From Porticoccaceae bacterium (GTDB lineage Bacteria > Pseudomonadota > Gammaproteobacteria > Pseudomonadales > Porticoccaceae), in NCBI GenBank assembly GCA_002702725.1, contig PABE01000135.1, forward strand, positions 1 to 49,571: DNA of 49,571 nucleotides, read 5' to 3'. The notes under the pieces were generated by a model. It made no database searches, had not been told where the DNA came from, and saw only the letters and a list, made by a program, of their open reading frames with translations. A program made the translations under genes and the position numbers. Numbering within the stretch: the first letter of the stretch is position 1; every line of letters starts with the position of its first letter. Below are positions 1 to 49,571 of the stretch, in pieces.

Positions 1-24
1 TTTGTAACTGCGTTTCTGATTCAT
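1..24 (-). CDS. start of a probable IS transposase gene (partial)
   Basis: Read leftward, an ATG at 24-22 follows a ribosome-binding-like AAGGTG and opens a basic peptide (MNQKRSYK) that runs off the window. A short, lysine/arginine-rich start just inside an IS-like terminus is typical of orfA of IS3-family elements. Only eight codons are visible, so the family is an inference. It could be another leftward gene, but no attC separates it from the preceding cassette ORF, so it is not simply the next cassette. Confidence 0.35.
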
Positions 25-91
25 ACTGACACCTTAATGGTTGACGTTTATTGTCTCTCATTAAAGTGTCCGGTTCTATTAGACCACTACA
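1..91 (-). mobile_element. probable insertion-sequence end inserted in a cassette gene
   Basis: The leftward strand from position 91 begins TGTAGTGGTC and soon reads GGACACTTTAATG, a layout like the terminus of IS3-type elements, followed by a ribosome-binding-like site and the start of a basic ORF. The stop codon of the upstream ORF (89-87, TAG) lies inside these first bases, so the ORF seems to end only because this DNA was inserted. The other terminus and any target duplication lie outside the window. The call rests on pattern recognition. Confidence 0.4.
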
Positions 92-986
92 GACCCATCG
101 CAATGCTTCTGTACGCTGCATCCGAATTGAACCAAAAAAATGGTGTTTCGTATAACGCCTCTACCAAACTGTAATTCTGAAACAGTAAGTATTTATCTTC
201 TTTTACCTTTATTATTGGGTAGGCATTTATCGGATTAAAATCATCTAAGGATGTGAAGTCGTTTTTTTCAATTTGCGAAACAAAGGATTCAATAACATTT
301 CTAGAAACCTCCGCATCCAATTCGGACCTATCGGCTATTTCTCTTAAGGAAAAGGTATAAGCTTCAAAGAAAGTCCATTCGTTTGGATGTTTATCTGCTA
401 GACCAACAAGAGCATCATTAATCTTATCGTTTTGTAACACCTGAATTGTTGATACAACAGACATGGCTTGCTCAAGTGAATAGCCCTTGTTTTCAATAAG
501 CCATGCGTTATCTTTTCTATACTTATCTTCAGATAGATCCCTATACTGAAAGTGGTATGCTGATTCACCCCCATAAAAAATTGATTCTCTTAATACAGCG
601 CCAGAATTGAAAGGGTTAAAGTCATCATCCCCAATTCTATTTGGGTCAAATATCTCTTGCATTGGCGGCATCATGGAATGATGCAACTCCTGAAGTAAAG
701 CATCTGTTTCACTAATATATTCCTGCATCACTTCTGGCGAAGGTAATGTTTCATCGATATCCTTTTTACTTGCCAGTCCAATTAGTGTAGATATTTCTGT
801 TCTTACCAAACGCTCCATTGAGAATTGTTGCAATACATCTTCAGGCTTCACTTCATCAGCGTACCTGATAGTATTATCGCGAAAACAGAAATATGCGATT
901 GCGTGAATGTAACCGGGAGATTGGCAAAGGACTTCTAGTTCTTTAAATACTTCGCTTTCCTTTCTGGCTATTTTATTTTCCGGCAT
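87..986 (-). CDS. integron cassette ORF, unknown function, probably C-terminally truncated
   Basis: This 299-residue soluble, acidic protein has no signal peptide or membrane segment and no motif that I recognise. It is the third ORF from the integrase and starts just after attC 1009-1079, preceded by GGAGAG, so it is a cassette gene. It is visibly more AT-rich than the chromosomal genes to the right. Its last leucine codon and TAG stop fall in what looks like an IS terminus, and no attC follows it before the window edge. The reading frame was therefore probably longer and is now truncated. Function unknown. Confidence 0.6.
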   Translation of the reverse strand: MPENKIARKESEVFKELEVLCQSPGYIHAIAYFCFRDNTIRYADEVKPEDVLQQFSMERLVRTEISTLIGLASKKDIDETLPSPEVMQEYISETDALLQELHHSMMPPMQEIFDPNRIGDDDFNPFNSGAVLRESIFYGGESAYHFQYRDLSEDKYRKDNAWLIENKGYSLEQAMSVVSTIQVLQNDKINDALVGLADKHPNEWTFFEAYTFSLREIADRSELDAEVSRNVIESFVSQIEKNDFTSLDDFNPINAYPIIKVKEDKYLLFQNYSLVEALYETPFFWFNSDAAYRSIAMGL

Positions 987-1008
987 CCAGTGCTCTCCAG
1001 ATTGTATT

Positions 1009-1079
1009 GCCTAACGCCCGCAACACCGGGCAATTTTTAGCGCAGCGAAGAATTGGTCCGCGTGCTTGCGCTTGTTATG
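1009..1079 (-). other. attC: attC recombination site of the second cassette
   Basis: On the cassette strand this 71-bp element begins with CATAAC (1079-1074) and ends with GTTAGGC (1015-1009), the inversely related outer core boxes of an attC site. Between them are further imperfect complementary stretches (for example CGCAAGCACGCGG near the start against CCGGTGTTGCGGGCG near the end). The stop codon TAA of the upstream ORF lies inside the first core box, as is common in cassettes. It marks the boundary between the 1075-1659 cassette and the 87-986 cassette. Confidence 0.8.
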
Positions 1080-1659
1080 AGTTTCGACCCTTTCTAAGGA
1101 CCTCGAGCAAGCCATATGTAGCCTTTTCCCACCTTTCCGTCGGACCAATGGTGCTCCAGCTTGCCCCACCATTCAGTTCACTCTCCAACTCATTCATTAG
1201 TGCAGCGAGACACAACAGCAAATCCTTAATGTCGTCGGGCTTTATTCCGTGCTTTTGGTAAAGCTCAGGAGGCTCAACTCCGGATTCTTTATGTGCGATA
1301 AGCTTTGAGCGTACGGTGAGGATGTTAGATACCAATGCCTTGTAAGGCTTCAGGCGATCTCCGAACTTTTCGGACAATTCGCTTAAACCATTTTCATTCA
1401 TAAGCTCTTTAAGGCGTCTGAACCGATCAGTGCGGTCATCTGTATCAAAAATACAACCTGTTTCGATAAACATTAGCTTGTAATGGGCAATATTGGAAGC
1501 TCGAAAGAAATCGACGAACCTATAGTCGTTCATGTCATCGTAGTACTCGTCGATCGCCTTTCCTTTGCCACGAAGGGTGAACCATATTTGATAATGCCCG
1601 AGCGCAGCATTCACACTATCTTTTACGTTATCAAAGCATTCCTTAAGTTCTTGATTCAT
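1075..1659 (-). CDS. HEPN/AbiU2-like cassette protein
   Basis: This is a 194-residue, mostly helical soluble protein encoded by the second cassette. Residues 117-123 read RSKLIAH, an R-x5-H motif in the place expected for a HEPN-superfamily nuclease active site. The overall look (N-terminal helices with tyrosines, then a 'RSKLIAHKE' block) resembles AbiU2-type HEPN proteins. HEPN domains are commonly RNases in toxin-antitoxin, abortive-infection or other defence systems, so a defence role is plausible but inferred. No antitoxin partner is visible in the same cassette. The ATG lies about 20 bp inside the cassette and the stop is within attC 1009-1079. Confidence 0.6.
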   Translation of the reverse strand: MNQELKECFDNVKDSVNAALGHYQIWFTLRGKGKAIDEYYDDMNDYRFVDFFRASNIAHYKLMFIETGCIFDTDDRTDRFRRLKELMNENGLSELSEKFGDRLKPYKALVSNILTVRSKLIAHKESGVEPPELYQKHGIKPDDIKDLLLCLAALMNELESELNGGASWSTIGPTERWEKATYGLLEVLRKGRNS

Positions 1660-1678
1660 GCCCTACTCTATACATACT

Positions 1679-1775
1679 CATAACCCCTGAGCTCAGCGGC
1701 ATTTGAATCGATGTGAGGGCTTGGCGCAGCCAAACCGAGCAGCGAGTCAAATGTCTAGTGCAGCGAATTGTTATG
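1679..1775 (-). other. attC: attC recombination site of the first cassette
   Basis: This 97-bp element on the cassette strand starts with CATAAC (1775-1770) and ends with GTTATG (1684-1679), a perfect inverse pair of core boxes. Internally ATTTGACTCG pairs imperfectly with CGATTCAAAT, and TTGGCTGCGCCAAG forms a central hairpin. The TAA stop of the 1771-2475 ORF is inside the first core box. Size and layout are those of chromosomal-integron attC sites. Confidence 0.8.
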
Positions 1776-2475
1776 TTGCGCTGGAAAGAACATTGATCTT
1801 CTCATTCTTGACCTCTTCCCACAGCCTAAAATAGGCTGGGATAAGACTGTCATGACACCTAACTAGATAGTCCATTACATTCACTTTAGGTGCTGTTTTC
1901 TGAGTCCTACAAAAACCACCCTGACTATCGAGAGAGACACTTTCATAGGTCATTTCTTCAAACTCGAGGTGTCGCCAATTATTCTTCACACGCAGAAGGG
2001 TTCTATGCTTCATGGCATTCGTATAGCCTCGCAGCAGCTGAAATTCTTCATTTACACAAAAACTTGTAAGTTCCCCACTAAAGGAAAAGCCGCGATACTT
2101 CGCCATGAATTTCTTGTTCCACGCCACATCAGAACTTTCAGGATCAGTAACTGGAAAGAATAAATTGAGCGCGTAAGGAAAGGAATCTAGTAATGCATGC
2201 AGGTTTTGAATAAATGCGAAGATATTTGCTTCATAGACGAAGCGGACAGCCACAGTGTCGCCAGATCTCCGATATGCCCCTAGTCGGTCTAAAATGAGAC
2301 TCCCTTCCGATACTATCTCTTCTAGAACGGAATAGTGATACTCACAAAACTGCGCCCGGTGATGAATCGACTGAGTACTCAAATCTAGGCGCTCGAGCAC
2401 GTCATTTTCTTCGCCGCCTAGTTCCTGCCGCTTCATCGCGACAATTTCGGCAATATCCAAATTGGATTCAGGCAT
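1771..2475 (-). CDS. integron cassette protein, possible HEPN-like fold
   Basis: This 234-residue soluble protein comes from the cassette nearest the integrase. It has no signal peptide. It appears helical, with R149 and an N153-x2-K-H157-R block that recalls the N-x2-KHR motif of some HEPN-like families. The similarity is weak and I do not assign a function. The start follows AAGGAT at a distance of about nine bases, and the stop lies inside attC 1679-1775. Being first in the array, it is the cassette gene most likely to be expressed from an integron promoter in the attI/intI region. Confidence 0.6.
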   Translation of the reverse strand: MPESNLDIAEIVAMKRQELGGEENDVLERLDLSTQSIHHRAQFCEYHYSVLEEIVSEGSLILDRLGAYRRSGDTVAVRFVYEANIFAFIQNLHALLDSFPYALNLFFPVTDPESSDVAWNKKFMAKYRGFSFSGELTSFCVNEEFQLLRGYTNAMKHRTLLRVKNNWRHLEFEEMTYESVSLDSQGGFCRTQKTAPKVNVMDYLVRCHDSLIPAYFRLWEEVKNEKINVLSSAT

Positions 2476-2498
2476 TTATCGTGATCCTTGCTTAGCAA

Positions 2499-2558
2499 CA
2501 TAACAGCCTGTTAATGAGGTATGTCTTACCTCATTAACAATCTTGGAAGGTATACCTT
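2499..2558 (-). other. attI: attI-like junction and intI regulatory region
   Basis: On the cassette strand GTTATG (2504-2499) matches the outer core box of the neighbouring attC site, and cassette DNA begins there, so this is the expected attI/first-cassette junction. Immediately upstream is a perfect 12-bp inverted repeat (2509-2539) and then the 12-bp palindrome AAGGTATACCTT (2547-2558). The integrase gene starts at 2721 on the other strand. Position and core box support attI; its exact limits cannot be fixed by reading alone. Confidence 0.55.
2509..2539. repeat. perfect 12-bp inverted repeat beside attI
   Basis: TGTTAATGAGGT (2509-2520) and ACCTCATTAACA (2528-2539) are perfect inverted copies separated by ATGTCTT. 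No T-run follows on either side, so it is not an obvious terminator. It could be a structured part of attI or an operator controlling intI or the first cassette. It does not match the LexA consensus CTGT-N8-ACAG. Confidence 0.7.
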
Positions 2559-2720
2559 TTAAACACACCCATGGGATTTCATGCGTTTCTATCTTCCTGT
2601 TTTTCATACAATAAGATCCTCAGCTTGAATTATTCCCACATAAAAAGGTATCCAGCCTCGACAACGGCCCCTACAAAAGGTCACTTTTGCCACAGGCATT
2701 TCAAGGACGAGGTGTTGGCC

Positions 2721-3745
2721 ATGGCAAGATCCCCCTTTCTCAAATCCATCGAGGATTTCATGCATGTGCGGCGCTACAGCCGTCGCACCATTGGTTCCTG
2801 TCTGTACTGGATCAGGCTTTTTATACTGTTCAACGACAAGCAGCACCCTTCGACACTGGGCGATCAACATATCAAACGATTTTTGACGTTCCTGGCGACC
2901 GAGCGGCAGGTGTCGTCCGGCACCCAGGCACTGGCCTTGAGCGCGGTCGTGTTTCTCAAGGTGAGGTTTTTGGGCCAAACCGTGGGGGATTTGAGGGGAT
3001 TCAACCGTTCGCAAAGGCAGCGGAAACTTCCGGTGGTGCTGACCCATGTCGAGGTTGGCGCGTTGCTGGCGACATTGAGCGGGGTTCATTACCTGATGGT
3101 GGCGCTGTTGTATGGCTCGGGTTTGCGGCGTATCGAGTTGGTGCGCTTGCGGGTCAAGGATATCGATTTTGACTATCGACAGGTCAGGGTGATCAGCGGC
3201 AAGGGCGGCAAGCACCGCGCGGTGACGCTGGCGGATGAGTTGCCGGGGCCTTTGCGGGAACAGGTCAGCCGGGTTGAGGCTGTTCTTGCAAGCGACAGGG
3301 AGGTGACGGGATACGCCGGGGTGTGGTTGCCGGACGCCCTCGCCCGCAAGTATCCTTCTGCGCCGCTTGATCCTGGTTGGCATTATCTCTTCCCTGCGTC
3401 CCGTTTGAGCATCGACCCGGCAAGTAACTGCCTGCGACGTCATCATTTCGATGAGAATAACCTGAACAAACTGGTAAGAAAAGCAGCCCGTGGTGCCGGT
3501 ATTCGCAAGGCGGTTTCATGCCACACACTGCGGCACTCCTTTGCCACTCATCTTCTCCAGTCGGGGGCAGACATACGCACTGTGCAGCTGCAACCGGGGC
3601 ACAGTGACGTGAAGACCACTGAGATAACCGCTCCCGGCGTCCTGCCTCACGCGGTACTTGTACGTCCTGTACATCGTATACCCACGTATTGAAACAGGGT
3701 GCCCATGGTGTGCGCAGCCCGCTGAGTAATCTTTTGAAGATATAA
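2721..3745 (+). pseudogene. intI: integron integrase IntI, disrupted by a 50-bp insertion
   Basis: The product is a tyrosine recombinase of the integron type, which normally excises and inserts cassettes at attC and attI. Visible are the SAM-like N-terminal domain, the first catalytic Arg in GSGLRRIEL, the integron-specific patch (DPASNCLRRHH), HTLRHSFATHLL, and GHSDVKTTEI. A 50-bp insertion (3627-3676) then shifts the frame and the ORF ends at 3692. Removing it restores E-I-Y-T-H-V-L and a GVRSPL tail ending at 3745, giving 324 residues, the usual IntI length. The catalytic Tyr codon (3677-3679) is thus out of frame. The usual L-G-H is also P-G-H here. ATG 2721 is preferred over longer starts because homology begins there. 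Confidence 0.85.
3627..3676. other. 50-bp insertion inside intI
   Basis: This segment splits the integrase codons for E-I from the catalytic Y-T-H. It is GC-rich and carries a small hairpin (TGTAC-GTCCT-GTACA). It encodes nothing integrase-like. The text CGCTCCCGGCGTCCTGCC resembles short dispersed repeats that I associate with marine gammaproteobacterial genomes, but I cannot check its copy number here. Confidence 0.7.
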
Positions 3746-3783
3746 AAACCCGGAGCTGGCATTAACCCCGGCTTTTGGGTTTT
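3745..3783. terminator. bidirectional terminator between intI and leuA
   Basis: AAAACCC (3745-3751) and GGGTTTT (3777-3783) form an inverted repeat around a GC-rich core (with AGC/GCT pairing inside). It lies directly after the ancestral intI stop and just beyond the leuA stop, with A/T runs on both sides, so it can serve both convergent genes. The inner stem is imperfect. Confidence 0.5.
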
Positions 3784-3790
3784 CCCTGTC

Positions 3791-5488
3791 TCAAGCGTTG
3801 GCCGCATTCTCCTGATTAACCAACTCATCCTGCGCCACGCCCTGCCGATTGAGCCCGTTGAACACGGCCTTGATAGCGGCGCTGACGATATTGCGGTGAA
3901 TACCCACGCCGAAGATTGCCGGGCCGTCGTCGATCTGCATCTCGATATAGCAGACGGCCTCCACCGCTGAGCCGGTGCCCAGGGCGTGTTCGTGGTAGTC
4001 AATGACATGGATGTTGCCGCCCAGGGCCTTGATGGCCGCGTCGATGGTGCCGTTGCCAATGCCGCTGACGGTTCTGGTCTCGCCATTGACCGCAAACCGG
4101 ATCTGCACCTCGGTGGCGCCCTTGTCGCCGTGGCTGTGGGTGGTGACATCGGCATCGGCGAAGCTGTAGGGGGCATCTGCGTGCAGGTATTCCCGCTCGA
4201 ACAGGGCGAAGATATCGGCGCTGGTGGCTTCCCGGCCCTCGCGGTCGGTGAACTGTTTCACCACGCGGCTGAATTCAATCTGCAACCGGCGGGGCAGTTC
4301 CAGGCCGTATTGCTGTTGCAGCAGGAAGCTGACGCCGCCCTTGCCGGACTGGCTGTTGACCCGCACCACCGCCTCGTAGCCGCGGTTGAGGTCGGCGGGG
4401 TCGATGGGCAGGTAGGGCACCTCCCAGATTTCGGCGTCGTTGCGTTGGGCGAAGCCCTTCTTGATGGCATCCTGGTGGGAGCCGGAGAAGGCGGTGAAGA
4501 CCAGCTCCCCGGCGTAGGGGTGGCGCGGGTGCACGGGCAGGTTGTTGCATTCCTCCACGGTGTGGCGGATGGCTTCGATGCGGGAGAAATCCAGCCCCGG
4601 GTGCACCCCCTGGGTGTACAGGTTCAGGGCCAGGGTGACGATATCGACATTGCCGGTGCGCTCACCGTTGCCGAACAGGCAGCCCTCAACCCTGTCGGCC
4701 CCGGCCATGACGGCCAGCTCGGCGGCGGCGACGGCGGTGCCCCGGTCGTTGTGCGGGTGCACGCTGATGATAATGCTGTCGCGGCGGGCCAGGTTGCGGT
4801 CCATCCATTCCACCTGGTCGGCATAGACGTTGGGCGTGGACATCTCCACCGTCGCCGGCAGGTTGATGATCATCTTGCGTTCCGGTGTCGGCTGCCAGAT
4901 GGCGCTGACCGCGTCGCAGACCTGTTTTGCCACCGGCAACTCGGTGCCGGAAAACACCTCGGGTGAGTACTGGAATACCCAGTCTGTTTCCGGGTGCTGG
5001 CTGGTGTAGTGCCTGACCCAGCGGGTGCCCTGTTCGGCAATGGCCTGAACACCGGCGACATCGGTGTTGTAAACGATGCGTCGGAACTCCGGCGCCGTTG
5101 GGTTGTACATGTGCACAATGGCGCGGCGGGCGCCGACCAGGGATTCGACGGTGCGGGCGATCAGGTCTTCCCGCGCCTGGGTCAGCACCTCGATGGTGAC
5201 ATCGTCGGGGATGCGGTTTTCCTCGATCAGCCGGCGCACGAAGTTGAAGTCGGTGTCGGAGGCGGCGGGGAAGGCCACTTCAATTTCCTTGAAGCCGATC
5301 TCCACCAGCATCTCGAAAAAGCGTAGCTTGGTTGCCACCGACATGGGGTCGATAAGGGACTGGTTGCCGTCCCGCAGGTCGGTGCTCATCCAGATGGGGG
5401 GCTTTTCGATGGTGCGGCCGGGCCAGCGGCGGTCGTCCAGCTGCACGGGGGCAAAGGGCCGGTATTTGCTGGCGGGGTGGGTGATCAT
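3791..5488 (-). CDS. leuA: 2-isopropylmalate synthase
   Basis: LeuA condenses acetyl-CoA with 2-oxoisovalerate in the first committed step of leucine synthesis in the cytosol. The 565-residue product has the DRE-TIM barrel signature [11 protein letters not shown] near residue 35, the metal-binding HPHNDRG motif, NGERTGNVD, and a C-terminal LeuA dimer/regulatory domain where leucine feedback normally acts. Its length fits the longer LeuA class found in actinobacteria and some gammaproteobacteria, not the roughly 520-residue enterobacterial form. ATG 5488 is chosen because GGAGA lies just before it; an upstream in-frame extension to 5557 overlaps a leader hairpin. A divergent Lrp-family gene lies upstream. 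Confidence 0.95.
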
Positions 5489-5527
5489 GGTGTTCTCCGA
5501 TAGTGGTTGATGAACCCCTGAAAAAGC

Positions 5528-5571
5528 GGCAACGTCATCAGGGTAAGGGGTTGGCACCCTGTGGCGTTGCC
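5528..5571 (-). terminator. possible attenuator in the leuA leader
   Basis: On the leuA strand GGCAACG (5571-5565) pairs with CGTTGCC (5534-5528), and inside them CAGGGT (5561-5556) pairs with ACCCTG (5544-5539). GCTTTTT follows at once, giving an intrinsic-terminator shape about 40 bases before the leuA ATG. A short frame across it encodes a Leu-rich stretch (P-L-T-L-M-T-L-P-L) and ends overlapping the leuA start. That would suit leader-peptide attenuation, but no convincing ribosome-binding site is seen for it. Confidence 0.4.
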
Positions 5572-5668
5572 GGGGGCTTGTGGCCCGCTGCTTTTTTCAG
5601 GATGGCCAGTGTACTGCGGGCCGGCGGGCATCGGATTGCGTTTTCTTTGTCAATATCGACAGTTTGCG

Positions 5669-5687
5669 CAATAATATTTCATTATTG
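5669..5687. promoter_or_regulatory. inverted repeat between leuA and lrp-like gene
   Basis: CAATAAT (5669-5675) and ATTATTG (5681-5687) are perfect inverted copies in an AT-rich stretch about 20 bases before the Lrp-family start codon. Lrp/AsnC regulators often control themselves and a divergent gene, so this is a candidate operator. No operator consensus is claimed. Confidence 0.35.
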
Positions 5688-5706
5688 AGATTAAACGGGC
5701 AATAAA

Positions 5707-6168
5707 ATGGATATTGATAGCTATGATGAGGCTATTCTGCGCCGCCTGCAGCGGGACGGGCGCATCTCGAACCAGGATCTGGCGGAGGCGGTGAACCTGT
5801 CGCCGTCACCGTGCCTGCGCCGGGTGCGGCGGCTGGAAGAGGCGGGGATTATCGAGGGCTACGTGGCCCGGGTGAACGCCCGCAAGCTGGGGCTGAAGCT
5901 GATGGCGTTTATTCATATCAGCATGGACAAGCACACCCCGGAGCGCTTCGACCGCTTCGAGGGCGCGATTGCCCGCTACCCGGAGGTGCTGGAGTGCCAC
6001 CTGATCACCGGTCAGGATGCCGACTACCTGCTCAAGGTGGTGGTGGAGGACATGGACGGCTATCAGCAGTTTCTGCTCAACAAGATCACCCGCATTGAAG
6101 GCGTCTCCGGTGTGCATTCGTCGTTTGTGCTGAAATCGCCCCAGAACACCACGGCCTTGCCGGTGTGA
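5707..6168 (+). CDS. Lrp/AsnC family transcriptional regulator
   Basis: The 153-residue protein has the two-part Lrp layout. An N-terminal winged helix-turn-helix (about residues 5-50; ISNQDLAEAVNLSPSPCLRR) is followed by a RAM ligand-binding domain with HLITGQDADYLLKV near residues 98-111. Such proteins form dimers to octamers and respond to amino acids. It is divergent from leuA, so leucine-linked control of leuA is a reasonable inference. The ATG is preceded by only a weak ribosome-binding site. It ends one base from the convergent MFS gene. Which Lrp subfamily it belongs to cannot be settled by eye. Confidence 0.9.
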   Translation: MDIDSYDEAILRRLQRDGRISNQDLAEAVNLSPSPCLRRVRRLEEAGIIEGYVARVNARKLGLKLMAFIHISMDKHTPERFDRFEGAIARYPEVLECHLITGQDADYLLKVVVEDMDGYQQFLLNKITRIEGVSGVHSSFVLKSPQNTTALPV

Positions 6169-6169
6169 G

Positions 6170-7426
6170 TCAGGCCCCGGCTTGCTGCCATCTGGGTGAA
6201 AACAGAATGCCCAATGCCGCCAGCGCGGCGAAGACGGCGCTGCCGGCAAACGTGGCCGCCGGGCCAAAGGCTGTCCACAGCAGGCCGGCCATGGCGCTGG
6301 CCAGCAGGAGGGAAAAGCCGGTTACCAGATTGAACAGACCGAAGGCCGTACCGCGCAGATGTTGCGGCGCGCAATCGGCCACCAGTTTGGCCAATAGGCC
6401 CTGGGTCATGGCCATGTGCAGGCCCCAGAATCCCGCTCCCGCAAATACCCACAGGGTCGATTGGGCACAGGCCAGCCACCAGTCCGCCACCACCAGCAGG
6501 GCCAGTCCCAGCAACAGCAGTCGACGGGTCGGCACCCGGTCCGCCAGCCGGCCCGCCGGGTAGGCGGCGAGGGCATAGACGACATTCATGGCGATCATCA
6601 CCAGTGGCGCAAAGCTCACCGCCAGGCCGATATTATCGGCGCGCAAAATCAGAAACGCCTCGCTGAAGCGGGCCAGTGTAAAGCAGGCACCGAGGGCCAC
6701 CACCAGCCAGTAGCCGCGGGACAACTGCGACAGATTCAGTCGACTGAAGCGATTGCGGGCAGCCTGCGATGTTGGCGCTGAATCCTCACAGGCCCCTGAT
6801 TCATTAGCCTGATCAGTAAGTGAGGGCTCACGTACACCGAACATCAACACCACCACGGCCAGTACAGCGGGCACTACCGCCGCCCACAGAACCCACTGGA
6901 TTTTGCCCGCCCAGAGCAGCATCAACCCCAGGGCGAGCAGCGGCCCGAGAAAGGCGCCCACGGAATCCAGCGCCTGGCGAAGACCGTAGGCGGCGCCGCG
7001 CCGGGCGGGCTCGACGAGGTCCGCCACCATGGCATCCCGCGGGGCGCCGCGAATGCCCTTGCCGATGCGATCGACAAAGCGGGCGGCAAACACCCAGCCG
7101 ATGGCGTTGGCGAGTGGAAACACCGGTTTGGTCAGCGCCGCGAGCCCGTAGCCCACCAGCAGGAGAATTTTCCGTTTGCGCAGGTGATCGCTGAGGGCGC
7201 CCGAGAAAACTTTCACCATCGCGGCGGTGGCTTCGGCGACACCTTCAATGACCCCTATGGTCACCATGGAGGCACCGAGCACGGTGCTCATGAACACCGG
7301 CAGCAGGCTGTGCACCAGCTCCGAGGAGGTGTCCATCAACAGGGAGACAAAGCCCAGTGCCCAGATGCTGGCCGGCAGGCCGGTCATCGAACGGATCCTG
7401 TTGTGGCGCTCTCCCTGTCTGGCCAT
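6170..7426 (-). CDS. MFS transporter
   Basis: This is a twelve-helix major facilitator of 418 residues. The N-terminal half begins IWALGFVSLLMDTSSEL, and the loop between helices 2 and 3 carries SDHLRKRK. DRIGKGIRGAPRDAM is a loop motif shared with a family of uncharacterised MFS exporters. A poorly conserved central loop (about residues 205-225) links the two six-helix halves. The substrate is not evident. It lies six bases after the TSUP permease gene and is probably cotranscribed with it. An ATG at 7387, preceded by AGGATC, is an equally good or better start. Confidence 0.85.
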   Translation of the reverse strand: MARQGERHNRIRSMTGLPASIWALGFVSLLMDTSSELVHSLLPVFMSTVLGASMVTIGVIEGVAEATAAMVKVFSGALSDHLRKRKILLLVGYGLAALTKPVFPLANAIGWVFAARFVDRIGKGIRGAPRDAMVADLVEPARRGAAYGLRQALDSVGAFLGPLLALGLMLLWAGKIQWVLWAAVVPAVLAVVVLMFGVREPSLTDQANESGACEDSAPTSQAARNRFSRLNLSQLSRGYWLVVALGACFTLARFSEAFLILRADNIGLAVSFAPLVMIAMNVVYALAAYPAGRLADRVPTRRLLLLGLALLVVADWWLACAQSTLWVFAGAGFWGLHMAMTQGLLAKLVADCAPQHLRGTAFGLFNLVTGFSLLLASAMAGLLWTAFGPAATFAGSAVFAALAALGILFSPRWQQAGA

Positions 7427-7432
7427 TGCCAG

Positions 7433-8197
7433 CTACTTGAGCCAGGCCGCCAGACACACGGCGATGACCATCACCAGCAGGACCCAGCGAAGGACATTCT
7501 GGTCGACGGAAATCGCCACCCTGACCGACAGGCGCACCCCCACCACGGTGCCCAGGGCGAGCATCAGGCCCGGAACCCACAGCACCTGGTCGCGGATCAC
7601 GAACACCACCAGCGCCACACCGCTGAAGATGGCCGTACAGGCGAGTTTCAGGGCATTGGCGCGCACCAGGTCGTAGCGCAGCGCACCGGCCAGCGCCGCG
7701 ATCAGCACGAAGCCCACTGCCGCCTGAACAAAGCCGCCGTAGAGCCCGGCGGCGAACAGGCTGATCCAGCCGATGGGGGAATCCTTCAGCCTCAGGGGCT
7801 CGGTGCCCAGGGGCGGCGCAACGGTGGCGGGGCGCAATACGATCAACACGGCCATGGCAATCATGGTCAGCAACAGCACCGGTTCCAGCACCGTGGCGGG
7901 CAGGTAGGAGGCAATCAGCGCCCCGGCCAGTGAACCGGACACCGTCGGCACCAGGATCGGCACGATGGCGTCCCTGGCCAGCTTGCCGTGGCGGTTAAAG
8001 CTGCGGGTACCTTCGAGGGATTGCAAAAACACGCCGACCCGGTTGGTGGCGTTGGCAATATCGGCGGGCATGCCCAGCAACATCAGGGCCGGCAGGGTAA
8101 GCAGGGAGCCGCCCCCGGCCAGGGCGTTGATAAACCCGGCGAGAACCCCGGACGCCACCAGCAGGGAGCCGGTCAGCCAGGTGATTTGATAGTCCAT
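7433..8197 (-). CDS. TSUP-family (TauE/SafE) membrane permease
   Basis: The 254-residue protein is almost entirely hydrophobic, with seven to eight predicted membrane segments. The family signature GVLAGFINALAGGGSLLTLP lies near the N-terminus and is partly repeated in the second half (AAGLYGGFVQAAVGFVLI). TSUP proteins move sulfite, sulfoacetate and other sulfur or organic anions. The substrate cannot be read from the sequence. It is upstream of the MFS gene on the same strand, and 128 bases downstream of the mtrB-like gene. Confidence 0.88.
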   Translation of the reverse strand: MDYQITWLTGSLLVASGVLAGFINALAGGGSLLTLPALMLLGMPADIANATNRVGVFLQSLEGTRSFNRHGKLARDAIVPILVPTVSGSLAGALIASYLPATVLEPVLLLTMIAMAVLIVLRPATVAPPLGTEPLRLKDSPIGWISLFAAGLYGGFVQAAVGFVLIAALAGALRYDLVRANALKLACTAIFSGVALVVFVIRDQVLWVPGLMLALGTVVGVRLSVRVAISVDQNVLRWVLLVMVIAVCLAAWLK

Positions 8198-8325
8198 GTA
8201 AGGTCTCTTGTGAAAAGGGGCCGGTGGCGCAGTGTGACAACGATTCGATCCCCGGTTGCATTGCCAGGGTCCGCCCCGTTGTTACCTCGCTTTGCCCGCC
8301 TGCGGCCGGAACACCGCAAACCCTA

Positions 8326-10359
8326 TCACAGGCTGTCGAAATCGTGTCGCACCGAAACCATCACCGCATGACCATCGTAGGACGGCATGCCCCAGCCGAA
8401 CCCAAGGGCGGTGAAATCCGCCGCGTCCCAGGCCCAGTCGTCACCCCGGAAACGTTCGAACAGGTAGCGAACGGTAAAACGGAGATCCGGTCTGTACTGC
8501 CAGTTAACTGTGCTCTCAATCCGCTGGGTGTCGACGCCGAACCCCGGCAGGGTATCGGAGGTCCCGCCAACTTCGCCGGTATCGGCATCCGCCAGCCACC
8601 GGCTGCGATAGTCGCTGTCATTGTCGCTGTGGCTGATATCCAGGCTGGCATCCAGTGCCGGGCTGACCTGCCAGCGAAAATTGATGCCAACGGTGCGGCT
8701 ATCGTCGTCAATCCATTGCCGCCAGGGGGCATTGGCGTAGCTCGGGCTGCCCGTCGGATGAAACTCAAGCCCGTTCTGGCTGATTTCAAACGCCTGGTAC
8801 AGGGCATAGGCGCTGACCGCAAGCGCCTTGCGCGGCTGCCAGGAAACATTCAGGGAGACTTCATCGCTGGTGCGGCCCCGCAGCCCGTAGGCGGGGTTGT
8901 CGAAATCGTCGTTAATGCGCCGGTAACTGCCGGCCAGCAGGGTCCGCTCGGACAGCGGCAAATCACCGCTCACCTGATACTGGGTGGAGCGACCGGCCAG
9001 CAGGTATTCCGGCAACGCCTGGGAGGGCGCCGAGATGGATGCCTCACGGGCGTCGGACAGGTCGCTGTCGCGCTCTTCGGCCACTACTTTAAGACGAAGT
9101 GCCAGGGCGCCAAGGTCGGGCAGGCGCAATTCGCTCCACAGTTGCGTTGTGTCCAGGTCGTCCCGGAAGCGGATATCGCTGCGGGTGGTGCGCTCAACCG
9201 CTTCAAACTCCAGCCCTGCCCGGAGTCGCCACTGGCCCGGCAGTCGGTAGCGGGCGTCCGCAGACCAGCGCTGGCGCCGGTGATCGTACAAATGGCTGAA
9301 GCCTGTGGCCGAGATCGGCAGCACATCGGTGCGGTTGTCCCGGTCCCGGTAGTCCCACCGCAAGCGATAACCGAACCGCGCATTTACCTGGGCGCGGTAG
9401 GCCAGACGCAGGTCGGTATCAACCCGGCGGGCGTCGAGGGAGTCGATCAGGGCCGAGCCCGCGGGCATCAGCGGCTCCAGAAATCCGTCGTCCTGCCGGG
9501 CATCGGCGCGACTGATATACCAGGACACCTGCCGCGCCGGGCCAAACCGGTAGTGGCCGTCGAGACTGATGCGGCTGATATCGTTATCGGGGGCGAGATC
9601 CAGGGTTCGCAGGGGCGCGGTGGTGTTGACCGGGTTGGCAAAGGTGAGCGACCGGGCGTGGTTGGTGTACCGGGCGTAGTACCAGCCGGTATTCAAAACC
9701 CACTGCCCACCCTGGTAGGCGAGCTGCAGATCGACGGTGTCCTGGCGCTGATCCACCGGCGCCGGGATCAGCACCGCATCGCCAAACCGCTCACTGGCGC
9801 CGGTAATGCGTGTGCCTTCCTTGTCTTCGCTGGCCAGGGTCGCGGTCAAACGCCACTGCCCCCAGCGGCGCATAAGATCGAGTGAGCCCTGCTGCCGACG
9901 CACTCCGGCATGGCCGACAAAGCCCCGGGCACCCGCAAGTCCGGCATAGTCCGGCGGCAGGGATTGCACAGACCCGTCCCCCGGATAGACAGAGACAAAA
10001 CGCTCACGGGAAATGGCTTCGAATTCCCGCAGATCAAAGCCTATACGGTAGTCTCCCTGGCGGGCCAGATAGCCGCCGGCAAGGTTTTGCGCCAGGTCCG
10101 CGCTGGCGTGAAACCCGCCACTGCGGTAACGGTCATCGCCATCACGCCATTGGTAACCAACTGCACCAAGGGCGAAGGCCCGGTCCGTTTGCAAAAGCTG
10201 CCGGTATTCGCCGAATCGGCCATTGCCGTTTTCCGAGAGGCCGGCACCGAACTCCAGCCAGGTACTGACGTCATCGTCGCCGGCGCTGGCAAGGGAAGGG
10301 GTGGCCGCCAGGCTAACGACCCCACAACCGATCAATGCGCGCATCGTGGACATTGTCAC
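8326..10359 (-). CDS. mtrB: MtrB/PioB-type outer-membrane beta-barrel of an electron conduit
   Basis: The 677-residue protein starts with a signal peptide (about residues 1-26, ending ASA) and then consists of alternating polar/hydrophobic strands rich in Tyr, Trp and Arg, the pattern of a large outer-membrane barrel. Length and position match MtrB/PioB/MtoB (about 700-800 residues), which sheathe a decaheme cytochrome through the outer membrane. The gene starts three bases after the decaheme cytochrome gene, which is the main support for the call. The N-terminal CxxC known from Shewanella MtrB is not seen. It is the last gene of the four-gene operon. The alternative is an unrelated barrel, but adjacency to a decaheme protein makes that unlikely. 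Confidence 0.85.
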   Translation of the reverse strand: MTMSTMRALIGCGVVSLAATPSLASAGDDDVSTWLEFGAGLSENGNGRFGEYRQLLQTDRAFALGAVGYQWRDGDDRYRSGGFHASADLAQNLAGGYLARQGDYRIGFDLREFEAISRERFVSVYPGDGSVQSLPPDYAGLAGARGFVGHAGVRRQQGSLDLMRRWGQWRLTATLASEDKEGTRITGASERFGDAVLIPAPVDQRQDTVDLQLAYQGGQWVLNTGWYYARYTNHARSLTFANPVNTTAPLRTLDLAPDNDISRISLDGHYRFGPARQVSWYISRADARQDDGFLEPLMPAGSALIDSLDARRVDTDLRLAYRAQVNARFGYRLRWDYRDRDNRTDVLPISATGFSHLYDHRRQRWSADARYRLPGQWRLRAGLEFEAVERTTRSDIRFRDDLDTTQLWSELRLPDLGALALRLKVVAEERDSDLSDAREASISAPSQALPEYLLAGRSTQYQVSGDLPLSERTLLAGSYRRINDDFDNPAYGLRGRTSDEVSLNVSWQPRKALAVSAYALYQAFEISQNGLEFHPTGSPSYANAPWRQWIDDDSRTVGINFRWQVSPALDASLDISHSDNDSDYRSRWLADADTGEVGGTSDTLPGFGVDTQRIESTVNWQYRPDLRFTVRYLFERFRGDDWAWDAADFTALGFGWGMPSYDGHAVMVSVRHDFDSL

Positions 10360-10362
10360 CCC

Positions 10363-11229
10363 CTATCGCCGGAAGGTACTGCTGGCCGGCTGGTTACCGC
10401 CGTGCACCTGGCTGTGGCAGTTGGTGCAGGACTGACCGACGATGTTGATATCCCTGCCACCGAGTTGATTGCTGTCATAGAGACGGCCCGGGTGTCGGGA
10501 CGCGATGTGACACTGCTGGCACAGGAACGGCTCCCGGGCCTTGAGCAGGGAGTCATTGACGGATGCATGTGGCAGGTGGCAGTGGCTGCAGTCGTCCTGA
10601 ACGGGTTCGTGTTCGAACAGGAACGGACCGCGTTTCTCGGCGTGGCACTGGTAGCAGGTGTCGTTGAGGGTAGGGCCGGTGAGTCCGCTGAGGGAGTTGC
10701 CACCATGGGGTGCATGGCAGTCAGTGCACTGCACCTGGCCGTCCGCCATCGGGTGATGGGAAAACTTCATTACGGCCATTTTTTCCCGCTGGTGACAATC
10801 GGTACAGACCTCAAACTGGCTTTGTCGCTCCTGCACCGGATCAATGGCACTGTGAATGGCATGGCAGGAGGCACAACCCACCTGAGCCGCACTGTGCTCA
10901 CTGAACGCCCAATGGCTAATCGCCTCACCGGTGTGGCAGGTAAGGCACTTTTCCTCACCGTCACTCTGGCCGCGGGCAAAGCGGATATCCGGGGGCTGGC
11001 CCGGGTTGGTGAGATGGGCCTGGCTGGCGCCGTGGCAATCTGTGCAGCCAACCCCCGCTTGCCCGCTTTGGGGGTCGGCCCCCAGTCCGTGGACCCGGTG
11101 ACTGATGCCCCCCTGGGCGACAGCGCGATGGCAACCGAGGCAGCTGGCATCTGGCCCCTGAGCGAGGGCCGGTTCACCCAGCAGCAGGTAAAGCCCGAAA
11201 AGCGGAATCAGATACCGGAGGGTTTTCAT
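10363..11229 (-). CDS. mtrA: periplasmic decaheme c-type cytochrome, MtrA/PioA/DmsE family
   Basis: The 288-residue protein has a Sec signal peptide (about 1-24, ending ALAQ) and exactly ten CxxCH motifs, at C30, C62, C95, C119, C142, C168, C192, C214, C237 and C268. Many free histidines can serve as distal heme ligands. Ten hemes in under 300 residues with an MtrB-like gene next door defines the MtrA/MtoA/PioA/DmsE group, whose members form a heme wire inside an outer-membrane barrel. Its start overlaps the stop of the b5-like gene by four bases, so translation is coupled. Direction of electron flow (iron oxidation or extracellular reduction) cannot be told from this gene alone. Confidence 0.95.
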   Translation of the reverse strand: MKTLRYLIPLFGLYLLLGEPALAQGPDASCLGCHRAVAQGGISHRVHGLGADPQSGQAGVGCTDCHGASQAHLTNPGQPPDIRFARGQSDGEEKCLTCHTGEAISHWAFSEHSAAQVGCASCHAIHSAIDPVQERQSQFEVCTDCHQREKMAVMKFSHHPMADGQVQCTDCHAPHGGNSLSGLTGPTLNDTCYQCHAEKRGPFLFEHEPVQDDCSHCHLPHASVNDSLLKAREPFLCQQCHIASRHPGRLYDSNQLGGRDINIVGQSCTNCHSQVHGGNQPASSTFRR

Positions 11230-11588
11230 GGTGCCGATTCAGCCAGGACACCGATCTGGAATTCCTCGAGCATAGCCCAGGCGGTCGAGCTGTGGTCGCG
11301 TCCATAGCCCTTGGTGCGCATGCCTTCGGTGGCCTCCTTGCCGCACCAGGGCAACAGCACGCTGGGCGGGGTGGGATGCCTGGCCACATAGGTACTGATG
11401 TCGTAGACCTTGCCTTCGATGACCAGCCAGCAATCGTCCTCGGCGGCATGGGCGGCAACCTCTTCGAGGCTGTAGCCGGGGGTTGCCGGCGTCGCCCCCT
11501 TTTCGCCGGTCGCCAGGACATTGACCGCCAGCAGGGTGGCAATACAGGACCAGAACGCGATAAAGGCCGAATAGCAGAATTTTTTCAT
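11226..11588 (-). CDS. small exported or membrane-anchored cytochrome b5-like protein
   Basis: This 120-residue protein has an N-terminal hydrophobic segment (about 7-27), either a signal peptide or an anchor. A cytochrome b5 fold follows: YSLEEVAAH, then DDCWLVIEGKVYDISTYVARHP, then GMRTKGYGRDHSS and EEFQIG. H71 and H99 are in the places of the two heme ligands. The usual HPGG is HPTPP here. The gene overlaps both neighbours by ATGA, between the flavocytochrome and the decaheme cytochrome, so it may carry electrons between them in the periplasm. That role is inferred from order and location. Confidence 0.85.
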   Translation of the reverse strand: MKKFCYSAFIAFWSCIATLLAVNVLATGEKGATPATPGYSLEEVAAHAAEDDCWLVIEGKVYDISTYVARHPTPPSVLLPWCGKEATEGMRTKGYGRDHSSTAWAMLEEFQIGVLAESAP

Positions 11589-12883
11589 AGCAGGTTGAAC
11601 TCCTCGGTGTGAAGCCGCCGTCGGGATACCCCGTTCGCCAGCGCCAGATCACGGGCCAATTGCAGTAGCGGTCCGGGACCACAGATATAGACCTCGCGAC
11701 TGGCGATGTCCCGACAGTGGTAGCGCAGGAAGTCGGAGGACAAGGGCCCGTGTTTATAAAAGTAATGCACAGTTAAGTTGAACCCGGGCAGTGTTGCATT
11801 GAGTTGGCGCAACTCCTCCACGAATAGGGCCCTGGCTTCGTCCTGAATACAGTAAATCAAACCGATGTCCACCGCCTCGCCACGGCCGGCAAGCCAGCGG
11901 ACGCGGCCCAGAAAGGGTGTAATACCGATACCGCCGGCAATCCACAGCTCCCGGCCCGATGACTTGGGAAAAAAGTCACCGTAGGGCCCGGTGAGAGCCA
12001 CCGCCGTGCCCGGCACCACCGACTGCAGGGCTCGACTGGCGTCACCCAGGTCCTTGACGGCCACCCGCAACACCGCTTCATCCGGGGACGACGACAATGT
12101 GTACGGATGTTCCTCGCCCCTGCCGTGCAGATTCCGTTGCTGGTGGCACAGGTAGACGAACTGGCCCGCCCGATAGGCCATTGGTCTGGCCAACGCTTCC
12201 AGTGACAGCTCCACGACATTGGGCGCAACCCTGTGAACAACACTCACCCGATAGGGGTAGCGATGCCGCCATCGCGCCAGAATCAATCCGTAGACCAACG
12301 CCGCCAACGCGAGGGTGGCCAGTGTCCACCACAACCACTGGCTGTAGGGGGATTCAATGGAGCGGGAAAGCGCAAGGGTATGGACCAGACCAAAAACCGC
12401 GGTCACCGCCGAAAGCCTGTGAATGGACTTCCATCGCTGGTACTTCGGTGGACCGAAAAAGCCGAGGCTCGGCGCCATAAACACCATCATTGAGACCAGC
12501 GCGATCCAGCCCAGCCACACCGCCCCTCCGCCGTCCGGCGGGAACAACACACCGATCGCCACGGACAGCGACAGTGGCACGGCGGCCATGGCCAGCAGCA
12601 AGGGGTGGACGAGCAGGAGGAGAAAAGCGCCGCAACCGAGCAAATGGTGGGTATTCCACAGTTTTGTCAGCCCTCCGAACCAGCGATCAACACCGGGCAG
12701 GCGAAAACTCACCGCCGCCGCAACCAGTAACATGCCAAATCCCGCAATGCCCGCGATTCGGCCGAGAAAGTTGAGCCAGTCGCCGGGGGCGCTCGATGCC
12801 GGCGGAGCGTGAAAAGCTGCCACCACCGCGGGTGCAAGGGCGACGAGCCAGAGGAGTGCGTGCGCCAGGGCTTTATTATTCAT
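11585..12883 (-). CDS. ferric-reductase/NADPH-oxidase-like transmembrane flavocytochrome
   Basis: The 432-residue protein has six to seven N-terminal membrane helices with two His pairs, H80/H93 and H155/H168. Each pair is 13 residues apart, the pattern that stacks two b hemes across the membrane in FRE/NOX enzymes. The C-terminal half is an FNR-type reductase with HPYTLSS (259-265) for FAD, GGIGITPF (317-324) and CGPGP (401-405) for NAD(P)H. No 2Fe-2S domain follows. It should pass electrons from cytosolic NAD(P)H to the periplasmic face. It is first in the operon with the b5-like, decaheme and barrel genes. ATG 12883 is preferred to an in-frame upstream start at 12931 because the hydrophobic N-terminus begins there. 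Confidence 0.88.
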   Translation of the reverse strand: MNNKALAHALLWLVALAPAVVAAFHAPPASSAPGDWLNFLGRIAGIAGFGMLLVAAAVSFRLPGVDRWFGGLTKLWNTHHLLGCGAFLLLLVHPLLLAMAAVPLSLSVAIGVLFPPDGGGAVWLGWIALVSMMVFMAPSLGFFGPPKYQRWKSIHRLSAVTAVFGLVHTLALSRSIESPYSQWLWWTLATLALAALVYGLILARWRHRYPYRVSVVHRVAPNVVELSLEALARPMAYRAGQFVYLCHQQRNLHGRGEEHPYTLSSSPDEAVLRVAVKDLGDASRALQSVVPGTAVALTGPYGDFFPKSSGRELWIAGGIGITPFLGRVRWLAGRGEAVDIGLIYCIQDEARALFVEELRQLNATLPGFNLTVHYFYKHGPLSSDFLRYHCRDIASREVYICGPGPLLQLARDLALANGVSRRRLHTEEFNLL

Positions 12884-12913
12884 CAATCCGCCATCCTGCT
12901 TCCTTGGGTGCCG

Positions 12914-12944
12914 TTGAAACGGTTTTATCATTCACGATTATAAT
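12914..12944 (+). promoter_or_regulatory. promoter in the divergent PA2779-like / electron-conduit region
   Basis: TTGAAA (12914-12919) and TATAAT (12939-12944) face right, with a long 19-base spacer (18 if TGAAAC is used). The -10 lies in the palindrome ATTATAAT (12937-12944), so the left-facing operon could use the same bases as its own -10, though no good -35 is seen on that side. Confidence 0.45.
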
Positions 12945-13057
12945 GACTTGCGTTCAGGATTGTGACCTGCTGCGGATTTCTCCGCCGGTTTTATGGTCTA
13001 CTGTAGTGAATGTTAACAGCTGTTTCATCAACCACCTGCTCGACAAGGAGAACACCC

Positions 13058-13447
13058 ATGTCCCACGCCTTGAAAAAACGCGCCCGTATTATCGCCTACG
13101 CGATGATGGCTTTTTTCTCCCTGGCAACCGTACAGATGCCTGCCCACGCTGCGCTATTAAGTACAGATGCACTGGTATCCAAGGCGGAGCTTCAGGATCA
13201 ACGGGACGCCCTGACCCAACAATTGCTGAGAGACGATGTCAAAAAGGAACTGCTGTCCCTTGGCGTTGATCCCGCCGACGTGGAAACCCGCATCAACAGC
13301 ATGACCGCCAGCGAAATCAGCCAGGTACAGGGTCATCTGGCTAACCTGCCCGCCGGCGGCAGCGCCCTCGGAACCGTGGCGCTGGTGCTGGTCATTCTGA
13401 TCCTGCTGGAGATTGCCGGCGTTATCGATATCTTCCCCAAACTCTGA
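13058..13447 (+). CDS. PA2779-like small secreted/membrane protein
   Basis: This 129-residue protein starts with a basic N-terminus and a signal-like hydrophobic stretch (IIAYAMMAFFSLATVQMPAHA). A polar helical middle follows (QRDALTQQLLRDDVKKELLSLGVDPADVETRI). The C-terminus is a hydrophobic helix (TVALVLVILILLEIAGV) ending IDIFPKL. This layout is that of the PA2779 family, which is usually next to a PA2778-type peptidase, as here. Function is not established. ATG 13058 follows AAGGAG at ideal spacing, so longer frames are rejected. Confidence 0.8.
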   Translation: MSHALKKRARIIAYAMMAFFSLATVQMPAHAALLSTDALVSKAELQDQRDALTQQLLRDDVKKELLSLGVDPADVETRINSMTASEISQVQGHLANLPAGGSALGTVALVLVILILLEIAGVIDIFPKL

Positions 13448-13456
13448 GCCCCGCCG

Positions 13457-13483
13457 TTGCCCCGGACATCGCCTCCGGGGCAA
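13457..13483 (+). repeat. strong hairpin between the PA2779-like and PA2778-like genes
   Basis: TTGCCCCGGA (13457-13466) and TCCGGGGCAA (13474-13483) form a perfect 10-bp stem with a 7-base loop. It starts ten bases after the upstream stop codon. No T-run follows, so it is more likely an mRNA-stabilising or partial-termination element that sets the ratio of the two products than a full terminator. Confidence 0.6.
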
Positions 13484-13501
13484 CATCACCCGCATACCCC
13501 T

Positions 13502-14443
13502 GTGAAACTACCTTTAAATACCCTCTTTATCGCGCTACTCCTGGTGCTGGCCGGGTGCAGCACAACCCCGCAGACCGACAAACTCCTGGGCTCCACACCG
13601 GTTCGGGAGCCCGCGTATCGGGAACTGGTCGACGTACCGTTCTTTCCCCAGGCCCTGTATCAGTGTGGCCCCGCGGCGTTGGCCACTGTACTTCAGCATA
13701 GTGGCATCGCGGTTACGCCGGAAGCCCTGGTAGCCAGGGTTTATGTGCCCGAGCGACAGGGATCGTTTCAGGTGGAAATGGTGGCGGCAAGCCGGCAGTA
13801 CGAGCGGCTGCCCTACGTTCTGCCACCCCGGTTGCAGGCCCTTCTCGATGCTATCGACGCCGGCCAGCCTGTACTGATTCTCCAGAATCTCGGCCTTGAC
13901 TGGTATCCCCGATGGCACTATGCCGTCGTGGTCGGCTACGACCTCAAGGCCGAGAAACTGTTTTTGCGCTCGGGAACCACGCGGCGCTATGAGATGGCAA
14001 TGCGGTTGTTTGAACGGACCTGGCGACGGGCGGATCACTGGGCCATGGTGACGATGGTTCCCGGCCAGATACCGCCCAATGCCGATAAAAGGCGCTATTT
14101 CCTCGCCGCCGCCGCCTTCGAACAGTTTGCCTCACCGGCTGCGGTCCGGGAGGTCTGGCAACGGGGAATCGAGGAATGGCCCGGCGATGCCGATATCGGG
14201 CTTGGGTTCGGTAACTTCCTCTACAATCAGGGAGCGTACCGGCAGGCCGAGCACACCTACCGGCAGGTCATTGACGATAACAGTGATTTCGCACCCGCCT
14301 ACAACAATCTGGCGGAAGCGCTGCTGGCGCAGGATCGCGCCGCTGATGCCCTTCCCCACGCAGCCAGGGCGTTGGAGCTCGGTACCGAAGATACCAACCT
14401 CTATCGGGAGACTTACCGGAAAGTGCTGGAGGCAGCACAGTAA
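13502..14443 (+). CDS. PA2778-like C39-type cysteine peptidase lipoprotein with TPR repeats
   Basis: The 313-residue protein begins with a lipoprotein signal whose lipobox is LAGC (C19). A papain-like C39 domain follows, with the catalytic Cys in QCGPAALATVL (C55) and a His in RWHYAVVVGYD. The C-terminal third contains TPR-like helices (NQGAYRQAEHTYRQVIDD; APAYNNLAEALLAQDRAADAL). This is the PA2778 family layout. It probably acts at the outer membrane or in the periplasm, possibly on the PA2779-like partner, but its substrate is unknown. GTG 13502 is chosen because the signal peptide starts there; the longer frame begins at a TTG within a hairpin. Confidence 0.82.
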   Translation: MKLPLNTLFIALLLVLAGCSTTPQTDKLLGSTPVREPAYRELVDVPFFPQALYQCGPAALATVLQHSGIAVTPEALVARVYVPERQGSFQVEMVAASRQYERLPYVLPPRLQALLDAIDAGQPVLILQNLGLDWYPRWHYAVVVGYDLKAEKLFLRSGTTRRYEMAMRLFERTWRRADHWAMVTMVPGQIPPNADKRRYFLAAAAFEQFASPAAVREVWQRGIEEWPGDADIGLGFGNFLYNQGAYRQAEHTYRQVIDDNSDFAPAYNNLAEALLAQDRAADALPHAARALELGTEDTNLYRETYRKVLEAAQ

Positions 14444-14530
14444 CCGCCCCATAATCCTTACTGCCCAGGCTATGAACTTTTTTCCGCGCCGTGGAATCAA
14501 AGCTCTGGCAAACCTACAATGGAGAACACC

Positions 14531-15061
14531 ATGAACAAGTCAATGATCGCCGGTATCGTCGTCGGCGCGGTTATCGCCACCGCCGGAGCAGCCATCGGCG
14601 GATACAAATTGCTGGAGGAATCTTCCCCCACCCATGCCGAGGTACTCGCCGTAGAAAAGATTACTGACACCGTCGAGACCCCGAGGGAGGTCTGCGAGGA
14701 AGTCCAGGTTACCCGCCAAAAGCAACCCAGGGATGACAAGCAGATTCTCGGCACCGTCGCCGGCGCCGTGGTGGGCGGTGTTCTGGGTAACCAGGTCGGC
14801 GGTGGCACCGGCAAGAAAATCGCCACTGTCGCGGGGGCCGCTGCAGGTGGCTACGCGGGCAAGAAAACCCAGGAGCGAATGCAGGCCGACGACACCTATA
14901 CGACCACCGAAACCCAATGCCATACCGTCTACGACAGCAAGGATGTGACCACCGGCTATAACGTCACCTACCGCATCGGCGATGAAGAGGGCACCGTCCG
15001 TATGGACCATGAACCCGGAGACAGGATTCCGCTGGAAAACGGTAAACTGAAGATCCAGTGA
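14531..15061 (+). CDS. glycine-zipper 2TM-domain envelope protein
   Basis: The 176-residue protein has an N-terminal hydrophobic anchor or signal (MIAGIVVGAVIATAGAAIGG). The central glycine-zipper block (GTVAGAVVGGVLGNQVGGGTG, then AGAAAGGYAGKKTQ) is shared with SlyB/17-kDa-antigen-like envelope proteins. The C-terminal part (TGYNVTYRIGDEEGTVRMDHEPG) is a small beta domain commonly fused to it. There is no lipobox cysteine. ATG 14531 follows GGAG. The role is probably structural in the cell envelope; no specific function is known. Confidence 0.8.
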   Translation: MNKSMIAGIVVGAVIATAGAAIGGYKLLEESSPTHAEVLAVEKITDTVETPREVCEEVQVTRQKQPRDDKQILGTVAGAVVGGVLGNQVGGGTGKKIATVAGAAAGGYAGKKTQERMQADDTYTTTETQCHTVYDSKDVTTGYNVTYRIGDEEGTVRMDHEPGDRIPLENGKLKIQ

Positions 15062-15178
15062 TTCATCAACCGGGACAGTGCTGACAGGGACAAGTATTAT
15101 TCACAAAGCGGTCGGTGGGGTTTGTCCTGCTCACACAGACGACAGCGGTTTCACGCAGTCAGAAATCGTTCCGGAAGT

Positions 15179-15199
15179 GGCCAGGGGCTCTCCCTGGCC
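15179..15199. terminator. hairpin between convergent genes
   Basis: GGCCAGGG (15179-15186) and CCCTGGCC (15192-15199) make a perfect 8-bp stem with a 5-base loop, in the 211-base gap between the glycine-zipper gene and the convergent sulfatase-like gene. Only CGTTT follows, so termination may be partial. Nothing else is recognised in the gap. Confidence 0.5.
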
Positions 15200-15272
15200 C
15201 GTTTGCAGCCATTCCCGCCGCAAGAATGAAAACAGGGTGACTGGGAGACAAATACATTTCAACAACGCGGTT

Positions 15273-17087
15273 TTATTTACTTTCTTTCCAGGGCAATGCA
15301 CTCTGGTGAGCGACAGTTTTCAGGAAGCGCACAGCCTCGGACGAAGACGCGACAAGCTGAGTCGTTACCTCACGGGCACCCTGGTGGATTGTCGACAGGG
15401 CGCAGTCTCGATTGGTTTCCTTGCAGGTTAGAATCTGATTTTGTTTGATCAAAAGGGAAGTCTCGCGAAAATAGACGTTGCCGAAAACAACAGGCCTGTT
15501 ATCGGGGTAAATTCTCCAGAAGCTGCGCCCGGCGAAGTGAGTGCTCTCTGATAACCCGAGATAATCAAGTACGGAGAGTGCTAAATCGCTCTGTAAAATT
15601 GGCTGTCGTAAATGCCGACGTTCTTGCTCGGGTGTCAGTGCGATCATAAAACCCCAGTTTTGCGAAAGTCGCAGAGCCGTGTCCTCAATGGGAGCGGTGA
15701 TACCTGAGGACTCGTCACTGGTAATGATCACCAGGGTGTCGTCGAGAACCCCTGCCGCGTCCAACTTATCAATGAAGACTCCGATAGCCTCGTCCAACCA
15801 CAGCAGGGCCCGCTGGCGTTTATCCCGGACCTGTTCCGGCCTGAATTCGTGCGGCACGCTGAAGGGATGATGCGCACCAGAAGTCAACAAGGTCAGAAAC
15901 CAGGGCGATTTTCCCATACGCAATTCCCCGAGTAATTCGAGGCTTTGTTCGAGGAACGCTCGATCATCTACGCCCCACTCGGTCTGGGCATAACCATGCC
16001 TGAAGTACTTTTTGCCGCGGGATTCTTCAAAACCGGCCAGCGGCATGAACTGGTCCTTCATCATGAACGGCAGGGGCGCGGCCTGGAGATAGATGGTCCG
16101 ATAATCGTTGTCCCTCAGTATTTCCGGGAGGCAAATCCGCTTGTTGAACCCGATGTATTCTTCCATGCGCGGTTTGCCCACCAACAATTTCGGGTAGTCA
16201 CCGCACAGAAGCGCGTAGAGGCCTCGATCGGTCTGACGCTGCTGGGCAACAAATGACGAAGCATATACGCCCCGCCGGGCCAATTCGTTGAGATTACCGA
16301 GCCGTTCCTCCGCTTCGATGCCATGATGATCAGCAATTACCGGAATATGCCCTCCGGAAATCCCCTCGAGAATAACGAGCAGGACGTTCGGCCGGCCACG
16401 ATTGCTATCCAGCCAACGACGACCGGTGAGATCCGGGTCAAATAGCGCTTGGGGCTCAGCGATGAATCGCTCCGATATCGTGCCGGGAATGTCCACCTCT
16501 GTTTCACGGCTGTCTAGCCAGGTGACATCGGGGAACAGGTTTGCATAGGCGAAATTTCTTTGCCGCCATTCCTGTTTGCCGGGGACCCGTTCAACAAACA
16601 CATTCAGGCCGGAAACCGCAAGGAAAGCCACAAGCAGTGGACAGAGTACCGCCGGACCAGGCTTCGTAGCTAAAATTACTAACCAGACCAAAACCAATAA
16701 AGCAGCGATCCAGGCCAGGGCGTGTTGGATGTACTGTACGGACCCGAGAAAAAAAGTTTTATCAAAGAGATAAGAGACATGGGCCAGTGCGTAGGGTGAG
16801 TCAAAAAAAGCAATGTATTCGCGGGCAGCAATATTAACGATCAGCCAGCCGCCCGCCGCAAGGGCAGCCAGAACTTTACTGCAGTGCAGCAGAACCGCAA
16901 CCAGCAAAATCACCAAAATGCCAGCGGAAGTATCGGATAACACACCGATGGCATCGGGCAGTCCCGGTGTCACCTGGCGCTCCATCATCAGTATAAGACG
17001 GATCACCAGCGGGCAAGCGATAATCGCCGCGTACAAAAGCCCGTTCTGTCCTAAGAACCTGGTTTTCCCTGCCAGATATAAGGTCAC
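15273..17087 (-). CDS. LTA-synthase-like sulfatase-fold membrane transferase
   Basis: The 604-residue protein has about five N-terminal membrane segments (residues 1-165) and an alkaline-phosphatase-fold periplasmic domain from about 230. NVLLVILEG places the metal-binding E241, and QTDRGLYALLCG gives the Thr nucleophile T286, as in LtaS and phosphoethanolamine transferases. The late metal motif reads TSDESSG, with Glu where LtaS has the His of Asp-His. In Gram-negatives such enzymes usually transfer phosphoglycerol or phosphoethanolamine to glycans or lipids; the acceptor here is unknown. It follows glmS on the same strand, 146 bases away. Confidence 0.8.
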   Translation of the reverse strand: MTLYLAGKTRFLGQNGLLYAAIIACPLVIRLILMMERQVTPGLPDAIGVLSDTSAGILVILLVAVLLHCSKVLAALAAGGWLIVNIAAREYIAFFDSPYALAHVSYLFDKTFFLGSVQYIQHALAWIAALLVLVWLVILATKPGPAVLCPLLVAFLAVSGLNVFVERVPGKQEWRQRNFAYANLFPDVTWLDSRETEVDIPGTISERFIAEPQALFDPDLTGRRWLDSNRGRPNVLLVILEGISGGHIPVIADHHGIEAEERLGNLNELARRGVYASSFVAQQRQTDRGLYALLCGDYPKLLVGKPRMEEYIGFNKRICLPEILRDNDYRTIYLQAAPLPFMMKDQFMPLAGFEESRGKKYFRHGYAQTEWGVDDRAFLEQSLELLGELRMGKSPWFLTLLTSGAHHPFSVPHEFRPEQVRDKRQRALLWLDEAIGVFIDKLDAAGVLDDTLVIITSDESSGITAPIEDTALRLSQNWGFMIALTPEQERRHLRQPILQSDLALSVLDYLGLSESTHFAGRSFWRIYPDNRPVVFGNVYFRETSLLIKQNQILTCKETNRDCALSTIHQGAREVTTQLVASSSEAVRFLKTVAHQSALPWKESK

Positions 17088-17233
17088 TGCGATTCCCTTC
17101 CGATACTTACTGGGTGACTTGAGGCGCGCTAAATGGGCGACAAACTCTCAACGCTCCCTACTGAGACACCGCAATTCACTGCGGAAAACACGACCGTAAG
17201 ATTTACAAATCCGCCCGACACAGAAAGGCAAGA

Positions 17234-19063
17234 CTACTCTACGGTCACCGACTTGGCCAGATTCCGCGGTTGGTCCACGTCGGTGCCCTTGAGCACCGCC
17301 ACGTGATAGGCGAGCAGCTGCAGGGGCAGGGTATAGACAATCGGCTCCAGGCTTTTGGGCACATGGGGCAGGCTCAGTACCGTGACACCGGGTTCATCCT
17401 TGAAGCCGGCGTTGGCGTCGGCAAAGACATAGAGTTTGCCCCCCCGGGCCTGCACCTCATGCAGGTTCGATTTGAGCTTTTCCAGCAGGGCATTATTGGG
17501 CGCCACTGCGACCACCGGCATATCATCGTCGACAAGGGCCAAAGGCCCGTGCTTGAGCTCCCCGGAGGGATAGGCCTCAGCGTGGATATAGGAAATTTCC
17601 TTCAGCTTCAGCGCACCCTCCAGCGCAATGGGGTATTGCTCGCCGCGGCCAAGGAACAGGGCGTGGTGCTTTTCCACGAAGGGCTCAAAGGTTCGTTCAA
17701 TGGCACTGTCCAGCGCCAGCACTTTCTCGCACAGGGTCGGCAGGGTGTGCAGTGCCATGACGCGCTCGGCTTCATCCTCGGCACTGGCGCCCTGAAATCT
17801 GGCCAGGGTGAGGGCGAGGATCTGCAATGCCACCAGCTGGGTAGTGAACGCCTTGGTGGAGGCGACGCCGATCTCCGGCCCGGCGCGGGTCATTAGCGAA
17901 TAATCCGATTCCCGCTCGAGGGAACTGTTGGCGACATTGCAGATCGTCAGGGATCCGTGATAGCCCGCGCCCTTGGCCACCCGCAAAGCCGCCAGGGTAT
18001 CGGCGGTTTCCCCGGACTGGGAAATGGTCACGAACAGCGTCTTGTCCGGCACCACCACGTCCCGGTAACGGTATTCACTGGCCACTTCAACCTGGCAGGG
18101 AATGCCCGCCCAGGATTCTATCCAGTAGCGCGCCACCAGACCGGCGTGGAAACTGGTTCCGCACGCGACGATATGCACAGCCCGGATATCCGCCAGCAGT
18201 GATTCCGCGTCCGGGCCGAAGGCAGCGGGCAACACTTGCCGGTCGCTGATACGCCCCTCGCAGGTTGCCTGGAGCACCGCCGGTTGCTCGTAGATTTCCT
18301 TGATCATGTGGTGTCGAAAACGTCCCTTGCCGCCATGGCTCGGGTCATCGTCAAGACTCACCACCGGTCGATCCTGCACATCACAGCGGGGATTGGTAAT
18401 GGTATAGCCTTCCCGGCAGACCACCACAAAGTCGTCTTCCTCCAGAAAGACAAACCTGTCGGTCACGGGACGCAGGGCGAGCTGGTCAGAGGCGAGAAAA
18501 TTCTCCTCGATGCCAACTCCCAACACCAATGGGCTGCCGTGGCGCACGCCGATCAGCGTGTCGGGATCGTCGGCACTGATCACCGCCAGGGCATAGGCGC
18601 CTTCAAGCCGTGAAATGGCGCTGCGCACCGCTTCCTCGATCGTGAGGCCGGAAGATTTGCAGGTATGAATCAGGTGGGCGATTACTTCAGTATCGGTCTG
18701 GCTCTCGAACCGGTATCCCTGCTGTTCAAGCTCCGCCTTGAGGGCCGCGTAATTTTCAATAATGCCATTATGGACCACGGCAATATCGCCGGATCGATGC
18801 GGGTGGGCATTCCTTTCACTGGGCACTCCGTGGGTCGCCCAGCGCGTATGGGCGATGCCGATCTTACCGCTCACCGGCCTGGCCTGGAGCAGCGCCTCAA
18901 GGGCACTCACCTTGCCGGCGGTCCTGGCGACCGATAGCGCCTGTTTTTCATTCACCAGGGCAACGCCCGCCGAGTCGTAGCCCCGGTATTCCAGTCGCCT
19001 CAGCCCTTCGACCAGAATTTCGACAACATTGCGCTGGGCCACAGCACCAACAATACCGCACAT
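17234..19063 (-). CDS. glmS: glutamine--fructose-6-phosphate aminotransferase
   Basis: GlmS makes glucosamine-6-phosphate from fructose-6-phosphate and glutamine, the first step of UDP-GlcNAc synthesis. The 609-residue product has the N-terminal Cys nucleophile ([12 protein letters not shown]), glutaminase motifs ([13 protein letters not shown]), two SIS domains ([32 protein letters not shown]) and the canonical C-terminus LAKSVTVE. It lies three bases downstream of glmU, so the two pathway genes are cotranscribed. No ribozyme or small-RNA site is evident. Confidence 0.97.
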
Positions 19064-19066
19064 AAT

Positions 19067-20440
19067 TCAGTCCTTTTCGATTTTGGCAGGGCGCTGCCAG
19101 CCGGCGATGGATTTCTGTTTGCCCCGGGCGACGGCCAGTTCCCCGTCCGCGACATTACGGGTAATGGTGGACCCGGCGCCCACTGTCGCCCCTTTGCCCA
19201 CGGTAACCGGCGCCACCAGGGCGGTATTGGAGCCAATAAAGGCTCCGTCGTCGATGGTGGTTTGGAACTTGTTCACCCCGTCGTAGTTGCAGGTAATTGT
19301 GCCGGCACCAACGTTGACGTCCCGGCCGATTTCCGTATCCCCGATATACGTCAGGTGGTTGACCTTGCTGCCGGGACCAATACGGGATTTTTTGGTCTCG
19401 ACAAAATTGCCGATGCGCGCCTGCTCTTCAAGTACCGTGCCCGGCCTGAGCCGGGCAAAGGGACCGACTTCGACATTGGCCGCTATCGTGACCGGCCCCT
19501 CGATCACCGTGTTGGCCTTGATCGTGACATTGTCACCGATAACGGCGTCGCAGATCAGACAATTGGGTCCAATGGATACGTTGGATCCCATTGTGACAGT
19601 GCCCTCGAAGACACAATTGAGGTCAATAAAACTATCCTCGCCAGAGGTGAGGTTGCCGCGACAATCAAAGCGGTGCATATCCGCGAGGGTAACCCCGGCA
19701 TCCATCAATTGGATAGCCCGCTGCCGCTGGTAAATCCGTTCCAGACGGTTGAGTTGATAGCGGCTGTTTACACCCTCTGTCTCATAGCTGGCGGATGGCT
19801 GAGAGGTGTTGACCGTGAACCCCCGATCAACCGCGAGTGCGATGATATCGGTGAGATAGTATTCCCCCTGGGCATTCTGGTTGCCGATCTGCCCGAGTAG
19901 TCTGGCCGCGAGACCTGGCGGCAGCGCAAGCACTCCGGTATTGACTTCCCGCAACGCTTTCTGGGCGTCGCTGGCATCTTTCTCCTCGACAATACCGACA
20001 ACGTTTCCGCTTTGGTCCCGCACAATTCGACCGTAGCCTGCGGGGTTGTCCAGTGTCACCGTTAGCAGGCCAAGGCTGCTGTCACTCACCCGGGATACCA
20101 AGCCCTGAAGGGTGGGCAGTGCAATCAGCGGAACGTCGCCATAGAGTACCAGGGTGATGGCATCGGGCCGCAGCGAGGGTAGCGCTTGCTGAAGTGCGTG
20201 ACCGGTGCCCAGCTGCTCTGTCTGATCCACCCAGCGTATGCCGTCGCCGTCGAAGGCCGTCTTGACCTGATCCGCGCCGTGGCCGACGACGACAGTAACA
20301 TCGGTGTCCGTCAGCTGACGGGCCCGGTCCAGCACATGACCGAGAAGGGGGCGTCCGGCAAGGCAATGCAAAACCTTCGGCATTGCCGATTTCATTCGCG
20401 TGCCCTTGCCCGCGGCCAGTACCACAATATCCACTCGCAT
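19067..20440 (-). CDS. glmU: bifunctional GlmU: GlcNAc-1-P uridyltransferase / GlcN-1-P acetyltransferase
   Basis: GlmU acetylates glucosamine-1-phosphate and then forms UDP-GlcNAc for peptidoglycan and LPS. The N-terminal Rossmann-like domain has the nucleotide-binding LAAGKGTRMKSAMPK (about residues 8-22). The C-terminal half is a left-handed beta helix of hexapeptide repeats (IGPNCLICDAVIGDNVTIK). Length is 457 residues, as expected. ATG 20440 starts MRVDIVVLAAGKG; an open frame continues upstream to 20725 but runs through the atp terminator and into atpC, so it is not used. Confidence 0.97.
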   Translation of the reverse strand: MRVDIVVLAAGKGTRMKSAMPKVLHCLAGRPLLGHVLDRARQLTDTDVTVVVGHGADQVKTAFDGDGIRWVDQTEQLGTGHALQQALPSLRPDAITLVLYGDVPLIALPTLQGLVSRVSDSSLGLLTVTLDNPAGYGRIVRDQSGNVVGIVEEKDASDAQKALREVNTGVLALPPGLAARLLGQIGNQNAQGEYYLTDIIALAVDRGFTVNTSQPSASYETEGVNSRYQLNRLERIYQRQRAIQLMDAGVTLADMHRFDCRGNLTSGEDSFIDLNCVFEGTVTMGSNVSIGPNCLICDAVIGDNVTIKANTVIEGPVTIAANVEVGPFARLRPGTVLEEQARIGNFVETKKSRIGPGSKVNHLTYIGDTEIGRDVNVGAGTITCNYDGVNKFQTTIDDGAFIGSNTALVAPVTVGKGATVGAGSTITRNVADGELAVARGKQKSIAGWQRPAKIEKD

Positions 20441-20521
20441 TCTCAGTCTCCTGTCGCCCGGGGCCATTGTAGACAAGTCGCCACCAAGAAGAGAACAGCG
20501 ACAACCACGCAAGGTTCGGAC

Positions 20522-20547
20522 AAAAAAAAGGGCAGCCGCAGCTGCCC
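20522..20547 (-). terminator. rho-independent terminator of the atp operon
   Basis: On the leftward strand GGGCAGC (20547-20541), a four-base loop and GCTGCCC (20536-20530) are followed directly by eight T residues. It lies 17 bases after the atpC stop and before glmU, so it separates the ATP synthase operon from glmUS. Confidence 0.9.
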
Positions 20548-20564
20548 ACCCTAGGTTCGCTGTT

Positions 20565-20996
20565 TCAGCGGGTTGCCCTGGCCTTGCGGCGCAATTCCTC
20601 AATGGTACGCAGCTGCGCAGCGGCTTCCGCCAGTTGGGAGGCGGCACGGGAGTAGTTAAACTCACCACTCTGGTTGTGCATCGCCTGTTCCGCTTCTTTC
20701 TTGGCCTCCAGTGCAGCGGCCTCATCGATGTCGTCGGCGCGCAGGGCGGTATCCGCCAGGATCGACGTCACATGGGGCTGCACCTCCAGAAAACCGCCGG
20801 AAAGGTAATAGACTTCCTCTTCGCCGTTTTGCTTGACGATGCGGACGGGCCCTGGCTTCAGGTCGGTGAGCAACGGCGCGTGGCCATAGTTTATACCCAG
20901 TTCCCCCTGGGAACCGGTGGCCACCAGCAACTCTACCAGACCTGAAAACAGCGATTCCTCGCTGCTGACAATATTACAGTGAAAGGTCATAGCCAT
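20565..20996 (-). CDS. atpC: ATP synthase epsilon subunit
   Basis: This 143-residue F1 central-stalk subunit couples rotation to catalysis and can inhibit ATP hydrolysis. The N-terminal beta-sandwich ([28 protein letters not shown]) and the C-terminal helical hairpin ([26 protein letters not shown]) are both present. It is the last gene of the operon, followed by a strong terminator. A start two codons later (ATG for MTFHCN) is possible. Confidence 0.96.
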
Positions 20997-21019
20997 TATC
21001 TTAGCCCCTTTAGGCGAAA

Positions 21020-23304
<2,285 letters not shown>

Positions 23305-23355
23305 TGCTGTCTGCCTGCTTTACTGTCGTGGTGCGTTAATCAGGACTACCGAACC

Positions 23356-24900
23356 TTACCAACTCTGGGTGGCGACAAACTTGTCGAGGGCCGCCTTGAA
23401 GCTGGCTTCAATGTCGTCGTTCCAGTCGCCTTTCTGGTTCACCTGGTCAAGCAGGTCACCGTGTTCCGACTTCATGTAGGAGAGCAGCGCCGCTTCGAAA
23501 TCTCCGACCTTGGCGACATCGACGGATTTCAGATAGCCCTGGTTGGCGGCATAGAGCACGACACCCATCTCGGCGACACTGAGCGGCGAGTACTGGGGCT
23601 GCTTCATCAATTCGGTCACGCGCTGTCCGTGTTCCAGCTGTTCGCGGGTCGCTTCATCAAGATCAGAGGCAAACTGGGAGAACGCCGCCAGTTCACGGTA
23701 CTGGGCGAGGGCGAGACGGATACCGCCACCGAGCTTTTTGATGATCTTGGTCTGGGCCGAGCCGCCAACACGGGATACCGAGAGACCGGCGTTCATTGCC
23801 GGGCGTACACCGGCATTAAACAGGTCGGTTTCGACGAAAATCTGGCCATCGGTGATGGAGATTACGTTGGTGGGTACGAACGCGGAAACGTCACCGGCCT
23901 GGGTTTCAATGATCGGCAGCGCGGTCAACGAACCGGTCTGGCCTTTGACTTCACCCTTGGTGAACTTCTCGACGTAGTCGGCGTTGACACGGGCGGCGCG
24001 CTCCAGCAGGCGGGAGTGGAGATAGAACACATCACCGGGGTAGGCCTCACGGCCCGGCGGACGCTTGAGCAACAGGGAGATCTGACGGTAGGCCCAGGCC
24101 TGTTTGGTCAGATCATCATAGATGATCAGGGCATCCTGACCGCGGTCACGGTAGTACTCACCGATTGTACAGCCGGCATAGGGAGCCAGATACTGCATGG
24201 ATGCGGGATCGGATGCGGTAGCGGCGACCACCACGGTGTGGTCCATGGCGCCGTGCTCTTCCAGCTTGCGCACGATGTTGGCAACGGTCGAGTTTTTCTG
24301 GCCGATGGCAACATAGACACACTTAATGCCCGTGTTCTTCTGATTGATGATGGTATCGATGGCAATGGCGGTTTTACCGATCTGGCGGTCACCGATAATC
24401 AACTCCCGCTGACCGCGGCCCACCGGCACCATGGCGTCAATGGCTTTCAGACCGGTCTGTACCGGCTGATCGACGGACTGACGCTCAATAACACCGGGCG
24501 CCACCTTCTCGATGGCGTCGGTAAGCTGGGCGTTGATGGGGCCCTTGCCGTCGATGGCATTACCGAGCGCATCGACCACGCGGCCTTCCAGTTCCGGGCC
24601 GACGGGTACTTCAAGAATGCGACCGGTACAGCGGGCTTTCTTGCCCTCTACCAGCCCCTGGTAATCGCCGAGAACCACGGCGCCGACGGAGTCGCGCTCC
24701 AGGTTCAGGGCGAGGCCGTAGAGGCCGCCGTCAAACTCGATCATCTCACCGTACATGACATCGCCGAGACCGTGGATACGCACGATACCGTCAGATACGG
24801 AAACGATGGTGCCCTCGTTCTGGGCTTCGGTGGAAACATCAAGGCGGTCTATCCGCTGCTTGATGATTTCGCTGATTTCAGATGGATTCAGTTGCTGCAT
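23356..24900 (-). CDS. atpA: ATP synthase alpha subunit
   Basis: This 514-residue F1 subunit has non-catalytic nucleotide sites. The P-loop is GDRQIGKTA (about residues 170-178). Also present are [14 protein letters not shown], the [18 protein letters not shown] Walker B region and [22 protein letters not shown]. All are typical of the proteobacterial alpha subunit. Spacing to atpH (31 bases) fits one operon. Confidence 0.98.
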
Positions 24901-24931
24901 GGTCGATTCCTCGATCCCGTATGTTCAAATA

Positions 24932-25468
24932 CTAGGCATTAAGTGCTTCGGCGAGCTTGGTCAGGCGACCGCGAATGCTGCCATCGATGATGGTGTCACC
25001 CGCGCGGATCAGAACCCCACCTATAAGGCTGCTGTCTACGGAGACGCTGACATTAACGCTGCGATCCAGGCGGGCGCTCAGGGATTGCTTGAGCTTTTCG
25101 ACCTGATCGTCACTGACGGCATAAGCCGCAACGACATCAACTTCAACGGTTTTTTCCTGTTGCGCCCGGAGTTCGCCGTATTGCTGACGAATAAAGGGGA
25201 GCAGTGGCAACCGGCGGTTTTCCGCCAGCAGCCTGACCAGGTTGCCACCCTTGTCGTCGAGGGCGTCACCGCACAGCTCGATCAAGGCCTGGCCCTGCTG
25301 CTCTGTGGTGTACGCCGGGGAGTTCAGCAGTGCGTCAACTGCCGGGTCGGCGACTACGGCCGAGAGGGTATCCAGCATGGATGACCACTCAACCAGTTTG
25401 CCGGCGTCCGCAGCATGCTCATAGACCGCCTTGGCGTAGGGTCGAGCCAGTGTACTCAGTTCCGCCAT
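24932..25468 (-). CDS. atpH: ATP synthase delta subunit
   Basis: The 178-residue peripheral-stalk subunit joins F1 to the b subunits. The N-terminal helical bundle starts LARPYAKAVYEHA, and the C-terminal domain carries SLIGGVLIRAGDTIIDGSIRGRL, the family's most conserved block. It is placed between atpF and atpA as usual. Confidence 0.96.
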   Translation of the reverse strand: MAELSTLARPYAKAVYEHAADAGKLVEWSSMLDTLSAVVADPAVDALLNSPAYTTEQQGQALIELCGDALDDKGGNLVRLLAENRRLPLLPFIRQQYGELRAQQEKTVEVDVVAAYAVSDDQVEKLKQSLSARLDRSVNVSVSVDSSLIGGVLIRAGDTIIDGSIRGRLTKLAEALNA

Positions 25469-25479
25469 ATCAAACCTCG

Positions 25480-25950
25480 TTAAAGCTGTGCCGCCAGTTT
25501 GTCGACCAGCTCACGATTAGCGTTTTCGTCGATGGAGGCTTCCAGAATCTTCTCGGCGCCGGCCAGGGCGAGCGTCGCGACCTTCGCGCGGAGTTCTTCC
25601 CGGGCGCGGTTGACCTCCTGCTCAATTTCCGCCTGAGCCGACTGCTTGAGACGGTCACCTTCGGTACGCGCCTGATCCTTGGCTTCTTCGATGATCTGGT
25701 TCGCTCGCTTGTTGGCCTGCTCGAGCAGGGCAGCCGCTTCCTGTTTGGCTTCCTTTAGCTGGTCGGAGGCCTTGTTTTGCGCAATTTCCAGATCCCGCAT
25801 GGCGCGGTCGGCGGCGTCGAGGCCATCCGCAATCTTGTCGGCGCGCTCTTCCATGATACTGGTGATGGCCGGCCAGACATACTTCATGCAGAACGCCACA
25901 AAGACCGCAAAGGCAATCATTTGGCCGAATAGCGTTAGGTTGATATTCAC
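25480..25950 (-). CDS. atpF: ATP synthase b subunit
   Basis: The 156-residue protein has one N-terminal membrane helix ([21 protein letters not shown]) and a long charged helix to the end, rich in Ala, Glu and Arg, that dimerises as the peripheral stalk. Length equals that of the enterobacterial b subunit. It is 11 bases upstream of atpH. Confidence 0.96.
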
Positions 25951-26007
25951 GCCTTAAACCTCACGTTGATGGTTTCGGTTGGTAAGCAGGGTTTATATCG
26001 CCTACGC

Positions 26008-26265
<258 letters not shown>

Positions 26266-26293
26266 TTAAGGTTGGTAAAAGAATAAAACGTAT

Positions 26294-27585
<1,292 letters not shown>

Positions 27586-27670
27586 CCGTCCATCACCCTG
27601 TTTCGCTCATCCCGCCGGCCCGACGCGGGCTCATGTTTACCTGAAAGTGCACAGTGTTAAGGCGCGCGGC

Positions 27671-27699
27671 ATTATATGGGTGTAATGGCCATTATTCAA
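27671..27699 (-). promoter_or_regulatory. sigma70-type promoter of the atp operon
   Basis: Reading left, TTGAAT (27699-27694) and a perfect TATAAT (27676-27671) are separated by exactly 17 bases, about 85 bases upstream of the atpI start. It lies in the 164-base gap after parB, so the atp operon has its own promoter. No clear hairpin terminator for the parAB transcript is visible in the same gap. Confidence 0.7.
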
Positions 27700-27749
27700 C
27701 CACGACATCGGGGAAAAACACCCTGCAAAAATCCCTCGCCAGCGCCTCT

Positions 27750-28655
27750 TCATTGCTCCTGCAGGACTACTTTAAGCCGCTCCAGCAGGCCTTCCAGTTC
27801 TTCCAGCCTGTTGTAACTGAAGGTAATTTTCCCCTTGCCGTCATTGCCGTGGCGCAGCGCAACGGGCAGTCCCACTGTTTCGGCCACCTGTTCCTGAAGA
27901 CGGGCGATATCAGGATCCGTCCGGGGAGCCCCGCGGGGCGACACCGGCTCCTGCTGGAGACGCTTCACCAGCGCTTCGGTCTGGCGCACGGTGAGCCCTT
28001 TCCCCACCACCGTACGGGCGGCATCCACCTGGACAGGACCTTCCAGGCCCAGCAGGGCACGGGCATGGCCCATTTCAATATCGCCGCGCTCGAGCATGAT
28101 GCGCACACCTTCCTCCAGGGCCAGCAGTCGTATCAGATTCGCGACCGCGGCCCGGGATTTGCCGACCGCATCGGCCACCTGTTGCTGTGTGAGCCCGAAC
28201 TCCTTCTGCAGTCGATTGAGCGCTTGAGCCTCTTCGATGGCATTTAAATCCTCGCGCTGGATATTCTCGATCAGCGCCATGGCAATGGCGGCCTCATCGG
28301 GAACATCGCGGATAAGGGCAGGCACCGTGTCCAGACCAGCCATCTGGGCAGCCCGCCAGCGGCGTTCACCGGCAATGATCTCGTAGCGGTCACTGGTGAT
28401 CGGCCGCACAACTATCGGCTGCATAATGCCCTGGTTCCGGATCGACTCGGAGAGTTCCTGCAGTGCTTCCGGGTGCATATCCCGCCGGGGCTGATATTTG
28501 CCCCGCTGCAGGATCTCAATAGGCAATTGGCGCAAGCTGCCATCCTGAGTTTCAACCCGGGTGTCGGCCGCCTTATCCATTTCACCGGGGTCCGATTCCG
28601 CAACGCCGAGCAGGGCATCCAGGCCGCGACCCAGTCCTTTACGTTTTCCTGTCAT
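27750..28655 (-). CDS. parB: chromosome partitioning protein ParB
   Basis: ParB (301 residues) binds parS sites, spreads along DNA as a CTP-dependent clamp and works with ParA to segregate origins. It begins with the ParA-stimulating RKGLGRGLDALLG. The CTPase motifs GKYQPRRD and AGERRWRAAQMAG are present, followed by the helix-turn-helix LTQQQVADAVGKSRAAVANLIR and a C-terminal dimer domain. It lies two bases after parA. Two perfect parS sites lie about 11 kb away in recF. Confidence 0.97.
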   Translation of the reverse strand: MTGKRKGLGRGLDALLGVAESDPGEMDKAADTRVETQDGSLRQLPIEILQRGKYQPRRDMHPEALQELSESIRNQGIMQPIVVRPITSDRYEIIAGERRWRAAQMAGLDTVPALIRDVPDEAAIAMALIENIQREDLNAIEEAQALNRLQKEFGLTQQQVADAVGKSRAAVANLIRLLALEEGVRIMLERGDIEMGHARALLGLEGPVQVDAARTVVGKGLTVRQTEALVKRLQQEPVSPRGAPRTDPDIARLQEQVAETVGLPVALRHGNDGKGKITFSYNRLEELEGLLERLKVVLQEQ

Positions 28656-28657
28656 GC

Positions 28658-29455
28658 TTATCGTGCCTCCGCTTCGCCACGGGCCAGGCGCTTTTTCTCG
28701 CGCCGGATTATTTCACCCGCCAGCCCCAGGTAGGCGATCGCCCCTTTTGAATGACGATCATAAACCAGCACTGGCACACCGTGACTCGGTGCCTCCGCCA
28801 ATCGGACATTGCGGGGAATCGCGATCCGGTAAACCTTTTCGCCGAAATACTGGTGCAACTGGGCGGTGACTTCGTTGGTGAGCGCATTGCGGGGGTCGTA
28901 CATGGTACGCAGAATACCTTCGATTTTGAGGTCGGGGTTAAGCAGCTTGCCGATCCGGCGGATGGTTCCGACGAGGTCACTCAAGCCTTCGAGGGCGTAG
29001 TACTCGCACTGCATGGGAATGATGACGCCACGGCAGGCGACAAGGGCATTTACCGTCAGCATGCTCAGGGATGGCGGGCAGTCGATGATGATGTAGTCGT
29101 AATCCCGCTCGACCCGTGCCAGCGCGTTGCGCAGACGGCTCTCCCTGGAGGGCAACTGGAGCAACTCCACCTCCGCTGCGGTCAGGTCCCGATTGGCGGG
29201 CAAGAGGTGAAAATCGATGCCTTCGGGACGGGCAATAGCCTGCTCTGTGGGCACCTGACCGGTGATCACATCGTACACCGAGTGCTGAAGCTGGTTTTTC
29301 TCGGCCCCGGCCCCCATGGTCGCATTGCCCTGGGGATCCATGTCGACCATCAACACCCGCTTGCCATAGGTGGCAAGCGACGCCGCCAGGTTGACACTGG
29401 TGGTGGTCTTGCCAACACCGCCTTTCTGGTTGGCAATGGTATAGATCTGGGTCAC
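28658..29455 (-). CDS. parA: chromosome partitioning ATPase ParA (Soj)
   Basis: This 265-residue ParA/MinD-type ATPase has the deviant Walker A KGGVGKTT (residues 11-18), IIDCPPSLSML (Walker B region) and VYRIAIPRNVRLAEAPSHG near the C-terminus. There is no N-terminal helix-turn-helix, as in chromosomal Soj proteins. The GTG start overlaps the rsmG stop by four bases (GTGA), so translation is coupled. Confidence 0.97.
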   Translation of the reverse strand: MTQIYTIANQKGGVGKTTTSVNLAASLATYGKRVLMVDMDPQGNATMGAGAEKNQLQHSVYDVITGQVPTEQAIARPEGIDFHLLPANRDLTAAEVELLQLPSRESRLRNALARVERDYDYIIIDCPPSLSMLTVNALVACRGVIIPMQCEYYALEGLSDLVGTIRRIGKLLNPDLKIEGILRTMYDPRNALTNEVTAQLHQYFGEKVYRIAIPRNVRLAEAPSHGVPVLVYDRHSKGAIAYLGLAGEIIRREKKRLARGEAEAR

Positions 29456-30114
29456 GGTGTTGATCCAATTTCAATCAGATGGCGCTCCCCGTCTACACCG
29501 GGAACCTGTAATCGATGACTCGCCGAGACATTATAGGGTTTTGGCAATTCACTCAACTCCATGTCAGGGTAGCGTCCTTTCATGGCATAGAAGCGGCCCG
29601 ACGGCGCACGAAGGTGCGCGGTGCTGGACACCATTTGCCTGAGGGCGGTAAAGGCCCGGCTGATAACCCCATCAAAAAGGATGTCCGGACGATAGTGCTC
29701 AACACGGCTCTTGATTTCCGTGACATTGGCCAGACCCAATTCGGTGCGCACCTGAAACAGAAAGCGCATTCGCTTGCCATTGCTGTCAAGCAGCACGAAT
29801 TCCCGCTCGGGAAAAGCAATCGCAAGCGGTATGCCAGGCAGACCGGGGCCGGTGCCGACGTCGACAAACCCTCGACCACGCAAATAGGGCGCGATAGCGA
29901 GACTGTCGAGCAGATGGAGGGAAACCATGGCCGCCGGGTCCTCGATCGCCGTCAGGTTGTAGGCCCGATTCCATTTTTCCAGCATGTCCAGATAACACAG
30001 CAGCTGTTCGATCTGTCTGTCGTCAAGGGACAGGCTCAGTTCGTCCAGGCCACCGCGAAGCCGGCTTTCGAGACAGACACCCACGCTGGACTCAGGCCGT
30101 TTGGCTAGCGGCAC
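29452..30114 (-). CDS. rsmG: 16S rRNA (guanine-N7) methyltransferase
   Basis: RsmG methylates G527 of 16S rRNA using SAM. The 220-residue frame has the SAM-binding [17 protein letters not shown], followed by [14 protein letters not shown] and GVISRAF; the N-terminal [11 protein letters not shown] is also typical. The frame starts at GTG 30114, overlapping mnmG by 23 bases. A second GTG at 30084 would avoid the overlap and match the usual N-terminus better, so the start is uncertain. Confidence 0.96.
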
Positions 30115-31984
30115 TGGTCAACTGCTTTTTCTTGAGGTAAATCAGCAACAGGGAGATTGCCGCTGGCGTTACACCGGGAATCCGACTGGCCCGGGCGAGG
30201 GTTTCGGGCTTCGCCGCGGTCAATTTCTGACGCACCTCGTTGGACAGCCCTGTCACCTGCTGGTAATCAAAATCCGTCGGTATCAGGGTGTTTTCATGGC
30301 GGCGCAGACGTTCGATTTCGTCCTGCTGACGGTCGATATAGCCCGCGTACTTGGCGTCGATCTCCACCTGTTCGGCCACCTGTGGGTCCGCAACGGGTTC
30401 ACCGGCAAGTCCTCCGACAGCACGGTAGTCGAATTCCGGACGCTTGAGCAGGTCGAACAGGCTGTATTCCCGGGTCAAAGGATTGGCGCTGCGGGCATTG
30501 ACCCGTTCAGCCGCCGGTGTCCCCGGTTGCACCCAGGTAGTACGCAGTCGCTGGCGCTCATTCTCGATCGCGTCACGCTTGGCACTGAAGACCTGCCAAC
30601 GATATTCATCGACGAGGCCCAGGGAACGCCCTTTCCCGGTGAGACGCAGATCGGCGTTGTCCTCCCGGAGCACAAGCCGGTATTCGGCACGGCTGGTAAA
30701 CATGCGATAGGGCTCAGTGGTGCCCATGGTAATCAGGTCATCGACAAGCACACCGATATACGCCTCGTCGCGGCGCGGACACCAGGGCTCGCTCTCCTGT
30801 ACTTTCAGTGCCGCGTTGAGACCGGCGAGCAACCCCTGGGCAGCGGCTTCCTCATAACCGGTGGTACCGTTGATCTGGCCCGCGAAGAACAACCCCTCGA
30901 TGAACCGGGTTTCCAGAGAGTACTGAAGATCCTGGGGATTGAAATAGTCGTACTCGATAGCGTAGCCCGGACGGGTGATATGCGCGTTTTCAAAACCTTT
31001 GATCGAGCGGACCAGGGACAATTGCACGTCGAACGGCAAGCTGGTTGAGATCCCGTTGGGATACAACTCGTGGGTGTCCAGGCCCTCCGGTTCAATGAAT
31101 ATCTGGTGGCTGGCCTTATCCGCAAAGCGGACAACCTTGTCCTCGATAGATGGACAATAGCGGGGGCCAACCCCCTCGATCACCCCGGTAAACATCGGGG
31201 ATCGGTCCATGCCTCCGCGGATGATGTCATGGGTCGCTTCACTGGTGTGGGTAATCCAGCAACACACCTGCCGGGGATGGTCTGTGGCCGAACCCAGGTA
31301 TGACATCACCGGTTCGGGAGTATCCCCCCACTGTTCCTGCAGCCCGGAAAAATCCACGGACCTGGCGTCAATCCGGGGCGGAGTGCCCGTCTTGAGACGG
31401 CCCACCCGAAACGGCAGGGCGCGCAAACGTTGCGCCAGGGCAATGGCTGGCGGATCGCCGGCCCGCCCCCCGGAATGCTGTTCAAGACCGATATGAATCA
31501 CACCACCCAGAAAAGTTCCGGCGGTGAGCACGACGGCTTTGCCACGAAAACGCAAACCCGATTGGGTGACAACGCCGGTAACACGGTCGCCGTCGACAAT
31601 GAGGTCGTCAACCGCCTGCTGAAAAATGCTGAGATTGGGCTGATTTTCAAGAATCTGGCGAATCGCGGCCTTGTATCGCACGCGGTCGGCCTGGGCCCGG
31701 GTGGCCCGGACGGCCGGGCCTTTACGGGCATTCAGGACCCGAAACTGGATGCCGCCAAGATCTGTCGCCCTGGCCATGGCGCCGCCAAGTGCATCGATTT
31801 CCTTTACCAGGTGACTTTTGCCTATCCCGCCTATCGCCGGGTTGCAGGACATCTGGCCAAGGGTCTCGACATTGTGACTCAGCAAGAGGGTCTTGCAGCC
31901 CATGCGAGCAGCGGCCAGGCACGCCTCAGTGCCGGCGTGCCCTCCACCGATCACAATGACGTCGAATGTATCCGGGTGCAGCAT
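30092..31984 (-). CDS. mnmG: tRNA uridine 5-carboxymethylaminomethyl modification enzyme MnmG
   Basis: This is the 630-residue FAD-binding partner of MnmE in making (c)mnm5U34 in tRNAs. The N-terminal dinucleotide fold is [21 protein letters not shown], followed by [44 protein letters not shown] and a C-terminal helical MnmE/tRNA-binding domain. It is the first leftward gene from the putative origin. Confidence 0.98.
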
Positions 31985-32530
31985 TTCTCACATACCTTGC
32001 TCTGGGGCGAGCATTATACGGAAAGCTGTCGAAACTTTAACCAGTGCTTGTCTATTGTTTTATTTCTTTTATACATCGTATTTATTAATAGGTAGTTAGA
32101 AAGATTGTTGTTGAAGTAATTATTGGCGTCGCTGCGATCTGTTTGTAAGCACCTTAACAATCTGTTTTAAAAGATTTTTTCGGTATATTGAAGCGGTGGG
32201 TAAGACGTTGGCGGCCTGTCCGGGAAGGGGGGTGCAGACTGTGGACAGATCGGCAGTTTTCCCCAGGGGGCTCTGCAGCCATTTTAAACGCCTTTTTTCT
32301 GCACACCCTGACCAGAGACTTTTCCACACTAATCCACAGGGTTATCCACTTTTGCGGTGGTTGGGGGTGTTTCGGGGGGTGGTCTGTGTGTAGCCTGTTG
32401 ATGGCTTATGGGTGGATCGGTATAAAATTGTGATTTGCCTGTGCCGGTGTTTTTGATTAGAATCCCGGGCCCTTTGGATGGAGCCCATGTTGCGCGCTCT
32501 GCCGTTAATATCAGATTCTGGATATACGCC
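31985..32530. other. oriC: candidate replication origin (oriC) between mnmG and rpmH
   Basis: This 546-base gap holds no gene, and gene direction flips across it. Its left part (about 32030-32190) is AT-rich and contains 13-mer-like repeats: GATCTGTTTGTAA (32136-32148), AATCTGTTTTAAA (32159-32171) and AGATTTTTTCGGT (32172-32184). To the right are DnaA-box-like 9-mers one base from consensus: TTTTCCACA (32320-32328), TAATCCACA (32330-32338) and TTATCCACT (32342-32350). An unwinding region followed by a box cluster next to mnmG (gidA) is the enterobacterial arrangement. Not proven: the dnaA upstream gap is a rival. Confidence 0.6.
32398..32426 (+). promoter_or_regulatory. promoter of the rpmH operon
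   Basis: TTGATG (32398-32403) and TATAAA (32421-32426) are 17 bases apart, about 105 bases before rpmH. A second possible -10, TAGAAT (32457-32462), lies downstream with TTGCCT 16 bases before it. More than one start would not be unusual for rpmH. Confidence 0.5.
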
Positions 32531-32665
32531 ATGAAAAGAACTTTTCAGCCCAGTGTGTTAAAGCGCAGTCGCACCCACGGTTTCCGTGCCCGCATGGCCA
32601 CCGCCAAAGGCCGCCAGGTGATCAATCGCCGTCGCGCCAAAGGCCGCAAGCGTCTGGCAGCCTAA
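32531..32665 (+). CDS. rpmH: 50S ribosomal protein L34
   Basis: The 44-residue, highly basic protein ([17 protein letters not shown], then [20 protein letters not shown]) is L34 over its whole length. Longer upstream frames are not used. It heads the rpmH-rnpA-yidD-yidC-mnmE run on the right of the candidate origin. Confidence 0.98.
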
Positions 32666-32707
32666 AGACCGTTCGCGCCTGGGTCGCAATGACCCGGTGC
32701 TGTCCCG

Positions 32708-33067
32708 GTGTCTGGAGCGGGTTTTGCTAAAAGTCGGCGACTTCTGGTCGCCGCTGACTTTCAATCTGTCTTTGATGATGCCCAATTCAAAGTAGGGCAT
32801 CAGTATTTCCTAATTCTGGCATCGCGCACCCGGCTGGGTAACCCGCGCCTGGGGCTGGTGATAGGCAAAAAGAATATCCGCAAGGCGGTGTGTCGCAACC
32901 GGGTTAAGCGGGTGGTTCGCGAGACGTTTCGCCACAGTCAGAACAATCTCGATTCCCTTGATATCATTTTTTTGGCCAGGAAGGGCTTCGATACCCTGTT
33001 ACCGGCTGAGCAAACCAGTATCATGCGTGACACGTGGCGGCGGCTAGCAAAGAAGGTCAACCGATAA
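32708..33067 (+). CDS. rnpA: ribonuclease P protein component
   Basis: This 119-residue basic subunit joins the RNase P RNA to mature tRNA 5' ends. The family signature RLGLVIGKKNIRKAVCRNRVKR is split here across residues 45-66, and the C-terminus carries a conserved DTWRRLAKK. It starts with GTG and its stop overlaps the yidD ATG by one base. Confidence 0.95.
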   Translation: MSGAGFAKSRRLLVAADFQSVFDDAQFKVGHQYFLILASRTRLGNPRLGLVIGKKNIRKAVCRNRVKRVVRETFRHSQNNLDSLDIIFLARKGFDTLLPAEQTSIMRDTWRRLAKKVNR

Positions 33068-33306
33068 TGAAGCGATGTTTGACGGCAATAATACGGGCTT
33101 ATCAGTACCTGTTGAGCCCATTTCTGGGACAAAGCTGCCGTTTCTATCCAACCTGCTCGGAGTACGCCTGTCAGGCGATTGACCACCACGGTTTACTGAG
33201 GGGGGGCTGGTTATCGATAAGGCGCCTTTGCCGATGCCACCCCTTTCATCCCGGCGGTATTGATCCCGTCCCGCTGCGCCCGGAATGTGAAGTAGAGAAA
33301 TTCTGA
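33067..33306 (+). CDS. yidD: membrane protein insertion efficiency factor YidD
   Basis: The 79-residue protein has an N-terminal amphipathic helix (AIIRAYQYLLSPFLG) and the conserved Cys-rich block SCRFYPTCSEYACQAI, then CRCHPFHPGGIDPVP. YidD helps YidC-mediated insertion at the inner membrane, and the two genes are two bases apart. ATG 33067 is chosen over 33034 by the family start and by overlap with the rnpA stop. Confidence 0.95.
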   Translation: MKRCLTAIIRAYQYLLSPFLGQSCRFYPTCSEYACQAIDHHGLLRGGWLSIRRLCRCHPFHPGGIDPVPLRPECEVEKF

Positions 33307-33308
33307 TT

Positions 33309-34967
33309 ATGGATTGGCAACGAAATCTCCTTATTAGCGCCATCGTTGTGGTGATCGCGCTGCTTTATATACGCTGGAACGAATTTGAAGAGCGAAATGC
33401 CCCTCCCGAGGAGAGTTTCGTCAAACAGTCGGTGCTTGTGCCAGAGGTTCCGGAGCAGGAGGTTGCGGTTACCGATTCCGCAATTCCCCAGGTTTCAAAT
33501 CGCGCCGCCCCGGAGACCGCACCTGAAAAGGATGCCGGCCGTCTAGTGACATTGCGTTCCGATGTTCTGGCGATCACCATCGATACCTACGGTGGCGACA
33601 TCGTGCGTACCGCGTTGCTCGACTATCGCGAAACGACGGACCCGGGTTCGGATCCGTTCGTTATTCTGAACCGCAGTCAGGAACATACCTACATCGCCCA
33701 GAGCGGCCTGATTGGTCCCGATGGCATCGATACAAACCGTATCCGTCCGTTGTTTAAGGTGGATCAGGCGTCTTACAGCCTGGAAGCCGGGCAGGACGAG
33801 TTGACGGTGACCATGACCTATAGGAATGGGGACGCGGAGATCGACAAGATCTTTACTCTGGGTCGCGGTGATTACCTGATCGACGTGAGCTACAGGGTCG
33901 TCAACAATGGTTCCGATACCTGGCAGGGCAACCTGTTTGGCCAGATCCAGCGGGATACCTACGTGCCGCCGGCAGGCGACGGTTTTGGCATGCAGCCCTA
34001 TGTCGGGGCGGCCATCACAACAGACGAGGAAAATTACAAGAAGGTATCTTTCTCCGATCTGGCAGAGAAACCCCTGAGTGTCACAAAGACCGGTGGCTGG
34101 GTGTCGATGGTGCAGCACTATTTCATTAGTGCCTGGGTGCCGAATCAGGAAGAGGAAAACCATTTCAACCTGAAAAAACTCGCCGGTCGCGATCTCTATA
34201 CCCTGGGGTTCACGTCGCCCTCTTTTCGGGTTGAACCCGGGCAAAGTGGTATGGTCAGTGCGGGGTTTTATGTCGGACCCAAGGATCAGCCGCGGCTGGA
34301 GGCGATTTCACCGTACCTTGATCTGACCGTCGACTACGGCTGGTTGTGGTGGATTGCCAAGCCCATCTTTGCGCTGATGACCTTTATCCATAGCCTGGTG
34401 GGTAATTGGGGTTGGACCATTATTCTGCTGACGGTGGTTATCAAGGCGGCATTCTTCAAGCTGTCCGCCACCAGCTACCGGTCCATGGCGAAGATGCGCA
34501 AGCTGCAGCCGGAAATGGCGCGCCTGAAAGAGTTGTACGGTGACGATCGTCAAAAGCTTTCCCAGGAGATGATGAACTTCTACAAGAAGGAGAAGGTCAA
34601 TCCGATGGGCGGCTGTCTGCCCATCCTGATCCAGATGCCGGTGTTTATCGCCCTTTATTGGGTCCTGTTCGAGAGTGTCGAGCTGCGCCATGCGCCCTGG
34701 ATTTTATGGATTGAGGACCTGTCGGCGAAGGACCCCTATTTCGTGCTGCCTGTTCTGAACGGGATCAGCATGTACCTGACTACCCTGTTGCAACCGGAAC
34801 CACCTGATCCGATGCAGGCCAAAGTGATGAAAATTATGCCGGTGGCTTTTTCATTTCTGTTTGCCTTTTTCCCGGCCGGTCTGGTGCTCTATTGGACAGT
34901 CAACTCGGTGCTGTCCATTCTTCAGCAGTGGGTTATTACCCGGAAGATAGAGCGGGGCAACGGTTAG
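33309..34967 (+). CDS. yidC: membrane protein insertase YidC
   Basis: YidC (552 residues) inserts and folds inner-membrane proteins, including subunit c of ATP synthase. An N-terminal membrane anchor (LLISAIVVVIALLYIRW) is followed by the large periplasmic beta-sandwich domain (about 60-345) and five conserved membrane helices, with the cytoplasmic hairpin KMRKLQPEMARLKELYGDD and GGCLPILIQMPVFIALYWVL. This is the full Gram-negative layout. Confidence 0.97.
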   Translation: MDWQRNLLISAIVVVIALLYIRWNEFEERNAPPEESFVKQSVLVPEVPEQEVAVTDSAIPQVSNRAAPETAPEKDAGRLVTLRSDVLAITIDTYGGDIVRTALLDYRETTDPGSDPFVILNRSQEHTYIAQSGLIGPDGIDTNRIRPLFKVDQASYSLEAGQDELTVTMTYRNGDAEIDKIFTLGRGDYLIDVSYRVVNNGSDTWQGNLFGQIQRDTYVPPAGDGFGMQPYVGAAITTDEENYKKVSFSDLAEKPLSVTKTGGWVSMVQHYFISAWVPNQEEENHFNLKKLAGRDLYTLGFTSPSFRVEPGQSGMVSAGFYVGPKDQPRLEAISPYLDLTVDYGWLWWIAKPIFALMTFIHSLVGNWGWTIILLTVVIKAAFFKLSATSYRSMAKMRKLQPEMARLKELYGDDRQKLSQEMMNFYKKEKVNPMGGCLPILIQMPVFIALYWVLFESVELRHAPWILWIEDLSAKDPYFVLPVLNGISMYLTTLLQPEPPDPMQAKVMKIMPVAFSFLFAFFPAGLVLYWTVNSVLSILQQWVITRKIERGNG

Positions 34968-34973
34968 AAAGCA

Positions 34974-36359
34974 ATGTCGACATCGCTACTGAGCCCGGAT
35001 TGGGATGTGATCGCTGCGGTGGCCACGCCCCCAGGGCGTGGCGGGGTCGGCATCATCCGAATTTCAGGGCGCAACCTGCAGGCTTTCATCGACTGGCTCG
35101 GGCTCGGACCGCTGCCACCCAGAACGGCGGTTCTGACCGCCTTTCGCGACACGGATGGTCAGGTTATCGATCAGGGGTTGGTGCTCTATTTTCCCGCCCC
35201 CCACTCCTTTACCGGCGAAGATGTTCTTGAACTCCATGGTCACGGCGGGCCGGTAGTGATGGACACGCTGATGGCTCAGGCACTGACCCTGGGTGCGCGG
35301 CTGGCAAACCCGGGAGAGTTTTCCCAGCGCGCATTCCTCAACGACAAAATAGATCTGGCCCAGGCGGAGGCGATTGCCGACCTGATTGACGCGACCTCGC
35401 AGGAAGCGGTACGCGGTGCCCTGCGTTCTCTGCAGGGAGAGTTTTCATCGCAAATACACACCCTGGTTGAAGCGCTGATCCAGTTGCGGGTTTACGTGGA
35501 AGCGGCAATCGATTTTCCCGAGGAAGAAGTGGATTTTTTGAGCGAAGGCGGCGTGTTGTCTCAGCTCGACGATCTGCTTGCGCGACTCGAGGCTATCAAG
35601 GCCCAGGCGGCCCAGGGCGCATTGATCCGTGAAGGGATGACGGTGGTTATCGCCGGCAAACCCAATGCCGGCAAATCGAGTCTTCTCAACGCGCTGTCCG
35701 GGCGCGAGAGCGCCATTGTCACGGATATTGCCGGCACCACAAGGGATGTGCTTCGGGAAAATATCCATATCGACGGGATGCCGCTTCATATTATCGATAC
35801 GGCAGGCCTTAGGGATACCGATGACTTGGTGGAGAAAGAAGGTGTTCGCCGAGCCTGGGTGGAGATCGAGCAGGCGGATCGAATCCTGGTTGTAGTCGAT
35901 GTGAGCGTCGATGCACCAATGGCGATAGACCAGCTCTGGCCAGAATTTTTTGCCCGGTTTACCCGCCGCGACAATATCACGCTGGTGTTAAACAAGCTGG
36001 ATCGTATCGGCGACTTGACCACATTGGAAAAATTCTTTTCGAGCCCCTTACCCTGCCTCGCGGTTTCAGCCAAGACCGGTAAGGGCATGGTTGAGCTCAA
36101 GCAACACCTCAAAGACTGTATGGGTTATCAGGGCGCGCACGAAGGCACTTTTGTCGCCCGGCGGCGGCATCTGGATGCCCTCGATCGGGCACGCCTGGCG
36201 GTGGTCAACGGTCGCGAGCAGCTGATGATTTTTCGGGCCGGGGAATTGCTCGCCGAAGATCTGCGAGGAGCTCAGCAGGCGCTGGGGGAAATCACCGGTG
36301 AGTTTACCTCTGACGATCTGCTGGGGCGTATCTTTTCGAGTTTCTGTATCGGTAAGTAG
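34974..36359 (+). CDS. mnmE: tRNA modification GTPase MnmE
   Basis: The 461-residue partner of MnmG has an N-terminal formyl-THF-binding domain ([16 protein letters not shown]), helical domain and inserted G domain. G1 is [12 protein letters not shown] (about residues 224-235), then [14 protein letters not shown] and NKLD. The C-terminus ends FCIGK, whose Cys is conserved in the family. It is six bases after yidC. Confidence 0.98.
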
Positions 36360-36695
36360 CCCCGGTTAGCGTTGTCCTCCTGCCATTCGGGCTGTCGTTA
36401 CAATAAGTGTTTTCCGCGTTATCGGACAGTTCCCAAAGGCATGCACCTGGTGCCCACAAAATACACACAGGTTATCCACATTTTGCGTTTTCTTGAACAG
36501 CTTTATTGAGCCTGTCAAGGCGTCTTTTCCTGTATTTTAATTTTTTATAATACATTGATAATAAAAGGAAAAATTAATTTATACCGGGGGCAAAAAAAGT
36601 GATTAGAGGTGTGGATAAGTGGAAAAAATGGGGGTAGACTGCCCGTTCCTATTAATAATCGTATGATCAAAAACAAAGCCGGGGGAGCAAGGGTT
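36360..36695. promoter_or_regulatory. dnaA upstream region with two perfect DnaA boxes
   Basis: This gap contains TTATCCACA at 36472-36480 and its inverse TGTGGATAA at 36610-36618, both perfect DnaA boxes. Between them is an AT-rich tract (about 36500-36600) that includes TATAAT (36546-36551), a likely dnaA -10. The boxes could autoregulate dnaA or form a second part of a split origin, as in bacteria where oriC flanks dnaA. No other gene is seen in it. Confidence 0.7.
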
Positions 36696-38150
36696 TTGGC
36701 ACACTCGTATTGGGAACAATGTCTTGATTATCTTCAGGACGAGCTTCCAACACAGCAGTTCAATACCTGGATCCGGCCGTTGCAGCCGCATGCCCCTGAG
36801 GGGGACGGAAGTCAACAAACGCTGCTGCTGACCGCACCGAACCGTTTTATTCAGGACTGGGTTTCACAAAAATTCCTTGGCCGGATACGGGAGCTGTACT
36901 CCGAAATCGCCGGCTCCCATTACAATATTGTCATCGAAAGCGGGTTGAGTCAGCGGCGACCGGCGTCGGCCGATGCCGGCCAGCGAGTCGTCAGTTCGCC
37001 TGTTGCCGTTTCAGCAGCGGCGGTATCGGAGGTTGGCGATCGGCAGGTTGACGTCCAGTCAATGCCAAAGCCCCCTCGCAAGTCCAGGAATACGTCTGAA
37101 GTCCCTGCCGTCGAGGGCGGATTGCGCCATGAGACAAATCTCAATGGCAATTTCACGTTCGAAACCTTTGTCGAAGGCAAGTCCAACCAGCTCGCCCATG
37201 CTGCAGCCCAGCAGGTTGCGGAGAACCCCGGGGGTTCCTATAACCCGTTGTTCATCTACGGCGGGGTGGGGCTGGGTAAAACCCATCTTATGCACGCCGT
37301 GGGTAATACCCTGCGGGCACACAATCCCAACGCGAAAATCCTGTACCTGCACTCCGAGCGTTTTGTTGCCGATATGGTCAAGGCGCTCCAGCTTTCTGCG
37401 ATCAATGATTTCAAGCGCTACTACCGCTCGGTTGATGCGCTGTTGATTGACGATATTCAGTTTTTCGCGGGCAAGGATCGTTCGCAGGAGGAGTTTTTCC
37501 ACACCTTTAATGCTCTGCTTGAAGGTGGTCAGCAGATGATCCTGACCTGTGACCGGTATCCGAAAGAGCTGAACGGCCTGGAGGAGCGACTCAAATCGCG
37601 GTTTGGTTGGGGGTTGACGGTTGCCGTCGAGCCACCGGACCTGGAAACCCGAGTTGCGATTTTGATGAAAAAGGCGCGTCAGGCCAACATGTCCCTGCCG
37701 CCCGAGGCGGCGTTTTTCATCGCCCAGCGAATTCGCTCCAATGTCCGTGAGCTTGAAGGTGCCCTCAAGCGGGTAATTGCAAACGCCCACTTCACGGGTC
37801 GGGTCATAGATATTGAATTGATTCGGGAATCCCTTAAGGACCTGTTGGCGCTCCAGGACAAGCTGGTTACTATTGACAATATCCAGCGCACGGTCGCGGA
37901 ATACTACAAACTCAAACTTTCCGATTTATTGTCCCGCCGCCGAAGTCGTTCGATTGCCCGTCCGCGGCAATTGGCGATGGCGCTTGCCAAGGAGCTGACA
38001 AACCACAGTTTGCCGGAAATCGGTGAAGCGTTTGGCGGCAAGGACCATACCACGGTGCTCCACGCCTGCAGGAAGGTAAAAGAACTCGAGGAGACTGACA
38101 ATGACATCAGGGAAGATTTGAAAAACCTGCTGCGTTTGCTCACAACCTAA
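36696..38150 (+). CDS. dnaA: chromosomal replication initiator DnaA
   Basis: DnaA (484 residues from this start) binds DnaA boxes and opens oriC. Domain I begins [16 protein letters not shown]. The AAA+ domain has Walker [11 protein letters not shown] and [19 protein letters not shown], and domain IV has [17 protein letters not shown] and [13 protein letters not shown] for box binding. The best start is TTG 36696, with GGGGGAG nine bases before it and the usual family N-terminus. ATG 36663 gives eleven extra residues but has no ribosome-binding site. Confidence 0.97.
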
Positions 38151-38200
38151 AATATAACCTATTGAATATAATAGGGTTTTAATCTGGACGACACGAAATT

Positions 38201-39304
38201 ATGAAATTTTCTATTTCCCGGGAAGCGTTTCTAAAGCCTTTGCAGCTGGTTACCAGCGTTGTCGAACGCCGGCAAACATTACCGGTGTTGTCTAATGTCT
38301 TGATGGCCCTTGAAGGTAAGGCTCTCACTATGACCGGTACCGACCTGGAAGTGGAAATTGTCGGTCGGGTGGAATTGGAACACAGCGGTGAGGCCGGGGA
38401 GATCACCGTTCCGGCTCGCAAGCTGATGGATATTTGTAAATCACTGCCCGAGCGTTCAGAAATCGCTTTTGCCGAGGAGGGCGGCCGGATCATCATCACT
38501 TCCGGTAAAAGTCGGTTTACGTTATCGACACTGCCGGCTTCGGAATTTCCGTGTGTGGAAGAGGGGCCCGGTGAAGTTGAGTTTACAATACCGGCAGCGG
38601 CTCTCAAGGACCTTATCGACGATACGGCGTTCGCCATGGCACAGCAGGATGTACGCTACTATCTTAACGGTATGCTGTGGGAAGCCTCTGAAGGTGAATT
38701 GCGGGCGGTTGCGACCGATGGTCACCGCCTGGCAATGTCGGTCAAATCCATGCCGTTTTCAGTGCCCGAGAAGATTCAGGCCATAGTTCCGCGCAAGGGT
38801 GTGGTTGAGCTGTCCCGCATACTGGCCGACCGTGACAACATCACCGTTACCCTGGGCAGTAACCATGTGCGAGTCCAGGGTGACGATATTTGTTTCACTT
38901 CCAAATTGATCGATGGCGCCTATCCCGACTACGAGCGGGTTCTGCCCAAGGGGGGCAACAAGTTTGTTGTCGGTGACCGCGATGATCTGCGACAGGCCTT
39001 TGTCCGTACCGCGATTTTGTCTAATGAGAAATACCGGGGAGTGCGGCTGTATCTTGACGACGGTGTTCTCAAGATCACCGCCAATAATCCGGAGCAGGAG
39101 GAGGCCGAGGAGGAGGTGGCCGTTCAGTACAAGGGCGAAGGTGAGCTTGAAATTGGTTTTAACGTCAATTATCTGCTCGATGTGCTTAATGTACTTGGGG
39201 GTGAAGCCGTTCGGCTGGTGCTTTCCGACGCCAACAGCAGCGCCCTACTAGATGATCCGGAATCGGAAGGCAGTCTCTATGTGATAATGCCGATGCGCCT
39301 TTAG
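38201..39304 (+). CDS. dnaN: DNA polymerase III beta subunit (sliding clamp)
   Basis: This 367-residue clamp has three similar domains and forms a dimeric ring. It begins MKFSISREAFLKPLQLV, has RQTLPVLSNVLMAL and GTDLEVEI in domain I, and ends with YVIMPMRL, the clamp's peptide-binding C-terminus. It lies between dnaA and recF in standard order. Confidence 0.98.
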   Translation: MKFSISREAFLKPLQLVTSVVERRQTLPVLSNVLMALEGKALTMTGTDLEVEIVGRVELEHSGEAGEITVPARKLMDICKSLPERSEIAFAEEGGRIIITSGKSRFTLSTLPASEFPCVEEGPGEVEFTIPAAALKDLIDDTAFAMAQQDVRYYLNGMLWEASEGELRAVATDGHRLAMSVKSMPFSVPEKIQAIVPRKGVVELSRILADRDNITVTLGSNHVRVQGDDICFTSKLIDGAYPDYERVLPKGGNKFVVGDRDDLRQAFVRTAILSNEKYRGVRLYLDDGVLKITANNPEQEEAEEEVAVQYKGEGELEIGFNVNYLLDVLNVLGGEAVRLVLSDANSSALLDDPESEGSLYVIMPMRL

Positions 39305-39382
39305 GTTCTGTTATAAGGTGGGGGTGCAACGACCCTAGCGCCCCCTCTCTCCTCCCTCCTTTCTTCTATTAATCATTCCGCC

Positions 39383-40486
39383 ATGTATCTCCAGCGTCTG
39401 ACCATCTCCGGTGTGAGGAATCTGGACGCCGTCGATGTCCAGTTGGGCAGGGGGGTCAATGTGTTTTTTGGCGAGAATGGCAGCGGCAAAACGAGTCTTT
39501 TGGAGGCTGTTCATATTCTCTCCTGCGGTCGCTCATTTCGTACCCGTAATCTGGCATCGGTCATTAGCTTTTCCTCTGACCGTTGTACCTGTTTCGGTTT
39601 GCTCCACCAGGCATCGGGGGGTGTGGCCTCCGTGGGGGTAAGTCGGGAGAAGGGCGGGGATTTTCTCTTCAAGCTTAGCGGGGAGGTTGTTCGCTCCGCA
39701 GCCCAGTTAAGCGACACCCTTCCGGTCATCTTGCTTAATAATGACAGCTTTCAGCTGCTGGAGGGTGCGCCCGCGTTTCGACGTGCTTTTGTCGATTGGG
39801 GTGTGTTCCACGTGGAACATTCATTCCGGGGCGCGTGGAGCCGATTTCAGCGCTGTCTGAAACACCGGAATTCTCTTCTCCGCCATGATAGAATAGATCG
39901 GTTACAGATGGACGTTTGGGACCGGGAGTTTTCGGCCGCAGGGGAAATGGTTGGTCATTGCCGGGAGCGTTATCTCGAAAGGCTCCGTCCTGTTGTAGAG
40001 ACGGTCTGCCGGCAAATGGGCCTGAACCTTGATATATCCCTGAGCTACAACAGGGGTTGGCCTGAAGGTGGAGAGCTCAACGCTCTGTTGCGGGAACATC
40101 TCCCCCGTGATCAAAAGATGGGTTTTACCCATTATGGCCCACATCGGGCGGACATAAAGGTGCGTGTCGATCAGAAACCGGCCGCCGAGGTTCTGTCCAG
40201 GGGGCAGAAAAAAATTGTCGTGACCGCACTGAAAATAGCGCAGGGGTACGCCTTTCAAGCGGATAACCCGGGGCGTCACTGTTTGTATCTGATCGACGAC
40301 CTACCCGCAGAGCTTGATCGGAGTCACCGTAAAGCAGTGGCTTCGTTGCTGCAGGATCTGGGCGCACAAGTGCTGGTCACCGGAGTTGACCGAGATGAAT
40401 TGCTGGCCGGCTGGCCCCATGAACCGTTTGGCGAACAGGATATGAGAGTGTTCCACGTGGAACATGGCTCTGTTGTAACCGCATAG
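39383..40486 (+). CDS. recF: DNA replication and repair protein RecF
   Basis: RecF (367 residues) is an SMC-like ATPase that helps load RecA at gaps. Walker A is GENGSGKTSLLE (about residues 31-42), the ABC signature is LSRGQKK, and Walker B is CLYLIDDLPAELD. Two V-F-H-V-E-H segments are encoded by perfect parS sequences, one near residue 143 and one near the C-terminus. It is 24 bases upstream of gyrB. Confidence 0.97.
   Translation: MYLQRLTISGVRNLDAVDVQLGRGVNVFFGENGSGKTSLLEAVHILSCGRSFRTRNLASVISFSSDRCTCFGLLHQASGGVASVGVSREKGGDFLFKLSGEVVRSAAQLSDTLPVILLNNDSFQLLEGAPAFRRAFVDWGVFHVEHSFRGAWSRFQRCLKHRNSLLRHDRIDRLQMDVWDREFSAAGEMVGHCRERYLERLRPVVETVCRQMGLNLDISLSYNRGWPEGGELNALLREHLPRDQKMGFTHYGPHRADIKVRVDQKPAAEVLSRGQKKIVVTALKIAQGYAFQADNPGRHCLYLIDDLPAELDRSHRKAVASLLQDLGAQVLVTGVDRDELLAGWPHEPFGEQDMRVFHVEHGSVVTA
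39804..39819. other. parS: parS site 1, inside recF
   Basis: TGTTCCACGTGGAACA is a perfect 16-bp palindrome equal to the ParB-binding site of many gammaproteobacteria. It overlaps the codons for V-F-H-V-E-H in the W-G-V-F-H-V-E-H segment of RecF, about 7.5 kb from the candidate oriC. Confidence 0.93.
40449..40464. other. parS: parS site 2, inside the end of recF
   Basis: This is the same 16-bp palindrome as at 39804, again read as V-F-H-V-E-H in the same frame, 22 bases before the recF stop. The two copies are 645 bp apart. Confidence 0.93.
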
Positions 40487-40492
40487 AGATGA

Positions 40493-42934
<2,442 letters not shown>

Positions 42935-42980
42935 AACTGTATATAAATCAAAAGGTTGTAGGTAATACCGCTGTGCTATC

Positions 42981-43703
42981 CTAGCCGATACGGTGCTGCG
43001 TGGATTTTATCCAGCTCTCCGCCTCGGCGCTCACGGTCTTGCTATCCTTGCCACCGGTGTCGATGACAGGGCCGTAGACGACGGTAATGGTGCCGGGGTG
43101 TTTTAGAAATTCCCGCGCCGGCCAGCAACGACCGGCGTTGTGTGCCACCGGCAGTACCGGTACGTTTGCCGCACAGGCCAGTGCAGCGCCGCTGCGGGCA
43201 TGGTTCCCGTATTGACCATGGGCCATGCGTGTGCCCTCGGGGTAGACAACGACGTTCATACCTTCCTGCAATCGCAGCTGTCCTTGCTCTATCACCGCTT
43301 TCAGTGCCTGACGGGGGTTACCTCTATCAATGGCGATGGGCTTCACTGCCGCCAGACCCCAGCCGAAGATCGGAATTTTCAATAGTTCCCGTTTTAAAAT
43401 CGTACTTACCGGCCGCAGGTTGCGCTGCAGGTAATAGGTCTCCCAGGGGGACTGGTGGTTGCTGAGAACAACGAACGGGGTCTCGGGAATGTTGTCCTTG
43501 CCCTCCACGTTTACTGTGACGCCGCAACAAACCCTCAACCAATGGTCGATCAGATAGTTGCCAAGGGTTACGATTGTCTGGCGCAATCGGATATTGAGCA
43601 GACGACCCACCGTGCAGCTGATCAGACTGAACACGGACACGAAGACGACATAGCCCGCGTAGAAGCAGACTGTGCGCAGGGTAGTGATGAACTTGCCAAT
43701 CAC
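42981..43703 (-). CDS. lysophospholipid acyltransferase, PlsC family
   Basis: The 240-residue membrane-bound enzyme has one or two N-terminal hydrophobic helices. The acyltransferase motif is SNHQSPWETYYL (H-x4-E where most have H-x4-D). YPEGTRMAHG is the second substrate motif. It probably acylates 1-acylglycerol-3-phosphate or another lysophospholipid. It overlaps gmhB by four bases (ATGA), so the two are cotranscribed, and is convergent with gyrB. Confidence 0.88.
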   Translation of the reverse strand: MIGKFITTLRTVCFYAGYVVFVSVFSLISCTVGRLLNIRLRQTIVTLGNYLIDHWLRVCCGVTVNVEGKDNIPETPFVVLSNHQSPWETYYLQRNLRPVSTILKRELLKIPIFGWGLAAVKPIAIDRGNPRQALKAVIEQGQLRLQEGMNVVVYPEGTRMAHGQYGNHARSGAALACAANVPVLPVAHNAGRCWPAREFLKHPGTITVVYGPVIDTGGKDSKTVSAEAESWIKSTQHRIG

Positions 43704-44278
43704 GTTATCGAGGCTCCGTTTTCCGACAGCTCTGCGATCAGGAAGTCGGCGACCGCCGCCAGATTGTCGAACACCAGTGGTGGCGATGCCAATAGTGCCG
43801 GATTATTGTGCAATTTTGTTTCGCTATCGCGACCCTTGCCGCTGCGCACCAGTATCGGTCGGCAATCTCGGGCGATCCCGGCCTCCAGGTCGCGCAGACT
43901 GTCGCCGACCACCGGCGAGCCGGAAAGCGTGACACCCAGTGTGTCGGCAATGGCGTCGAGAAGCCCCGGCTTCGGTTTGCGGCACTGGCAGTCGTCGGTT
44001 GGCGTATGCGGACAATAAAAGATGCCCGCAAGCTCTCCCCCCTGATCAGCAACCAGGTCGTTCAGGCGGCTGTTCATGGCTTCAAGGTCATCCAGATCAA
44101 AGAGGCCCCGGCCCAGACCGGACTGATTGGTGGCCACGGCCACCTGGAAACCGGCCCGGGACAGGCGCGCGATAGCCTCGATGCTGCCCGGCAACGGATG
44201 CCATTCAGCAAGCGATTTAATGTAGTCGGGGGAGTCCTCGTTGATGACCCCATCCCTGTCCAGTATGACCAGTGGCAT
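43700..44278 (-). CDS. gmhB: D-glycero-beta-D-manno-heptose 1,7-bisphosphate 7-phosphatase
   Basis: GmhB removes the 7-phosphate during synthesis of ADP-heptose for LPS. The 192-residue HAD protein has the nucleophile motif LDRDGVINED, ATNQSGLGRG, the zinc-binding CPHTPTDDCQCRKPKPG and VVGDSLRDLEAG. It lies between glyS (10 bases upstream) and the acyltransferase gene. Confidence 0.95.
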   Translation of the reverse strand: MPLVILDRDGVINEDSPDYIKSLAEWHPLPGSIEAIARLSRAGFQVAVATNQSGLGRGLFDLDDLEAMNSRLNDLVADQGGELAGIFYCPHTPTDDCQCRKPKPGLLDAIADTLGVTLSGSPVVGDSLRDLEAGIARDCRPILVRSGKGRDSETKLHNNPALLASPPLVFDNLAAVADFLIAELSENGASIT

Positions 44279-44288
44279 GGCGTACAGG

Positions 44289-46364
44289 TTACTTTGCAGC
44301 CAGCAGGGAGATGTCGGCGATCTGCAGGAAGAGATCGCGCAACTGCCGTAACAGTGCCAGGCGGTTGTTTCTGATCCGGCTGTCGTCGGCCATCACCATG
44401 ACCTGATCGAAAAAGTCATCCACTGGACTTTTCAACGCCGCCATACTCTGCATCGCCTCGCTGTACTTGCGACGCTGAACCAGTGGTGTGACTTTAGCGG
44501 CGACGGATTCCAGGGACGCCAATAGCGCCTTCTCCCCTTCACTGTCAAAGAGGGATTGATCGACTGCGGGGGGCAATGCGCCTTCTGCCTTGGCCAGGAT
44601 ATTGGATACCCGCTTGTTGGCGGCGGCCAGCGCTGAGGCCTCGGGCATACGGGAAAAACGGTGAACCGCCTGTACCCGCAGATGGAAGTCCAGCGGATTG
44701 TCGAGCGCCTTGGCCTGCACCGCCAGGAACACCTCGGAGTCGATGCCGTCTTCCTCGTACCAAGCCCGAAAGCGCTCCAGAAGGTAAGTAAGTACTTGCT
44801 TATCGAGGCCCTCGGTAACGCTCAGGCCGGTGTGTCGGCCAGCGGCAACCCGCAGTGTTTCCAGCAATGGCAGGTCGATGGCTTTCTCCACCAGGATGCG
44901 CAGAATACCGAGACTCGCTCTTCGAAGGGCAAACGGATCCCGGGAGCCGGTGGGCGGTTGTCCGATACCGAATATGCCGACCAGGGTATCGAGCCTGTCG
45001 GCCAATGCTATGGCGGTACCGGTGGCGGTCTCCGGCAACCGGTCACCGGCGAAGGCGGGGAAGTACTGCTCGATCATGGCTTCGGCGACATCCGCCGGTT
45101 CGCCATCGTGTTGCGCATAATAGCGGCCCATGATGCCCTGCAGGTCGTCGAACTCCATGACCATTTCGCTGACCAGATCGGATTTGCACAGCTCGGCAGC
45201 GCGTCGCACCCGTTCCGGATCGGCACCGACGGCGGGTGCGAGATAGGCTCCGAGGTCGGCGATCCGCTCGGTTTTGTCGTAAAGGGTGCCCAGTTTTTCC
45301 TGAAATACGATGGATTTGAGCTGCTCCCGGCGGGAGGCAAGGCTGTGCTGCTTGTCGGTGTCGTAGAAAAAGGCCGCATCTGCAAGCCGCGGGCGTATCA
45401 CCTTTTCGTTTCCTGCGATCACCCGTTCAGGTTCCCGGCTGGCGATGTTCGACACGGTGACGAACAGCGGCATCAGCTGGCCCTGGGCATCGACCACGTG
45501 AAAATATTTCTGGTGCTCTTTCATCGAGGAAATCAGCGCCTCCGGTGGTACTTCCAGGAATCGCTGCTCAAAGCTGCCCACCAGTGGCACCGGCCACTCG
45601 TTGAGGGCAGTGACTTCATCGAGCAGGTGTTCATCGATCACCGCGTGTCCGCCGGCACTTTCCGCTGCCTCCGTGACACCCTGGCGGATCAACGCCTTGC
45701 GTTCCTCAAAATCGGCAATGACATGGGCTTTACGCAGATCATCGGCATAGCTCGACGGTGACTGGATGGTTATCGGTCCGGTGCTGTGAAACCGGTGACC
45801 CATGCTCACATTGCCGGCGGTTACGCCCAATACCGGGTAGTTCCAGGTCTTGTCGGCAAACAACAGCACCACCCAATGGACGGGACGGACGAACTCATCA
45901 CGTTTAGCGCCCCAGTGCATGCGCTTGGGGATCGGAAGGGCTTCAAGGGCGTCGATCACGACCCGGTCCAGCAGACCCTGCGTAAAACCACCCTCGGATA
46001 CTATGCGCTTGCACAATTTGTCCTGCGTCCCGTCATTGGCGATGTAATCGCGCAGGTCTTCCACCGCGATACCATTCTTTTCAGCAAACGCGAGTCCGGC
46101 TTTGGTCACCGAGCCATCGTCGCTAAATGCCACTTTGACCGGCGGTCCCCACTGGAGAAACTCTTTTGTCGGTAACTGCTCGTCGAGCTGCTCAACAACG
46201 ACGGCAAGGCGTCTTGGGGTCGCGAACGAGGACACGCCCTGAAAGCCGAGTTCTTCCTTCTGAAAGGCGGAAACAATGCCGCTTTTGAACGCTTCCGACA
46301 GGGTTTTAAGCGCCTTCGGAGGTAATTCCTCGGTTCCTATTTCGACGAGAAAATCAGCACTCAT
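44289..46364 (-). CDS. glyS: glycine--tRNA ligase beta subunit
   Basis: This 691-residue beta subunit is part of the alpha2-beta2 glycyl-tRNA synthetase of bacteria. It starts [17 protein letters not shown], has the family blocks VAKSF-like [21 protein letters not shown] and [14 protein letters not shown], and a C-terminal DALR-like anticodon-binding region. Its ATG overlaps the glyQ stop by four bases, so subunit ratios are coupled. Confidence 0.98.
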
Positions 46365-47314
46365 TGCGCGGCCTCCTGGCTCTTTTCAAGGATGTCTCTT
46401 GCGATATCGGGCTCGGCGAGCGGAAAGCCGAGGGCGAGCCGCGAATCAAAATAGGCCTGGGCAACGGCCCGCGCCAGGGTGCGCACGCGCAGAATAAAGC
46501 GCTGCCGTTCAGTGACGGAAATCGCATGCCGGGCGTCCAGCAGATTGAACGCGTGGGATGCCTTCATGACCATTTCGTAGGCGGGCAGTGGCAGTCCGTT
46601 TTCGATCAGGCGCCGGCTCTCCTTTTCGTAGACGTCGAAGCTGTGAAACAGAAACGTCACATCGGCTTCCTCAAAGTTGAATCGGGACATTTCCACTTCG
46701 TTCTGGTGAAAGACATCGCCGTAGCTGACCTTGTTACCCTGGGGGTCCAGGGTCCAGGTGAGATCGTAGATACTGTCTACACCCTGAAGGTACATGGCAA
46801 TCCGTTCCAGACCGTAGGTGATTTCACCGGTGACAGGGAAGCACTCCAGACCACCCACCTGCTGGAAATAGGTGAATTGGGTGACCTCCATGCCGTTGAG
46901 CCAGACCTCCCAGCCCAGGCCCCAGGCCCCCAGTGTGGGTGATTCCCAGTTGTCTTCGACAAAACGGATGTCGTGAACCAGCGGGTCTATGCCGAGCAGG
47001 CGCAGGGAGTCGAGGTACAGATCCTGGATATTGTTTGGCGACGGTTTCAGTACCACCTGAAACTGGTAGTAGTGCTGCAGCCGGTTGGGGTTTTCGCCGT
47101 AGCGGCCGTCCTTGGGGCGTCGGCAGGGCTGGACATAGGCGCTGTTCCAGTTTTCCGGTCCAATGGCGCGGAGAAAGGTCCCCGGATGAAAGGTGCCGGC
47201 GCCCACCTCCATGTCCAGTGGTTGCAGAATAACGCACCCCTGGTCCGCCCAATAGGACTGCAGGGCAAGAATAAGTCCCTGGAAGGTTGAGACATCCGGT
47301 GTTTGCTCGGTCAC
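46361..47314 (-). CDS. glyQ: glycine--tRNA ligase alpha subunit
   Basis: The 317-residue catalytic alpha subunit begins [18 protein letters not shown] near residue 10. It has the class II blocks [38 protein letters not shown] and [12 protein letters not shown]. The GTG start at 47314 follows AGGTGA. The frame is open to 47617, but that part has no homology and runs into the divergent gene's start region. Confidence 0.96.
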
Positions 47315-47453
47315 GACGATCACCTGTGGTTCATAAAGGCGGCAATTATATTGACATAACCCATTGAAGTCATGGGCGATTGGGAAAACTGCAACGGGTT
47401 GCCCAAAGGAGTTTGCCATTGGGGTATCCTTTAGGGCCGCAAAGAGAGGCGCC

Positions 47454-48335
47454 ATGTCCGAGCATTTAATAAAACTGTTGATTGTCGTTATGTCCTGGTT
47501 GCCGTTGCCCCTTGCCAGGGGCCTGGGGTGGCTGGTGGGTGAGGTCGCCTGGCGCCGAAAAACCCGCGGTGCTGTCACGACTCTTATCAACCTGGACCTT
47601 TGTTTGCCGGAGTTCACAGCGTCGGAGCGCCGCGCCCTTGCCCGTCGCAGCCTTCAGCAGTGGGGCATGACCCTTTTCGAAACGCCTATTGTCTGGCGCA
47701 GAGGGCTCAAGGCACTGGGTCTGATCAGGGCCGTCAATGGCCAGCCATTGATGGACGCGGCATTGGCCGATGACCGCGGTCTCATTCTTTTGAGCCCCCA
47801 TCTCGGCAACTGGGAACTGACCGGTCTGTGGTTGTCCCGGCAGGGGCCGACCACCATCCTTTACCAACCACCGAGACAGGCTAAACTGGAGGAGTTGGTA
47901 AAGGCGGGCCGCGGCAAGGCAGGTGCAAAACTGGTCCCGACGGACCTCCGGGGTGTCAGTGCCCTGATCAAAGCCCTGAAGCGCGGCGAGGTCACCGGAA
48001 TTCTGCCGGATATGGAGCCGGACCGGAGCGGAGGTATATTCGCGCGCTTTTTTGGTATCCAGGCCTTGACCATGACCCTGGTACACAATCTTCAGCATCG
48101 GGGTGACGCTCGGGTGCTGCTCGCTTTTGCCCGCCGTGTACCTGGGGGTTTTGTTATTGAAGTCCTCGAGCCTGAGAAAGCGATATACGATAAGGACCCG
48201 GCAATTGGCGTGGCCGCCATGAACCGCCTCGTCGAACAGAGTGCCCGAATGGCCCCCGAGCAGTACCAGTGGGAGTACAAACGCTTCAAGCAGCGTCCCG
48301 AAGGGGAGGGGAAGTTGTACCCGAAAGGTATTTGA
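47454..48335 (+). CDS. lipid A acyltransferase-like protein (LpxL/HtrB family)
   Basis: The 293-residue protein has one N-terminal membrane helix ([20 protein letters not shown]) and the lysophospholipid acyltransferase motif [14 protein letters not shown] (H-x4-E). [19 protein letters not shown] is the family's next block. LpxL/LpxM enzymes add secondary acyl chains to lipid A in the inner membrane; which chain is added is not clear. ATG 47454 follows GAGAGG. The gene is divergent from glyQ. Confidence 0.9.
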
Positions 48336-48375
48336 TTGCTGCACATCACCATCACCGCGAGCAGGAGCTCAAGTC

Positions 48376-49293
48376 ATGAAATACAACACCGTTCTCGACA
48401 CCATCGGCGATACGCCGGTTATCCGCATTAACCGCCTGTTCACAGGCAGCAGCGACGTCTGGATGAAAACCGAGCGGGCCAATCCGGGCGCGAGTATCAA
48501 AGACCGTATCGGGCTCTCGATGATCGAAGACGCCGAGGCCCAGGGGTTGCTCAAACCGGACACGGTCATCATCGAACCCACGTCGGGTAACACGGGCATC
48601 GCCCTGGCCATGGTCTGCGCGGTGAAGGGCTACCGGTTGATCCTGACCATGCCGGAATCCATGTCCATCGAGCGGCGCAAATATATGAAGGCCCTGGGTG
48701 CCGAACTGGTGTTGACGGCCAAAGAACTGGGCATGGGTGGGTGCATCGAAAAAGCAAAACAATTGCTGAACGAGCACGCCAACAGCTGGATGCCGATGCA
48801 GTTTTCCAATCCGTCCAACGTCAAGGTCCACCGGGAGCAAACCGCCGAGGAAATTCTGAGAGACTTCCCCGACGGCCTCGATTATCTGATTACCGGTGTC
48901 GGTACTGGCGGCCATATCACCGGTTGTGCCGAGGTGCTCAAGGCGGCCTATCCGAACCTGAAGGTGTTTGCCGTCGAACCGGAGAAATCGCCGGTACTCA
49001 GCGGTGGCGAAAAGGGGTTGCATCGCCTCCAGGGTATCGGTGCCGGCTTTGTGCCTGAAATCATGAACACGGACATCCTCGACGGTGTAATCCAGGTGAA
49101 CGAGGAGGACAGCTTCGACATGGCCCGCCGCTGCGCCAGGGAGGAAGGCATCTTCGTCGGGATTTCCTCCGGCGCCAGCCTGGCGGCGGTGGCACAAAAA
49201 CTGCCGGAGATCCCCGCGGGCAGTCAGGTGCTGGTGTTCAGCTACGACACCGGCGAACGCTACCTGTCAATCGACGACCTGTTCGAGGGTTAA
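48376..49293 (+). CDS. cysK: cysteine synthase A (O-acetylserine sulfhydrylase)
   Basis: This 305-residue PLP enzyme makes cysteine from O-acetylserine and sulfide. The PLP lysine is in [11 protein letters not shown] (about residue 42), the substrate loop is [12 protein letters not shown], and [10 protein letters not shown] binds the PLP phosphate. PESMSIERR and the full C-terminal [11 protein letters not shown] favour CysK over CysM. ATG 48376 follows AGGAG; upstream frames overlap the acyltransferase gene. Confidence 0.95.
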
Positions 49294-49308
49294 GGCCGGC
49301 GACGTCCG

Positions 49309-49571
49309 TCAGCCAAAATAGCCCCGGAACATTCTGATCAGAAATACCAGGGAGAGCAGCAGCGAAAACCCCCTGAACAGGCGTTTCCACAGTGGTGGCG
49401 TGGGGCGACCGGTCTTCTCTGCCTGTGCGACCTGATGTGACAGATCCCGATAGCTTATTTCCTGCAGCAGGTAATAGCGGTCCTTGTCGTTCAAGGGGTG
49501 GCGGGACAATTCGATAATATCGCTGTCGCTGAAAGCGGCGTAGCGTTTTGATCGCCCCAGGGCCGGCTCTG
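49309..49571 (-). CDS. C-terminal part of an unidentified protein (5' end outside window)
   Basis: The leftward frame is open from the window edge (…EPALGRSKRYAAFSDSDII) to a stop at 49309, with no ATG inside. The internal TTG at 49509 is not a convincing start, so the gene probably begins beyond the window. The visible part is charged and helical (DRYYLLQEISYRDLSHQVAQ). It ends in a basic stretch and a short membrane segment (FSLLLSLVFLIRMF) near the C-terminus, so it may be a tail-anchored membrane protein. Function unknown. It converges on cysK, 15 bases away. Confidence 0.5.
   Translation of the reverse strand, partial: EPALGRSKRYAAFSDSDIIELSRHPLNDKDRYYLLQEISYRDLSHQVAQAEKTGRPTPPLWKRLFRGFSLLLSLVFLIRMFRGYFG

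Follow-up and report, generated by a model that had tools for sequence, protein, structure and literature searches.

The window, by which we mean the whole stretch of 49,571 nucleotides analysed here, carries a four-gene operon on its minus strand between positions 8326 and 12883. In order of transcription the genes encode a flavocytochrome (FRE), a cytochrome b5 (b5), a decaheme cytochrome (MtrA) and an outer-membrane barrel (MtrB), as listed below with a candidate promoter.

11585..12883, minus strand: FRE, a 432-residue NOX/FRE-type flavocytochrome with six transmembrane helices and FAD and NAD(P)H domains
11226..11588, minus strand: b5, a 120-residue cytochrome b5 with an N-terminal helix (residues 2–26) and heme ligands H71 and H99
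10363..11229, minus strand: MtrA-like periplasmic decaheme c-type cytochrome, 288 residues, ten CxxCH motifs
8326..10359, minus strand: MtrB/PioB-type outer-membrane barrel, 677 residues, GTG start
12937..12966, minus strand: sigma-70-like promoter match upstream of FRE (10/12, TATAAT), from a consensus scan only

As read from the DNA, the FRE/b5 and b5/MtrA junctions are ATGA overlaps and a gap of three bases separates the MtrA stop codon from the GTG start of MtrB, which confirms the tight coupling claimed in a preliminary description of this DNA. The consensus scan of positions 8150–13100 gave two promoter matches against 1.1 expected by chance, and because of the match at 12937..12966 the ATG at 12883 is preferred over the ATG at 12931 as the start of FRE. 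The immediate neighbours of the operon are TauE, MFS, Lrp-type regulator, PA2779/PA2778-family and sulfatase genes. A molybdopterin gene is absent among them, and a DmsEFAB-type extracellular reductase was set aside on this ground. Besides MtrAB the operon encodes only FRE and b5, with neither a PioC HiPIP nor an MtoD cytochrome c partner in it.

FRE matches the Pfam families Ferric_reduct (PF01794; 5.8e-10, 39.7 bits against a cut-off of 28), FAD_binding_8 (PF08022; 1.3e-07) and NAD_binding_1 (PF00175; 2.2e-07), the last two also over their cut-offs. Its two b-heme sites are provided by the His pairs H79/H93 and H155/H168 on TM3 and TM5, and all four of these residues are invariant in the 20/20 aligned proteins. 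The HPxTxS, GGxGxTP and CGP motifs and an aromatic residue near the C-terminus (F429) are present as well, with most of their letters invariant in the alignment. The nearest solved sequence is that of SpNOX (8qta, 86 bits), and the AF2 model of FRE (mean pLDDT 90.6) superimposes on SpNOX 8qt6 with a Z score of 37.8 and an rmsd of 2.6 over 392 aligned residues; FRE is predicted to adopt the full-length SpNOX fold. The Lys and Arg counts of the loops obey the positive-inside rule and put the FAD/NAD side in the cytosol. Pfam domains, invariant His pairs and modelled fold all agree with the earlier assignment of a FRE/NOX-like bis-heme flavoprotein. With its transmembrane His pairs, FAD and NAD(P)H motifs and whole-protein fold the protein has the marks of the NOX/FRE family, and is predicted to oxidise NAD(P)H; SpNOX is reported to accept either NADPH or NADH (PMC11031084). 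Like SpNOX and the eukaryotic NOX/FRE enzymes, FRE consists of a ferric-reductase transmembrane domain fused to a FAD/NAD(P)H domain, with two b-heme sites and the same overall fold; unlike them, it has a constant b5 neighbour, and the acceptor that we propose for it would be a protein relay rather than O2 or free Fe(III).

The b5 protein matches PF00173 over the cut-off (2.3e-20, 72.9 bits), its heme ligands H71 and H99 are invariant in 16/16 aligned proteins, and its AF2 model has a mean pLDDT of 88.3. The best solved match is 1cxy (9.5e-26, 93.9 bits), whose chain is named cytochrome b5 and which we take to be soluble cytochrome b558 from Ectothiorhodospira vacuolata, a bacterium; its solved chain of 90 residues is without an anchor helix, unlike the protein from the window. 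The N-terminus of the latter forms one conserved helix that has an AFW core, and inspection by eye found no consistent cleavage site across the relatives, so a membrane-anchored protein facing the periplasm fits better than an exported one. The preliminary term 'exported b5-like protein' is thus retained as far as b5 is concerned and given up for simple export. The b5 of one relative (L155) carries FMN-binding domains (PF04205, 6.7e-19), which would amount to a further extracytoplasmic carrier joined on at this same position and would fit a plug-in exporter.

In MtrA we counted ten CxxCH motifs. The protein reaches 250.8 bits with the DmsE-family model TIGR03508, whose cut-off is 192.2, and matches at 5.5e-64 chain A of 6r2q, presumably the MtrA of an MtrCAB structure. 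The molecule name in the 6r2q record is misleading. MtrB matches PF11854 at 5.4e-83 (280.1 bits, cut-off 23) over profile positions 8–635 of 635; its score against TIGR03509 is 213.1 bits, under the curated cut-off of 240.05, and MtrB is therefore classed by Pfam family only. The ten-CxxCH cytochrome and large barrel recognised earlier are borne out by these matches. A decaheme cytochrome and an MtrB/PioB barrel likewise make up the outer-membrane conduit of Shewanella MtrCAB, MtoAB and PioAB. Unlike in MtrCAB, no MtrC or CymA-family match was found in the genome, and the input encoded in the same operon is an NAD(P)H flavocytochrome plus b5, in keeping with the original suggestion of a ferric-reductase-like inner-membrane step in place of CymA.

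When other genomes were searched for the four-gene order, it proved not to be unique. FRE-b5-MtrA-MtrB is found in three genomes, those of the window, of a member of the same genus (L013, genome G001) and of a member of another family (L014, genome G078). The operon proteins of L013 and L014 are 54–69% identical to those of the window, and FRE and b5 overlap by 4 bases in all three. Because it recurs in L013 and L014, the order is more than chance. The genes are ordered MtrA-MtrB-FRE-b5 in G091, L019 and L020, a second arrangement, and are convergent in a third, that of L017 and G614, so that MtrAB-linked FRE-b5 pairs are present in eight genomes and three arrangements.

Phylogenetic trees were calculated without duplicate fetches of the same locus. 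The MtrA tree, from which the incomplete L119 was also omitted, places the linked genomes in two lineages, the three with the first arrangement and the other five; joining the first three, the second three and L017 is rejected (p-AU 2.6e-04). Of the eight linked FREs, seven group in a ten-member clade of the FRE tree together with three that were not seen beside MtrAB, and the FRE of G614 falls outside it. A single clade for all eight is rejected (p-AU 7.6e-05), a result that depends on G614, which has a long branch, and on L015/L018; it requires 3 label changes, counted without L016, whose contig stops just after b5, and with other short contigs taken as unlinked. A second FRE tree was made without L054, another long branch. 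The two MtrA lineages and the split among the linked FREs imply that FRE-b5 joined MtrAB, or switched its MtrAB partner, more than once.

Short peptide patterns retrieved 45 b5 loci, which do not make an exhaustive set. FRE lies directly upstream at 44 of the 45, the 45th beginning at a contig end, and MtrAB lies beside 5 of the 45, with 16 of the remaining 40 loci short on one side. FRE-b5 is a widespread pair in its own right, mostly without MtrAB nearby. A profile search of 36 of the carrier genomes behind these loci, that of L040 left out, found 16 over the PF11854 cut-off and 15 with a full-length protein, full-length MtrB being absent from 21/36. Since most pairs stand without MtrAB, and these 21 carriers have no full-length MtrB, b5 must have other acceptors. 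The wider FRE-b5 module had escaped the preliminary description.

Within the order, 4 genomes contain both the FRE-b5 pair and MtrB, 4 the pair only, 16 MtrB only and 269 neither (one-sided p 0.00094; p 0.0070 minus the window's own genome). In this count the eight pair genomes exclude G063 (weak b5 match, 38% over 76 residues, at the short locus L012 without FRE), and the 20 genomes with full-length MtrB are what is left of 34/293 over the Pfam cut-off after dropping fragments below 30 bits. Co-occurrence is not significant in a class-wide sample minus the window's genome (one genome with both, p 0.26). The class sample had five strong b5 matches, two weak ones in G685 and G419 being left out. 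The CymA/NapC family (PF03264) is present in 1/8 linked genomes versus 14/17 genomes of the order that have full-length MtrB without the linkage (p 0.0017), and MtrC (TIGR03507 over cut-off) in 0/8 versus 9/17 (p 0.022). Some of the linked genomes are related to one another (three share an MtrA clade, and L019 and L020 are nearly identical), which leaves about four to six independent cases and makes the p values optimistic. The window's genome (G000, 91% complete) has no match to either PF03264 or TIGR03507. None of the other seven linked genomes exceeds the TIGR03507 cut-off, with weak matches in two of these; the MtrC-model matches of G298 and G301 are weak and below it. G091 encodes a NapC-family protein elsewhere in its genome. 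Two MtrAB lineages, conserved order, a rare CymA family and lacking MtrC in the linked genomes uphold the tie between FRE-b5 and the conduit that had been suggested from the window.

MtrAB itself is reported in bacteria of this order, in the Group 6 (Halieaceae) mtrCAB clusters of Baker et al. 2022 (PMC8805035). Those clusters have MtrC and an inner-membrane tetraheme protein, and the passages describing them name no flavocytochrome or b5. We also found clusters of a 4-heme protein, a 9-heme protein, MtrAB and a large 10-heme protein that fit the Group 6 description given there.

Our preferred reading, to which we assign a probability of roughly 0.64, is that the four genes encode one outward trans-envelope electron path from NAD(P)H to the cell surface that bypasses quinone. 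Cytosolic NAD(P)H would give hydride to the FAD of FRE, single electrons would cross the inner membrane via its two b hemes, and the outer b heme would pass them on the periplasmic side to the membrane-anchored b5. From b5 they would enter the decaheme MtrA at its inner end; inside the MtrB barrel MtrA would span the outer membrane and discharge to an extracellular acceptor, candidates being soluble or mineral Fe(III)/Mn(IV), humics, flavins and possibly an electrode. FRE-b5 would take the place of the quinol-dependent CymA input, so that the conduit could run without the quinone pool. As electrons would leave down the membrane potential without proton pumping, a redox-balancing or metal-reducing valve is more likely than energy-conserving respiration.

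The principal alternative, which we consider unlikely, makes FRE-b5 a periplasmic metal or oxidant reductase (for Fe(III), Cu(II) or other substrates) that adjoins MtrAB through a shared redox/metal gene island. The many pairs without MtrAB alongside would suit such an enzyme, as would a copper-type P-ATPase near 5/56 FRE-b5 loci and a gene identified by eye as an arsenite-permease homologue near 10/56, each versus 0/30 control loci (29 with MtrB genes; one, L153, the flank of a linked locus). However, the copper excess is small and is not seen in the window's stretch, the arsenic cases all fall on the FRE tree's other main branch, and this reading would leave unexplained why the coding sequences overlap, why the pair is linked to two MtrAB lineages and why linked genomes rarely have the CymA family and lack MtrC. 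The copper neighbourhood as a key to FRE-b5 was set aside, the counts not being convincing. FRE might also be a true NADPH oxidase releasing superoxide into the periplasm, with b5 tuning or scavenging and MtrAB either separate or exporting from superoxide-reduced carriers, since SpNOX, its closest solved relative by sequence and fold, is reported to make superoxide (PMC5676040). The same source has SpNOX itself reducing cytochrome c directly; moreover, the near-constant partner directly downstream of FRE is an electron-transfer protein, and the FMN-binding domains on the L155 b5 point to a relay, not to O2 chemistry, which together make an oxidase improbable.

That the conduit is fed from the quinone pool by another periplasmic carrier, FRE-b5 being merely on the same transcript, appears highly improbable, with PF03264 missing in 7/8 linked genomes and FRE-b5 linked with two MtrAB lineages. 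A second multiheme protein (C123), which adjoins a BFD [2Fe-2S] membrane protein elsewhere in the window's genome, could also feed MtrA, and PF03264, the type of quinol input searched, is likewise absent from three unlinked MtrB genomes of the order (G052, G284, G106). We give the least weight of all to an inward path, allowed by the preliminary description as 'the reverse', from extracellular Fe(II), Mn(II) or a cathode via MtrAB and b5 to FRE and NAD(P)+. The NAD(P)+/NAD(P)H couple lies near -0.32 V and the cytosol is negative, so by textbook reasoning electrons would have to climb in redox potential and also work against the membrane potential, and no coupling was seen; inward flow is implausible on both counts. 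The MtrAB homologues PioAB and MtoAB are proposed to work inward (PMC5566968), and one FRE-b5 carrier (L015), a MAG, has Biocath as its record name, but that pair is without MtrAB in its stretch and the genome has a separate MtrCAB cluster and a CymA-family protein.

Returning to the outward path, we hold it about an even chance that FRE-b5 is a general NAD(P)H-driven plug-in exporter with a swapped outer end (mostly nothing recognised, otherwise FMN domains or MtrAB), which with MtrAB would form the first quinone-independent NAD(P)H-to-surface EET route through MtrAB. We found no publication joining a NOX-like flavocytochrome, b5 and MtrAB. In MsrQ-like flavinylated systems a PF01794 membrane protein, often with an NAD-binding domain, is reported to pass cytosolic electrons to an extracytosolic carrier (PMC8238504). 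According to that report the carrier is an ApbE-flavinylated FMN domain, whereas in the window it would be a b5 without an FMN domain, followed by MtrAB; Pfam found neither an FMN-binding domain nor ApbE in the operon. Direct NAD(P)H input would alter the energetics of the conduit, with no quinone and with membrane potential lost rather than gained, and would explain the use of MtrAB in bacteria without a detected CymA-family protein or MtrC. It would also provide a compact part of four genes with which NAD(P)H pools could be wired to electrodes, and gives bacterial NOX-like enzymes a proposed role besides superoxide production.

Common control of the operons by Fur, FNR, CueR or ArcA was considered and rejected, the window having nothing beyond chance in a comparison of 12 upstream stretches. 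At individual loci, scored against simple shuffles without correction, Fur-like sites were seen in L020 (13/19) and L135 (12/19), and FNR-like sites before mtrA in L118 and L019 (9/10) and before FRE in L036 (9/10).

Four genes on the minus strand of the window make up the operon:

12883-11585, minus strand, FRE, a NOX/FRE-type flavocytochrome
11588-11226, minus strand, b5, a b5-type heme protein
11229-10363, minus strand, MtrA, a decaheme c-type cytochrome
10359-8326, minus strand, MtrB, an MtrB/PioB outer-membrane barrel

Read from the DNA, the FRE/b5 and b5/MtrA junctions are both ATGA and the MtrA/MtrB junction is a three-base gap, which confirms the tight coupling reported in the preliminary description. 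Each of the four proteins matches its domain families strongly; the one shortfall is the MtrB barrel, which scores 213.1 against the NCBIfam subfamily cut-off of 240.05, although it lies far above that of Pfam. The window, a chromosome segment that also carries dnaA, dnaN, gyrB, atp and par genes (identified by eye in the translations), comes from contig C11; the genome measures 3.56 Mb and is 91% complete. The operon is real and conserved and, judged from good comparative evidence, would be an MtrAB variant whose input is of a new type. FNR-like sites (9 of 10 bases) precede mtrA in loci L118 and L019 and FRE in L036; none was seen before the operon in the window.

The FRE protein has the sequence features of the bis-heme flavoprotein previously described: the alignment contains the four invariant histidines of a two-b-heme ferric-reductase domain, an HPYT motif for FAD, the NAD(P)H motifs GGxGxTP and CGP, and a Phe conserved close to the C-terminus. 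Its AF2 model (mean pLDDT 90.6) resembles SpNOX in whole-length fold, the two matching over the entire length (Z 37.8, rmsd 2.6, 392 residues). We infer that the flavin side lies in the cytosol, because the loops expected inside contain 3, 3 and 4 Lys and Arg residues (the short N-terminus 1) and those outside 0, 0 and 1. Both His heme ligands are present in b5, for which the closest solved chain is 1cxy, and its 25-residue N-terminal helix, the sequence of which is kept among relatives, probably anchors the domain in the membrane with b5 in the periplasm. MtrA has the ten CxxCH motifs earlier counted and matches chain A of 6r2q, which we take to be MtrA.

FRE enzymes pass electrons outward from NAD(P)H, a donor of about -0.32 V. 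Electrons leaving NAD(P)H outward would run downhill and along the membrane potential, and for this reason outward flow is preferred; the reverse route, also entertained in the preliminary description, is disfavoured, as it would be uphill in both redox potential and membrane potential. The favoured reading of the operon is an outward valve, for redox balance or for reducing extracellular metal, humic or flavin acceptors. Excerpts of the SpNOX literature give NADH or NADPH as substrates (PMC11031084) and describe an outer heme that periplasmic partners can reach, the enzyme reducing cytochrome c directly (PMC5676040).

FRE-b5 and MtrAB lie side by side in eight genomes and three arrangements. 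The FRE-b5-MtrA-MtrB order of the window recurs in G001 (locus L013, same genus) and G078 (L014, another family), so that the recurrence raised in the preliminary description was indeed found. MtrA-MtrB-FRE-b5 occurs in G091, L019 and L020, and a convergent arrangement in L017 and in G614, a genome outside the order. Among the MtrAs, those of the window, G001 and G078 form one starred clade and the other five linked ones form another; a tree that unites the first three with G091, L019, L020 and L017 is rejected (p-AU 2.6e-04). Of the linked FREs, seven belong to a clade of ten (98/99) with L015, L016 and L018, the FRE of G614 falling outside it, and a single clade for all eight is rejected (p-AU 7.6e-05; three label changes), G614 being a long branch. 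The two MtrA clades and the rejection of one FRE clade point to at least one partner change or second coupling rather than a single inherited accident. No FRE-b5 was seen in the stretches read of L131 and L132, the nearest MtrA kin of the window type, nor did their genomes (G115, G052) give a b5 match. Among 293 genomes sampled across the order, the pair occurs in 8, full-length MtrB in 20 and both in 4 (p 0.00094; 0.0070 excluding the window's genome); in the class-wide sample of 369 genomes G614 is the sole further overlap and co-occurrence is not significant.

The distribution of the usual quinol-dependent input agrees with FRE-b5 replacing it. The CymA/NapC family, to which this comparison of inputs is confined, is found in one of the eight linked genomes (G091, on a different contig from the linkage), in 14 of the order's 17 full-length-MtrB genomes lacking the linkage, and in all three genomes (G296, G297, G299) with FRE-b5 separate from a CymA-MtrCAB cluster. 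The surface decaheme MtrC scores above cut-off in 0/8 (the linked genomes G298 and G301 give weak matches), 9/17 and 3/3, respectively; both comparisons are optimistic, the linked genomes including kin and amounting to about four to six independent cases. On another contig of the window's genome (C123, locus L002), the gene for a second multiheme protein neighbours that of a BFD [2Fe-2S] protein containing hydrophobic stretches, and electrons may also be able to reach the periplasm this way.

FRE and b5 also form a pair independently of MtrAB. A scan of 84,980 species (one genome each), seeded with short peptide patterns, gave 45 b5 loci, with FRE directly upstream on the same strand in 44; the remaining locus starts at the first base of its contig. 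Record titles include Haliea, Kineobactrum, Halomonas/Vreelandella, Rhodopseudomonas, Accumulibacter, Dechloromonas, Nitrotoga, Sideroxyarcus and Trinickia, and one each from Elusimicrobia and Silvanigrellales. MtrAB adjoins the pair in five loci (L013, L014, L017, L019, L020), 16 of the other 40 being short on one side, and full-length MtrB occurs somewhere in 15 of the 36 carrier genomes searched. Six b5 proteins (L154, L155, L156, L157, L135, L026) have a C-terminal extension bearing an SGAT motif. Of the two scanned with Pfam, the 638-residue L155 protein combines b5 and FMN_bind domains (6.7e-19), and the L135 extension gave no FMN_bind match. Where PF01794 membrane proteins, which often carry NAD-binding domains as well, work with a flavinylated partner, that partner is described as an extracytosolic electron carrier (PMC8238504). 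With b5 continuing into FMN domains or abutting MtrAB, depending on the bacterium, the pair would look like a plug-in exporter.

A small, conserved, exported-looking protein, which looks like a third cassette member, is encoded in 27 of 56 FRE-b5 loci (L022-L057; e.g. L023:2473-2787), always upstream of FRE within 400 nt and never in the FRE branch containing the window; the one member scanned had no Pfam match. In the Accumulibacter/Azonexaceae loci L023, L030, L041, L046, L048 and L050, b5 has nearby genes that by eye resemble an ATP synthase operon.

The earlier remark that no described system of this composition is known agrees with the matches listed from open-licence PMC papers, in most cases 10-20 of up to 144: none of their titles or abstracts connects MtrAB with a NOX/FRE flavocytochrome and a b5. 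In the parts seen, an mtrCAB survey names CymA, NetBCD and MtoC as inputs and does not use the words FAD, flavoprotein or "cytochrome b" (PMC8805035), and a survey of inner-membrane components names CymA, CbcL/MtoC/MtrH and ImcH and does not use "NADH" (PMC6295460). Portions of PMC5566968 mention ferric-reductase-like His motifs only in inner-membrane proteins of other porin-cytochrome systems, possibly quinone-active, and a Methylobacter MtrAB cluster has monoheme partners (PMC13322032, in part); the sections seen of PMC7096707, PMC13390432 and PMC3591440 contain nothing relevant to the combination.

An integron integrase (2571-3692, plus strand; TIGR02249, 378.6 bits against a cut-off of 265, the match stopping at residue 353 of 373) borders a stretch of low GC content (42%) that includes two ORFs without an NCBIfam family. 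The ORF at 1771-2475 (minus strand) is flanked by an imperfect inverted repeat with 24-nt arms, which might be a gene-cassette feature.
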